Of a stretch of DNA of 64,000 bases, positions 1 through 64,000 are shown in pieces. The DNA comes from Craspedostauros australis (Eukaryota > Bacillariophyta > Bacillariophyceae > Mastogloiales > Achnanthaceae), in assembly GCA_026770025.1 (NCBI GenBank), contig JAMXDE010000007.1, positions 620,001 through 684,000 of the forward strand, written 5' to 3'. The position numbers were made by a program, and so were the translations under genes. The stretch's first letter is position 1; every line of letters starts with the position of its first letter. The notes under the pieces were generated by a model. That model was not told the origin of the DNA, made no database searches, and worked only from the letters and a program-made list of their open reading frames with translations.

Positions 1-8
1 AAGTCACC

Positions 9-3000
9 ATGGAGAAAGGAATCAGCCCACGCTACAAGCGCGGCGACGATCTTCTCAACTTCCTCTCCGAGCTGAAGGAAGAGTGTGAGATGAGAGGAAT
101 CGATGCCATCACCTACGTCCGAAGCCCAGTGGACAAGACCAAGATGGTGAGCATCTTTGACAACTCAGGTATCTACACCTCAGACAATGTCATTGACACC
201 ATCAACGACCACCAGGACCTCTACGACGCGTACGATCGGTACAACATGATGACAGCATACCGCCTCTTCAAGGGATCCGTGGACCAGGACCTCTTCCGCA
301 AGACCAGTGGACGAGCCCAACCAGAGTACAACCATGACATCCGCATGCTCGTGGTTGAGCTGGTGATGGGCAGCGATCCATCCACCAACGACAAGTACGA
401 GCGCATCAAGGAGCAAGTCCGACATCTCAAACCCAACAAGTTTCCGGGAGAGAACATCGAGCTCATGTGCGACAAGCTGGACACCTGGTGCACGCAACTC
501 GAGAAGGCCAACGCGTTCGATGACAACCTCCTGCTCAACATCGTCAACAACTTCCTCGATGCAGGTGGCCCAGGTGGTCATGGAGAGAAGTTTCGGCATG
601 ATCTCCATGACATGTCATCGCTCCTCAACGATCTCCTGATGAAGACCAGGCTGATGGACCGAGAACCAGCAAAGCGTCTCCTCCTCCAACACAAGATGAC
701 ATGGCGCAACATTTGCCGCAAGGCTGTGGTGCTCTACAACATCGAGGTGGAAGACGGACGCTGGCATGCCCACCAACGCACAAAGGACCGATCCATTCCT
801 CGCCATGGCGCTCATGCAGCAACAACCTTGGACCAAGACATCAGCCAAGCCTGGACGCTCATCCAGTCCAGCAAAGGCAACTCCCAAGTTGCTGTCAGCT
901 GCTACAACTGCGGCAAGCCTGGTCACATCAAGGCCAACTGTCCACTGCTTGGAAATCGGAAGCCTAACCAAGGGAGGAAGACGAACAAGAAGATTGATCG
1001 TGGCCAATCGCGAAAGAACTCGTGGAAGACCACACCACCTCGCAAAGGAGAGCCCCAGAAGAAGCTCATGGACAACAAGACGTATCACTGGTGTGCCAAG
1101 TGCAAGCACTGGCGCATCTCTCATGGTACATCGGAACACCAAGAGAACTTTGGGGGCAGGAAGGAGGCCCAAGGCAATCTTGCAATCGACCCTTCGGCAT
1201 GGATGTGCATGATGGAAACAGAACCAACCAACCAAATTGGATTCTGGAAACATCTGCAACACATGCTTACATGGATCCTGCAATTTGTCCTCATGACCAA
1301 CCCATCCCTCATCTTCGGCCTGGTTCAGATCATCCTCCTTGGACTCCTCCATGAATGGAAAACAGTGGCCATCTTCTTGTGGTTAGGGACAGCAACTGCC
1401 CTTGGCTACTTACATGGCAGACCATCGGACGATCCCAAGCACCCACCACGAGCACATCTTCGACATGCAAAGGCTCGTTGGAACAAGGCTCGGAAGAAAC
1501 GTGGACGCCACAACAAGAGACCAGCGTATGTGGATCCGCATTATCCGATGCGCCTTCGCAACGACAATCGCTTCACACGCAATCCATCCGGACTGTACGA
1601 GGAGCTCTTTGCAGATGGATCCTTCCAACGCTTTCTTCGCGACCAAGACTGCGGATACCAACACAATGGCCATCACGAAGCTTCCACTCCCACATCAGAA
1701 CAAGCCCAAGAGGATTTTGACCCAGGAGAACCCATTGGCAGACATGACTGGGACATTCCAATCCCAAAAGCCGTCTCTGAGCAAGCCATCAGGCTCATCA
1801 GTATGCTTCGGAGCTTCTTTGTCCTGGGACATGAGCGTGACATCACTGACCAACTCTATGGTGCAATGGCAATCAATGTTCCACCCACGTCAAGAGCTGG
1901 CAGACTCCTCTCCCTGATGGATACTCCGCATGGCCAGAACGAAGGCCAGTCCACCTTTCAAGTCATCTGGGACAGCGGAGCGTCGGTGTGTGTCACAAAT
2001 GACATTCGGGACTTCGTCGGACGAGTGGAAACGCCACACAAGCCCATCTTCCTCAGCGGCTTTCTCAAGCGCACGCAAGTCACCAAGCGCGGCACCGTGG
2101 AATGGGCCATGTTGGACAAGAAAGGGAACCTTCGATACATCCGACTTCCAGCCTACTACATCCCATCCTCGCGAGTGAAGCTCTTGAGCACCACTTGTCT
2201 TCTGCGCGAATACCCCGACGAGCATCTCAGAGCGGACGGCAACTCGTGCACCCTATCAGGATCATCTGGAGATGAGGAACGAGGACCAGTTGTGGCAATC
2301 TACCATCCACACAGCGGACTACCAACAACCACCGCATATCGCATGAAGGACCTTGGACACATCCCAAGGGCCCTCAACAGCATTGTGACGACGGTGTCCG
2401 AGAACAACCTCAACTTGTCGGAACCAAGCAAAGAACTCCTTCGCTGGCACTTCCGACTCGGTCATCTGGACTTCCGCAAGATCCAGTTCCTCTTCCGGTC
2501 TGGAATGCTGGCTCATTCTGAGGCCAAACGCAAGCTCCAGACCGCAGCATCCAAGATCACTGACTATCCAAAGTGCACTGCCTGTCAATTTGGCAAGCAA
2601 CATGCGCGCCCAGCTCCAGGCATCCGTCGACAAATCATCCGTGACAGACAAGGTGTCCTCAGGGCGGATCATCTTCGTCCAGGACAACAGGTCTCGGTTG
2701 ATCACTTCGTCGGCCGCACACCCGGTCGTTTATTCACCGGATTTGGCAAGACAAGTGAGAAGGACATGTACTGCGGTGGAGCTGTCTTTGTTGACCACGC
2801 ATCGGGGTACATCCACGTGGAGCCAGTGACCACACTCGACACCCATTCGACGCTCAAAGCAAAGCACTCGTTCGAAGACACCTGCAGGGACCTCGGCATC
2901 GTCGTGCAGTCCTATCTATCGGACAATGCACGGGTCTTCACATCCAAGGACTATGCGAGAGAGCTGGAACGATTCCAACAAATCAATCGTTTCGCCGGAG

Positions 3001-6000
3001 CCGGTGCTCATCATCACAATGGCGTTGTGGAACGCAGCATTCGAACCATCGTTTCCATGGCACGGACCATGATGATGCATGCATGCATTCATTGGCCACA
3101 GATCTACGAACCCAACATCTGGCCCATGGCGGTCGTCCATGCAGCATATGTTTTCAACCGCGTCCCCAATCACACCACTGGATTGTCGCCATATGACATC
3201 TTCGCAAGGGTCCGATTCCCCCACAAACATTTGCACAACTTGCATGTGTGGGGATCACCTGCATACGTCCTCAACAAGACTATCGCTGATGGCAAGAAGA
3301 TCCCTCGTTGGGAACCACGCAGCGAACGTTACGTCAACATGGGACTATCTGCACGACACTCATCAACGGTTCCTCTACTTCTCAGCCCTCGCACTGGATC
3401 CATCACATCCCAATATCATGTGGTTTTTGATGATTGGTTTGCCACCGTGGCAACTGATCCGAGGGAGCTACCTGACTTCGGATCGGACGACTGGGTGAAG
3501 ATGTTTGGAGAAACTGAGTACCAATATCCGTTCGATGAGGAAGATCTCCGTCTCCTGGAAGAAGAGGAAGCTCTTCAGCGAACAGACAGAGAGATTCGTC
3601 GAGAACAGCAAACGGATGAAGCCGATCACGACAACAGGCCTCTGGTACCACTTGCGGATGACCCACCAGCTGCTCCCCTCACCCAAGCACCAGAGCAGAC
3701 TGCTGAGCCACCGACAACTCCAAACAATCCATCACCAGACGTCGCTGAGGTCCAGCCACGGATCGCAACGCCATCCTCTGCTGTGCCATCAACGCCGTTG
3801 AATTCGAAGCCGCCTTCGCCAATTGCGAACTCGACGCCAGAGACTATCCCGTTCCAAACCAAATCACCTTCGTCACAAAACGAACGTGATGAACCTCCAT
3901 TGGCCGATGCTGATGATGAGGAGCTCCCACCGCTACCAGACTCTCCCCAAGAGGGAGGGACGCCACCAATGCCCATCACGGCGCAACTGTCGCCTAGACG
4001 TGCAACAACACCTGCCAAGCCAAAGCGATCTACTCCTCGCAAGCCGTCGAAATCTCGTCAACAGAGGGAACCTACCCGACGATCGGCTCGTATCATGGGA
4101 CAGCGTACCAGAGCGCCTCCAACACGCCTGCACTACGATACTCTTGGAGGACGCTACTGCGACGATGATGGAGGTGATATCATCGTCCTTCTCACCGAAG
4201 AAGACAACGCATCGACCGCCAACATTGACATGCTTGAGCGACCATCCATTCGCATGGCCATCCAAGTACGGGAAGACATCGCTGAGCAGCTTCACATGAA
4301 CCCCCATATGGAATCAACCTTCGCGAGGGAGCTCGTTCCTCTACTTCACAGCATCGCCGATGATCTCAGCACCACCTACGGATCCAGCTCTGAGAACCAT
4401 CCTTTGCCACCAAGCATTCAGCAAGCACCAACTCGTCTTCGACATCTACTCCCCTTTGGACAAAGTCCATTCTTCAGCGTCAATGGAGTCAATGAGTGGC
4501 GTATTCAGATGCGCCCGTGGTCGAACCCAATCCAAATCTGCGATCCCAATGAAGCAGCGGAACACATACGAGAGACTGAGAGCGCATTTGACACCATCAC
4601 GTCGCAGCTACGTGTGTCCATGCTGAGACGACTGGGTCAGCTCTCATCCTCGATTCGCATCGTCGCTCTTGTCATGTCCAGGCAGCTCTATGGACTTGCA
4701 TCCATGCTTGGACGAGGTGGTGAGATGATCACCACTCAGGATGACCAAATGGAAGACAACGACGACGAATACTACGCCCTCATGGGAGCATTCGAGATGG
4801 ACAACGACGAACTCGCACCACTGTCCAACTCCCACATGAGCACATGCTTGCTTCAGGAATGCAGCGATGTCCTCAGTGCCACCAGATCCTCAGCAGAGCC
4901 ATCCAACATCCTGCACGTCCAGATGGAGATGCGCCCCTTTTTCGAAACAGACGCAACTGGGTACCTTGCCAACACAGCCATCATCTGCAAAGCTTCCAGC
5001 AGTGACCCTGATACCCTATCATTCGACGAAGCCATGCGTGACAACGATAAAGCGCAATGGATGCAAGCAGCTGAAGCCGAGATTCGGGAACTCATCAGCA
5101 AAGGCACATGGGATGAGGTGCCGAAGACGCAAGCTACCTCACGTATCTTTCCGGGAACTTGGGTCTTCCGACGCAAGCGGCTTCCTGATGGTACGGTCAA
5201 GAAATACAAAGGACGATGGTGCTGTCGCGGAGACTTGATGGACACCAACGAGTCCGTGTATGCTCCAGTCGTCGCTTGGTCGTCGGTACGAACCTTCCTC
5301 ATCATTTCCACCATCATGAACTGGTCTACAATCTCCATCGACTTCTCCAATGCATTCGTGCAGGCAAAGATACACAAGCCTGTGTTCCTACACCTTCCTC
5401 GGGGATTCCATTCCACCAACGGTCGCAACACCTGCCTCAGACTCAACAAAAGTCTTTATGGCCTCAACATCGCTCCACGCTTGTGGTACGAACACCTGCT
5501 GAAGGCACTGACCGCTGAAGGCTTTCGAGCATGCGATCAGGAACAGTGCTTATTCATGCGCAAGGGCATGATGATCGTCCTGTATGTGGATGACGCTGGG
5601 ATAGCATCCAAGACCGAGCAGGAGGCGGAGGCATTCATTGCTTCCATGCGCAACCGTGGATTTGAACTGAAGAAGGAAGGCTCTTTCACCGAATTCCTGG
5701 GCATTCAACTGGTGCACGATCCAAAAGCAGGCACGGTGCACATGCTTCAACGCGGACTCATCAAGAAGGTCATCGACGCGGTTGGCATGCAGAAGTGTAA
5801 ACCGAATGCCACGCCAACCATCCAGCAAGCTCTCGGAGCCGACGATCACGAGCCGCCATATTCGGAAGACTGGAATTACCGCTCCGTGGTAGGTATGCTA
5901 CTCTACCTGGCAACCAATACTCGCCCGGACATCGCTTTCGCAGTATCCCAGCTCGCCCGATTCAGCAACGATCCCAAGCGCACACACGCCAAGGCCATGA

Positions 6001-6581
6001 AGACGCTGGTGCGATACCTAGCTGGTACATCCGACCGAGGCACGATCATCAAGCCAACTGGGAAACTGCAGCTGACTTGCTATGTGGATGCCGATTTCGG
6101 TGGGTTATATCGATGTGAGGACCATCGCTCAATCAACGCAGCACGATCTCGAACAGGCTACATCATCGAGCTTGGGGGCTGTCCTCTTGTCTGGAAGTCG
6201 AAACTTCAGACAGAGATTGCCCTCTCTACAATGGAAGCGGAGTATGCAGCGCTCTCACAGGCAATGCGCGTTGTCATCCCACTCATGCAACTCATCCGCG
6301 AGATATCCGTTGCAATGGACTTGGACCAAGAATTGGAGGCCGGCATCAAATGCACGGTGTTTGAGGACAACAACGCTTGTATTTCTCTGGCCAACAACCA
6401 TCAGGTCACAGCGCGCACGAAGCACTATCTCATCAAGTATCACTTCTTCTGGTACTGGGTGAAACAGTCCTTCATCGTCATCAAGTACGTGGCCAGCACA
6501 GATCAAGTCGCCGACATCTTCACGAAGGGACTTGCCCACGACCTATTCATCAAGCTCAGGAAGCTGTTGATGGGTTGGTGA
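9..6581 (+). CDS. Ty1/copia retrotransposon Gag-Pol polyprotein
   Basis: One uninterrupted 2190-residue frame carries a full copia gene order. Gag is followed by a CCHC zinc knuckle (residues 298-311) and a second Cys/His cluster near C362 and C365. The aspartic protease has DSGAS at 655-659. The integrase has an HH-CC zinc domain (H814, H819, C856, C859) and catalytic D898, D972 and E1008, with the last two in D-35-E spacing. The reverse transcriptase has YVDD at 1859-1862, and a copia RNase H carries the STMEAEYAAL motif. There is no stop or frameshift between gag and pol. Unusually, residues about 412-466, between the zinc knuckle and protease, are strongly hydrophobic and look like two membrane segments. 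The ATG lies in a good context eight bases into the window, so the 5' LTR and primer binding site are outside. The intact frame suggests recent insertion. Family assignment is firm; activity is inference. Confidence 0.96.
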   Translation: MEKGISPRYKRGDDLLNFLSELKEECEMRGIDAITYVRSPVDKTKMVSIFDNSGIYTSDNVIDTINDHQDLYDAYDRYNMMTAYRLFKGSVDQDLFRKTSGRAQPEYNHDIRMLVVELVMGSDPSTNDKYERIKEQVRHLKPNKFPGENIELMCDKLDTWCTQLEKANAFDDNLLLNIVNNFLDAGGPGGHGEKFRHDLHDMSSLLNDLLMKTRLMDREPAKRLLLQHKMTWRNICRKAVVLYNIEVEDGRWHAHQRTKDRSIPRHGAHAATTLDQDISQAWTLIQSSKGNSQVAVSCYNCGKPGHIKANCPLLGNRKPNQGRKTNKKIDRGQSRKNSWKTTPPRKGEPQKKLMDNKTYHWCAKCKHWRISHGTSEHQENFGGRKEAQGNLAIDPSAWMCMMETEPTNQIGFWKHLQHMLTWILQFVLMTNPSLIFGLVQIILLGLLHEWKTVAIFLWLGTATALGYLHGRPSDDPKHPPRAHLRHAKARWNKARKKRGRHNKRPAYVDPHYPMRLRNDNRFTRNPSGLYEELFADGSFQRFLRDQDCGYQHNGHHEASTPTSEQAQEDFDPGEPIGRHDWDIPIPKAVSEQAIRLISMLRSFFVLGHERDITDQLYGAMAINVPPTSRAGRLLSLMDTPHGQNEGQSTFQVIWDSGASVCVTNDIRDFVGRVETPHKPIFLSGFLKRTQVTKRGTVEWAMLDKKGNLRYIRLPAYYIPSSRVKLLSTTCLLREYPDEHLRADGNSCTLSGSSGDEERGPVVAIYHPHSGLPTTTAYRMKDLGHIPRALNSIVTTVSENNLNLSEPSKELLRWHFRLGHLDFRKIQFLFRSGMLAHSEAKRKLQTAASKITDYPKCTACQFGKQHARPAPGIRRQIIRDRQGVLRADHLRPGQQVSVDHFVGRTPGRLFTGFGKTSEKDMYCGGAVFVDHASGYIHVEPVTTLDTHSTLKAKHSFEDTCRDLGIVVQSYLSDNARVFTSKDYARELERFQQINRFAGAGAHHHNGVVERSIRTIVSMARTMMMHACIHWPQIYEPNIWPMAVVHAAYVFNRVPNHTTGLSPYDIFARVRFPHKHLHNLHVWGSPAYVLNKTIADGKKIPRWEPRSERYVNMGLSARHSSTVPLLLSPRTGSITSQYHVVFDDWFATVATDPRELPDFGSDDWVKMFGETEYQYPFDEEDLRLLEEEEALQRTDREIRREQQTDEADHDNRPLVPLADDPPAAPLTQAPEQTAEPPTTPNNPSPDVAEVQPRIATPSSAVPSTPLNSKPPSPIANSTPETIPFQTKSPSSQNERDEPPLADADDEELPPLPDSPQEGGTPPMPITAQLSPRRATTPAKPKRSTPRKPSKSRQQREPTRRSARIMGQRTRAPPTRLHYDTLGGRYCDDDGGDIIVLLTEEDNASTANIDMLERPSIRMAIQVREDIAEQLHMNPHMESTFARELVPLLHSIADDLSTTYGSSSENHPLPPSIQQAPTRLRHLLPFGQSPFFSVNGVNEWRIQMRPWSNPIQICDPNEAAEHIRETESAFDTITSQLRVSMLRRLGQLSSSIRIVALVMSRQLYGLASMLGRGGEMITTQDDQMEDNDDEYYALMGAFEMDNDELAPLSNSHMSTCLLQECSDVLSATRSSAEPSNILHVQMEMRPFFETDATGYLANTAIICKASSSDPDTLSFDEAMRDNDKAQWMQAAEAEIRELISKGTWDEVPKTQATSRIFPGTWVFRRKRLPDGTVKKYKGRWCCRGDLMDTNESVYAPVVAWSSVRTFLIISTIMNWSTISIDFSNAFVQAKIHKPVFLHLPRGFHSTNGRNTCLRLNKSLYGLNIAPRLWYEHLLKALTAEGFRACDQEQCLFMRKGMMIVLYVDDAGIASKTEQEAEAFIASMRNRGFELKKEGSFTEFLGIQLVHDPKAGTVHMLQRGLIKKVIDAVGMQKCKPNATPTIQQALGADDHEPPYSEDWNYRSVVGMLLYLATNTRPDIAFAVSQLARFSNDPKRTHAKAMKTLVRYLAGTSDRGTIIKPTGKLQLTCYVDADFGGLYRCEDHRSINAARSRTGYIIELGGCPLVWKSKLQTEIALSTMEAEYAALSQAMRVVIPLMQLIREISVAMDLDQELEAGIKCTVFEDNNACISLANNHQVTARTKHYLIKYHFFWYWVKQSFIVIKYVASTDQVADIFTKGLAHDLFIKLRKLLMGW

Positions 6582-6624
6582 CGGTGTGCCTCACCTCAGG
6601 GACTCCCTTCTCACACAACGTATC

Positions 6625-6635
6625 GAGAGGGAGAG
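6625..6635 (+). other. Putative polypurine tract of the copia element
   Basis: The purine run GAGAGGGAGAG lies 43 bases after the gag-pol stop, where plus-strand priming normally occurs next to the 3' LTR. The exact LTR boundary cannot be fixed because the 5' LTR is not in the window. Confidence 0.4.
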
Positions 6636-7320
6636 TTACAACATGAGGCCCTGGACGTCCGACAGCAGGACACTCTTCGGAGTTTCCTTGTAATCGGATT
6701 AGTCCAATTTGACAATTTCCCCCCAAAAATATTTGGTCTTGGTTTTCTCACGACTGTCCGCCAACGCGAAGCGCGTACCCCTGGGTACGAACCAAGACCA
6801 AGTGAGAATTATCAAGCTACAAGGGATTGGAGACTACCAATCACAGATGCCTGTCAAGAGGTTCATTGCAGCTTATGTTTGAATCACAAGAGTGATTGCA
6901 TTGAACTGCAAAGACTGCTTGGCTGTAAGATCCCAGCCCTTGACATGATTAGCATGATAGAAGAAAGGGTCATGCCCAACAGCTCTCTGCTGCTCAGCAA
7001 CGAACCAAGATCAACAGGAGAACATGGGATGATCAAAGAGTCGATACACTGCAAGAAGGGAGTGAAACAAGGCACACAACCAAGTGTCTTGCCCCACAGA
7101 AAACACAACGATGTCTGCAGGAAATCTCCTGCAAACAACACTGCCAAGAAACATGTCCTGCATGATTGTTGCCTCTTCATTGTCTTCATCATCATCTTCA
7201 TTGTCTTCATCAACTTAATCATAAAATGCAAAAGTTCACAACTCAAAACACTCTTCAAACACAGTACAAATCAATTGCATTCACTCTCGTCTTCCCATCG
7301 TAAACTCTGACACCAAACGA
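6636..7320 (+). mobile_element. Probable 3' LTR of the copia element (boundaries unresolved)
   Basis: This non-coding stretch follows the polypurine tract and precedes the next gene's leader. It contains a short hairpin (CGTACCC, 2-nt loop, GGGTACG near 6773-6790) and inverted copies of ACCAAGACCAA on either side. Its length suits a copia LTR, but the paired 5' LTR is outside the window, so both ends are inferred. Small ORFs on both strands here show no recognisable domain. Confidence 0.3.
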
Positions 7321-7421
7321 CTTCATCAGTCGGTCCGAGTTGCGACATTGAACGCTTGCTCAAGGCAACGCAACAAACAATTTTCTCACAGCAACAAAAA
7401 CACAAAGTCCGTCCCTATTGT

Positions 7422-7451
7422 CAACAACAACAACAACAACAACAACAACAA
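7422..7451. repeat. (CAA)n microsatellite
   Basis: Ten uninterrupted CAA units are visible in the spacer upstream of the Lys/Ser-rich membrane protein gene. Confidence 0.95.
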
Positions 7452-7787
7452 ACGATCCAATCCGGATTTGTTCCATCTACGGGGACATCTCGGACACGCG
7501 AAAAACGACGCGAACTAACGCAATTTAACTATACGCCAACCAACGACAGTTGTCACCCACGACGAAAAACGGCAAATCTGTCGAAAAACTGGATCGGCGA
7601 ACGCAGACATCGGTCAAGCTCATGTCTTTCCGTTCTTGCTCCTATTTTGTGGAACGCCGCGGCAAAGTTGAACCTTCTTGGTTGCTATCCCCTGCGTTGT
7701 TCATCGTGTCATGGGGCCGACAAGCGCCAGCGCCAATCACCGACATTGGTGGTGGCTGTCGCATTGCGTCGTGGTCGACAAGAAGCG

Positions 7788-8018
7788 ATGAAAGGCAAGA
7801 AACAGGGGCACCCTGTTTTGTGGTGGATTCTACTCGGCGTGTGTTGCATCGCGTTGATCACGCGGCTGCCTGCCTCACTCTGTGATGCCATGCGGGGTTC
7901 GTGCTCCGAGTATGGAGTCCAAGCGCGGTCCATGATGAAGTGGGCATCAACACAATTGAGACACGGCAACTCAGCTGAAGCTACAGTCGAAGAGAAAGCT
8001 GGAGAGCTCATAAGTTGA
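7788..8018 (+). CDS. Doubtful small membrane protein ORF
   Basis: A 76-residue frame opens with a basic segment (MKGKKQGH) followed by a single hydrophobic stretch ([13 protein letters not shown]) and a polar tail. No family is recognised. It lies 160 bases upstream of the next gene and could be a leader artefact or an upstream ORF. The only support is the positive-then-hydrophobic topology, so this is weak. Confidence 0.2.
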
Positions 8019-8181
8019 ACAGCTCATACATTCAAATCGTCTCCCACACAGAACGGAGCGTCCTCGCAACCTCCGTCGACCAGTTCAACAGACCAGTTCA
8101 ACAGACCATCACAGAAGGCCAATACTGAAGCAAACACATCGTCCAAAGCACAAGAAATACTGCAAGCAAGACACCACCACC

Positions 8182-10158
8182 ATGAAGCCCAGCTCTCTGA
8201 CCGCCGCTGCTTCCTCCATCATGCTCCTGCTGTGCTCGTCACTTTGCAGTCACGGGACCGCTGCTGCGGCTGCGGCTGAGCCATCCGTCTCGGTGTCTTC
8301 GTCCAACCCGAAAGTCCTTCCACTGAGCGTGCGGAACATCAAGTCCGCAAAGGCCGGTTCAGCATCCAGCTCCGACTCTCAGTCCAAGGCGACGTCCAAG
8401 GCAACGTCCAAGGCAACGTCCAAGGCAACGTCCAAGACCAGCAAAGGATCGACCAGCTCATCCGATGAGTCGTTCGATGACACCAATGCGCCGACTGCCT
8501 CGCCAGTTGCCATCACTTCCAAGCCCACCGATCCCATGTCCACAGATGTGCCAACCAGACGCACAGCACCGCCTTCGGAAGCCTCCCAATCCTCCGAGTC
8601 CGCTAAATCCTCAAAGGCTTCCAAGAGCGCTCCTGTCAAGACATCCAAGTCCGCCAGCAAGTCCACCAGCAAGTCGCAGAAGCCGAGCTCCTTGTCGTCG
8701 ATCGAAGACCTCCCCGCCCAGGATCTCAAGATGCCGTCTGCGGCGCCCACCGTGACGAAATTCTCCAAGAAGTCTGCCAAAATGCCATTCGACGAACCAA
8801 CGTCGACAGACCAATCCACGAAGAGTTCCAAGAAGTCCGCCAAAATGCCATTCGACGTACCAACATCGAAAAGCTTTGAGACGGAATCGCCAACATCCTT
8901 CATGCCCACCAAGTCCGACAAGTCAAACAAGTCCCTCAACGAATCGCTCAGCAAAAGCACCAAGTCAAAGAGTAAGTCGATGAAGGTGAATCTCACTCTC
9001 GCGCCCTCCGCGTTTGCGTCGACTACGCCCACGAAAGCGCCGACGAGAGCGCCAACGGAGGCACCGACGATGGAACCGACAGGAGAACCCTCTGCGCAGC
9101 AATCCGTGTCCCCCACCGGCCTTCCGACGCAGCACCCCTCAGGGATGCCGACAGATGCTCCATCCGTCTCTCCATCTACTGGCCCATCAAGCGTTCCGTC
9201 TCGCCCACCTTCGGTCGCTCCGTCTGCTCGTCCTTCCGCAGTGCCATCGCAACTTCCGTCTGAGTCGCCATCTTATGCACCATCTGACCAGCCCTCGGTT
9301 CCTCCGACAGCAAGCCCAAGTGCATTTCCATCTCTCTCGCCTTCGCAAGAACCATCGACCGTGCCATCCGCGATGCCGTCGACTCAACCATCTCAGGATC
9401 CATCACACACTCCAAGCGCCGGGCCATCTACCGAGCCGTCTGCGGAACCCTCCATCGAACCGTCTATCGAGCCATCCACAATGCCATCCACAAATCCATC
9501 CACTGACCCGTCCACCGAACCATCGACGCATGCATCCTCCATGCCGACCAATACGCCATTCATACTGTCGAGCCAGGATGTGCTCTTTTGCAGATGTGAC
9601 GTCGCGAACGCCTGCGTGGGCGAATCCGATCTTCTCTCTCTCAATGACGAGCTGCGTCTCTGCCTCATGGTCAATTCCACCGCCGTGGTTTTCCAATCCG
9701 TTGACACTTTGGAACTCGACCAGGGAGAAGAAATCATAGACCTGCTGGAGGCCGTCTCTGGAGGAACATCATCGACCGTCATTTGCGAGGAAGAGGCTTG
9801 CACCATCCTTGTCACCCCCAGCGCGGACTGGTTTATCACCCCTCAGATCGTTGTCACAGGCATGACCTCCCTCATTCAGGCCACCCCCGGTTCCCGTCGT
9901 GCTCTCTCCGAAAACCTTCAAGATGGAGCTGCGGTGCAGATCGACTTCGGAACCACGATTCGTCTGGAAACGAACAGCACGACCAACGCCAACAGCACCA
10001 TGTCCGGGAATACCGCGAACCGAGACGGCAGCGCCTCGGCCAATGGCGACGAACGCATCTCGGCCTCCTTCGCCGCTCCTTTCATCCTCGTGAGCGGCAT
10101 GGTCGTGGTCTCCCTCCTGGTCTACGGCGTCTACAACCTCCGTAATCGCATGGTTTGA
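8182..10158 (+). CDS. Secreted Lys/Ser-rich, PSxxPS-repeat type I membrane protein
   Basis: The 658-residue product starts with a signal peptide (hydrophobic through about residue 30). Residues about 50-270 are dominated by Ser, Lys and Thr, with [18 protein letters not shown] and repeated [10 protein letters not shown] blocks. Residues about 275-455 form a PSxxPS tandem. A compact domain with paired cysteines follows ([12 protein letters not shown] onward), and a single membrane span near residues 628-650 leaves a short basic tail. PSxxPS and SK-rich tracts are typical of diatom surface and wall proteins. The Lys/Ser blocks recall silaffins, but no RXL processing site or pentalysine cluster is evident, so a biosilica role is only a hypothesis. 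A cell-surface role is likely. Confidence 0.85.
8383..8436 (+). repeat. 12-bp coding tandem repeat (TCCAAGGCAACG)n
   Basis: Four to five near-identical 12-bp units encode SKAT repeats in the Lys/Ser-rich region. Only the first unit differs (GGCGACG). Such perfect units suggest recent copy-number change by slippage. Confidence 0.9.
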
Positions 10159-10660
10159 GTGTGCGAGTTCGAAGAACGCCCGTTCCCCATCTGACGACCA
10201 CACAGACTCACGCGAGTACGAGTATTGGTAGGCGGATATCAGAAGGAGAACAAACGTGCACAACACCTTACAATAAGAGAGCGAACCCAACTCGTGCTCA
10301 TGATAGGAGGGCCTGCAGGAGTGCCCTGCTCCAATGGTACTCTACGAGTACTCGTATTCCATGGTATCGCAAGCTGAGATCAGAGGCGAAAATGAAAACA
10401 AAACAAAAAATGAAATGAAGTGGAGTGATTTGAATTGATCTAAGTGTGTAAGAATTAGGAAATGCAATAATGATTTGGAATCTGATTGGTGTGCATTTTG
10501 GCAGAAGAAATGCTCTTTTGCGTGGATGCGATCATGATTGGAGGATGGGTAGGCAGAGCCGACGATTCAGGCAGCCAGCGTTGTGCTTCTTCGCTGCACA
10601 GCACTGGAGTGAATTGCACAAGGTTGGCACTGCGACGCGACATGGCATGGTTTTGTGCTG
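10159..10660. other. Convergent intergenic spacer
   Basis: No gene is seen between the two convergent genes. A 14-bp perfect palindrome, TACGAGTACTCGTA, lies at 10343-10356, followed by an A-rich tract near 10390-10420 that could hold polyadenylation signals. Confidence 0.6.
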
Positions 10661-12184
10661 TCACCGTGTTCCCCGGTTCTGATCGACGTGATCCAAGAAC
10701 CGAGCAAGCTGCGTCGGCATCCATGTCGTCTTTCCATCGCTCGCATGGTTTTCCGACAGCACATACCCGCAGTGCCCACCATGAGGCGTGTAATGGATGC
10801 GCACCGGCAGCGAGGGGTCGTTGGGTGGATTCGTGTTGCCCATGAGGAAGGGGTCGTCCATGGCCTGGACGATCAGCTGCGGCACCCGGATGCGGTCGAG
10901 CAAATGATGCGTCGCTGATTTCTCGTAGTAATCCATCGCGTCGCGGAACCCAAACTCCGGACATATGACGAGCTCTTCGAAATCCAGTATCGTCTTGCAC
11001 TTTCGGAGCTCATCCAGCGTGAACTGGAACGGCACGAGGTAGTGCGTGTTCTCAATCTTTTGGATCAACTTCTCGAGAATGAGAGAGCCATACAATGACT
11101 TGGAGAAGCCGTCCTCGTTGAGATTGACGTAGACTTTGGTGAGATCGAACGGAGCCGCGTTGACGGCCGCACCGCAAACATTGAACGTTTGCGCCTTTTC
11201 ACCCATCTCTGCGAGGTACTTGGTCACGACATTGGCGCCCAGCGAGAATCCGGCCAGATAGATGCGACGGCCGGGGGTAATGGAGGCGATCTGTTCCACC
11301 ATGTGTTTCAAGTCGTCGGTGAAGCTGAGGTGGTAGGCTTTAGTGGTGCGGTTAATGTCCTTGCCGCAGCTGCGGTGGCTGAGGCACACGGCGTCCATGC
11401 CGACGTTGTTGAATGCAGTTGTCATGTCCTTGACAAGGAAGGATTCGGCGTTCGATTCCAGCCCGTGGCTGATGATGACCAGCGGGCGATCCGAATCGGC
11501 ATCCACCTCGAATGCATTGTTGGCAGTCGCGTCATCGTCATGATTGCCGGATGCAGCATACTTCCAGTTGGTTTGGTAAAAGTCGCCATCCGGCGTGTCG
11601 ACGGTCTCGATCCTGTCCCAAGCGAACTGCTGCAAATGTGTCGACGATGCGGAGGATATATTCGTGAGCAAATCCGTGATGTAACCGCATGTGCTGCGGA
11701 ACAGTCCGCCGACGATAGTTTGAATGTGCGCATTCCTGGCCCACCAGGCGGGTCGGAATGGTTCGATTGGCAAGGAATGGGCGAGCTTCGCCATCTGTGG
11801 AACTGCGGCTCCGAAAGATCGTCTGTTCTGTGTGTAGGTTGCGGCTGGACGTGTGGATGAAGATCGCCGCGATGTCGTCGCAGCGTCGACGCCTTCATCC
11901 CACGCGGGTGCGCCCGCATCAGCAATTGTATCATATTCTTCGGCCGACGTTGTGGTCGTCGTCAGGAAGGTGGCGGACCTGGGCCATTTCTGATTTTGCC
12001 GGTGCCGATTCCAGTGCCGTTTGTGCACAAAGCGTTTGGCGGCAGATGCTGGCCGATCGGGGCGAAGGCTCGGGTTGCGGAGGGAGGCGTAGCCGACATT
12101 GAATCCCGATGCTGTGTGGGCAAGCATGGCAGCGGCAGCAACAGCAACAGAAGCCGTGATCATTCTGCAGCTGGCGAATAGCAT
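10661..12184 (-). CDS. YheT/EMB8-type alpha/beta hydrolase, probably plastid-targeted
   Basis: This is an alpha/beta hydrolase of the YheT/ABHD1-3 (plant EMB8) family, which acts on ester or lipid substrates. The core begins with a segment reading WWARNAHIQT, a family hallmark. It continues with the oxyanion-side ISHGLES, the nucleophile elbow GFSLGAN (about 11230-11253), an acid-site DDPF and the C-terminal GGHCGY histidine. The start chosen is the ATG at 12184; the frame runs on to an ATG at 12229, and 12163 is another option. The N-terminus has a hydrophobic signal ending in TASGF, then a basic Ser/Arg-rich stretch without acidic residues. This matches the ASAFAP-like bipartite presequence of diatom plastid proteins. 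The substrate cannot be deduced. Confidence 0.88.
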   Translation of the reverse strand: MLFASCRMITASVAVAAAAMLAHTASGFNVGYASLRNPSLRPDRPASAAKRFVHKRHWNRHRQNQKWPRSATFLTTTTTSAEEYDTIADAGAPAWDEGVDAATTSRRSSSTRPAATYTQNRRSFGAAVPQMAKLAHSLPIEPFRPAWWARNAHIQTIVGGLFRSTCGYITDLLTNISSASSTHLQQFAWDRIETVDTPDGDFYQTNWKYAASGNHDDDATANNAFEVDADSDRPLVIISHGLESNAESFLVKDMTTAFNNVGMDAVCLSHRSCGKDINRTTKAYHLSFTDDLKHMVEQIASITPGRRIYLAGFSLGANVVTKYLAEMGEKAQTFNVCGAAVNAAPFDLTKVYVNLNEDGFSKSLYGSLILEKLIQKIENTHYLVPFQFTLDELRKCKTILDFEELVICPEFGFRDAMDYYEKSATHHLLDRIRVPQLIVQAMDDPFLMGNTNPPNDPSLPVRIHYTPHGGHCGYVLSENHASDGKTTWMPTQLARFLDHVDQNRGTR

Positions 12185-14030
12185 GGTGGTGCCTGATCGT
12201 CCCCTATGTATGTGCATGTACATGTGCATGTGCCTTTGGCTCTGCCTTGTGGGTACGTATGTGACGACCTCTCTTTGGGTACGACTCTCTCCAGAGAGAA
12301 GAACAGAAGATATCTCGACGCTTCGCTGCTGGTAATATGCTGCAATTGTAGGTGGAGCAGAGTACCTAGAGTAGAGGACTCGTGGACAGGACGCAGATTG
12401 CAGCGGCTGCTTGAGCCGTCAAGTCTCTTTCCTTCGCACCGTCTTTCCTGCTCTCTCTTGGACTTCTGTCGTTTTGTTCTTTTGCAAGATCCGTCCGCAG
12501 ATCGGTTCCAACCAAGATCTCAGTTGAGGGCTTGTTGTACCACTTGTCTCGAGGCTCGGCAACGACCATGTGGTACTACCACGAACTATGCACTATGTAT
12601 GTATGGAGTGCCGTAGTCCTTTGTGCTCTGTCGCGCACATCGTGGCTGACCTGTCTTTGGTAGGATGGTGCATGAGGAGATGATGTGACAGAACAGAATG
12701 CGGTGGTTGCGCACAGGTCGAAAGTGCTGACAACGTCAACCAAAAGGTGAGGTGTTCCACGAAATCGACGTGTCAGTATCCACGACCAGAAACTTGATCA
12801 TCACGACACACTCTGGAAAGGGAGAGAGTCCCTGTGTGCATCGTGACCACTTCGAGCATTTCCCTCGTATGTGGAGATAGGAGGTGCACAAAGGACTCCC
12901 TCAGTCCGAAGTTGTTGTTGGGTGGCGCGAAATCGTTCCCCTTCTTCCTCCTATGCGAACGCTCACCGCATATGCGGAGATGTGGAAACAAGTGCTCAAC
13001 GAATAATCTGGAGCAAAGGGTCCCACAGAATCAACACCAAGCAACCCGATGTACACAATCAAGAATGATGAAACAACTGACACAAGTCACGTACATGGAG
13101 GACTCTGTGTGCTGATTTCAAGTTCAGGGTACTCCCACAGCTTTGCACAACTTTTGACAACTTTGTACCATACAAACAAACACGCGCATGGTACAATCTG
13201 CGAGTCGAAGCGTCGTGGTTCAGCACCCATGTCAATTGTACAAATTGAGTGCGAAGTTCAGACAAAGGAATCTCTCTATTGAGACTGCGCTGGATCGTTT
13301 TCAAGTGTCGAATTACTATAGGCACTAACTTACGTCTGTACACTGTACAATGAATCTGGCCGCTTTGAATCATGAAACCATTTGACGAAAATAGGAGACA
13401 ATACGAGAAACAGGATTGAAAAGAAGGAAAATGAAGCGTGAAACGGTCACGGTGACAGAAACAAGGGAAGAACGAAACCAGCGCGCAAATGTGTCGTTGT
13501 CCGACTCTTGAACAAGAAACGGACGAGCGAGAGATACCACGCTTGCCATGCCACACGTTGGGACTGCTTCCGCATCCCCTTTGCCACAAATAGGAGTAAA
13601 CCAAAACTGAAACTGAAGCGCAAGAAACAACACGATCCACAAGAACTCGGGTTAGCGAAAGACCACCGCAGACCATTTGCCGACCAGTGGGAGCGTGGTG
13701 TTGGCAAGAGCGGGATGAGGGAGATCGTACAGTTGAGCTGACAAGCTTTAAAGACAAAAGATCAAGAGCGAGATCAAGAGCAAGAGCAAGAGCAAGAGAG
13801 AGAGAGAGAGAGAAAGAGACGCACAGAGGAATACCAGTCCAACTGGGGAGAAGACCGAGGAATCGCATCGATCTCAGACGTTCCCACTGTCCTCACTTTG
13901 CGTCAAGTGCACACATCCCAATACAGGTTGTCGCAGAGCACTATCATTGGTTCGGAGAAACAGTACCATACTCGTACGACTACGAGTAAACAAGGGGAAC
14001 TTGAAAGTTGCCTGGTTTCTGTTTGCCCCA
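12185..14030. other. Divergent intergenic region with AG-rich microsatellite
   Basis: About 1.8 kb separates the divergent hydrolase and K+ channel genes. It holds a CTCTCTCC/AGAGAG inverted repeat near 12287-12301. An inverted repeat TTGTACCAT...ATGGTACAA lies at 13163-13196, including a copy of the dispersed GTACCATGCGCGT motif. An imperfect (AG/AAGAGC) microsatellite lies near 13756-13820. A 269-residue minus-strand frame here is low complexity and has no recognised domain. Confidence 0.6.
13756..13820. repeat. Imperfect (AAGAGC)/(AG)n microsatellite
   Basis: Runs of AAGAGCAAGAGCAAGAGC pass into a pure AG run and then AAAGAGA. Its minus-strand translation gives the Ser/Leu/Ala-rich start of a spurious ORF. 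Confidence 0.9.
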
Positions 14031-16811
14031 ATGATGGCGTCCACGATTGCATCAGCATCGGTGGCAAGGAGAGATGCTGCAGAATCATCATCCCCGACCA
14101 CGGCAGTGACAGCGACAGCAACAGCGATGGCAGAAGACACAACAGCTGCAGCGGATACGGGGTATTCATCCGCGATGGTGATGGAAGACATCGAAGTTCG
14201 CCGACGTCTCGATGAAGAGTACGAGAGAGCGTTGGAGGAACGAGAGATTGGATACAACGCAAGGTCGCAGAGCGTCCGGCAGTCGGCATTCTTCTCAGTG
14301 TTCTTCATGACGGCCTACCTCATCCTTGGAACGATATTCTTTGTGCGCCAGACGGATTGGACCATCCCGGAATCCTTGCTGTTCTCCATCTACACCGTCA
14401 CTACAGTTGGCTACGGCAACCAAGAGATGCCCAACAGCCCTGGCTTTCAAATGTACACCATCTTCTACATCCTGCTTGGCATTGCCGGGCTCACGATCAT
14501 GGTGAGTAAGTGGACGGAAGAATGATCGAATGAATGACTCAGTGAGCGAATGAGTGCGTCTGTCGATGCGGACGTGGGCACGTTAGATGTTCCAAACGGC
14601 ATTGTCTCAAATATCATATGAATTTACAGAATCCATGGCTCCCGAAGCCATTCAATCACCAAGCTCTGTGCCCTTGTGGCTATTCCATGGCGTGGATCGT
14701 CGTGATGGTCGATGCTATGAATACATTTACATCGGCGGCACGTTCGGAACCAGAGACCAACTATCAGCCACAAACACCCAGTCGCGCACACCCGCATGCG
14801 CGCGCGTTCATGCACGCTGACGATAGAATGGCGACAGTGATACAACTGCGTGGGAGCACAGTCTGACTTGGTCTTTTCGATTTCGCTTCTCATGGCAACG
14901 TCTCTCATTTTGTTTTTCACACTTACTGAAACCACTTCTTCGATTGACGATCGTATTCGCGTACTCTGCTTGTGAAAGGTTGCGCAAGTATACCAGTGCA
15001 TAGCCCTGGAGGCCTCAAGAGCACAGCATGCTCGAGACAAAACGGAAATGGCGAGGCGTGGACTTGACATTCTCGCAGCAGAAGAAGTGATTTCAAATCA
15101 GGATGATGCGGACGGCATCCAGGTCGGCACCGGCGGCACGGCCGAAATCCTGTCACATCACCAGCACAACATCCCCTTCTTCGTCGACCTCTTCTTCCGC
15201 CACTATGATCGCACAAGAGACTTTTTGCGGAACAACGAGTTCGGACGCGGGGTGTCCGTCGTCTTTCCTTTGGCAGGGCTCATTGGAATGGGGGCCATGG
15301 TCGTAGGACCCATCGAGGGATGGACCCTCGTCGAGGCCCTCTACTTCTCTGTGGTGTCCCTCACCACGGTGGGTTTTGGCGACTACGTCCCGAGACGAAC
15401 GGCCAGCATCATCTTCTGCATATTCTGGCTACCCTTCAGCATCGGCTTCATGAGCATATTCCTCGGCAACGTGGCGTCCTTTTACATTCGCCTCAGCGAC
15501 AAGAACATCCACAGAATCGAAACGCACACGAGACGGCGGCTGCAGCGGCTCAAGGATGAGATGGAACGTGAAAGAGCGGAGATCTTGAAACGAGCATACC
15601 GTGGACAAGAGAAAGCCGTCGCCAAGGCAGCGTGCCTGTCGGATGACGATGACGCGACCCAAACAAACAGCACAAACGAAGTCGCGACGATACCATTGCA
15701 CCATGCACGCCTGGCTTCTCAGCGACGCAGCGACAATTTTGATGCGCTGCCTACGGATTCGGAAGATCTCATGAACACATCGACCATGTTTGGTCTATTT
15801 GGATCAAACCTGGAAGCAGGCAGCAGCTCCGTACAGCGGCGGCAAAGGATTCTGGACAACAGCATGGGAGCATCGACGGCAGATGGGAAGGCGCAGCACC
15901 GGACCATGCAATCCATGAAGGACATCATCGATGCTGTTCATCTGAACGTGGAGAGCGATGACAAGCAGCAGAGCAGTGGCAGCACCAAAGATGGATTGGA
16001 TACTGGGTACGTGCGTGCCCGACCGACGCCTGCTACTGCTGCTGCTATGATATCAAAACCGCACCCGTTCACGCAGCCCCATGGGGCGCTGCGAAAACCG
16101 TCGTTCGGTCTCCGAGTCTTGGTACAGGAGCGCTTCGCAGAAATCATCGCGACGGATATCGCCGGGTACCAATCGTCGATAGAGATCCGCGATACGGTGC
16201 TGTCGGTGACGATCGACGTACTGAAGGACGCCGCCGACAAATGGCTCATCCCCCGAAGGGCACGCAAGGCATTCCGGGCGGTGGCATTTGAGGCGCTGTA
16301 CTTTGTGGGCGAGCACGGCCTGATTACGGAGGGCGCCGAGGCTTTGTTCCGCCTATCCCCGTTCGAGTTCCACGGACTGTTCAGCCCACTGTTGGCCGCC
16401 ATGGGAGACGCTGAGACGATGGAACGCTGGCTTGCAAACACCGATGTGCTCGCCGAAGTGGATCTGCGAAAGACGTCCGCAGAGTCCCCACCACAAGCAG
16501 CCACCCGTGCGCATGCACGATCTCCAACTCGACATGCAGCACATCAACCGCCACCGTTGCAGGCTGTTGCGACCGTGCCAGTATCGACGCCACCACGACA
16601 CGTGCGAACAGCGGGTGCGCCGATGGTTGCTTCCACTTCGATGTCACCGACGACAACACCACCACCAAGCAGGGCAGCTCACGACACCAGCGTCCATCGC
16701 AGCAGAAACGGAAACACCACCACGTCCACCACCACCATCAACAACAGAAAGAACAACAACTTGGTTCAGAACAGCCACATTGACGAAGACAATGGAAGGT
16801 GCATCACATGA
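14031..16811 (+). CDS. Two-pore-domain potassium channel (TPK-like), one intron
   Basis: Two exons (14031-14501 and 14979-16811) give a 767-residue channel. The first pore unit is exon 1: a membrane helix (FFSVFFMTAYLILGTIFF), a pore loop with selectivity filter TVGYG (residues 125-129) and a second helix. Exon 2 supplies helix 3, the second filter TVGFG (287-291) and helix 4. The two-filter, four-helix plan is that of K2P/TPK channels, which dimerise to conduct K+. The donor GTGAGT and acceptor AAAG join in phase 0, right after helix 2. The long cytosolic C-terminus has no EF-hand that I can see. It contains a predicted helical domain near 16090-16440 that I do not recognise, then a His/Thr/Pro-rich tail. 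The longer frame from 13947 begins with TTG, so the ATG at 14031 was used. Confidence 0.9.
14502..14978 (+). other. Intron of the K+ channel gene
   Basis: It begins GTGAGT and ends TGTGAAAG, 477 bp, phase 0. Removing it fuses the two pore domains, and the exon 2 frame has a stop immediately upstream of the acceptor (TGA at 14973). It contains a CGCGCGCG-like run near 14795-14812. Confidence 0.8.
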
Positions 16812-17003
16812 TGGTAAAGATTGGGATACTTGACAGTGTTCAAGACCCGACGGACTATTATCACTGTCACCGAATGATGTCGCAGCAAATCACACTGAAT
16901 TATACCACAGACACTATCCGCCGCAGATTGAAAGACTGGTCGTGCTGGGATGCATCTCAGTCATGGGTTTAAATCGTAGGCCTGTACGGAGCATCAACGC
17001 AGA

Positions 17004-17880
17004 TCACCAAATGCCGTTGCTGTCATCGAGAGGCCACGTATCGAGCGCCTTCTTGCCTTGGGACTCCGTGGCGACGAACGCAAGCTCGGTGCCTGTCTTG
17101 TCCAGCGGGACGATGGAGGGCACGCCAGCGCGACGGTCTGTACCCAGCTTGGCAGCTTCGCGACCGGACCAGACGTTGTATTGCTTCTTGATTGCGTCCA
17201 CCTCTGAGAAGGGAACCGCGATCATCTGAAGGGCCTTGGAACGCTCCAACGCAGCTTCCTCGGATTGGTCCGAGCTGACGTAGATGAATTCGATCGGCTT
17301 TCCGTCCGCCGCTGACGATTCCCTGAACGCTTTGATGTCTGGTTCGATCGATGTGCACATCGGACACCTGTGGTTGATGAATCGGGGCAGGGCCATGATC
17401 GTCGCAACCGGAGAGCCCGATGCGAGGTGGTTGACGGTTGACGGTTGATACAGAGGGACGGGGAGGTTGCGTCGAGTCAAATGGGATGACATTGATGAGC
17501 GCACAGATATGGAGTAATACTTGCTACTGTATATAATATAGTAATATAATGCAATGGAAGAGCAATACAGGCATAATAGACCATGGAATGGTAGTACAAG
17601 CAGTCACTGCAGTATTCCGACTTGCAAACCCCATTGAGTCCTCTTTTCGACAACGCTGTATTCGCATTCGTACGAGTGCAGCAGAAGAAGCTGAATAAAG
17701 CGGAGTGGGTGTGGAGCACTGATGTGTACTGGATGTCCAGACCAAGCATGCCTCACGAACTCACCAGCCAGCCGAAAAGTACAGCGCCACCCTCTTGTTC
17801 TTGAGCTTGTTCGTCAGCTCTTCGCCAGAGAGAGGGTCGCCAGTGTCAGGGCTGAACACCGAAGGCAAAGACGAAGCCAT
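17004..17880 (-). CDS. Nucleoredoxin/tryparedoxin-like thioredoxin-fold protein
   Basis: Two exons, 17880-17765 and 17367-17004, encode 159 residues. The thioredoxin fold is clear: KRVALYFSAGWCPMC active site, a nucleoredoxin-type segment reading FIYVSSDQSEEAA, then VPSIVPLDKTG containing the cis-proline. The two redox cysteines follow the junction, because the intron divides the tryptophan codon of WCPMC. The family reduces disulfides of partner proteins in the cytosol or nucleus. The ATG at 17880 gives the usual short N-terminus. An in-frame ATG at 17976 would add 32 basic, hydrophobic residues resembling a mitochondrial targeting peptide. A LINE lies 138 bases upstream of the ATG, so the ancestral promoter is now about 8.4 kb away. 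Confidence 0.88.
17368..17764 (-). other. Intron splitting the WCPMC redox motif
   Basis: On the minus strand it starts GTGAGT and ends CCACAG, 397 bp, phase 2. Splicing turns ...GGC TG + G TGT CCG into Gly-Trp-Cys-Pro. Without it the upstream frame ends after ...SAGW. Confidence 0.88.
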
Positions 17881-18001
17881 TTTCAGTTGGGTGGAAACAC
17901 GTCGTTGGATGGGAGCCGAGCGCCCGTGTGTGATTTGTTGGAATGCCAAGAGTCTTGTTCCTGTCAGCAGCAGCATGCTCTGCGAGTGGTATGGTATGGT
18001 G

Positions 18002-18018
18002 TGATGCCCACTGGAGTA
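18002..18018. repeat. Left 17-bp target site duplication of the LINE
   Basis: TGATGCCCACTGGAGTA occurs here and identically at 26360-26376. The copies bracket the two-ORF element, the arrangement produced by target-primed reverse transcription. Confidence 0.9.
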
Positions 18019-18147
18019 CAATACCAGAACCCGAAAAAACTCAAACAACGATAACACTAGTAAAACAACAAAACACAACACATCAACAAACACCAGTACA
18101 AAATCTACAGCGAATTCTACGTAACACGAACGAAATCCAAAACGACG

Positions 18148-20580
18148 ATGAAGGCAACCAAACATGTCAGGATCATGGAGGACAAAGCTGATGACGTCGA
18201 GATGGCCGAGGTGCAAGGACCAGCGGTGCAAACCACAACTCCCAAGCCACCTCCCAAGCCAAATCCGAGCCTCAGCGAGGAAGAATTGATGGAGAAACGA
18301 GGAGAAGTAGCCACAGAGTGGAAAGATCCGAACACAGCGCGGTGGAAAAAACTCAGCGACACGATCGCACACCAGGCAAAGGGATTCGAACCAGGCGAGA
18401 AGTACGGGGAAGGCGAACGATCAATGCACAACCAAGTCAAGAAGGCACTCACCAAGAAAGCCATGTGGGAGAAGACCGATACATCGATGGTGTCAGCAAG
18501 CATGCCGAAGATCAAGGAAATGACAGTCTTCTTCCAAACCGTCATGGACGGGCGTACCACGAAACTGGGGAAATCCAAAGTTCCACCAGACGATCCGTCC
18601 AGAGTAGCCATCAAGCAATTGATCGCTGATCTTTCGCTCACAGACCCAGTCCAATGCTTCACAGACACCATAAAGCCAGGAGGGGCTGTCATGATAGCAA
18701 ACCAGATGACAATTCTGTGGGCGGCAGCAACCAACTACATGGGGTGCCAATACATGGCAGAGAAACCTCCACCGGAAGTGGACTCGGGAGCAGACGCGAT
18801 GACGGTCGACAGCGACGACGACAGCTATGATCTCGTAGCTTTGGTGTCGAAGAAACCGCTCAAGCAAGCGAATCTGACGGCGTACACCACAAGCACGAAG
18901 ATCGACTCGCCAGCGCCACGAGACAAGGATGGAAACCCAAGCGTAGCAAGGGAGCCAACAGACAGCGACGGAAACTCCAACAACAATGAGACCAAAGATG
19001 ACGGATGGACCAAGCATCAGAAAAAGAAACCTCAGATGTCGAACCCAAAGTGCCGATACTACGAGAGATTCGAAATGCGCCTCAAAATCCCCAAAGGCAC
19101 AAAAACGCCAGTGAGGGATTTCCAGGAACGCTTTCGGCAATGGTACGACGAAGCCAAAGGCATGGATCAAAGCTTGACAATCAGCCCATGGTACAAGAAG
19201 AACAAGGCCAAGGGCTGCATCATCACCGACTCAGACATTCCCGCTATGTGGAAGGATCTCCGGTATTACATCGGCAGAGCCAACCCAACATCGAAAAGCG
19301 AGGACGTATACTTGCAGGTCCTGATGTCTTCGAACATTGACATGCAAGCATTCACAAGCTGGAACACAGAGCTTGAGGGTGCGTACCACGAGGGCGAGTA
19401 CGCCTACATCCAAGATCTGCGTGATGCGGAGCACACGACCGAGATAGGCTTCATGGCCTACTCCGGTAACTTCACAAAAGCGAAACAAACTCTAACAGTC
19501 ATAAATCAGCTATTGGCAGAGAAGAGAGCCAAGCTCAAAGTCGGCGGCAGGGTGAAGTTCGTGGGAAAGGTGTCCGAGGAAGTGAAGGCAAGTCACTTGC
19601 AAAACGGCGGAAGCTGGCACAATGCTCCATGGATGGCACTTCATCTACATGCGGATGTGAAAGACGCGCGCAGGGCATCAAAGCTCCTGGGCAAAATCTT
19701 CAACACCAAGGATGGCGACCGCAAAGGCCTCAACTACAGATACGTGCCCAAACCAGGCACGTCGGTTATGGGAGCGAAGACGGCGATGAAAGTTCAAGCC
19801 ATGATCCGGAAACATCAGAGCTACGTGCGCAGACTGAAGTACGAACAGCTCAAAGGTGACTTCGCGTTGGACACCAAGGATCCAGAGTCGGGCACCATCA
19901 CTCTTCGGGAGTTCCTGGCGCAGCAAACCAGCGAAGGCAATCCTCTCATCCATGACGTCAGCACAACGCACATGGCAGATGGTAAAGAAGACGCGATCCA
20001 TATCGTGGCTTTCGAGGAACGCTACGCGCAAGCGGTAGGGCTCATCCACACAATCGCAATCAGGTGTTCTACGGAAATCAACGCATCCACGAACAAGTGG
20101 TTCTCCGAAGATATCGTGGCAATGAGTTGCTCCATGATAAAGGATGACAGTGGGGAATATGTGGACGTCGAGACTGAAGAAGAAATGGACTTCCTTTTGG
20201 ACGAAGGGTTTGGAAATGTCGTCATCGAAGGCATCGACTTCATGGAGAGCGAGAGCGCATCCCCGAAGCGAAAGAAGGCCAGGCTGGAGGACGAGAGTTT
20301 CAAAACTTTTGGGACGGAATACGGCAAGTCGGCAGCTTCGTCACGATACACCATACCGGAATCTCAAACAGAGGCAGATGAAATCGAAGCGGAAATCGAA
20401 GAAGCAATGAAGATGGCAAGAGAAGCACAAGAGTTGGCGGCGACTCGAGTCCGAATGCAAGAACAATCGAGCACGATCACCAACCAAGAAGCAATCATAG
20501 CGGCACTGCGCGCCCAACTGGAAGCGTCCGCGGCCACGCCACCTGCCTCAAGCAAGGGTAGGGGCGAGGATCAAGAATAA
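18148..20580 (+). CDS. LINE ORF1 protein
   Basis: The 810-residue protein precedes ORF2 in the same element and should be the RNA-binding partner of the retrotransposition particle. An acidic, Pro-rich N-terminus leads to a central globular region (about residues 290-640) with RFEMRLKIPKG and a downstream TISPWYKKN segment. A bipartite basic stretch SPKRKKAR near residue 710 may be a nuclear localisation signal. A Glu/Ala-rich C-terminal coiled coil covers about residues 740-795. I see no CCHC knuckle and no clear RRM signature, so the nucleic-acid-binding mode is unknown. The last 80 nt overlap the open ORF2 frame. Confidence 0.85.
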   Translation: MKATKHVRIMEDKADDVEMAEVQGPAVQTTTPKPPPKPNPSLSEEELMEKRGEVATEWKDPNTARWKKLSDTIAHQAKGFEPGEKYGEGERSMHNQVKKALTKKAMWEKTDTSMVSASMPKIKEMTVFFQTVMDGRTTKLGKSKVPPDDPSRVAIKQLIADLSLTDPVQCFTDTIKPGGAVMIANQMTILWAAATNYMGCQYMAEKPPPEVDSGADAMTVDSDDDSYDLVALVSKKPLKQANLTAYTTSTKIDSPAPRDKDGNPSVAREPTDSDGNSNNNETKDDGWTKHQKKKPQMSNPKCRYYERFEMRLKIPKGTKTPVRDFQERFRQWYDEAKGMDQSLTISPWYKKNKAKGCIITDSDIPAMWKDLRYYIGRANPTSKSEDVYLQVLMSSNIDMQAFTSWNTELEGAYHEGEYAYIQDLRDAEHTTEIGFMAYSGNFTKAKQTLTVINQLLAEKRAKLKVGGRVKFVGKVSEEVKASHLQNGGSWHNAPWMALHLHADVKDARRASKLLGKIFNTKDGDRKGLNYRYVPKPGTSVMGAKTAMKVQAMIRKHQSYVRRLKYEQLKGDFALDTKDPESGTITLREFLAQQTSEGNPLIHDVSTTHMADGKEDAIHIVAFEERYAQAVGLIHTIAIRCSTEINASTNKWFSEDIVAMSCSMIKDDSGEYVDVETEEEMDFLLDEGFGNVVIEGIDFMESESASPKRKKARLEDESFKTFGTEYGKSAASSRYTIPESQTEADEIEAEIEEAMKMAREAQELAATRVRMQEQSSTITNQEAIIAALRAQLEASAATPPASSKGRGEDQE
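20501..20580 (+). promoter_or_regulatory. ORF1/ORF2 overlap, candidate +1 recoding region
   Basis: The ORF2 frame is open from just after a TAG at 20498-20500 and runs through the ORF1 stop (TAA, 20578-20580). It has no ATG until 20870. A +1 slip anywhere in these 80 nt would give an ORF1-ORF2 fusion. No known slippery heptamer is recognised, so the mechanism is open. Confidence 0.5.
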
Positions 20581-20722
20581 AGCGAGGCTGGGGGCAGGAG
20601 AAGCATCACCAACCACCCCCGCAAGCCCAACGGATGCAACCCCGGAGGAAGGGCGCCAGGAAGGGCACAACCTCCACGATCGGCACTGGGGCGACTCCCC
20701 TCGTACAAAGAGCAGTTCGGTA

Positions 20723-23700
20723 TTGAGAATAGCAGCTCTTAACGTGGGGTGCCTGCAGGCGGAATCGAAACATTGGAAGAACGACGATCTGTGGCAATGG
20801 GTCAAGCAGAAGAAATTCGACGTGGCCTTGCTATCAGAGATAGGAGTCAACTGGTCCAAGGTGGGCAAGATGAACTCGTGGAAAGCGAGAGCAAACAAAC
20901 ACGTGCATACAGAAAGGCACGCTCTGGCATACAACGAAAGAGAGAAGCTTGGTGGAATTCGACAGTGGGGAGGCACGGCATGCGTAATCATCGGAAACGT
21001 TGCAGGCAGATACAAGAGTCTGGCCAACGATCCCCGCAAACTGGGAAGGTGGACAAGCATGGCCATAAGAGGCAGACAGGACACCACGGTGCGACTTGTG
21101 AGCGTTTATGTCCCCAACAAGGGGGGTCAGAGCGCTGGCACAGTCTATAATCAGCAGGCATTGTGGTTGGAGTCCCAAGGCATCGACACTGCTCCCATCG
21201 AGCTATTAATCCAAGATTTGGAAGCAGCCATCCAGGAATGGAGGCAAGACGGAGAGGCAGTCATTGTCGGAGGTGATATTAACATGCCGGTGGTTCGCTC
21301 CCAAATGGCGACCATGATGGACCGCCAGCACATGAAGGAGGCGATCCTCAGTCGACACCCGCAAGCCCCAGGCATATCAACAAATGTGAGGGCGAATTCG
21401 AACAGGGTGATCGACGGCATATGGGTGCCAGCATCGGTACAAGTCATACGCGCAGGATACAGCGAGTTTGGAATGTGGGACCACAGAACGGCGTGGATTG
21501 AGATATCTCAAGAATCGATATTTGGATCTATCAGCAAGCCGACTCCCAAATTCGAAGGGCGGAGAGTACAGCTAAACCGACCAATCACGGTTCGAAAGTA
21601 CAAGGCCGAGGTTCGGAAGCAGTACCAACAAGCTAGGATCCCGCAACGCTTAGTGGCGCTCAGAGCAGCCATCGGAGCAGCACACACAATCACTACAGGG
21701 CAAGCAACCGCAATGGAAACCATCGATCGAGAAAGAATGAGCATCATGCTGCAGGCAGAAAGAGGAGCACGCACAATATACACTGGGCAAGTTCCATATT
21801 CTCCGGAGGTCAAACGCAGGGCGATGGAGAAGCAGTTTTGGAACCTGGCGTGGAAGCGAAGGAGAGGCAAGAAAGTAAGCTCGCGATGGTACGAGAGAGC
21901 CAAAAAGCAAGCAGGAATCACTACGAGGACGGCCACGCTCAACATGGATGAACTAGAGGATAAGCGAAAGCGAGCGCACGCACGATGGAAGACGGCGAAA
22001 AAGAACGCACTGAAACACAGACAAACATTCCTGCAAACCAGGGCAGAAGAAATGGCCAAGGCCGGGAACATCACGTCGGAAGCGGCAATAACAACCATCC
22101 AGAAGCGCGAGGAGGTGGTGGAAACGTTCAGAGCTATCCGAGCAGCAATTGGTGAACACAGCAGCGGCAAAGTAACGATGGTGATTGCCAACAACGCGGA
22201 AGGAGAGGAAGAGGTCTTCGAAAAAGAACATGCGGTCATAGCACAATGTATGAAGGCGAACGAAGCGAAGTATCGGCAGGCATATGTGACTCCCCTGCAA
22301 AACTCAGCAATGGAAAGAGAAATGAGGCAAGGAGGGGCGCAGGGCATCAAGCGGCGCTACGGTCACAGGCTGGGGCAGCACGAGGATGCCTTGATTCAAG
22401 CTCTGGCTCCAACGAACAACATACCGTGGGAGGAATCCGACATGGACGTCACGCTGGAAAGCCATCAGCGACTGTGGGCCAAGGCACGAGAGAAGACAAC
22501 TTCTGGGCCGTCGGGTTTACACTTCGGCCTGTGGAAAGCCAACGCGCAATGCGAGCAGCTAGCGCAAGTCGACGCCACCATGCGGGAGATCTCACTGCGA
22601 ACGGGCTACAACCTGGAGCGGTGGCTAGTATGCACGGATATCACCTTGCTGAAGGAACCCGGCAACTTCCGAGTCTCCAGATTTCGAACCATCAGCCTGG
22701 TGGAAGGGGATTTCAACGCCAACTTGAAATGGATAGGCAAAGTGATGATGAAGCATGCAGAGAAGCACCAGATGCTGCCCGAGGAGCAATACGGCAGCCG
22801 CAAGCAGCGAAGTGCGGCAGAAGTCAGCCTGAACAACCGGATGACGGATGACATTGTGAGGATGACGGCTGCGCCCAGTTGCATATGCTCCAACGACGCA
22901 AAAAGTTGCTATGATCGAATGGCTCACGTGCCGCTAGAACTCAGCATGCAGCGTCTCGGCGTTCCAACCACGGTGAGCCGCAGTGTCACCTCCGCCATTC
23001 AGTCCATGCAGCACCACGTTCTCACCGGATTCGGAAAATCGTCCAGAACATATCCGCGACGTGGCACAAAGCTGCAGGGTTTGCTACAAGGTCTTGGTAT
23101 ATCGCCGGCTGGATGGGTGGCCATGAGCTCTCCAATCATGCAAGCGATGGCAGCCAAAGGCTACGGGTTCGGCGCGACGAGTCCCATCACGGCAGAGACG
23201 ACCAAACTCGTGTGTTTTTCGTTCGTGGACGATACGGACCTTATTCACTCGGTCCAAGCGGACGTCGACGATCCCGAAGCATGCACGGCGGAAGTACAAC
23301 GGGTTGTGGACTCGTGGGAAGGAATGTTGAGAGCGACAGGGGGTGCTTTGGAGCCCAGCAAAAGCTACTGGTACCTCATGGTCTTCAAGTGGGACGGGAA
23401 TCAATGGCAGTACAAACGTATCGACGAACAGCCAGGAGACATCAATATCCGGCAACCCGACAGTCAGCAAAGAGCTACCCTTTTGAGACTGCAAGTGGAC
23501 CAAGCCAGGAAAGCTCTGGGAGTCATGGTTCGGCACGACGGCGTGCAAGACGACAACGAGGCATACTACACCGGGAAAGCGGAGAAGTGGGCAGACAAGG
23601 TGCGGCGGAGTCGCATGCTAAGAACACACGCGTGGATCGCCATGAAGGCCACCATCTGGAAAACTCTGGAGTATCCTTTGACCAGTTCCACATTCACGAA

Positions 23701-26191
23701 GGAGGCCACAGAGAGAATCATGAGGCCGGTGCTCCAGGCAGCGTTGCCAGCGGCTGGAGTCCAACGCAATATGTCGCGAAGGATAGTGTTTGGCCCTCTC
23801 GAGCGTTTTGGATTGGGCGTGCAACACCTCTACTACGTGCAGGTGGCAAAGCACCTCGAGATGCTCGCAAGGCACTGGGGGCAGCACACCCTCACTGGAA
23901 AGCTCATGAGGACCTCACTGGAGATCATGACGTTGCAGGTGGGGATGCCAGAGGTATTCCAACAGGACCCAGCGCGGTGGGAACATCTAGCGACGGACTC
24001 GTGGATGAAGGCGGTATGGCAGGAAGCAGCAAGGGTGGGCGTAACAGTGCAGTGGGAGCAAAGGATACTGCATGCCCCTCGAGAACATGATGCGCCAATC
24101 ATGGAGCGCGTCAGAGCCCTCAAGCTCGACAGGAAAGTCGAGCAGGCCATCAACCTGTGCCGCATCAAAAAGCGAGTCTTCTGGATGTCGGATGTCACGT
24201 GCGTAGATGGAGAACACCTCCACCCGGCAGCGGAGAGTCCGGAACTCATCCCGCTCAGAACATCCCGAATGGCATGGCCACCGATAGGATCAGTAAGTCC
24301 GGCCAACTGGAGGCAGTGGGGCCAAGTCGTTCGAAGGCTGTTTCAAGTCTCCAGGACAAGAGTCGCCCGGCTGGCCCGTCCGTTGGGCAAGTGGAGGCAG
24401 TACTCATCGCAGGTGCCGGCGGTTCTATGGGATCCGGGAAGCGATCGTCTCATGCGGCGCGAGCAACCCGAGTTCTGTCTCCGGCGGGTTCCGCGGCGAA
24501 GGCGCGCCAAACTCTACGAGCCATCCGATGGTGCAGTGGGAATGACAACGCATATTATCGATGGCTACACGGAAGGAGATCGGATAGTGGTTACGGGAGC
24601 TGGTGAAGGCTTGCAGGCGGTGCGCGCCGACGAGGCGACAGTGGATCAACTACTGCGCGAAATGCCACAGTCAGCAAAATGGTCAGTGCAGCGCTACGAA
24701 AAGGCAGGTGAATGGGAAACGATAGCGGCGTCCATACGGATAGGTTCGGCAGTAGCCTGCAGCGACGGCTCAGTGGCGGAAGGGAAAGGAGCGTCTGGGG
24801 CGATCATTCTGGCCGATCATGAAGGACGCGGAGCACAGCTACTTGTCCTCAACCTGGCACCAGCGACAAACGAAGTCATGCAATCGCAGCGGGCGGAACT
24901 GGCTGGAATATACGGAGTGCTGGTGATGCTCAATGCCATATGCATGGCCTACGGGATCGTCGACGGCGCCATTGTTCTTGGATGTGACAACCTGGGGGCT
25001 CTCAAAGCCCTGGATCACGAGTGGGCTCTGTCCCCCAAGTCCACGGATGCCGACTTGCAGAGGGCGGTACGAACACTGAGCAGCACGATACCCATTACAG
25101 TACAGGGACGGCATGTGAAAGGCCATCAGGACGACGACGCCGGATGGGGCAACCTAGACCGGTGGGCACGCATGAATGTGGTGGCTGACAAGTTGGCCCG
25201 CATCGCGCGAGAGTCGATACCGGTGAGCGAGGTCCACAGTGGGCACATAAACGGAGAGCACGTATCGTTCGTCTCGCTTGGGAAAATCACCAGGATAACA
25301 TACTCGGCTGTGTCGCGAGGTCCACTATGCGAAGGCATGGTTCACGTCCTTGGGCAACGAGGTGTGGTACGGCGGCCGGAACAGGTCGAGTGGGAGATCG
25401 TCGGCCGGTCCTTGCGAGAGCTGGATCAGGTCAGGCGGCTTCTTACGGTCAAGCTTGTTACCGGAGAGGCGCCAGTGGGCAAGCGCATGAAGCAGTGGGG
25501 GTTACGGAAGTCCGACCTGTGTCCTAGCTGTGGCAGACAGGAAGATGCGACCCATTTCTGGCGTTGCCCTGGAGCGGATCGACTTGGAGTTTCGAAGCGG
25601 CGTCTTCGAGAGCTCGGGGGATGGCTGCGACGTTACCCTACGGCGCCGGCGGTCACAACGCTGCTGTTGACAATGCTACGGAGTCAGCTGGAAGGGTCCA
25701 CATATCTGCAGATGTCCTCTCCCGGTAGTCCTCTCCACGAGGCAGCCGTGAGTCAGGAGTCGGTAGGCCCGCAAGCGTTGCGGAAGGGCATCCTGTCGTC
25801 GAAATGGATAGCGATCCAACAGCAGTTCCTACAGCAGCAGAAGACCCGGCGAACAGCTCCGACATGGGCACAACAGGTCGTCCGGCGAATATGGCACATC
25901 GCCTGGGAGCACTGGTCGGCCAGAAATGACGCCATGTTCCAGGGTGACAGCTCGGCCGAGTCCGAAATGGTCCACGCCCTCCACGAAAGGGCTACATCAC
26001 TTCGGCTTCGCCTCGAGAAAGACCCAGATTCCTATCGACGACTTTTGCAGACGGCTCCGGCAGCAGAGGCGCAAGTTGCACAGGTTGCGGTGTGGGTGGA
26101 GCAAGCAGCACGGCAATTGGGTGAGGCGGCCGCCACAGGCGTCCTCTTCCGATGGCTACAGTGCAGGCATGTGAACCCGGAACCCAGCTAG
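20723..26191 (+). CDS. LINE ORF2: endonuclease, reverse transcriptase, RNase H
   Basis: The frame encodes about 1822 residues from the TTG at 20723, where the endonuclease fold begins (AALNVGC). The endonuclease also shows LLSEIG, GGDINMP and a MWDHR segment. The reverse transcriptase has motif A as NDAKSCYDR (about 724) and the catalytic FVDD at 834-837. The RNase H has D1348, E1392, D1422 and HVKGHQDDD. A C-terminal knuckle CPSCGRQ...H...C lies near residue 1603. There is no ATG before the endonuclease; the frame is open back to 20501, overlapping ORF1 in the +1 frame. The first internal ATG (20870) would remove the catalytic Asn and Glu region. Translation therefore probably uses frameshifting, reinitiation or a non-AUG start. 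All catalytic residues are intact. Confidence 0.94.
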   Translation: MRIAALNVGCLQAESKHWKNDDLWQWVKQKKFDVALLSEIGVNWSKVGKMNSWKARANKHVHTERHALAYNEREKLGGIRQWGGTACVIIGNVAGRYKSLANDPRKLGRWTSMAIRGRQDTTVRLVSVYVPNKGGQSAGTVYNQQALWLESQGIDTAPIELLIQDLEAAIQEWRQDGEAVIVGGDINMPVVRSQMATMMDRQHMKEAILSRHPQAPGISTNVRANSNRVIDGIWVPASVQVIRAGYSEFGMWDHRTAWIEISQESIFGSISKPTPKFEGRRVQLNRPITVRKYKAEVRKQYQQARIPQRLVALRAAIGAAHTITTGQATAMETIDRERMSIMLQAERGARTIYTGQVPYSPEVKRRAMEKQFWNLAWKRRRGKKVSSRWYERAKKQAGITTRTATLNMDELEDKRKRAHARWKTAKKNALKHRQTFLQTRAEEMAKAGNITSEAAITTIQKREEVVETFRAIRAAIGEHSSGKVTMVIANNAEGEEEVFEKEHAVIAQCMKANEAKYRQAYVTPLQNSAMEREMRQGGAQGIKRRYGHRLGQHEDALIQALAPTNNIPWEESDMDVTLESHQRLWAKAREKTTSGPSGLHFGLWKANAQCEQLAQVDATMREISLRTGYNLERWLVCTDITLLKEPGNFRVSRFRTISLVEGDFNANLKWIGKVMMKHAEKHQMLPEEQYGSRKQRSAAEVSLNNRMTDDIVRMTAAPSCICSNDAKSCYDRMAHVPLELSMQRLGVPTTVSRSVTSAIQSMQHHVLTGFGKSSRTYPRRGTKLQGLLQGLGISPAGWVAMSSPIMQAMAAKGYGFGATSPITAETTKLVCFSFVDDTDLIHSVQADVDDPEACTAEVQRVVDSWEGMLRATGGALEPSKSYWYLMVFKWDGNQWQYKRIDEQPGDINIRQPDSQQRATLLRLQVDQARKALGVMVRHDGVQDDNEAYYTGKAEKWADKVRRSRMLRTHAWIAMKATIWKTLEYPLTSSTFTKEATERIMRPVLQAALPAAGVQRNMSRRIVFGPLERFGLGVQHLYYVQVAKHLEMLARHWGQHTLTGKLMRTSLEIMTLQVGMPEVFQQDPARWEHLATDSWMKAVWQEAARVGVTVQWEQRILHAPREHDAPIMERVRALKLDRKVEQAINLCRIKKRVFWMSDVTCVDGEHLHPAAESPELIPLRTSRMAWPPIGSVSPANWRQWGQVVRRLFQVSRTRVARLARPLGKWRQYSSQVPAVLWDPGSDRLMRREQPEFCLRRVPRRRRAKLYEPSDGAVGMTTHIIDGYTEGDRIVVTGAGEGLQAVRADEATVDQLLREMPQSAKWSVQRYEKAGEWETIAASIRIGSAVACSDGSVAEGKGASGAIILADHEGRGAQLLVLNLAPATNEVMQSQRAELAGIYGVLVMLNAICMAYGIVDGAIVLGCDNLGALKALDHEWALSPKSTDADLQRAVRTLSSTIPITVQGRHVKGHQDDDAGWGNLDRWARMNVVADKLARIARESIPVSEVHSGHINGEHVSFVSLGKITRITYSAVSRGPLCEGMVHVLGQRGVVRRPEQVEWEIVGRSLRELDQVRRLLTVKLVTGEAPVGKRMKQWGLRKSDLCPSCGRQEDATHFWRCPGADRLGVSKRRLRELGGWLRRYPTAPAVTTLLLTMLRSQLEGSTYLQMSSPGSPLHEAAVSQESVGPQALRKGILSSKWIAIQQQFLQQQKTRRTAPTWAQQVVRRIWHIAWEHWSARNDAMFQGDSSAESEMVHALHERATSLRLRLEKDPDSYRRLLQTAPAAEAQVAQVAVWVEQAARQLGEAAATGVLFRWLQCRHVNPEPS

Positions 26192-26268
26192 AAGGCAGCG
26201 ACGCATACACGCACACATACATACATACATACGTACAACGACAGAGCAATCTATGGATTCCGTGCTCC

Positions 26269-26287
26269 CTTCGCGCCAGGCGCGAAG
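26269..26287 (+). other. GC-rich hairpin 1 in LINE 3' UTR
   Basis: CTTCGCGCC-A-GGCGCGAAG is a perfect 9-bp inverted repeat 72 bases from the element's 3' end. It is a candidate recognition structure for the element's own reverse transcriptase, as described for stringent-type LINEs. Confidence 0.7.
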
Positions 26288-26307
26288 TTGAAAGGAGGCG
26301 GAGAAAA

Positions 26308-26320
26308 GCGCCTTCGGCGC
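26308..26320 (+). other. GC-rich hairpin 2 in LINE 3' UTR
   Basis: GCGCC-TTC-GGCGC forms a 5-bp stem 20 bases after the first hairpin and 39 bases before the element's 3' end. Confidence 0.65.
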
Positions 26321-26359
26321 AGCCTCATAAGAGGGTTTAATCTTTGCGTTTTTATTTAT

Positions 26360-26376
26360 TGATGCCCACTGGAGTA
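26360..26376. repeat. Right 17-bp target site duplication of the LINE
   Basis: Identical to 18002-18018. It follows the A/T-rich 3' end directly, so the AAT microsatellite after it belongs to the host flank. Confidence 0.9.
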
Positions 26377-26382
26377 GAGCGT

Positions 26383-26383
26383 C

Positions 26384-26417
<34 letters not shown>
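26383..26417. repeat. (AAT)n microsatellite
   Basis: About twelve uninterrupted AAT units directly right of the target site duplication. Confidence 0.95.
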
Positions 26418-26704
26418 GAATAGTTGTGTTGAACGAAGATGAATGTACTCGTGAGTGGTGCGGAGAGGAAGCTGTTGTTGTCCGCTTTCGTATCTTTCTG
26501 TTGCTCTCTTCGTTCTTGTTCGTTCGTGCGGCTGCAAGGGTGCTGTTGAGATTCTTGGAACTTCCACAGATGGGACTGGGATTGGGCTCTTGCGTTGTAG
26601 AATTCTGTCGCCCTCACTCTCTCTGTCTCCGGAGAGAGTGAGAGATCTGTAAATGCATCCTTGGATGTATGCTGATAGCTATAACGGGTATGGTACGATT
26701 ATGT

Positions 26705-26724
26705 ATGGTACCATGCGCGTAGAC
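26705..26724. repeat. Dispersed intergenic motif, copy A
   Basis: ATGGTACCATGCGCGTAGAC; it recurs at 34431-34450 with one mismatch and partly, in reverse orientation, at 13181-13194. Confidence 0.7.
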
Positions 26725-26760
26725 GGGTGTGACATGGGCATTGTGCGGACGTAGACAGGT

Positions 26761-26776
26761 AGAGAGACGTCTCTCT
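26761..26776. other. Perfect 16-bp palindrome at SLX1 3' flank
   Basis: AGAGAGACGTCTCTCT is its own reverse complement and ends nine bases beyond the SLX1 stop codon on the minus strand. It could form a hairpin in the 3' UTR. Confidence 0.75.
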
Positions 26777-26785
26777 CCCCCCGCT

Positions 26786-28243
26786 TTAGTCTAGTTCAAT
26801 CACTTCTCGGTTGCTGCATGTGACGTGTTCATGGATACTTGTCTGCCCGATCGGCTGTTGATGGGCGCCGTGGAACATTCCATCGCTGTCTTCGTCAGTG
26901 TCGTCCTGCATCATGAAGAGAGGATTGAAACTGACGTCGCTGTTGGTTGATTGGTCATCGTGATTTGTTTCGTGCGGTCCTGTCACTGCCGGAGCGTTGC
27001 GGCCTTCCTGTGCTCGTTCTAGTGCTACTGCTGGTACTCGCGACCGTGGTGTTGGTTTTGGTGATGCCGTTGCTGTTCTTGGGTGTTGTGGGTGAGCACT
27101 GCTCGTTGCATGACTCTGCCACGGTGGATAATTCATGTTATCTTTTTCATCATCATCATGATCATCATCTTTTTCTTCATCATCTCCTGCTGCTGCTGCT
27201 TCTATTTGTGCTTCAGTATCACACGTTTGTGGCAACCCCTCGACGACTTCTGGAATAGCGTCTCTCGAAGTGCTTTCAGATGCATCCGTGCTGTGAGAAC
27301 AGCAGGCAGCATTAAGCCACATGAAATCTGCGCCATCGCTATCTTCATCCATGCTAGTATCGTCCGCGTTGGAGCCGAATGGCGCTTTGCACGATGGGCA
27401 CATTCCACTCTGATTTTCCGCGTGAATGTCGGAACAAACTTCGTGCATCATCTCGCCGCAAAAATCACAGACAGTGGCACCAATCTCCTCCGCTGCACGG
27501 ATCGGACGACGGCACCACATGCAATCGTTGGTAGGGATGCTGCTGGTGCATGGTTGCTCTTGCAGTGGGCACCCCCCGGCTTGTGCTCTGTCAACGGCTG
27601 CAGGCCTCGGTGCGGGCACTGGCATTGGCGCACGTACTCGTGGGGACTCTTCGGGTTGTTCATCATTCCTTAGACCTGCTCTGCTGGGCTTTCTCGTCCG
27701 TTTTGCATGCTGTTTCATAAATGGTAACTCGGATAGATGGCTCGCAACTTCCAGTTCGATGCTCTGGGGAAAGAATTGCCGATCCGACTCGATCAGTTTG
27801 AGGACCCGTGTCTTGTACTGCTGCTCGAAGAAGTACACGGTGAGGTGAGAGCAACCGCAGATCTCTTGAACGCAATGCGTCAAGAGCATGTGCATGATCG
27901 CCAGCTGACCGACAGCACCGCGCTTGCGTTTCATGGTCTTGGCATAGTCGCGGCCCAACCGCCCTCGCACGGCGATGGATCCATCGCAGTGCTGCCAGGC
28001 CCATTCGAACTGCAGAGCCGACTTTTGCGTGGGGAACCCATGAATGATGGCGACGAATCTCCATGGCCGTCCGGATTTCCTGGTGCGGAATGCGCCGCCG
28101 TGCTTCAAGTCGCCGTTGTGCTGCCGCAATCGCCGGTGTGGGTTGGTGGTGAAGCCGACGTACGTCTTGATGGGATGCTTGGGATCGTCGCTTTTCAGCA
28201 GGTAGCAGTGGAAGTGACGCGTTGGCTGTGCCTCATCCTCCAT
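26786..28243 (-). CDS. SLX1: SLX1 structure-specific endonuclease subunit
   Basis: This is the 485-residue catalytic subunit of the SLX1-SLX4 nuclease, which cuts branched DNA such as Holliday junctions and flaps in the nucleus. The N-terminal GIY-YIG domain starts with FHCYLL and TYVGFT. It has the catalytic-type Arg in RRLRQHNG and the family segments GRPW and ALQFEWAWQH containing the catalytic Glu. A C-terminal RING/PHD-like zinc domain follows, with CMWCRRP, CDFCGEMMHEVC and CPSC. The domain order is that of SLX1. The remainder is an acidic, low-complexity extension much longer than in yeast or human SLX1. The last residues (VIELD) resemble a SUMO-interacting motif. The ATG at 28243 leaves only a short leader before the nuclease fold. 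Confidence 0.92.
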   Translation of the reverse strand: MEDEAQPTRHFHCYLLKSDDPKHPIKTYVGFTTNPHRRLRQHNGDLKHGGAFRTRKSGRPWRFVAIIHGFPTQKSALQFEWAWQHCDGSIAVRGRLGRDYAKTMKRKRGAVGQLAIMHMLLTHCVQEICGCSHLTVYFFEQQYKTRVLKLIESDRQFFPQSIELEVASHLSELPFMKQHAKRTRKPSRAGLRNDEQPEESPRVRAPMPVPAPRPAAVDRAQAGGCPLQEQPCTSSIPTNDCMWCRRPIRAAEEIGATVCDFCGEMMHEVCSDIHAENQSGMCPSCKAPFGSNADDTSMDEDSDGADFMWLNAACCSHSTDASESTSRDAIPEVVEGLPQTCDTEAQIEAAAAGDDEEKDDDHDDDEKDNMNYPPWQSHATSSAHPQHPRTATASPKPTPRSRVPAVALERAQEGRNAPAVTGPHETNHDDQSTNSDVSFNPLFMMQDDTDEDSDGMFHGAHQQPIGQTSIHEHVTCSNREVIELD

Positions 28244-28460
28244 CTCGCGTCTCTCCTCTTGTGTGCATCGGCGACGTATGGGACATTCGCAAGACCAGAT
28301 TGAAGCTGGAATACGTACGGCAGGGTGGAGTCTGGAATGGTTTGGCTTGGTATGGTACGGTATGGTAAAGTATGGTATTCTATGATGGAGTGGAATAGAA
28401 GATGATGGTAGTATAGTCGAGTACTATGGAGTATGCAGGTTCACGTCATGCTTGTGATTG

Positions 28461-28485
28461 CGGATGCGGATGCGGATGCGGATGT
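28461..28485. repeat. (GCGGAT)n short tandem repeat
   Basis: Four consecutive GCGGAT units in the SLX1 upstream spacer. Confidence 0.9.
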
Positions 28486-30011
28486 CCGACCGATGCTGCA
28501 AGCTCCTCAATGCATGGGGCACAGCAGCTGCAAGCGAAGTTGGAGCGCGTGTGCGATTGCGATTGCATGTGCGAGTGCGAGTCGGAGCGTTAGTATGAGG
28601 GCAGCGGCGGTCTTTGCGGTCCTCTCTTCCATTGACCACTGGCCGATGGTCACTGACCTTTCGCCTTTCGCAAAATGGCGGGGTCGATGTCATTGGTGTC
28701 AAGCCAAATCCTCCTGTCGCAGAAACAAGTCTCCGTTTCTGCGCGCTTCTGTGAACCGTAATTCGGTACCGCATCACTAGTACTATTGTCGTCGAATTCA
28801 GAGAATGGTACTTTTGAAACCCAGTCGTGTTGGGTTTTCGAAAAGGTTCATTGGGTGATTGAACGGATGCTGACGTGTCACTCATTCCAATGTTGGCTCG
28901 GTTTGCTTGTTTCGGTTGAGGCCAGCACGTGCTTTTGGCTGCTCGATGGATGGCTTCTCAATAACCGACGCTCTCATTTCTTGGCAGTATCTTGGCTCGT
29001 TGGCGGTTATCGGAGTACATTAATGACATTAATGTATGAATACAAGCACTTTGTCGACAAGGTCGCTATTCCTAAATACAAAAGTCGTCGGCACGTCCTA
29101 ACGTACCAATTCGTTGCGTTGGGGGAACACAGAGAGCATCTCCAAATCGACATCTAGCCGTTGGCGAGAACAGATGCAAGTCAGACAGAACAGGAGAAAT
29201 GACAGGCGATGCTTCTGGAAGTCGCTGGCCGTTCGCAGCGAGATCCTTCCTCGTTTCCTCCCTTCCCTCTCCTTGCTTTCTTCGTTTCGCACGCTGTTGC
29301 GACGTACTGTATGGCAACAGCGTGTCGCATACATACGCAGCGTGACAGGGAGGAGCGACAGTTGGAGCGTTTGGGGAATCAATTCACTCATGTGCGAGGA
29401 CGCTACAATGGTCACACCACACGAGCACGCGCAGATACTCGCAGTTATACCGCACAACGAGCAGTACGAGTACCTCAGCAACACGCAGACATCCATTTCA
29501 ACGCATCACAATCTCACGTCAAGTTGATCAAGAAAGCTCAGACCAATTCCCCAGCTGCCATCAACAACGGTACGTCCAATGAACCCCAATTATGTTGTTC
29601 ACCATGGCGACCAACTGACGGCGACGGAGGAGCTCCGGTTGCAGTGGACGCCGCCCAACTGCCCCGCCGTGGATGGTCGGTCGGTTGGTGTGGTGTGCTC
29701 AAGTCAGATCCGGTCTGACCTGATGTGGACTCTCATCCCCAGATTGACCCTGCCCACGACGCACGCTTGTCCTGGGGCATGCCTTTCCTCCAGGGAAAAT
29801 CAGCTGAGACGCAGCATAGGCATATCGCCAAAGCGGGCGTACGGCGGTGCCGACGCAACTGCGGGTGCAAGTGCATGTTCATGTTTGTCCAAATGAACCC
29901 ACCCAAGCGCATCGTCCATCATGTTGGTGTGGACACAATCGTTTTTCTCACAGATCTGCCCCAAATCCCAACGTACACCGCACACTGCCCCAGCGCACAA
30001 TACGCACAACC

Positions 30012-30061
30012 AATACAATACAAATACAATACAATACAAATACAAATACAAATACAATACA
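30012..30061 (+). repeat. (AATAC)/(AAATAC)n repeat in a 5' leader
   Basis: Mixed AATAC and AAATAC units end 23 bases before the ATG at 30084. The G-free, A-rich leader should be unstructured, which suits efficient translation of a gene with strong codon bias. Confidence 0.85.
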
Positions 30062-30083
30062 CACTACGCAGAAACGAAACACA

Positions 30084-31649
30084 ATGAAGTTCCTAGCTCT
30101 TGCGCTTTCCGCCCTGATCGGCGCTGCGTCCGCCAAGACCAGCGTCAACACCAACGAGATCAACCGCCGCATCCGCAATGGTGAATTCAACAAGAACACC
30201 ATCCTCTCCAAGGCCAGGCCATACGGCCGTCGTGTCGACGAGAACGCCGATGAGGAGGAGTTCGAAATCACCGGAGACTACTCCATCCAGTTCAACAGCT
30301 GCCTTTCCCTCACCATGCAGAACGACGAGATCTTCGAGGACGAGGACTTGCTCGACCTCGCTGCTGCCGAGACCATCATCTCCGAGACGTCCTTGATCCT
30401 CTTCAACGTGTGCAAGACCGAATACTGCTACTACGAGGAGGAGGATGCCGCCAACACCTACGTTGTCGACATCGCCACCTTCATTCAGGCGCTCGCCGAG
30501 TACCTCCCAAACCAGCGCAACGACTACTGCGAGGCCTGCGAGGAGAACTACGAGTACTGCGAGACCTACCTCGGATGGGCCGACGAGGATGCCGCGGACG
30601 ACGGCGCTGACGAAGACGGCGACGAGAACAGCAACGAAGATGGCGATGAGAAGGACGACGAAGATGACAAGGACGAGAACGACGAGGATGACAAGGACGA
30701 CGAAGACGACAAGGACGACGGCGAAGGTGAGGATCGCCGCCGAAAGCTCGCGCAGAAGAACATCCAGTACATCGACTGCGACCTGTGCGTGGACTACCAG
30801 TGCATCGAGCAGGACCAGGGCGAGGATGCCGATGAGGACGAGGACGAAGAGAAGGACATGGACTACGACAACGCCCTCGAGTGGATCCAGGAGATCTCCG
30901 AATGCCAGCAGATGGAGGACCAGAACGGCCAGTACGAGAACATCTACGGAGGCTTCATCTGCAACGAGTACGGAAACGGTGTCGAGCTCGCCATCTTCCT
31001 CGACGAGGACTGCAGCCTGTACCACAAGCAGCTCCGATTCTCCAACTTCGTCGATGACGATGACGCCACGTCTTACTACAAGTCCGCCAAGATCATCGAG
31101 AACATGTTCACCAGCGACCTTGACTGCGCTTACGAGGAGATCGAGTACGTCAACCCAGACGACTACGAGGAGGGAGACGAAGACGACAACCAGGATGACG
31201 AGGATGAGGAGAACGAGGCCAGCGAATACTGCCGCAACCTCTTCGAAGGCGACTTTGAAGCCGTCAGCCTTGGAAACTGCGAAGCCGAAGACGAGGATGC
31301 CGACAACCAGGAGGACGAGGACGAAGATGCCTACGTTGCCAACTACGACTGGTACTCATACGTCATCTCCGAGGAAGACGTGGAAGATGCCCAGGCCATC
31401 TGCCGAGCCGTTGAGGAGCTCGACGGAGAGTACTACACCGTCTACGACTCCTCCACCAGCGGAAGCACGTACGACTACAACCAGGGCACCACCAGCTCCA
31501 AATCCACTGGAGGCAGCATGAGCGGCGGAGCCATCTTCGGCATCATCGTCCTCATCGCCGTCGCCTGTGCCGGAGCCGCCTGGGTCTTCACGAGCAAGGG
31601 TGACCGCAGCGACAAGAAGAGACCTCTGATCTCCGGATCCATGGCCTAA
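30084..31649 (+). CDS. Acidic Cys-rich type I membrane protein
   Basis: The 521-residue protein has a signal peptide (MKFLALALSALIGAASA) and a luminal part with many paired cysteines (CEACEENYEYC, CDLCVDYQC). A Asp/Glu/Lys block lies near residues 173-215 and further acidic tracts near 360-420. One membrane span (about 478-500) is followed by a basic tail. A Tyr/Asp-rich pattern recurs across the ectodomain. No enzymatic motif is seen. The acidic tracts could bind Ca2+ or associate with wall polymers; that is inference. Codons are strongly biased to C- and G-ending forms, suggesting high expression. The frame stays open upstream to 29847, but the signal peptide fixes the start at 30084. Secreted acidic proteins of this kind occur in stramenopiles; I cannot name a family. 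Confidence 0.85.
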   Translation: MKFLALALSALIGAASAKTSVNTNEINRRIRNGEFNKNTILSKARPYGRRVDENADEEEFEITGDYSIQFNSCLSLTMQNDEIFEDEDLLDLAAAETIISETSLILFNVCKTEYCYYEEEDAANTYVVDIATFIQALAEYLPNQRNDYCEACEENYEYCETYLGWADEDAADDGADEDGDENSNEDGDEKDDEDDKDENDEDDKDDEDDKDDGEGEDRRRKLAQKNIQYIDCDLCVDYQCIEQDQGEDADEDEDEEKDMDYDNALEWIQEISECQQMEDQNGQYENIYGGFICNEYGNGVELAIFLDEDCSLYHKQLRFSNFVDDDDATSYYKSAKIIENMFTSDLDCAYEEIEYVNPDDYEEGDEDDNQDDEDEENEASEYCRNLFEGDFEAVSLGNCEAEDEDADNQEDEDEDAYVANYDWYSYVISEEDVEDAQAICRAVEELDGEYYTVYDSSTSGSTYDYNQGTTSSKSTGGSMSGGAIFGIIVLIAVACAGAAWVFTSKGDRSDKKRPLISGSMA

Positions 31650-32645
31650 GCACCTCCATGTCCCGACATCCCCTCTTCCTGTCACCAAGGTGTTCGTGGT
31701 AGGACCACAACGTGACATCATCATTGTGTATTGAACCATACAATCGATCGCTGCTTGAGCCGCCACCAAACGCAACACCGGACCCCTTAACTGTTTGTTC
31801 AATCTAATCAACCATACTCTAGTTCACCGTAAGACTTACTGTTGTTGTACCGCACTTTACCACCTATTGTATTATCGTACTCAGGCACGGGTACGGCGGG
31901 GTGGTATAGTAACAGCGTGACCGAAATACGCGTACGAACTACCACTGGGATACTGATAAAGTGAGCTCGATCGGGTCATGAACGATCGTGCATTCTCTGT
32001 TCGAACATGATGCGTGGACCAATGCGCACACGAGTACAATTCCTTCGTGTTTTTTTGGCGAGGCTGGTGTTGTTTATGATTTGTGTTGAGTCGGACTTGG
32101 CTTCGCTCCCAGTCACGAGCCATGCCCGCGCAGGACACACATGCAAATCACATCGACGAGTTGGGGTGTTGACTGGTGTGAACCGCGATCGTGGTGGATG
32201 TGGATCACGCTCTGCGCGCACCAACCACGGCCGTTTGTACGAAGAGCTCGAACGTCACGCAAAGGAGAGGAAAAAGAACAGAAATATCGTAGTACCTTTG
32301 TGCACTTTGTGGTACCAAGGAGAGAGAGGAGCGCAGCCAATCACAATTCCAATGCTGTCACACACGCAAAGAAGATGGAGAGGTATCAATTGCCGCAAAA
32401 TTATCCGTTGGGAATTCAAACACACAACACGATTCCAAAAAAGAAAAACCAAGACAACACAACCACCACCGACACCATCGACTTCCGCTCGGCTCTCCTC
32501 CACCCTCTTACGCTCGGCTCCGCTCCCCTCTCCTCTCTTCGATTCAATCTCTACAGAACTTCATACGAGCACACAACATCAACACCAACGACCAGCATCC
32601 TCGTACGACAGATATACCACGATACTCCACAGAGTATCCCAGACC
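31650..32645. other. Spacer and pyrimidine-rich leader
   Basis: 3' flank of the acidic protein and promoter/leader of the transporter. A C/T-rich tract occupies about 32490-32550, and the final 100 bases are A/C-rich. The transporter frame is open from an ATG at 32007, but the extension is low complexity and unlike the paralogue's N-terminus, so it was not included. Confidence 0.55.
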
Positions 32646-33977
32646 ATGATGAACGCAAGCAACAGCCTTGGGATGGAGACGATTCCCTTGATGACCATCA
32701 GCCAGATCGAAGAGATGCGACAGAGCAAGGATGCGACAGCGGGACCGGCCATGGCTACGACCATGACGGCCACCATGACGACCGCGAACCCGAGCCTGGA
32801 GGTGGAAATGGGAGGAGCCAACAAGTTCAGACAACAGGGCAAATCATCGATGCAACAGCAGCAGCAACAGCAGCAGCATCACAGCATGCCGCCATCCGCA
32901 TCGGGCACCGGATCGCTGAGCGTGACATCCACGCCGACGAAGGGATCGTCCTCGCTCGTTGGGTCGCTGTCAGCGGCCTCGTCACCCTCACCGCTTCCGA
33001 CGGGACACGCCGCACAAGCCGGTGGCATGCCCCCTGGACTCAAGCTGCTCATTGGCGCAGGAGGGATCTACGCGGTGTTCCTATACTACGGGTCGTTGCA
33101 GGAGGATGTATTCCGCTACGTGTCAGCAGAGGGGGAGACGTTCCAGCAGGCCTGGTTCCTGCAGGCGCTCGAAGCGTTCGCCAACGTCATCGTTGCGTTC
33201 GTTGGCATGCACGTGAACGGACCGACCAAGGGAATTCCGCTGCGCATGTTCTACATCTCTGGCGCATCGCAGGTGACGGCCAAGGCGTGCACCAGCCTGG
33301 CGCTCGCCAACGGACTTTCGTTCCCGATCGCGACGCTGGCAAAGAGCGGCAAGATGGCGCCCGTCATGTTCGGTTCGGCGTTGCTTGGCGGTGCGCAGTA
33401 CGATATCCGTGACTACCTGCAGGTCGCAGCCATCATCGGGGGGACGGCCATCGTCTCCATGGGGAAAAAGAAGTCGTCGGAGGTTTCCGATTCCATGATG
33501 GGGCTGTGCTACATCACCCTGTCGCTCGTGCTGGACGGAATCACGGCGGGATTCCAAAAGCGCCTGAAACGTGACACCGCCGATGCGGGGGTGAAGGTGA
33601 AATCGTACGACTTCATGTTCTGGACCAACGTCTCCATGTGCTTCGTTGCCGCCTCCGTCGCCATCGTGCTGGGCGAATGGAGCCCCGCCACCTCCTACCT
33701 GATGAACAACCCCGAGATCATGTCCAGCATCATCAAGTTCATCGCCTGCTCTGCCATCGGCCAATCGTTCATCTTCTTTACGATCGCCCATTTCGACCCG
33801 CTGGTTCTCACAACGGTGACCACGACGCGAAAGATCTTCTCCGTGCTGCTCTCCATCTTCATGAAGGGCCACACGCTCTCCAGCATGGGTTGGTCTGGCA
33901 TGGCGCTTGCCTGCGGCGGCATCATGTCCGAGCTTCAGGACAAGTCGAGAAAGATGAACCACGCTCATCGGCACTGA
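32646..33977 (+). CDS. UAA-family nucleotide(-sugar) transporter, SLC35B1-like, copy A
   Basis: This 443-residue multispan transporter belongs to the UAA/SLC35B family. SLC35B1 members exchange ATP/ADP or nucleotide sugars across the ER membrane. Family segments include GIYAVFLYYGSLQEDV, KACTSLALANGLSFP, LAKSGKMAPVM and TTTRKIFSVLLSI, spread over about ten hydrophobic helices. About 120 residues before the first helix are low complexity, with a Gln run, and are absent from the paralogue at 44988-46016. The rest is closely similar to that copy. The C-terminus (RKMNHAHRH) lacks a classical KKxx retrieval signal. The substrate is not determined by sequence. Confidence 0.92.
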   Translation: MMNASNSLGMETIPLMTISQIEEMRQSKDATAGPAMATTMTATMTTANPSLEVEMGGANKFRQQGKSSMQQQQQQQQHHSMPPSASGTGSLSVTSTPTKGSSSLVGSLSAASSPSPLPTGHAAQAGGMPPGLKLLIGAGGIYAVFLYYGSLQEDVFRYVSAEGETFQQAWFLQALEAFANVIVAFVGMHVNGPTKGIPLRMFYISGASQVTAKACTSLALANGLSFPIATLAKSGKMAPVMFGSALLGGAQYDIRDYLQVAAIIGGTAIVSMGKKKSSEVSDSMMGLCYITLSLVLDGITAGFQKRLKRDTADAGVKVKSYDFMFWTNVSMCFVAASVAIVLGEWSPATSYLMNNPEIMSSIIKFIACSAIGQSFIFFTIAHFDPLVLTTVTTTRKIFSVLLSIFMKGHTLSSMGWSGMALACGGIMSELQDKSRKMNHAHRH

Positions 33978-34430
33978 GCACTCGTCCTCACGCGCACGCA
34001 TGTCCAGTGCGACGGCATTCGTCGCGCTCCCATCCACTCCAGGCCAGTGCGCCAGCAACACAACAGTAGGTGCGACGGCATTTTGTGATGTCTGGTGGTG
34101 GAATGCTGCAAAGAGTGAGATACAATCAAGCAAGAAAAGGAGGCGAGGAACCAGGTGCGGTGCTACGCCACGGCATACCACGGGCTGTGCTTGTTTCGCA
34201 TACCTGCTGAGTTTGCATAGGGACGTAGGTTCACGTCCAACATCGATTGCTTCGTGTCGATACCGTGCCGATACTTTGTTGGGATCAGGAACATTGGCAG
34301 CTGCAAATTCATCAATCTTCAGCGCAAACAAATCGGAAATCCATGTCCCCTCGCCCAATCTGACAAAGCAATCTGCGATGTGACTGCTGTGGACTCTGGG
34401 AAGGAGTCGGAAGTTGTATGATACGAACCA

Positions 34431-34450
34431 ATGGTATCATGCGCGTAGAC
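34431..34450. repeat. Dispersed intergenic motif, copy B
   Basis: ATGGTATCATGCGCGTAGAC, one mismatch from the copy at 26705-26724. Confidence 0.7.
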
Positions 34451-35113
34451 TATTACACATCAGACTACGGACAGGTGGAGCAGAGTAAATGTATTCGAAT
34501 CTTCTCTGCTCTTCTCTTCTCTCTGGAGAGAGAGAGAGAGAGCATTTGTCGTCGACTCTCCTACAATTCCATACATCGTATTCGACAAACACACTCTTGC
34601 TGTCTCTAGCTGTTGGCACGAGTATAGTATCTGCATCTCCAAATGCGTTTCGATGAGTATAGTAGTATGGTACAAATAGACCAGGAACATGCATACTGGT
34701 ACGAGTATGGTGATGTGCCCCAGGAGTTTGCCAGATTGTGGTGAACTGGGGAGCGGAGACCGAGATACGTGTAAGTCCAGCTACAGGTAGAGTCGGAGAG
34801 GCAGAATTCAAAATCGCCGCTTTGGTGGATGGAATGCGGCAGCCGGCGCACGACTCCAGCCAGTCCCAGTTGTATGAAGCGGGCGTTATAGCGAACGTTA
34901 AGTTTTCGGTTTTGCAGACGTTGGTTGCAACACATTGGTTGATTCGTGTCCTCGTTGTGTGTGTGTGTTTGATTGTTTGCGTTTGTTGGTGTCTGCGTTT
35001 TCTGCGTGGGAGACACCTCACGAAGGACACGCCCTGCTTTGCGCCGTTGGTGGAGGTGATTCAAAGAGGCAAAGAAAAGGCAGCCAAGAGAGCAAGAAAG
35101 AGTGAGGCCAAGT

Positions 35114-35158
35114 AAGGAGGCAAGGAGGCAAGGAAGCAAGGAGGCAAGGAGGCAAGGA
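35114..35158. repeat. (AAGGAGGC)n purine-rich tandem repeat
   Basis: Five to six near-identical 8-bp units with one A-for-G change upstream of the ankyrin-pseudokinase gene. A purine-only strand of this kind can form triplex structures. Confidence 0.85.
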
Positions 35159-35479
35159 AACACCACACACACCCGCACTTCTGCTTCGCCTCTCCGCTCG
35201 TGTGGTACAATAGAATAGTACCCTCCCATCCATCCACAAGAGTACAAGTACAAGTACAAGCACAAGCACATTGCAACGTTGCTCAAAACGGTTGCAAGTG
35301 GCGTTGGATACATAATAGTATCCTATTAGAATACTACGGCGCACGAAGACACTCACTCTCTCTACCAATATCCTTACAAGTATCGGTGGTACCACCACAT
35401 CAACACAGAACCAAGACAGAATCAACAAGCAGCACAGCGGTTGACTGTCGATTGTCGGAGGTCATCAGTTGAACCGAAG

Positions 35480-38400
35480 ATGACTGTTGCACCAAGATCT
35501 ATCGGCGCAGGTCCATCGATGGCGAATGCTGTCGCGACTGCCGCAGGCTCCAAGGCTGCATCGCCCTCCGAGGTTGTGCGGCCGACAGAAGCGCAGCTGC
35601 GATGGGCCCAGTTCCATCACAAGCGCAGAGCGACGCAAGTCCGGTCGACGGTGCAGGGGTTCTGGCAGACGCCCGCGACGCCGGAAGATGTGGAGGGAGC
35701 GCTGCCTGAGGATGGCAACGCAACGAGCGGAGCAGAATCCCTGCCGCCCCAAGTCAAGGAGAGAAAGCCGAAGGTCTCGAGAGGAAGGCGGGCGCTGCTG
35801 CGGGTCTCAAGGCGCAGTTACCAGAAGCGCAGGGACTTCATCCTGCAGCATGGATTTCAAGATCGCATTGACAGCGAGGATGACAGCGTTGGCACGGACG
35901 AAGGGGAAGGCGACGGCCAACGCGAAGGCATCAACGATGGAAGGCGGCTTGGTACCACAAGCGGTGGTGTGCGTGACAGCATTCGTGATGGTGGCGTGCA
36001 CGGTGGCGCATCCAGTTACGGAACTCCATCCACCAACACGCCATTACGTTCCAGACGGCGCCGACGTTGTGAGAACGGCGCCAACGATGAGCACAACGGT
36101 GTCAACGTCAACGTCAACGCTGACACGAACACCAGCATCGATAGAAACATCGACAATGAGATGGACATGGACATGGACAATGATAAGTTGTTGCAATCTA
36201 TCTTCACCAAGCCAACCCGCAGACGTCGTGCTCGGACGTACAAGAAGGGCCTCAACACAGCAACGAAAAAGCGTCTGCGGAATCAGTTCCAGGCGGCGTG
36301 CCATGCCATGATGATGAATCTGTCTGCCACACCATCCCCTTCCATCACCATACCCACAAAGCGCTGGATCCGCACGCAGGAGCACAAGGACGCCAGCGAG
36401 AAGTTCCACTACGACGATGTTCACTGGGGGATGGAGCAGCTGCGGTCGAACAATGGCCGTGGCAGAGATATTTCAGAACAAGTCTTCAGGCCCATGGATC
36501 AGGGAGCGTCGTGGATGATTCACATGCCCAAGAAGACAGCGTTGCGCGACCACCCGCACTTTGCGCTCGGTCATGCCCAACACCATCTTGGCCTCGATCA
36601 GCTTGCTGGCGGTGTCTCTGGCGACCTGTATGGCGACGGTGAGATGCAGCAGCAAAGCTATCCGGGCTCAGCATCGCATCCCGCGCACATCGATTCGCAG
36701 CGCATCACATTCGATCAGCTCGTGGATGCTGTGCAGCAGCAGCTTGTCACTCAATCCGCATCCTTCGAAATGGACCCTACCCATCCTGGGTCCAGCGCAC
36801 GCCCCACACCCAAAATGCGATTGCGATATTTCCTTCCAGGACAAAAGCAAGCCGCCGATGTCCATAGCAGCAGCATCACTGAAGACACTCAGGGTAACCC
36901 AAGCAGGAGCTGTGACAGTCGCATACCCAGTGACGTCATCGATGATGCCAACGGCGATACTTCACACGCTGACGCGCATAGTGCGAAGGACGAAAGTGGA
37001 CACGCTGTGGGCCAAGGTGATGGCCTTGGAGTTGGCAAACTGCATGCTGCAACTCGCAGCATGACCAAGGCGCGCAAGGAATTGCTGATGGACAAGTTCA
37101 AAAGAGCAACAGCCGGCGGAACTTCGAATCAACAAATCGGCGCAAGCGTCGCAAACAGAGCAAACAATGCCTCCAGTACAGAGATTGGAGACGATGCAAA
37201 GGACTCACGCAACGGTGGCATGCTCACGGCAGGTACGACCGAGATTATTGACGAAGGCAAGATCCACAGACTGCGAGAGCAGTACATGCAAATGACGCAA
37301 CGAAATTTTGCCACCTCCGCAAACAGAGCCCAGTTCGATGGAACGGACGAGGCACTGTGCGTGTCGTGTTGGGAAATGACGACGCAGGAGGCCGGGTACA
37401 GCGTCGGCGAGATGGAGCATCTTCGACAGCAGCGACAACAACGGCAGCAAATGCGACGGAATGCACAGCGGCATGACGGTGCTGTGGGCGGTGAGATGGA
37501 GATGGAGGCGAATGGCGCAGTGACATCCATCTGCCTGTGTTGCCATGAAGAATACGAAAGAGACTCCTCAGCAAACACCATCGAAGATATGAATGCCTCG
37601 TCCGGTCCGGTCTCTACCAGAAATGGCAGAGCATCATCATCGTCGTCACTGTCGTCGTCGTCACGAATGCCACGTAGCATAGAAGAGCAACAGACTCAGC
37701 ACCAGCGTACGAGCCTTGGTGCCAACGCGAATATGTCTCATGCTGGTGATGAATCTCCAACACAGGATGTTAGCAAGTCTCGCACAGCGAGTCGCGCGGA
37801 TGGCACGAGCAGTCTGGACACCGGAAAAGGGGATGAAGACTCCAAGCACGCGCAGGAACGTGGACCACACACATCGAAGGAGGTTGTTGATCACAACGAT
37901 GCGAGGTCCGACGTCTCTGGCGGCTTGGTGCTATCCGCATTGTGGAGCGTTGGAAAGAAGAGCGTCGAGAGCGCCATCTCTGGTTTGAACCAAACGACGA
38001 ATCTTAACCCAATCTCTGAGTCCACGACAAAGAACGAAACTGCTGCAGACACGGCGGCGGTAGACAACCAGGAGGGCAGCATGTCAACGGGAAAACCCGC
38101 CCCCGATCTCAAGGCTCGAGTCGCGAGAATGTCTGGCCGAGTCGGGGACTTCTTCTCCAAGGCACGGCCATCGTTGGACTCCAAGCACGGGGATGATCAT
38201 GACACCGATCTCGGTACAGTGAGGGCGTTTCGGAAATCGCAAGATGCTCGCAGGGAGTCTGGCATGACGGACGACTCGTCGTCGATGTCCTCCTTCCGCG
38301 TGCTCCCTGGCTTCCGGCAGATGATGCAGGGCTTACAACGTTCATCGCCGGAACGACAGGCCCAGTCCTCACGGCAGAGCGTGGGGGACGGTCAATCGAC

Positions 38401-41196
38401 GTTTGACATGAGCGTATCATCGGCGTCCTACTCAAAATTCAAGGATGCTCGGGATCGGCTGAATGCTGGGAGGGCCGGGTCCATCATCGATACCGATGGC
38501 GCCATGTCCGATGCCAGCAGCAACTTCGTCAATCCCAGAATGCTCGGCAACCTAATGCTGTCCCCGACGCTGCTGAACAAGCGGCTCCAACAAGCCATAC
38601 AGGCAATCGAAGCCAGGAATTGGGACCTCGTGCTGCACCTGCTGAACGCGAACCCGTGGCTTGCGGAGATGACGGAGATCACAACGAACCAGTACCTGCT
38701 GCACAAGGTGGCCTTCTACGGTGCCGAGTCTCCGCAATGCCCTGACGAAATCAACGAGGCATTGCTGGAGTTGTTTCCATCGGCTGTGCACAAGTTCGAT
38801 CAAGATGGCAACGTCCCACTTCACCTGTGCTCTGCCGCTGGCAACCTAGCCATGATCAAGCTGCTGGGGGAGGCATTCCAAAGCGGCGCATCGGTTCGGA
38901 ACGAAGACGGAATGCTCCCGCTGCACTTTGCTATCGCCACGATCCACGAAGTCACGCAACGTCGACTCCAGAGACAATCGGATGGAATCGAACCTGATGA
39001 AGCGACCATCCCGGATTCCACGGATGTCATCAGGACAGTTCTTCGGTTCTTCCGCAACGCTGTTGCCATCGCAGACAACGACGGCAATCTGCCCCTGCAC
39101 ATCGCCGCATCTTGCCTGGATGGTTCCGTCGGCGTTGATATCGTCTACCTGCTGCTCGACGAGGCGGACAGACAGATGAAGGACCCTTACGGTGTGCGTT
39201 TCTACAGCAAGGTGAAGTTCGAGGACATCAACGACTTGGACTCCGTGGCCACCATGTCCACACAGCGGGAGACCGATTCTGCGATGGAGGATGACGACTC
39301 GTTAGTGCATTGTACGATGGTGAAGAACAATGCGGGTGAAACGCCGCTCCTTTCTGCCATCCTCGTCAAGGCTGACTGGAAGATCATCGAGGCCATCGCC
39401 GGCGGGCCAGGAGGCGCACACGCGGCGCTGATCGAGGACGCTGATCAAAATAATGCGCTGCACCTCCTTCTCAGCAAGGACTACGCCAACCCACCAGCTG
39501 CCCTGTCTGTGCTGAAGGTGGCCCCGAAGGCAGCAAGCTGCCGTAATGCTCTAGGGATCCTCCCGATTGAATATGCGTGCATGACGATGCTCCCGGCCGA
39601 AGTCATCCTCGCCATCGTGCTCGTCGATTTGCCATTCGAGATCGAAAATCCCAGCGCAGCACCCTCAGCTGCACGGCGTAATTTTGGACAGAGTTGGTGG
39701 TTCCTCACGTGCGAATGCGACGATCATTACGTCGAAATAGTCAAACACGTCATCGCGATGTGCACCTACGAACAAGCACGCCAGCTCTGCTTCTTGAAGG
39801 GTGGGCCCGCAACTGACAAGCACTCCGCGATCTCGAGGGCAACACCTCTCTGCCATGAAGTCCTCAGCATGTCACTGCGCTTCGTCGGTCGGTTTGAATT
39901 CATCGGTTCTTCCGCCATCGCGTCGGATCCAACGTCCGGACTGAAGATATTTGATGCGCTTGACTTTGGCGCATCGGATGATGACATGCACAACGAAGGC
40001 AAACGGGTCCTGTTGAGCTGCTATTCTCAGCAGCAACCATTCATTGAGAAGGTACGTGGCAGTGTTGGCATATCTGCAAATGATATGCATGTATGGTACC
40101 TTGTTGAGTTTAATTGACGCTCCCAGGGGCATGGACTGCTTTACATCAGGCGGTTGCCGAGCAGCATGTCAAACTCACATTGTCTCGTTGCTACTGTTAT
40201 TACCTTTTCCTCTCGCCGTCGCTGTTGATGACGATGGTCGTGGTGACGGTTATGGTGAACATTGCCACCGTGGTCGCGATCACAACCACTATCGTGGCCA
40301 CGAACATCTAAACATACACGTGTACGTGCACGTACATGGATGCGCAGACGCAATCAATGAACATGGTCCAGCTGGACTCTACGTTCGTGGAGGAGGTCCT
40401 CACGTTCACCGTCAACGAAAACCCGGATCATCTCTCGGGTCGACCTTCCCAGTACTGCATGTCTTTGGAACGGCCCACATTGACACTTGATGGGGTTGTA
40501 AGCGGCATGATGACCAACAGCGCCTATCAGCAAGACCAAAGTCTGAGGAACAAGTACTCCGCAAAGGTCGCCGCCGTGTTGCGCTTGATTGCCAAATCAC
40601 TTCGGCATCTGCACTCCAACGGAGTGGTCCACGGAGATTTGTGCGCAGAGAAGTGCGGAAAGTTCGACGATGGCTGGAAGCTGATGGGCAGACTTGAAGT
40701 GCAGCAGGTTGGATCTACCTTCGTGCACATGGGTGGAACGGCGATCCCGCCGGAAGCGATCGGCGAGGTTGATTCCGGCGTTGTCGTCGACACGGATTCC
40801 ATCCCTGTGGCCATAACTCAGCAGAACGAAGTCAGCCCTTCGATCGACGTTTGGGGCTTCGGCAAGCTTGCCTACGAAGTCTTCGTCGGGAAGAACTTGG
40901 TGGATTTTGACGATATCCGCAATCCGTCCAACGATGTGGTTGGACTGCTGGAGCTCATGGAGTGGAACGAAGACAACCTCAGGATGGTGTTTGAAGACCT
41001 GCTGGACGTTGGAATTCCAGAGAGCGGTGCGGATCTCATTGCTTCATGCTTATTGCCAGCGGCTTCAAGTCGCCCGGGCAGCATGGACGAGGTTCTGGAC
41101 AATCCATTTTGGAAGGACATTCGAAAGTATCGCCAATCCTCGCGGCAGCGCTCGAGGCGTTCGTATGCGGCAACATCCGAGGTTGGAGAGATTTGA
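35480..41196 (+). CDS. Ankyrin-repeat protein with C-terminal pseudokinase domain
   Basis: Two exons, 35480-40051 and 40348-41196, are inferred to give about 1806 residues. The first 1000 residues are mostly disordered, with a Cys-pair element (CVSCWEM...CLCCHEEY) near 620-700. Ankyrin repeats occupy about residues 1040-1390 (NVPLHLCSAAGN, MLPLHFAIA, NLPLHIAASC, NNALHLLLSK). The C-terminal part is kinase-like: HLHSNGVVHGDLCAEKCGKF at the catalytic loop and a PPEAIG then DVWGFGKLAYEV helix-F region. The loop has HGD rather than HRD and no DFG is seen, so it is probably a pseudokinase. This architecture is common in stramenopiles. The donor GTACGT (40052) is clear; the acceptor at 40345-40347 is the best phase-0 choice but could be a later AG. 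Confidence 0.8.
40052..40347 (+). other. Probable intron joining ankyrin and kinase-like exons
   Basis: Donor GTACGT, branch-like ATCTAAAC near 40307-40314 and acceptor GCGCAG, phase 0, 296 bp. The upstream frame would otherwise end at 40117 with no kinase domain. Confidence 0.6.
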
Positions 41197-41282
41197 GGCT
41201 GAAATTTAAGCTGAATCATCCTCGAAAGCGAAGTAGGTCGTACTCCATGGAGGACACTCCGCAAAAGAAGCACGGCAGTGCT

Positions 41283-41298
41283 ATGAGTACGTACTCAT
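41283..41298. other. Perfect 16-bp palindrome ATGAGTACGTACTCAT
   Basis: Self-complementary sequence 87 bases after the ankyrin-pseudokinase stop, comparable to the palindrome after SLX1. Confidence 0.75.
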
Positions 41299-41390
41299 GT
41301 CTGAATGACCTACTCTACAATCCCCTTCTGCTTCTTCACGGCTGAATCTGTTTGTTGAAATAACATGGAGTGTGCGAGTAGTCGTAGTGG

Positions 41391-41425
41391 AGTCCTCTGC
41401 TTGCTCTCTACGATTAGAGAGGACT
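41391..41425. other. Nested inverted repeat (3' hairpin)
   Basis: Outer arms AGTCCTCT and AGAGGACT enclose inner arms CTCTCTA and TAGAGAG with a four-base loop. It lies between two convergent 3' ends. Confidence 0.7.
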
Positions 41426-41669
41426 AGTCTACCAATACTTTGATGCATTCTGCTATGCGTAGCTCGTACGGCACTGGTATCCAAATCACTGACCACTCCG
41501 TACATGCTGCGGGTGTGCAGCCGGATGTTTCGGGAGACTTTGCGGTTCGGTTCCCTTCGTTTCGGGTTGATGCGTGCGACAATCAATGCCTCTTTGTGCG
41601 GTCCCAACCAGACATTGTTGAAGGCAGAGTGCATCCATCCAACTGCATCGAAGCGCAAGTGATGCTATA

Positions 41670-44576
41670 CTATTCTTCTCTGTGGAATTCCGCGGTGTGG
41701 TGACCCTTCGGTTGCGCAATTGAGAATTTCTTTCTCAAGGAATCGTACCGCCTCATGTCATCATCAGATACGCTTGGCGTGACTTGATCAAGGGATTGGA
41801 TCAGGTCTGCGGCTGTGACGACTGGCGATCTCGCCTCGCGAGGCCAGCTCGAGATGACATCCTGCACCGGGATGTTTGCTTGGGATGCGTCCGATTCTGC
41901 CTTGCAGCATACACGTTGAATTGCCACCGACAATGCTGCCGACACGACTGCCGAGAAGTCCGCGCCCGTGAAGTTTGCCGGGGCACGCGTAGCGACCTGC
42001 TTTGCAACCTCCGCCGCGTCTTCATCCAGAGTGAGCTTGCGGAGCTGGGCTTGCAGAACCGATGCCCGCTTGTTGATGTCATCGACAACGCCTAGATACA
42101 CCATCCGATTCATTCGTCGGAGTAATCCTGGATCGAGAAGATCCGGCCGGTTGGTTGCCCCGATCATGATGATGATGCATTGGTCCTTGCGCTCCTTGTC
42201 GATCTCTGTGAACAGCGCCGCCACAACTCGGTCCATGACGCCGCCGCCGTCGCCAGCAAATCCTCGTTTGGGTGCCAGACTATCGAGCTCATCAAAAAAG
42301 AGAATGGCGGCCTTGCATGCGTTTTGGATTGCCGTTCTGTGCGCGGATGCGAAGATGGCTCTGATGTTGGATTCGGTTTCGCCGACGTAGCTTCCCAAGA
42401 GCTCCGGGCCCTTCACGGAGACGAATGGAAGCTTACATTCGGTCGCCACCGCCTTGGCCACGAGAGTCTTGCCAGTCCCAGGCGGCCCGTACAGCAGAAT
42501 CCCTGCAGATGACTTCATCGGTGGGAACAATCGCGGGTGTTGGAGCGGAAGATCGATGATGTCTCTAATCTGCTGTCGAACCTCTAGCATGCCTCCAATG
42601 TCATCCCATCGGACGTTGGACACCTTCGAGGATGCCGAAGTTGCTGCGCGACGACGCGATTGCAATTCTCTGATGCAATCATCCAACACCGCGATGGCAT
42701 CGTCCTCCGAAGCATCTTGGCTGTTTGCGCTGTCGCTGTTTCTTTGATGACGCAACGTTGATGATTTGCCCTTCGTCTCCTCCCTCAAGAGTCCAAACCT
42801 CCTCCTTATCCATGCCAAATCATCAACGTTCTTGCCGACGCACTTGCGATAAAAGTCGTCGCTGTGCACCGCATTGGTTCCCCACACGAATTTGATGTAG
42901 TCCATTCCAGGTGCATCCAGAGAGATGGATGGCTGTGACATGCCCTGAAGCATTGGTCCATTCTGCAATGGCCGTACTGTGGAGAGTATCACCGTCAATG
43001 GATGGCATGTGCTGCACTTCGGGGGAGCATGTAATTTGTTGCTGATTGCGGCACCCCTGCCAGCTTTGTTGGTCACGGACTGCATGTCGGTCACTGGAGG
43101 CATTCCGTACGATGCCAGCGCCTCCGTGATGACAGACCAAAATCGCCCCTCCGCATCCTCCCGCTCTTGTTCGTCGCCGCACCATTCGAGTTGATGATCG
43201 AACTCTTGCAGATGCAGCACACAAGGCTCCATGCGCTTCTTGCGTATATAATCTAATACAATCTCGAGACCATTGAGCTGGTCTCGCAACGCACCCGTTG
43301 TGGGAGTGTAATCTCCCTGATGATGGCGCAGTGCGAAGGTGCACAACGATCGAACGGTGATGCATCGCATTCCCGCCGCGTGTGCTGCCAGCTGGATACA
43401 ATGCGCTGCTCCATGCTGACTCTGCGATCCCAAGACATGAAAGACACAATCCCGGGGCGCGTTTCCGGAATGGAACATGAGACGGCTGACAATCTGCTCA
43501 TGGTTGGGGTACGGCGACGGTGAGGATGACACTGAGAGTGGCAGGGAGTTCTGGTTGTGGCGATGTCTGTTTGGCTTTTGCGCTGCAGGTGCCGTTGTTG
43601 CATGCGTCATGGATTCGCAATACGTCTGAAGTGATCGTAGCGGTGGCAGTCGCAGTACACGTTGAGATTTGGGCAACGGCGACAAGTCAAGCTCGATGCT
43701 CGTGTACTTCGTCACGATGTACAACGGTATCGATAGATGCGTTTGGTCTTTGCTTTCGCTTCGGCTTTGACTTTGCTCTGACACGCTGGTTGGCGGCGGT
43801 TCGCACTGCAGGACTTCGTAGAAAAAGATCCTGTTGCCACTGGAGCTGTACACAGATATCATATGTGATGGTGTCTTCTGAATCAATCTGCCGCGGCAGG
43901 GCAAGGCCCAACTGTCATCATCTTCAACCTGGCTCCCAGAAGGACGCCGAGCAGCGGCATCGGAAGTAGCAACAGCAGCATCATCATGATCATCGTCATG
44001 AGGAGAGCCAAGGGGCCGGAGCATAACGCGACTTGCTTCGGTTGGTTCCAACCTGTGAAGCTGGATGTAGCATTGAGCGCTGCTTCTTCTTCTCCTGTCT
44101 TTGCCGAGATTGTGGCAAGCTGTGTCGTCGTCGATGACACCACAGCCATCCATTCGATGTACGCCAGTGCGTCTGCCATCTCTTTCCTCCTTTTCACCGG
44201 CGATGTCGCACAACCAACCAAATCCCAAGTTCGCCGCTGTCAGAGGCGAGATCTCAATCAAATCGTTTTCATCATGATCTACCCATGCCTTGCCATCCTC
44301 CACATCTATCAGCTTCAACGGAATCACCACGCGTTGATTGCCCTTTCGCAGCAGCACCCGATCTCCATCCTTGGCACCCAGACGACGAAACAACGATATC
44401 GAGGTGGTGCTGGCAACATGGGGATCTGTTGGCACTGTGTTGCGACTGCCATTGTTGGTGGAGCACGCGATTTGCGATGTGGTCACGACGCATCGTGTCG
44501 CGATCTCGCTGTCCGTGACGCCGATCGGCTGTGGCGTTGCAAAGTCGTTGCAACGATGCAGCGGCATCCGTTTCAT
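41670..44576 (-). CDS. PEX6: PEX6 peroxisomal AAA+ ATPase
   Basis: This is a 968-residue AAA+ protein of the peroxisomal PEX1-PEX6 motor, which extracts the PEX5 receptor from the peroxisome membrane. The active D2 domain shows VRWDDIGGM, a DLPLQHP segment, Walker A GPPGTGKT (about 42465-42488), GPELLGSYVGETE, Walker B ILFFDELDS and the PEX6-type GGVMDRVVAAL. A degenerate D1 region precedes it and lacks Walker A, as in many PEX6 proteins. In the second region of homology the usual LLRPGRFD reads LLRRMNRMVYLG, consistent with loss of Pro-Gly between the two arginines. The frame from 44831 starts with GTG; the ATG at 44576 (or 44567) gives the usual family length. It is tandem with the downstream-coordinate transporter B on the same strand. 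Confidence 0.88.
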   Translation of the reverse strand: MKRMPLHRCNDFATPQPIGVTDSEIATRCVVTTSQIACSTNNGSRNTVPTDPHVASTTSISLFRRLGAKDGDRVLLRKGNQRVVIPLKLIDVEDGKAWVDHDENDLIEISPLTAANLGFGWLCDIAGEKEERDGRRTGVHRMDGCGVIDDDTACHNLGKDRRRRSSAQCYIQLHRLEPTEASRVMLRPLGSPHDDDHDDAAVATSDAAARRPSGSQVEDDDSWALPCRGRLIQKTPSHMISVYSSSGNRIFFYEVLQCEPPPTSVSEQSQSRSESKDQTHLSIPLYIVTKYTSIELDLSPLPKSQRVLRLPPLRSLQTYCESMTHATTAPAAQKPNRHRHNQNSLPLSVSSSPSPYPNHEQIVSRLMFHSGNAPRDCVFHVLGSQSQHGAAHCIQLAAHAAGMRCITVRSLCTFALRHHQGDYTPTTGALRDQLNGLEIVLDYIRKKRMEPCVLHLQEFDHQLEWCGDEQEREDAEGRFWSVITEALASYGMPPVTDMQSVTNKAGRGAAISNKLHAPPKCSTCHPLTVILSTVRPLQNGPMLQGMSQPSISLDAPGMDYIKFVWGTNAVHSDDFYRKCVGKNVDDLAWIRRRFGLLREETKGKSSTLRHQRNSDSANSQDASEDDAIAVLDDCIRELQSRRRAATSASSKVSNVRWDDIGGMLEVRQQIRDIIDLPLQHPRLFPPMKSSAGILLYGPPGTGKTLVAKAVATECKLPFVSVKGPELLGSYVGETESNIRAIFASAHRTAIQNACKAAILFFDELDSLAPKRGFAGDGGGVMDRVVAALFTEIDKERKDQCIIIMIGATNRPDLLDPGLLRRMNRMVYLGVVDDINKRASVLQAQLRKLTLDEDAAEVAKQVATRAPANFTGADFSAVVSAALSVAIQRVCCKAESDASQANIPVQDVISSWPREARSPVVTAADLIQSLDQVTPSVSDDDMRRYDSLRKKFSIAQPKGHHTAEFHREE

Positions 44577-44987
44577 GTGGATGTGTGTGGTGTCTACAGT
44601 ACTCTGCGCGTATGCACAATCGCGCTCTGTGGCAAGAAGGGGGTGGTGCTGATGAGGCGGCTCATGAAAAATTGTGCCGGAACGAAGCAGTGCGTCGTGG
44701 GAGACATGAAGTCGGCACTCACAGTATCTTTCGCGGCAATTGGTCTGTTTGCACGGAAAAAGTACGTGCCCGAGAGTGCTCACAGATCGTAGGTTGTCCA
44801 CTCTCACAACTGCACTCGCATGACACGACACAATGTACTAGTCCAGTCCAGTCTAGATTGTAGTAAAGTGCAATTCCACGTACTCAACGTACGCTCTGCT
44901 TTGTCGCATTTCCACTGCTCTGCATACCCATCGTAACTCATGTATAATATGATGTTATTGTTTGCTTAATTTCTTCGTTCCTTTGCT
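44577..44987. other. Spacer between transporter B and PEX6
   Basis: PEX6 promoter/leader and transporter B 3' flank, on the minus strand. The PEX6 frame is open across part of it without an ATG. A/T-rich 44930-44975 may hold polyadenylation signals of transporter B. No separate gene is seen. Confidence 0.5.
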
Positions 44988-46016
44988 CTAGTTCGTATGC
45001 TTCTTCTTGGATCTTGTTTTGGCTTGTAGCTCCGACAGGATGCCGGAAACAGCCAGGCCGATTCCGGACCAGCCCATGACGGACAGGGAATGGCCCTTGA
45101 GGAAGATGGAGAGGAGAACGGAAAAGATCTTGCGGGTCGTGGTGACGGTCGACAAGATGAGCGGATCGAAGTTGGCGATGGTGTAGAAGATGAAGGACTG
45201 ACCGACGGCGGAGCAGACGGCGAACTTGACGATCTTGGACATGATATCAGGGTTGGCGACGAGGAAGGAGACGCCGGAGTTGATCTGTCCCAATCCACCC
45301 GCGATGACAGTGGCGGTGAGGCACATGAACAGGTTGGTCCAGAACATGAAATCGTATGGCTTTGGCTTGACGCCCAGCTTGGCTGTCTCCGTCTTGAGTC
45401 GCTTTTGGAATCCAGCCGTGACTCCGTCGAGCACGAGGGACATGATGATATAGACAACGCCGAGGGTGGAGCTCTCCGCGCCGCCTCCCTTCTTCTTGCC
45501 GAGGGAGACGATGGCGGTACCACCGATGATGGCGGCGACCTGCAGGTACTCGCGCAGCTCGTACTTGGCCCCGCCAAGGAGGAGCGATCCGACCATGACT
45601 GGGGCCATCTTTCCGCTCTTTGCCAGTGTGGCGACGGGGAAGGACAGTCCGTTGGCAAGGGCGAGACTGGTGCATGCCTTGGCGGAGACCTGGGCGGCAC
45701 CGGAGATCCCGAACATTCGAAGTGGAATTCCCTTGGTGGCGCCGGTCACCTGCATTCCGACAAATCCGATGATGACGTTGGCGAGCGCCTCGAGGACCTG
45801 GAGGAACCAGGCCTGCTTGAAGGTGGTTCCATCAGCCGCAACGTAACGGAAGACATCCTCCTGAAGGGATCCGTAGTACAAGAAGGCTCCATAGATACCG
45901 CCGGCTCCGATGAGGAGCTTCATGCCATCCGGGATTCCTCCCGAGGGTGTGGCTGGGGGTGCTTTGGCCATGGCTGCGGAGGGCTGTGTCGCTCTGAAGA
46001 CGGGAAGGAGTGACAT
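44988..46016 (-). CDS. UAA-family nucleotide(-sugar) transporter, SLC35B1-like, copy B
   Basis: A 342-residue transporter that shares all family segments with copy A (GIYGAFLYYGSLQEDV, KACTSLALANGLSFP, LAKSGKMAPVM, TTTRKIFSVLLSI). Its length matches typical SLC35B1 proteins, with about ten membrane helices and a short N-terminus. The C-terminal tail RSKKKHTN is lysine-rich, near but not exactly a KKxx signal, consistent with ER/Golgi residence. Codon bias is stronger than in copy A, suggesting the more highly expressed copy. It lies 11 kb from copy A in the opposite orientation. Substrate is uncertain; ATP/ADP or a UDP-sugar are the family possibilities. Confidence 0.93.
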   Translation of the reverse strand: MSLLPVFRATQPSAAMAKAPPATPSGGIPDGMKLLIGAGGIYGAFLYYGSLQEDVFRYVAADGTTFKQAWFLQVLEALANVIIGFVGMQVTGATKGIPLRMFGISGAAQVSAKACTSLALANGLSFPVATLAKSGKMAPVMVGSLLLGGAKYELREYLQVAAIIGGTAIVSLGKKKGGGAESSTLGVVYIIMSLVLDGVTAGFQKRLKTETAKLGVKPKPYDFMFWTNLFMCLTATVIAGGLGQINSGVSFLVANPDIMSKIVKFAVCSAVGQSFIFYTIANFDPLILSTVTTTRKIFSVLLSIFLKGHSLSVMGWSGIGLAVSGILSELQAKTRSKKKHTN

Positions 46017-46560
46017 GAAGAATCAGCACGTGCGAAGATCGTGATCGGCGCGATGATAAATCGAGACGAATCCAGTTGGGTTAGAGTAGACGAGATGAGT
46101 TGAGTGCGATGATGCGAGTTCTTTGTATTTGTTCGTGTATGGTATGGCATGGTATCAAATGGTTTGGTCCGTGTGATTGCGATCGTCGCAGTGGTGATGG
46201 CACCGGCACCAGCACCAGCACCGGCGACGATGCATCAGGCAAGAGAGGATGGCATTTGGATTTCAACGAGGCACGATCTCATTAGGTCAGGCAATGCATC
46301 TGGTTCATTGATCAGTTCATTGATTGAAGGGTCGATTGAATGACTGATCGAGCGACCGGCCCGGTTGGATCAACCTTGGCGCATCGACAGCGATGAATCC
46401 AACCACGTATCCGTCCTCAGACCCAAGCCTCACCCTTTCGGTGACAGCGACGTGGTAGCGCTGACTATGATTTCCAGGACTCAACGATGACGATTCAACG
46501 AATATGATCATGAGCGAGAATCTCGAGGAGATCTGCCTTCCAATTCGTTTGATGTTGCAC
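46017..46560. other. Spacer upstream of transporter B
   Basis: Contains TGGTATGGCATGGTATC repeats (46138-46156), an (ACCGGC/ACCAGC)n run (46201-46225) and ATTGA repeats near 46305-46340. A minus-strand frame at 46317-46511 is open but unsupported. No gene is assigned. Confidence 0.5.
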
Positions 46561-46812
46561 TCACTCTGGTGTTGGTGTTGTGGTTGTTTCTAGCGTTCCA
46601 GTTGCTCCTGCAGGTGACACTTGAGCTACTGTGGACGACAGTTTGGGTTGTTGTTGGTGTTGTTTGTTGGTGGAAGCCAAGGTGACAGTCGGTGAGAAAT
46701 TGGTGGAGGCAGCGCCGCTGGCCTGGGAGATGGCGGAGACCTGGAGCTGGTCGTTCAATGACAATGCGAGGAGCAGAATCAAGACCGAGCAGACGGATTT
46801 GCAACGCAGCAT
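46561..46812 (-). CDS. Possible small secreted protein
   Basis: An 83-residue frame begins with a convincing signal peptide (MLRCKSVCSVLILLLALSLN, cleavage likely after VSA) and continues with a Ser/Thr/Gln-rich tail. No family is recognised. The frame ends in a GTGAGT sequence, so it might instead be a first exon of a longer gene, though no clear partner exon is seen. The secretion signal is the only support. Confidence 0.35.
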   Translation of the reverse strand: MLRCKSVCSVLILLLALSLNDQLQVSAISQASGAASTNFSPTVTLASTNKQHQQQPKLSSTVAQVSPAGATGTLETTTTPTPE

Positions 46813-48006
46813 CTTTGGATCCTTGTTTGAAGTACTGTGTTGTGGAGTGCTCAACTCTGATCGATGGTATGTGCACTGATGACTTTGATGCACACGTATT
46901 CGTAATCGTATTTGTGTGACTTCACGTGAAGTTGTGTGGACTTGTGTGAACTTGTGCGTATTGGAGAATCAGTCTTCTCGGAGGGAGATGAAAACGGAAT
47001 GGAAAGCTCGACGCAAGAGGAACGCAATGGTGCAATCAAACAGGCACAGACTCTGCTTTCCTTTACTTTGCTTTGGTCAGCTGGGGTTGGCTGTGGTTTT
47101 CAGGAGCTGTGTGTATTGCTGCTATGCGGTACTCTGCTGATAACTCACCTTGAAACGAGGGAGAGAGAGGCGGAAGGTGAAAAAGAGTTGCCGATCGATC
47201 GATGTGTACTCGTACTGTTATGCATGTGTTCGTAGGAACTCTGTGGGCAACCCGATGGAACCGATGGAATCCAATCCGAATTCACGAAGAAGAGAAGAAG
47301 GACGGCGGCAGGGGACCACAGCCACAACGACGACAGTGGCGTGAAGTGGCGCGAGCGGAACATCAACACATTGAGTACGTAGTCAAGGAGCGAGAACGAA
47401 ATCAACAACACAACCCCAACGCACACATCACCACAAAACACGAAGCACGAAGCACGAAGTGCAAAGAGAACGCACGCAAACTTGGCCAACGACAAACGTT
47501 GAATGGTTGTGTGTGTACGTGCGAAAACTCCACGAGGTCGTTTGTGACATCAACTCCACGTGGAAGCGATGATGTGATTGGCTATTCTTCGCAAGTACGA
47601 CAAGGTACCTGCAATGCGTCCGAGTCTGAGTACTCCAAAACTAATGATATATCACATGAGAGGTATATATATTTGTATCTCTGACTTGGTATATCCATCC
47701 AAACATGTGGCGCCAAAACTGGATCACAAACCATTCTTCGGCGATCCGTCACAATCCGACACAGCAACAGGACGGCTGCGTGACCATGCGCACTCCGGAT
47801 GGAATAGCGCATCGGTGCAGCAGCTCGTACTGCATACACTACGACCATCGTCGCTGTGACAACGCAAACTATACCATATCATACATTAATCGTCTTCATC
47901 GATAGTTGCAGTGGCGGCTGTGTGGACATCGCTGATCGTTCATCGAATCATCCGCAGAATCATCCCAGCAAGCGTCCATCGAACTGTTCACCCTTTTCGC
48001 TTCAAC
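46813..48006. other. Divergent spacer, 1.2 kb
   Basis: Holds ACTTGTGTGA-type repeats (46920-46955), ACGAAGC direct repeats (47439-47460) and TATATAT near 47662-47670. The TANGO6-like frame is open back to 47911 but starts there with GTG. No gene is seen. Confidence 0.5.
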
Positions 48007-51000
48007 ATGGGCGCAGATGCAACGCAGACGCACAAGGATGACCGCAAATCGGAGGATTTGGTGGTCCAGAGAGCAGCCGCCGTAGTGTCATGCATCCAGC
48101 ACTTCATCGATACGGTGAGGACCTGCTTCCCCACCGTACAGACGAAACCCACGGGCGCATGCAACGAGGTGTCGAAGCAAGCTGTCTCACGCACGGTCGC
48201 AACCAACCAAGAACCGGAACGAACGAATCTCCTTTCCGCGTTGCAGGACAGTTCTAATGATGGCACATGCCTTGCCGGTGTTCAAGATATGCGCCAACGC
48301 CATCAGATGGACTCAACGCAGCAACGTCAGACCGACTGTGATGAGCGTTGCGTGATGATCTCGAACTTCGTGCATCCCATTCTCCAGGAGCTCTACGATT
48401 GTTATGCGGCGTTGGATGAACGCATTCGGTCGGCTCCAACACAGCACGAGCCGCGCAACGGCAAGATCAAGCAGATCGGAAAGCGCAACCGACCAGCACC
48501 GCCACCGGGCATGCTCTCGATCCAGAACTACACAGACGTCGCTTGTCTCTTGGAATTCCTCGTCTGCACCAGCATCCTGCCGAATTTAGAACAGCACATT
48601 CTCACGACCGCCAAAGACAGAATCACGTCTTTCCTTCCCAAATCCCTGGCGGGAAGGATCCCACGTGCCGCATTATATTGGGGCTCACAGCGATCGACCA
48701 TCTCCGACGAATGGCGGCGGGAGGAGCTCCGAGCATCGACGCTACTATTGGGCAACATCGTCTTGCTTGATCGATTCCGACCCATGTTGCTGCCCCGGCA
48801 TCTGCCGGATCTCATTGCGGCGTTGCTTCAGCTCAATCAGCTCATGATGGCGACAAACCAATCGGAATCTCCAATCGGGCTGTTGGAATTGCAGCAAGCG
48901 TGTGGTGTGGATGACGACAACAGTGAGAACGGCATAAACCATCAACATCGTCCGAAGCCTGCACCCGTCCCTGTGATACTGAGAGTGAAAGCATTCCAAA
49001 CGCTTCTGCAGCATGGTAGGAAAGCACCGAAATGGCTGAAGCAAAGCATTTCGAAACACCTGGATCATGTGGCATGCGCAGACTTGACTTCATTGCTTCT
49101 CGTCTTCTGTCCCCCCACTGGCACCAACGAGAATACTGCGACATCAGCCTCGCAACGTCTGGGGAAAAGTTTGGCACAATCGGCGACTGCATGGCATCAG
49201 CGACGACAGCAGCGTTTTTGCGAACAGCTGCTCGGCGTCTCCGAAATGGCAATCGACGATGTGGGGAAAGCACAGAACACCAAAGTGGCTGCCATCCAAA
49301 CGGTGTGGGCGGCCCTCCTGAACTCATCCGAATCTTGGATCGCCACGAATTTCGCATGCGTGGTGCTCAACAATCTGATTGGGACAGGTGATGTTATCAG
49401 TGATACGAGTATCGCAGAGGCAATTGCGCAAACCAACATCAGCACGGCCCCAAGCACCACCGCTCGTAGCGAAGGCAGTATCCTGATCCACAGAACAATC
49501 CGCGCTTTGTGCGGACTCTTCTCCTTCGTACCGCCATTAATCAACGTGCAGAAGGTATGCCAGGGTCTGTGCTTCACGCAATCTCAGCATGGAGGCGGCA
49601 CCGTTATCACACAACTCCTGCAGCTGGCATCGACAACGGCCGCTCTCAAGTCGACAGCAAAAGAGGAAGCAAAATACGCTCTTCGAGCGATCGCTCACAT
49701 CACCTGCACACAGGCCTCGTTTCAAACAATCGCAGACGCGGACGCGATTGCGAAAGGCAACTGTGTCATGGCACTGTCCTTCATCTATGCCACGTCACGA
49801 GCCGTCACCGTCCATCACGATGGTGGGAATGCCAGCAACGGCGTCCATGCGAGAATACAATACAACATCACACCAGCAGACACTCGCAATACTCTTGACA
49901 CAATCACCGTGACGAAAAGCCGTCGCATGAACAGCGAGGGCAATGGGGTTGGCATGGGCTATAGCGACGGCGCCCAAGAAATTGAAGACCTCACGAATCG
50001 AACAGCAGTCATTATGGATGGCATCATCCGTCCGATGCTCGCACACAAGCTGCAGCCAACGCCCGCCTCCAGCATGGACGACAGTCAGTCGGAGATCCGC
50101 AATCTGCCCCACGAAATGCTTCGCATCTCACTGGGATTGTACCTTTTTGGCACTTCCACCTCTCTGCGGAACCAAGTTGATCCCAAGCTTCTGCATCCCT
50201 TGCGACTGGCTGCGTTAGCAGTGCTGCCTGTGCTGTGCGAAAAGCTATCATTCGATGAAATCATTGTCGGCGACAATGCGGACGGGTCTGGCATCCTCTC
50301 CACCTTGCTGCTCATCTTGTTCAACGCGTACAAGCACATGGCGGCACCCAAGCAAGCCGTTGGCCAGCAAAGCACCGCCGACGGAACCGAAAAGCTGCAG
50401 CGAGCAGCAACGTCAGCGTCGTTCGATTTCGTTGATGATTTGGTTAACTTCTTGAAGATCATGAAGTTGAGCACTTCCTTGGTGATAAATAACAACGGGA
50501 ACAGCAGCAGCAACAACAACAACAACGGCAGTATTGGAGCCGATGACGAAAACGATGACGAAACACTGGTCTCCATCCTTTCGACAGTGCTTAGTATCCT
50601 CATCACAATCCTCGAGGGTGGCTCGGGAAAGCGATCGAATGCCGAAGAGGAGCTGCTAAAGATGTTTCCAAATGTCCTATTGCCGTTTGTGGATGTTGCA
50701 GCCTTCTCGAAGTCGAGCGACGTGTGGAAGCTTGCTGCCCCAAGTCTGGCAGATATGGCGAGCCACGGCATTGCTTTGCTAGCGGCGAGACAGGCGGATG
50801 GGAGCAGCGATGATATCACCAGTGATGTTGCCAGCTCTGATAATGATGATGAGATCATAACCTTTGCGAGAGTGCGGGGCGATCTGCAATCCGAGCAGCC
50901 ACCAATCCGCGCAAGGGGCGTAGTGACTCTCGGGCGTATGGTCCGAGCGAAGCTGTGGTCTGAACCAAGCAAGGAACAACCGAAGATACAAATTATTGGA

Positions 51001-52350
51001 AGAGAGGAGGAGAATGCGGATGGTGACGAATTTGAAGCCATGCTGCATACATGTCTGGAGTTGGCGACACGAGCACTGAATGATTCAGAATCCTACGTGT
51101 ACCTGGCGGTAAGTCAAGTCTTACCAGTTGTGAATACAATACGCCTTGTCGAATTGCGTTCCCGTACTATACCATGTACACTCGAGCGTGTCAACGCAAC
51201 GCCATGTCCGTGCCTATAGCAGCTGAGTATTCATGGTAACTCGCCATGTCATATGTTCAGATTTACTCACCCTGCTGCTTCACTATCGCTCCTGACGAGC
51301 ATCTCGCTGGACTGCTCGCATCTTCATTGCATCACATCGCATTGTCTTGCACTGCATCATATTCAAATGGCTATCATCTGACGTACACTCTAGGCCATCC
51401 AAACAATTGCGGTGCTCGCGGATTCTCGACCCAAGGTCATCCTCCCGAAGCTGGCTTACATGATCGTGACGGGCATGGTTGAACCCACCACCAGCAGTAC
51501 TTCGACACCCGAGCAGTTACATCCGGAGACTGCGATAGTGCTCAAGCCCGAACAAAGGATCAAGCTTGCCGAGAGTCTCATCTTTAGCATCCGAAGACGG
51601 GCAAGCACCATGGAATTCTTTCCGCTGATCCTGGAGATGATGGTTTATGGTGGTAGCGATCGCATAGGTTCTTCTGACATGAACGGCGATTTGAGAGAAG
51701 GCGAAAAGAAGCTGATCGCGGTTGAGACGCATGAGTATTTCCTTGGAGAGACGAAGACGGACAGCAGCGGCGATGCCGGTGATGATGCGCACGCAACTTC
51801 GCTGGAAGAGAAAAAGATGCGTATCCACACAGGCGGCCCTGTGTTCGCCGTGGAAGAGGCGGATATGGTTGCAGCCGCCCGGCTGAATGTGGTATCCGAA
51901 CTATTGGCGGCATCCGCCCCCGCGGCTCTCTCGCCTTACTGCGCTCTGTTGGTGGACACGGTGAAGTCGTGCCTCCTGCTGACGGACCGCCGCCAACTAT
52001 CCCGATCGGCCGCCGCCCTTGCGCGTGACTTGTACCAAGCCGTGCAGCAGGAGCAGGTCGTGTTGGAAGCTGCATTGAGTGAATCCGCACGCATCGACGA
52101 TTCCATGGTTCGTTTTTCCACCTCGTTCGTAGCGGCAGACGAGGAATCCCTGTTCCATGTGGTGCGCGCCGTTGCCAGCGGCAAATCCGCAGACCGTGGA
52201 CCCATGGATCCAGCGACGACATCCAGGTGCACGGAGGCCATCGAGGTCCGACGCAGCGTCAAGCGGGATGGCATGCTGGATGTTGCCAATGCGGTCTTTG
52301 GGACCAGCCAGAAGCGCGGCAATATCCTCAACATCGTGGAACGATCGTAG
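48007..52350 (+). CDS. TANGO6/RTP1-like HEAT-repeat protein
   Basis: Two exons, 48007-51108 and 51394-52350, give 1352 residues of alpha-helical HEAT/ARM-type repeats. The C-terminal third matches the RTP1/TANGO6 signature. A PPIRARGVVTLGRMV segment precedes DSESYVYLA|AIQTIAVLAD, split exactly by the intron. RIKLAESLIFSIRRR and then a helical SPYCALLVDTVKSCLLL block follow. In yeast Rtp1 helps assemble and import RNA polymerase II; animal TANGO6 is linked to secretion. The middle carries a poly-Asn stretch and acidic low-complexity loops. The ATG at 48007 (MGADATQ) is the first in frame; upstream is open but begins with GTG. The N-terminal half is too divergent to place motifs. Confidence 0.78.
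51109..51393 (+). other. Intron of the TANGO6/RTP1-like gene
   Basis: GTAAGT donor, CTCTAG acceptor, 285 bp, phase 0. Joining restores the family motif YVYLA-AIQ. Confidence 0.88.
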
Positions 52351-52762
52351 GATACGATTGTGTGATACCAAAGTAGTGCGAGTATGGTGTTTACCCGGAA
52401 CGTAGCTTGGAATAGTATTATTTGATACGAAATCATGAAGAAAGCTTAAGCGGACAATAGGAAACGCTTGATGACAGGCAATGCCCTTCAACTTTTCTGC
52501 ACATGTATTAGCATCAATGTTCGCGTCGTGGCGAAACGTGCAGAAGTCTGGTACCACGCGCTCTGAGTCATCATCGGCGACTTTCACGTTTTCGCCATTG
52601 CCACCATTGAGCCATCTCACAACGCAAAACCCACAAACAGGAGAAGCGCAGAAGCCATCAAGTCCATCTCTGTTCAGAGGTTCTCCCTCCTTGACGAAGC
52701 AGCAGGCAGCCGTCACAGTCGGTAATCGTCCCATCTATTGCACTCTTTTTGGTGCAACAACA
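52351..52762. other. Spacer upstream of the twin CX9C gene
   Basis: The frame of the next gene is open from an ATG at 52481 (94 extra codons), but this extension has no conserved feature and was left out. It probably holds the promoter and leader. Confidence 0.5.
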
Positions 52763-53194
52763 ATGGGGGCATCCGCGAGCAGTCCCTCCGCCACGATAGG
52801 CGATGCGGCCAACAAGCAGCAAGAGCAAGAACAAACTGAGACAAATGACGAACAGTCGACAATGACGACGACCTCAACGTCGACGTCAACATCGACATCA
52901 AGGGGACGGAAGCAAGCCAATCCAAAGGGATTGACGGGCGTCCGGTTGGTGGAGTACAGGTGCCGCAAATCCAGGAAGGCTTGGAACGGTTGCGTTTCTG
53001 AAATTTACAACGGTAAATTCCTGTCAGGTGAATCGATGGAACCCGAGGGCGACTGCGACGATTTGTTCGAACGGTACCGAACCTGCTACATGCGCGGAAT
53101 GCTGAAGCAGCGTCAGAAGCAAGGCCTGCCGCCACCCAAGGAAGGGACGATGTTGCATGAATTTATGGAAGAAGAGGAGCAGGATGACGAATGA
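52763..53194 (+). CDS. TRIAP1/Mdm35-like twin CX9C protein
   Basis: A 143-residue protein with two CX9C motifs: C-RKSRKAWNG-C and C-DDLFERYRT-C. Between them lies GKFLSGE, as in TRIAP1/Mdm35. These small proteins fold by disulfide relay in the mitochondrial intermembrane space. There Mdm35 chaperones Ups/PRELI lipid-transfer proteins that carry phosphatidic acid for cardiolipin synthesis. The N-terminal 60 residues are a Ser/Thr/Gln low-complexity extension not typical of the family. It begins MGASAS, a possible N-myristoylation context. The C-terminus is acidic. Other CHCH proteins are possible, but spacing and the DLFERY motif favour TRIAP1/Mdm35. Confidence 0.78.
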   Translation: MGASASSPSATIGDAANKQQEQEQTETNDEQSTMTTTSTSTSTSTSRGRKQANPKGLTGVRLVEYRCRKSRKAWNGCVSEIYNGKFLSGESMEPEGDCDDLFERYRTCYMRGMLKQRQKQGLPPPKEGTMLHEFMEEEEQDDE

Positions 53195-54561
53195 TACAGA
53201 GTCGCCAAACTACGAGCAGTGCCTAGCTCGTATGGAGCGCTGCCGCCGTTATGGTGTTGTGGTAGCAACTCTGCGGGAAAGAACTTTGTCGGAGTGCATG
53301 CTCAGGACGCAGAACATGGTATTATAGTAGAGTACTAAATCATTCTTTTTCAACGTTGAACGAGTTGGATGGCAATCTCTCTCTCTCTCTCTCTGCAAGA
53401 GGCACCCTCTCGTTCATCTCTCGTTCCGTGTTAGTATCTAGTTTTGAGGAACTAAGTTGATTCAGTTGTCTTCTGCGAGTTGAGGATAATTACATTAAAA
53501 TTATATATTTTGATTCAATCACGACGAGCGGTGTTTGGTTTTGAAAACAAGAGTTGCGGACAAATAAAAGGGGGAGAGTGTGGGCGCCAGAAAACGGTCT
53601 TGCGCGGTGCATTGTTTTGAAAATGTTGGATTTGGCTAAGTGAAGGGGCAAAAAGGAACGGGGGCAATGTTGTGTGTGCAAGACACACGAACAAGCCGCG
53701 CACGAGCAAACCAGACCCAAACCAGCACAACAGACAAACCACCAAAGACGAGGCGACAGATTTCTTGTCTCTGTGCGTGTGTCGATGTTCGCTGTGGCTA
53801 TCGTCTGTCACGCACTCGTGAGAGCCACGAACATGCGATGCCGCGAGCTTTGGCGGATGTCGTTGGTGTGGAATTCGTGTGCTTTGCGTGATCTGTGTGC
53901 GGATACCCTTCCCCTGCAGGCGTGAGCTTCTCCATTGCTCCCTCCTGTTTGTGTTGGTCCGTTTGTTTGTCTGTTTGTCTCTTTGTTCCTGTGTGCGGAG
54001 CCAACCGTCGCCATCAAAACGTCAAAGCAGCAGAGCATCATCATTGCCACCGTCTTCTGTGTCGTCGTCGCCTTCACTCTGCTCCGCTCTACCCCACTCT
54101 GCTCTGCTGTCCTCGTACACGCTGTCACACCCTCGCGACTCGCACGCTGCGCCTGTATTATTGACGTGGGCTGCACTGGAAGCAATCGCCACGAGCAGGC
54201 GACAGAGACGATAAGAGACAGAAGAACACCCAAGAGGAGACGTGCGGTAGTTGATCAGTCATCGAACACGAGCGACGTGACTGCATCCAAAGTCAGCACC
54301 AAAGTCAGAACGAGACGCACTCGCACCTTCCTCTGAGGACGAAGACCTTCGCTCGGCTCGAACTTCGTGTCGACGCACTCATCCGTCGTATTGAGTCGTA
54401 TTGAGTTGCATTCAATTGCATTCAATTCCATTCAGTTGCATTGTCATTGCAATCAACAGCTGAGCGAGCGGCATTCTGTTCTGGCGGTCAATCACCCTCC
54501 CATTCCTACGGCACCCCACTCAGATTGACCAGAGCGCCGGCGGAACGAACGGCAAGCGGCC
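53195..54561. other. Spacer, 1.4 kb, no gene seen
   Basis: A (CT)n run lies at 53379-53396 with an AGAGG complement following, and TAGTAGAGTACTA lies near 53327. Degenerate ATTCAATTGC units (54385-54445) occur in the probable leader of the NB-ARC gene. Several open frames (for example 53640-54336) are Cys/Ser-rich without domains. Confidence 0.55.
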
Positions 54562-57500
54562 ATGTCGGAATCGAAGCCGGAAAAGTCCAAGCGCGGGAGC
54601 TCCATCCGCCGGCTCATGAATGGCTTCGGAAAGAGCAGCTCCAAGAAGGAGGATCGCAGCGAATCGTCGGAGCAGGCGAGCATCCTGTCTGGGACGACGC
54701 CCAGCGATGCCGTCACGGCAGACGACGCCTCGCAGGTCTCCAGGGACAGCCGCAGCGACCGCAGCGATGCGGAGCGCCGTCGGTCCAGGAGCGAGGCCGG
54801 GGCCCAGCGCAGCGGCGGCAGCAGCACCGCAAGCACGAGCACCTCGGCCAGCACCACCAGCGAGAGGCAGTCCAAAAAGAAGAAAAAGGGCGGCTTTGCT
54901 CGCCGCCTGCGATCGTTGTCCCGCTCCAGATCGAGGTCTGCCAGTCGCCGACAGAGGGATTCAGGCGACGACGACGATCAGCCGGACATCATCATCACCG
55001 TCAGATCCTGCCGCAGCGATGACTACTACAATCAGAAGGCACCCGGCTCCACATCCAAGCTGCCGCGAAAGGCGCCGCAGAATCTCAAGCGGTTCCACGA
55101 GCTGGCTGTCGGACTCAAGGATGCCTACGCTGCGGTCGGGAAGACTCCCACTCAACCCAAGAAAGAAGGCGAGGAGGGTGCTGAGAACCTCAGCCAGTCG
55201 GAGTTCAATGCCAGAATGGTCCTGTGGGAGTTCATTGGCAACATTGATTTCGTAAGTTGTATGCAACCGTCCATCATTCATCCATCATGCACCACTCATC
55301 ATGTATCATCCATTCATCATGCATCATCCATTCATCATGCATCATCCATTCATCATCTTGGAACACGCGCACCACACCACAAGCCATTGCACTTCATCGC
55401 ATTGCACCACGCTGCATTGGATCACATGAACGAAGATTTCATACTGCTCTGTGCCATGTGATAAATGTTGGTGTTGCATCACATTATCCTTGTACGCCCG
55501 CCGATGACATAGCATCATCTATCGCAGCGATCAGCGTTATTCTCCCGTCTCACACATTTGATCCATCACATCATTGCCTTAAAAATACTTGCTCTGCTCT
55601 ACTCTGCTCTCCATGCACTCCTCTCGCAAATGCCACCCGCACATGCACAGCTTCTGGCTCTGGTCGACGAGGTGGCTGTGGACAACGCCACCCGAGGTGT
55701 GCTCAAGGATGACACCACTTTCAAGGGACTGCGCGACGTCATCAAAAAATGCAACAAGGTGCTGGAGGACATGCTTGTCATCCGTGAGCGTCGCTACCAG
55801 CTCAACTTCCGTCTACCGTCCCCCAACAACGCCAAGAACATCGAGCGCATCAAATCATGGAACGACAAAGTAGAGAAGGCGGTCGGTGCCGTCACGGAAG
55901 GTGGCTTCGACGGGGGCGAAAGCAGCGACTCCGCGATGGACTCGGACAGCGACGCATCCAGCGTCTCCACTGCGGACACATCAGGTAGGGGAAGCGTATT
56001 CAGCCGTGGTCGTCAGCTCCTGCCAGCCGCGGGCAGGGTGCGCGCCAGAAGAGCAACGCCCACACCGACCCTACGAAACCGCCGTTCCTCCAAGGAGGAA
56101 GACACGACCAAATCGGCGGGAGGAGCCGCGGAGGATGGATTCTCCACGCAGACCAACCCGACCGGAGCAGGCAGCCTGGCAGTGCAAAAGACGCAGGTGG
56201 AACCGCAAGGTGCCATACCCAACGGCCTCGTCACAGCCTCAGCCAGTAAACCGAGCCAACCCGTGCAGCAACAGCAGGCGCAAGCCATCAAGCCAAAGGA
56301 CGAGCTCGTGGACGTCATCCGCGGACTCAGATTAGAGAAGATGAAGAACAGGGAAGCCAACCAGGAAAACGATCTCAAGGAGCTCAAGCCGGACTGGAGA
56401 CCGAAGGCGGACATCCCATCCGCCGTTCCGAAGCTGCCGATAGAGTATATCCACCGGCATCGCCTGATGAAGCAGGTGGTGAGCTGTCTGATGGATGAGT
56501 CCATGCGCGAGGCTGACGACGGAACACCGAACAACTCCATCGTTACATCGATCACATCCAGGCACGGCGACAAGGCAGGCAACGGCAAGACAATCCTCGC
56601 TGTTGCCGCGATCCAGACGGTGGAGATCCGCGAGAGGTTTTGCGATGGCATCGGCTGGATCAAGCTGGGGCGTGGCCCGCTGACGGAGAGGGATGTTCGC
56701 AGACTCTACGAGGAGCTTTACAGGCAGCTCATCTTGAAGGATGCCGATCTGGACGACATCCTCGAGGAGGCCAACGAGCTGTCGCAAGAAAATGGTGACG
56801 GCAACGCTGGAGGCGCAGGCAACTCGGCCATTCCATCAAACACCTCGCACTCCAACGGCGACACCCAAGCGCAGAACGGGTCGAAGTCAGACGCCCGCAA
56901 ACAACGCATCGCGCAGCTGGCGGCAAGCCGGCGACGATTCCAAGGCGGGGACATCGAAGCCATCAAGGAGGATCTGGGTCGGCTCATCATCAGGAAAAAG
57001 GTGCTCATCTGTCTCGACGATGTCTGCAGAGTGGAGGATGCCAAATGGTTCATCTTTGACAACAAGATACTGAACGGATTGCGACCACAACGCAGCAAGA
57101 AGGGCGACGACCCCCACCCTCTTCGAATCCTCATCACGACCAGAACGCCAAACCTTCTCGGTCCAGGCCTCGTGCAGGAAGTGTTCGTTCGCATCCTCTC
57201 GGAGCACGAAGCGGTCAAGCTGCTTCTGTCCACGTCTGGACGACGTCCATACGGTGGCAAGAACTCGGCCGTTTTCAACCAAGCCAAGTTAATCGTCAAG
57301 GGCTGCGGCAATTCGCCCCTTGCCGTGCGAATCTCAGGCAGCATGCTGAGGCAAAGCAACCGAAGTTGGAACATCTCGTCGCCCGCCTGGTCATCGCTCA
57401 TCCACCAGTGCCGCCTCAATCTCGAGGAGGCGTCTCAGCTGCGGAGTTTTGTGAACGCTGTCAATCGCGTGGTCGACCTCAGCTTCTTCACCATCAGCGA

Positions 57501-59631
57501 AGTGCGCACCCGCGTGGCCCTCCGACGGTGCTTCGTGTCGTTCGCCATGGCCTTCCGCAACAATGACTGGATGCTAGCAGGCAAGGGAATACCGCAGTCG
57601 GTCGTCCTGCGCGTCTTTCGCACCATCATCGCATCGGACGAAGGCCTCAAGGACACGTCCGGGAGCCAGATTTTGTCGTTGCTGGAAAAGCTGAATCTGA
57701 TCGAACGCGCCAGACATGGGTGTTCATCGCGCGGGACGCTGCGGTTGCCGCACAGCCCATCCGCTGCTGGTGACCAGCGGGACAAATCGGAACGATCCGA
57801 CTCGGACTGGGACGATGACATCGAGCCACGTCGCTACTCTGGCATCCAGCAATTCTTCGTCATGCACGACTCCCTGAAGGCGGTGGCTGAAGAGATGGGG
57901 CAACGCAGCACGCCAACGCTGTCGCCTGATGCCGATAACTTCACCTCGTACCTGTCCAAAATCGAAGAAGAGAATGAGTTCAGCAAGGAATCCAGCTCTC
58001 TTTGGGGTGCACCACTGCGTTTCCTCACGCAGCAATTCACAGCGCCACTCCCACGGGGTGGCATGCAGCACGACGCAGCGCACAAGCTCGTCGTGTCGTC
58101 GCTCCTCAACATGGGAGACGACGTGGAGCAGACTGGATCCGTGGCAGAAGCGCTCAAGAACGGCCAGCTCGATGTGTTGGCCTTACCAGGTGGCGGTCGA
58201 ATGGAGGAGTATCTCACCGCCTTCCTCCCATCGCATCTCATGCAATGCCAGGCGTTCACCGTCGCAGGCGAGGTCCTCGCAGATGCACACTTCATCGGAC
58301 GGCGAGTGCAGGCCCTCGGCGTTGTGGAGGCCAGCGGTCGCCACGTTGCGGATTTGCAAGAGCTGCGACGCCTTGGTAGCAACATCACCATTCCCATCAC
58401 CATCGACCACAAGGATTCGGCAGCAGCTGCATCGTCGAAGAACGGATCGAATGGTGTGGACAGATCGTCGACGCACATGACAACGAAATTCGACGTCAAC
58501 GGAGTCGTTCGCGATGGATCGAGGCTCTTGATCGACGAGGTCTACAGAGTTGCCAACATGAAGGGAGAGGGCAACTCGTCCGATTCTCTCGGAATGGCAA
58601 TGTGCTTGGCCGCGGTGGGCGATGGTCTGCTGAAGGCCCGACAGCCGAAGGATGCCATGCTGCGACTGGAGGAGGCCGTTGGAATTTACAAGGGCGTCCT
58701 TGGTTCTTACCACACCAACGTCGCCGATGCCTTGCATTCTGTCGCCAAGGCGTTGGTCAAGCTGGGCGAAACGCGCGTGGCACTGTTGAAGTTTGCCGAA
58801 GCGGCTCGTATTTACGAAGCATGCAACGCAACCTTGCACTTCAACTCCATCGCCAACGCGCAAAGCCTCGCGTCGTTGCTGGTGGATCTCGGTGACATGC
58901 AGAAGGCCCAATCCATGTTCGAAGAAGTTATCTCCATGAGACGCACAGTCAACGGCAGCCACTGCGTCCCTGTTGCCAAGACTATCAACTCGTACGCCAT
59001 CCTCCTCGCCAAGCACGGGAAGATGAACGAGGCGCTGGAGCATTACGAGGCTGCGAAGGCGACGTACGGCGCCGTGCCCGCCCAGCTCATCCGCGATCCG
59101 GAATTCGAAATCAAGTGCAAATACGACGTGACCTTGATCAATCTCAACATCGCTTCCATCCGGTCGAAGAAGGGAGATCTGAATGCTGCCATCGAATGTT
59201 ACGAGGACGGCGTCCGTGGACTGCGCGAGTACGAGAGCGCGCTGGCCGATCTGCACAAGGGTGCATCGAAACCAGTGGACGGCAAGAACACCGCGCACAA
59301 GCACTTGATCGCGGCCTTGGGCAGAATCGGATCGCTCAAGCTGAAGATCGGCGACAACGAAGGCGCCCTCGTGGCGTACATGACCTTGCTCCGCGAAGTG
59401 AAGGACGACAGCCCGGCTGCCTCGCACACCGAAAAGGCCAAGGCCCACATCAAATGTGCGACCATCTTCCGCCAGCAGAACGCAGAAAACAGCCACGATC
59501 AATCCATCGCGCATCTGCGCGAGGCGCTGGACATGTACACCGCGATTTTCGGGCCGGAGCACAAGGACACTTTGGCCATTGCTTCGTCACTGCGCCAGTG
59601 GCTGTCCGAAGACCAGAACCTCCAGCGCTAG
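54562..59631 (+). CDS. NB-ARC (STAND) ATPase with C-terminal TPR repeats
   Basis: Two exons, 54562-55251 and 55651-59631, give 1556 residues. The first 160 residues are a disordered Ser/Arg-rich basic region. A helical segment spans the intron and runs to about residue 320, then a low-complexity linker follows. The NB-ARC core shows a P-loop GDKAGNGKT (536-544), Walker B VLICLDD (681-687), an ILITTRT sensor and an NSPLAVRISG GLPL-like segment. A winged-helix-type region with a MHD-like IQQFFVMHDSL segment is next. Residues about 1210-1550 carry kinesin-light-chain-type TPRs (ADALHSVAKALVKLGE; SLASLLVDLGDMQKAQ). STAND proteins are ligand-gated switches that oligomerise on activation. The ligand and output here are unknown; no TIR, CARD or protease effector is recognised. 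Confidence 0.88.
55252..55650 (+). other. Intron of the NB-ARC-TPR gene
   Basis: GTAAGT donor, ATGCACAG acceptor, 399 bp, phase 0. It contains an 18-bp tandem repeat. Confidence 0.85.
55300..55353 (+). repeat. 18-bp tandem repeat in intron
   Basis: Three copies of a unit reading CATCCATTCATCATGCAT (first copy with a variant) lie within the NB-ARC gene intron. Confidence 0.85.
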
Positions 59632-60152
59632 CGCGCTGGGGCAACGCGTGTTTGCACGCATGTCATAGCGCATGATCACACATGTACGAAGTACAGAAAA
59701 AGAATTGAACTAAAAACCATGAGTACGAATGAATAATACTATTCCACGGGTGCTCGTGCGAATGGCAAAGCTGGCTTCACTTGTAGGAGAGCGATGACCA
59801 CGTCAGGCTGTGGGTACAAGCTATGAGAATGGGCGCTCCTGTGGCGGTGGTTTTCGTGTGGTGCATCGTGGTAGAATACTCGATCTGCATGGTATCAGTA
59901 TTAGTATTTGTGGAGTATTAGCACTCTGCGTGCGTTTCCATCAGTATCTGTGTTTGCCTGAGCACTTGCAGTTGTAGCTGTAGTCGTACGGTACGTACTA
60001 GTGCCTGTAGCTGCAAGATGTGAGGTTGACAGCATTGCAAGATGCTTGTATCGTTTGTATCCACTCTGCGTATGACCACAACAGTGCTCACCATACTAGT
60101 CGGTGTGTACTTGGAGAGTATCGTCCGTAGGCGTACTCGAATCATACATCCA
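59632..60152. other. Convergent spacer
   Basis: Between NB-ARC and deaminase 3' ends. It is rich in GTATTAGTATTTG and TACGGTACGTACTAG-type short palindromes. No gene is seen. Confidence 0.55.
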
Positions 60153-61427
60153 TCACAGCGTGTTTGTCCAAGCTGGTGCATTCGGCGCCAGGTCCTTGGC
60201 CACGATCCACTTCAATCGCCAAATACTTGTCTGCCCTTGCTCGCAACTATCGTGGGTCGTCACGAGCACCTTGCAACCCTCCAACCCGTGCTCCGTGAGG
60301 AATGCCCTCGCGGGTGCGAAGGGCGCATGAACGACACCGTACTGGTCGGCTTGAGCCACGGCAACCGCAGGGTTACCATTTTGCATGTTTGCCAAGACAT
60401 TCGTCGCCATCTGACTCACCGCATCCAGCGTGCAGCCGTACTCGAGGCCGCTGGTCTGGAATGAGGTTTGGATAGTGCCATCCTCGAACTGCACCGCGCA
60501 ACCGAATTGGATTGGATGGTTGTCAAGGGCGTTGGTGGTTCTGAGGCTGGAAACTGCTGCCTCCTGGGCGGACTGCCTTAACGACGCATATCCATACAGC
60601 TCCTGCTGTTGCTGTTGCTGTTGAGTCTGCGTGTGGTGTTGTGCATCATCAACTGCTTTCACACTATCATATTGGATCTCGCCAGATTTGAATTGCTCTC
60701 CTAAAAGCCTCGACTCGATCGCCGTCAAACGAGTGTACGGCGATGGATACGTGTACAGATCCTTCAAGGTCGTCTTGAGAAGGCGTAGGCTGTGTTTTCG
60801 CGGCTTGGAATCTTCCCCTGATTGGATCGCACCACGGCATTTGCCAATGCACCCCTCCGCGTCAAAAAGATCCGCGTCTCGTTGTTGGCAGGACTGGCAC
60901 TGGTTGCCCGACGACAGTACAGGGACATCCCACGGCACCTGCTTGCCATGGCCCGCCAGGAACTCGCGGCACAGCATGCCCGGTGCGATGGGATCGTATG
61001 AATCGGTACAAATGACGACTTTGGTGATGGTGTGCGACGATGGTGCGAATCGCAGCTGAACCATGGCGGCGCGTTCGGCGCAGATGGCACCGCCCATGTA
61101 GCCTGGCTCATCGTTCGTTCCAACCACGTAGGTCCGTCCATCGGAGGCGGCTCGTGACATCGGGATGAGCGGAGGAAGCAGCGCTTGCTGATCCTTCTTC
61201 GACGTTGCATGTTCCGTATCTTGGCTGTCACCGTCACCGTCACCATCACCGTCACCATCACCACCATCGCTATCGTCGCCACGAACGTCTTTCTGGGTTG
61301 CATCCAGAGCAAAGAAAAGCAACGCCAGCACTCGGAACGAAGATTGCGACGGGGACGATTTCAGAGCCAGGCGGTACCTGTGTGACAGCTCGATGTCGAG
61401 CCTATCTTCTTCACTGAGGCTTTCCAT
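60153..61427 (-). CDS. Cytidine deaminase-like double-domain protein
   Basis: A 424-residue protein of the cytidine deaminase superfamily, which deaminates (deoxy)cytidine in pyrimidine salvage. The N-terminal half carries GGAICAERAAMVQ, the zinc ligand and catalytic Glu. The second zinc motif, normally PCxxC, reads APGMLCRE, so one cysteine is replaced by Gly. A Gly/Asp repeat loop and a Gln run interrupt the fold. The C-terminal half resembles the non-catalytic second domain of dimeric plant-type CDAs (LEYGCTLDAVSQ, HAPFAPARAFLTEHG). Other Cys residues nearby (CQSCQQ) might supply the third ligand. The ATG at 61427 is used because the frame upstream starts with TTG. Activity is uncertain; the family is clear. 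Confidence 0.8.
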   Translation of the reverse strand: MESLSEEDRLDIELSHRYRLALKSSPSQSSFRVLALLFFALDATQKDVRGDDSDGGDGDGDGDGDGDSQDTEHATSKKDQQALLPPLIPMSRAASDGRTYVVGTNDEPGYMGGAICAERAAMVQLRFAPSSHTITKVVICTDSYDPIAPGMLCREFLAGHGKQVPWDVPVLSSGNQCQSCQQRDADLFDAEGCIGKCRGAIQSGEDSKPRKHSLRLLKTTLKDLYTYPSPYTRLTAIESRLLGEQFKSGEIQYDSVKAVDDAQHHTQTQQQQQQQELYGYASLRQSAQEAAVSSLRTTNALDNHPIQFGCAVQFEDGTIQTSFQTSGLEYGCTLDAVSQMATNVLANMQNGNPAVAVAQADQYGVVHAPFAPARAFLTEHGLEGCKVLVTTHDSCEQGQTSIWRLKWIVAKDLAPNAPAWTNTL

Positions 61428-62681
61428 CTTCAATCCAACGTCCTTGCTCCTTGCGCATTCATCCCCTGGTTATCTGGTTGTCTGTTCCTTCAATCTTATA
61501 GAATACGTGGTTGTGGACTGATGGTTGTCTGTTCCTGTCGCTACCCCAGTTCCTGTTGCGATTTGTATGCCATTTTTTATTCGAAGAGGCTACCAGTTTT
61601 CACACAAAACACGACTGCGAAGCGCGATGGAGCTGCGGAATTCATCACACAACCCAAACGAACAAGTGATTGGGATTTATGGTAATTCGAATCAGCTGTA
61701 CATTACACAAACAATTGAGATAAATACTTTAATTACCGTAACTTTATGCATCGAATGGAGGTTGGAGTCGAACGGCAAAATGTCGAAATCAAGAAGAACC
61801 ATGCTCAACGGCATGGCCACCCACGAAGCACAATGTTGGCAGTAACAGTACGACATGACGTCACATTCCTGGCAGCGCACCTTCAACATCTCAAACGACG
61901 TGTTCGAAGCGCACCGAAAGTAGTCGACGAATGCGTCATTTGTTGGAAACGTCAACAAGACGGAACACACTTATGCAAAAACGAAAACCGTGATTAGGAT
62001 GAATCGTCTCATAATAATAAACCGTGGTATTGCACACTACACTAGAATCGTTCACGGTTGTTTGTGACGACGCACCAGAATGATGTGTCTCTCCTGTGCG
62101 CTGGCAGTCCATCTGCGTAAGTTTGTGATCATCGCCCATCAAGCGACTGTGTCATTGCAATATCGCTGGGAATATCCACACGATACAGTATAAAACAAGT
62201 TGTTTCGGCTGGGGAGAAGGCTCTCATTGAACTTGTTGGCTCTCGGAAAACAACCACATTTCCATTCTTCTTCCGCAATTTTCTTCGATACCACCGACCT
62301 CGTGTGATCCAGGTTTTGGAGTTTGGCCGACCTTCATCGTTTTTCTGTGTGATTTTGCGCGCAGTGCACCCCAACCTGATCCATTCCTCTCACCGAATCG
62401 CCGCGTTCTGAGTGGTGGTTCTTCTGCTTTGCAATGCTGTGCATTCCACTCATTTCGGCACACCAGCCATCTGGCACATCATCGCACACAACTTCGTACC
62501 TACGGCGGCGCTCTCAGCAAAAGCACCACAACCAACAAGCAAAAGCAAAAGCACAAGCAAGAACATCGCACGACAAGCCACGCAAGTTCCAAAGACGACA
62601 GCAAACAACAACTTGAAACGTACGTACTACCCAACTCCACTCAAATCTACTCTACTCTACTCTTAGTCAATTCGATGCAAG
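61428..62681. other. Divergent spacer, 1.25 kb
   Basis: Promoter region for the deaminase and cyclin genes. The 5' leader of the cyclin is A/C-rich with a TCTACTCTACTCTACTC repeat (62645-62662). Short frames on both strands lack domains. No gene is seen. Confidence 0.55.
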
Positions 62682-63959
62682 ATGGAAGTCGCAATGCATC
62701 AGGACCGTCAACAACAACAGAACCTCTTCAATCCCCACGACCTGCGAGATGACGCCAACAGGGGAGGCCCACCCGCTCACAAAATCAGCGAAGGGGACGA
62801 TGAAGACAGCAAGGTTGCATCTGTTGAGCTGGCACATGGTCCCCTTTCATTCTCAGCATCAGGATCAACATCAACATCGCGTTCGTCGGCATCAGCAGCG
62901 GTATCGCTAAGTTCAGCATCGGCTCCAGATGGGTGCAACAAACGGCTTTCGTTGGATGCGCTGATCGCCGTCGAGGAGGCCGCTCGTCACGAACCCGATT
63001 TCGTAGCCCTCGCCTCGCTTCCAGCTTGCTCGACTTCTGCCTTCGATTTCAACCGGAGACAATGGCTGTGTGAATGGCTCTACAACTTCGTCGACTTGGC
63101 CAACGAATCCAGAGACATCGTGCACGTTGCCATGGGTGTCTACGACCGATACTACGCCTCCATCCTTCAACAACAACAAGTTCAACAACCACCACCACCT
63201 CAAGACACGCAGCAGCCGCATTCTCGTGAAGGAGAAGCGCGCGTGGCCATCGCGTGCCTGTTCATCGCCATCCGCATCCGCGGCAAGAGCAGCATGGGCC
63301 TGCCAAGGATCTTGGAGCTGTGCCGTTCCGCCCACACAGTGCCACAGATCGTCCACACTGGGAACAAGCTGCTCAAGCTCCTTTCGTGGCAGCACCGCTT
63401 CATCGCCCCGCGCGAGTTCATCGCCCACATTCTTCGACACGTCAAGGGATGCGTCGCATCCGACAAGATCGTCCAGATCTGGGAGAACGCATGCTTCTTC
63501 GCGGAAGTTAGTGTCATGGACAGCACCTTGATCGGCGTCCCGGCATCGCACATCGCCATGGGATGCGTGTTCAACACTATCGCCGATCTGGGGCTCTGCC
63601 ACTACACTGCCAACGAGCACTGCTCCAGGCTCTTGCGCAGCCTCTTCGGGATGTCCACTGAGTCCGCCTACTTCTGCGAGCTCACCTTCAAGATCAAGCG
63701 AGCCTACCTCCTGACATCAGAGTGCAGCCATCTGGTGGTGGGAGACGAGGCTGACCATCATCCGACTATCGCTGCCCCAGGCCCCGCCCCTGTCCCTGCC
63801 TTCGGGGACCACCACTCATCCACGGTGGTCCACGATGTTCACGACGAAGACGACAGCGACGGCGTTGCCAGCGCGAAACGAAGGTTCGACGCGCATGCAG
63901 GCACCGATGTCATCATCGGCAGCAACAGCAGCCGTAACAAGCGTCGACGATCAAGCTAA
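62682..63959 (+). CDS. Diatom-type cyclin
   Basis: A 425-residue protein with an N-terminal cyclin box at about residues 120-230: RRQWLCEWLYNFVDL, then VAMGVYDRYYASI and VAIACLFIAIRI. A second helical domain follows (HIAMGCVFNTIADL). The first helix has RxxWLxxW-type spacing as in A/B/D cyclins. Within the box, the loop QQQQVQQPPPPQDTQQ is an unusual insertion. The pattern matches the expanded diatom-specific cyclins, thought to link nutrient or light status to the cell cycle through CDKs. N- and C-terminal tails are Ser/Asp-rich with a C-terminal basic KRRRSS-like end that may be a nuclear signal. No classical nine-residue destruction box is evident. Confidence 0.85.
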   Translation: MEVAMHQDRQQQQNLFNPHDLRDDANRGGPPAHKISEGDDEDSKVASVELAHGPLSFSASGSTSTSRSSASAAVSLSSASAPDGCNKRLSLDALIAVEEAARHEPDFVALASLPACSTSAFDFNRRQWLCEWLYNFVDLANESRDIVHVAMGVYDRYYASILQQQQVQQPPPPQDTQQPHSREGEARVAIACLFIAIRIRGKSSMGLPRILELCRSAHTVPQIVHTGNKLLKLLSWQHRFIAPREFIAHILRHVKGCVASDKIVQIWENACFFAEVSVMDSTLIGVPASHIAMGCVFNTIADLGLCHYTANEHCSRLLRSLFGMSTESAYFCELTFKIKRAYLLTSECSHLVVGDEADHHPTIAAPGPAPVPAFGDHHSSTVVHDVHDEDDSDGVASAKRRFDAHAGTDVIIGSNSSRNKRRRSS

Positions 63960-64000
63960 GATAGAGCACAACAACACTGTTGGATTCTCTCTCCCACAGA

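Follow-up and report, generated by a model that had tools for sequence, protein, structure and literature searches.

Little is understood of how ribosomes gain access to the second open reading frame (ORF2) of LINEs; this applies even to human LINE-1, for which a start of ORF2 independent of AUG has been reported or suspected (PMC5009743). The ORF2 of mammalian LINE-1 has an AUG and is separated from ORF1 by a 63-nt spacer, and in the silkworm LINE SART1 ORF2 is reported to be made by termination-reinitiation at UAAUG, for which a downstream structure is required (both PMC5972666). Among the victoriviruses, which are RNA viruses of fungi, HvV190S carries AUGA, PvRV has its ORF2 in the -2 or +1 frame, and AalVV1 has neither AUGA nor UAAUG, its peptides showing a start upstream of the first AUG (PMC6631646), perhaps by non-AUG or AUG-independent reinitiation. 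RHDV starts 5 nt upstream of the stop (AUGucUGA), and a hairpin at a distance near +14 is reported to help non-AUG starts (PMC3542737); reinitiation at non-AUG codons has been reported for FCV and influenza B (PMC3035654). In the +1 frameshifting of mammalian antizyme, a pseudoknot lies 3 nt after the shift site, and shift sites that contain a stop codon can shift very readily (PMC5009743). No description of a LINE clade whose ORF2 lacks an AUG was found in the literature searched, most subscription journals lying outside the reach of that search.

The window, by which we mean the whole 64,000-nt stretch of DNA analysed, contains one such element. It is a non-LTR retrotransposon (LINE) with an AP-type endonuclease: a reverse transcriptase (RVT_1, E 1.3e-09), an N-terminal endonuclease and a target-site duplication were all found, the last as a 17-bp repeat in the sequence itself (18002-18018 and 26360-26376) directly at the ends of the LINE, and no LTR is visible in the flanking sequence read. 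Its parts are as follows.

18019 to 26359, plus strand: LINE copy (non-LTR retrotransposon), read directly from the sequence, its 5' and 3' ends compared with those of other copies
18148 to 20580, plus strand: ORF1 from its first ATG, ending with the stop TAA at 20578-20580
20582 to 20725, plus strand: N-terminal stretch of ORF2 before the endonuclease; from about 20641 at the latest it is probably translated in the ORF2 frame, as judged by selection
20726 to 26191, plus strand: body of ORF2, with AP-type endonuclease, reverse transcriptase (about 22676-23377), weak RNase H and zf-RVT matches and a TAG stop, assigned from domain matches and a structural model

The ORF1 frame is open already from 18064, and its product has no Pfam match at E 0.01. 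The ORF2 frame, +1 relative to ORF1, has no stop from 20501 until the TAG at 26189-26191, and the coordinates bear out the 80-nt overlap with ORF1 that an earlier sequence-only reading of this DNA had described. That reading was also right that ORF2 has no ATG before 20870; a start there would remove both RIAALNVG (20726), with which the endonuclease begins, and its motif LLSEIG (20828). The N-terminal Exo_endo_phos match has E 1.4e-04 with a bit score below the curated cut-off. In a model of the endonuclease region, of low mean pLDDT (52.8), the first strand starts at residue 47 (about 20720), and among PDB entries a LINE-1 endonuclease variant matches best (E 8.9e-07); a sequence search of the PDB with 1006 residues from 20582 onward gave no match at E 0.01. 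Elsewhere in the window, an (AAT)n run (about 26384-26417) lies near the 3' target-site duplication, an ORF with a GIY-YIG nuclease domain (26786-28423, minus strand) lies just past the LINE, and a large ORF (55513-59631, plus strand) has NB-ARC and TPR matches.

A search of the 74.8-Mb, 90-contig source genome with positions 20400-21400 gave at least 40 scored DNA matches. The window copy, 39 fetched copies and five members added later were aligned as one clade of 45 junctions (40 distinct), related to one another and from one genome, whose loci are referred to by L numbers. Across the first 40 aligned copies, DNA identity is 65-100% and ORF2 protein identity falls as low as 41%. No relative outside the source genome was confirmed in the viral contigs scanned, and every comparison made here is within this genome. 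The ORF1 stop is kept in 44 of the 45 junctions (UAA 38, UAG 6, AAG 1) and the ORF2 frame is open across the stop position in all of them. The length of the overlap varies. In L014, L048 and L052 the ORF2 frame is itself interrupted by a stop 29 nt ahead of that of ORF1, which leaves it open there for just the final 26 nt before the ORF1 stop, so that in these copies the event that gives access to ORF2 is confined to those 26 nt or to a later point. Both ORFs are open over their full length in eight of the 21 long copies (the window copy, L011, L014, L016, L018, L019, L024 and L025). The ORF1 of L010 carries an insertion of ~1.1 kb that begins TGTTGG and ends CCTAACA between short direct repeats, and looks by eye like a solo LTR.

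No AUG position is common to the clade. In the interval that runs from 60 nt upstream of the stop as far as the endonuclease, 24 of the 45 copies have no AUG. The other 21 carry an in-frame ATG there, at six different positions, numbered below from the first base of the stop.

-35: ATG in 4 copies
-5: ATG, as AUGAAUAA, in 5 copies (L030-L034)
+28: ATG in 1 copy (L021)
+52: ATG in 7 copies (the five -5 copies L030-L034, with L049 and L051)
+121: ATG in 4 copies
+142, two codons before the endonuclease: ATG in 9 copies, including the four +121 copies

The sequence-only reading had named, as evidence against itself, relatives in which an ATG precedes the endonuclease; such relatives do exist, but their ATGs are at six different places, and they leave the 24 copies that have none unexplained. 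The ATG just before the endonuclease was rejected as a general start, being present in only nine copies. It is very improbable that the window copy is defective, or that an AUG further downstream serves as the start of ORF2, the open frame before it being due to chance. The ATGs two codons before the endonuclease and 52 or 28 nt after the stop (nine, seven and one copies) would suit a downstream start, but the stretch before the endonuclease shows selection at the protein level, also in four copies without an ATG there. As to a defect, the window copy, L016 and L018, which have no in-frame ATG in the interval defined above, are open over their full length in both ORFs and have matching flanking repeats, read by eye. 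A private defect or a chance open frame was rejected on the conservation of stop and frame in the clade, the intact copies and the protein-level selection.

This selection was measured over 20641-20724, where pN/pS in eight copies was 0.39 (0.23-0.65) in the ORF2 frame against 0.99 and 1.15 in the other frames. For the ORF2 frame, the four copies that lack an ATG ahead of the endonuclease gave 0.35 (0.17-0.71), and the five that have an AUG at -5 gave 0.29 (0.12-0.64). The signal was weaker with 15 and 5 more divergent copies (ORF2 frame 0.67 and 0.74, other frames 0.94-1.03), and in three deep AUG-less copies the ORF2-frame value (0.37) was not clearly below that of the ORF1 frame (0.49). We read these values as protein-level selection on the stretch before the endonuclease, where translation would begin at some point before about 20641, far ahead of the first ATG.

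Conservation at the RNA level is concentrated at the junction. Synonymous variation was scanned in 14 copies for ORF1 and 11 for ORF2, out of the 21 long ones. In ORF2 (1869 codons, 11 copies) each of the 12 lowest 15-codon windows has its start among codons 1-13. In ORF1 (838 codons, 14 copies) the lowest 15-codon window is the one made up of its final 15 codons, narrowly below one near codon 63. This second very low synonymous stretch lies at about 18253-18297 (open-frame codons 63-77; 15-codon window 0.222). The conserved block at the junction spans about 130 nt, and the alignment predicts the following structures in it.

20540 to 20564, plus strand: upstream hairpin, 20540-20548 pairing with 20556-20564 around a loop at 20549-20555; it ends 13 nt before the stop
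20578 to 20580, plus strand: ORF1 stop UAA, at a constant alignment distance to both structures
20586 to 20627, plus strand: downstream stem, 20586-20594 pairing with 20616-20620 and 20624-20627; it begins 5 nt after the stop
20603 to 20637, plus strand: tentative pseudoknot stem, 20603-20607 pairing with 20633-20637

With identical rows counted once (45 junctions, 40 distinct), 93.1% of cells pair in the structure as a whole. Changes on both sides were seen in seven of the nine pairs of the upstream hairpin (87.5% of cells paired) and, in two lineages, in two pairs of the downstream stem (98-99% paired). The downstream stem is perhaps part of a pseudoknot, whose second stem is paired in 93.5% of cells, with one double-change pair and three of five pairs invariant; the automatic consensus fold pairs 20635-20637 elsewhere. 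Pairs with a change in each partner number 10 in all; shuffles gave 3.8, and sliding the partners gave no more than 4. These figures are to be read with the structure drawn from the same alignment and a pair-count control that ignores relatedness. A structure model built on the first 40 copies matched all five held-out clade members (E <= 1.2e-25), which are the only loci independent of how the structure was drawn. It matched none of 33 AUG-bearing relatives at E <= 1, and its single weak extra match in the window (56910-56983, E 0.34) was taken as chance. Since the sequence of the window copy on its own folds no better than shuffled versions of it (z -0.13), the case for structure rests on covariation. 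Positions 17000-27500 gave no match to Rfam at gathering thresholds.

Such a block might be an internal ribosome entry site at which ORF2 starts on a non-AUG codon independently of ORF1, or ORF2 might have a transcript of its own. A conserved structured block at the junction is what internal entry would call for, but this one stays around the ORF1 stop, and start and stop overlap in the relatives described below; both point to coupling, and we consider internal entry or a separate transcript improbable. Splicing that joins the two frames, or a trans-spliced leader that supplies an AUG, seems scarcely credible. The AG dinucleotides at 20602 and 20624 are kept in 40 of 40 copies, as acceptor sites would be, but among GT-AG introns no frame-joining pair has both ends kept in at least 30 of the 40. 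A spliced transcript, the other observation that the sequence-only reading had set against itself, thus has no conserved GT-AG intron behind it, and this candidate was rejected.

Related LINEs outside the clade show what the junction looks like with an AUG. A protein search gave 90 scored places in the genome, from which diverse picks supplied 33 loci (L053-L085). At 31 of these an AUG overlaps the ORF1 stop, with ORF2 in the -1 frame, as AUGA in 25 and AUGUUAG in 6, the latter including L063, in which a looser rescan matched a different, upstream AUGA; the remaining two retain AUGATAG with a broken ORF1 frame. Because even the most distant pair, L084 and L085, has AUGA, an AUG at the ORF1 stop is plausibly ancestral. 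In 19 of the 33, aligned separately, a small hairpin that ends 10 nt before the stop is shared (92.9% of cells paired). One of the 33, L062, and seven other places scored identically to the query, which suggests a recent burst of an AUGA-type related LINE.

A tree of the endonuclease was built from 58 rows, with 8 of 66 left out for an internal stop or insufficient length, and several of its supports are only moderate. The clade of the window copy forms one side of a branch with support 91/74, and the -5 and -35 ATG classes are one nested clade each. An AUG overlapping the stop, absent from 40 of the 45 clade copies including that in the window, changes twice on this tree when rows are labelled by that character alone, the later ATGs of L021 (28 nt) and of L049 and L051 (52 nt) not being counted. 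It looks as if the AUG at the stop had disappeared a single time, at the clade's base, and reappeared a single time in L030-L034, where it lies in another frame. An AUG at the stop is absent from the deepest branches (L040/L049/L051; L036-L039, L041, L042, L048, L050 and L052), though L049 and L051 carry the one at +52.

The sequence-only reading had offered +1 frameshifting, termination-reinitiation and a non-AUG start, and these were the right three to weigh. In programmed +1 frameshifting of the antizyme kind, the ORF1 stop would slow the ribosome and the structure downstream, perhaps with the upstream hairpin, would stimulate a shift, yielding an ORF1-ORF2 fusion. The invariably open +1 frame and the almost invariant stop fit this, as does a stem that begins 5 nt after the stop, comparable to the placing of the mammalian antizyme pseudoknot as reported in PMC5009743; the limit of 26 nt in L014, L048 and L052 suits a shift and a restart equally. 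Known +1 slippery motifs were rejected as an explanation: in agreement with the sequence-only reading, which recognised no standard slippery site, not one of the 45 junctions has any of nine known shift motifs. The codon that would occupy the P site alternates between Glu and Asp (last sense codon of ORF1 GAA 29, GAC 8, GAU 7, UAU 1), the stop varies between UAA and UAG, and the next base may be any of the four. A fusion, moreover, has no need of the overlapping AUG that the related families carry in another frame. Frameshifting is in our judgement the strongest competitor of the reading given next, a serious possibility, though a doubtful one.

A fixed geometry of stop and structures, combined with a variable last codon, stop type and next base, favours a termination event without tRNA slippage. 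Taken with the AUGA found in the related families, it points to coupled termination-reinitiation, here at a non-AUG codon, as the best reading of the junction. We hold it to be probable, if well short of certain. The ribosome would terminate ORF1 at the UAA (20578-20580), the upstream hairpin could re-form behind it, and the downstream stem would stand at its mRNA entry side; held in place between the two, we infer, the post-termination small subunit would restart in the +1 frame. Two triplets are candidates for the restart.

20573 to 20575, plus strand: AAG, proposed non-AUG restart codon (the -5 triplet, in NNGnnUAA geometry), CUG or AUG in relatives; inferred, and the likeliest
20588 to 20590, plus strand: invariant in-frame CUG (45 of 45 copies), alternative restart codon, also within the downstream stem

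Across the clade the -5 triplet is AAG in 29 copies, CUG in 10, AUG in 5 and AAU in 1. In favour of this triplet, a nested subclade carries AUG exactly there and the downstream stem starts at +14 from it. An AUG or a near-cognate would be expected at such a place by chance in 46% of comparable ORF1 positions (131 of 287), and its recurrence at -5 is therefore weak evidence. In most eukaryotes, translation starts poorly at AAG. This codon is also missing from the non-AUG codons with appreciable start activity reported in PMC3542737. The CUG at 20588-20590 has a G at +4 in all 45 copies and a purine at -3 in 42; the three without this purine are all among the five with an AUG at -5, which are close relatives, and by eye conservation of the amino acids seems to begin only at this CUG. 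Against restart without an AUG, an AUG lies 52 nt after the stop in L049 and L051, on the deepest branch, and in L030-L034, and the hairpin of the related families rests on a single compensatory pair.

Restart might go further and be indifferent to the codon. Having lost the AUG at the stop, the clade would rely on structure on both sides to set the ribosome, which would restart at whatever triplet is there (AAG, CUG or AUG), perhaps without pairing of the initiator tRNA, alongside AUG-bearing cousins in the same genome. We regard this extension as rather unlikely. A single genome with both AUG-bearing and AUG-less relatives and a compact junction of about 130 nt lends itself to transfer into reporters and to swaps with the AUG cousins, and such swaps would make codon-independent restart and frameshifting directly separable.

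The sequence-only reading had added that the mechanism may be new. Its observation is confirmed and its interpretation partly supported: termination-reinitiation, also in AUG-independent form, is already known, and what is unusual is a LINE clade that has no AUG at the stop but conserved RNA structure both upstream and downstream of that stop. SART1, also a LINE, is alike in its overlapping stop and start and in a structure that lies downstream; SART1 has an AUG in its UAAUG, whereas the clade of the window copy has none and carries a second conserved hairpin upstream. LINE-1 differs in its AUG and its 63-nt spacer, where the present clade has an overlap. The antizyme resemblance extends to a stop codon, a +1 frame and a structure just downstream, but the clade has no conserved shift codon or next base, and its relatives use an overlapping AUG. 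The spacing of the RHDV start equals that of the -5 triplet. The termination-reinitiation of caliciviruses and influenza B (TURBS) differs in that the calicivirus motif UGGGA is found upstream of the stop in only four of the 45 copies (46 alignment columns before the stop), and in that the clade has a conserved downstream stem. With victoriviruses, likened here with no claim of homology, the clade shares a structure immediately upstream of the junction, but it has a structure downstream as well, and relatives that carry an AUG within its own genome.
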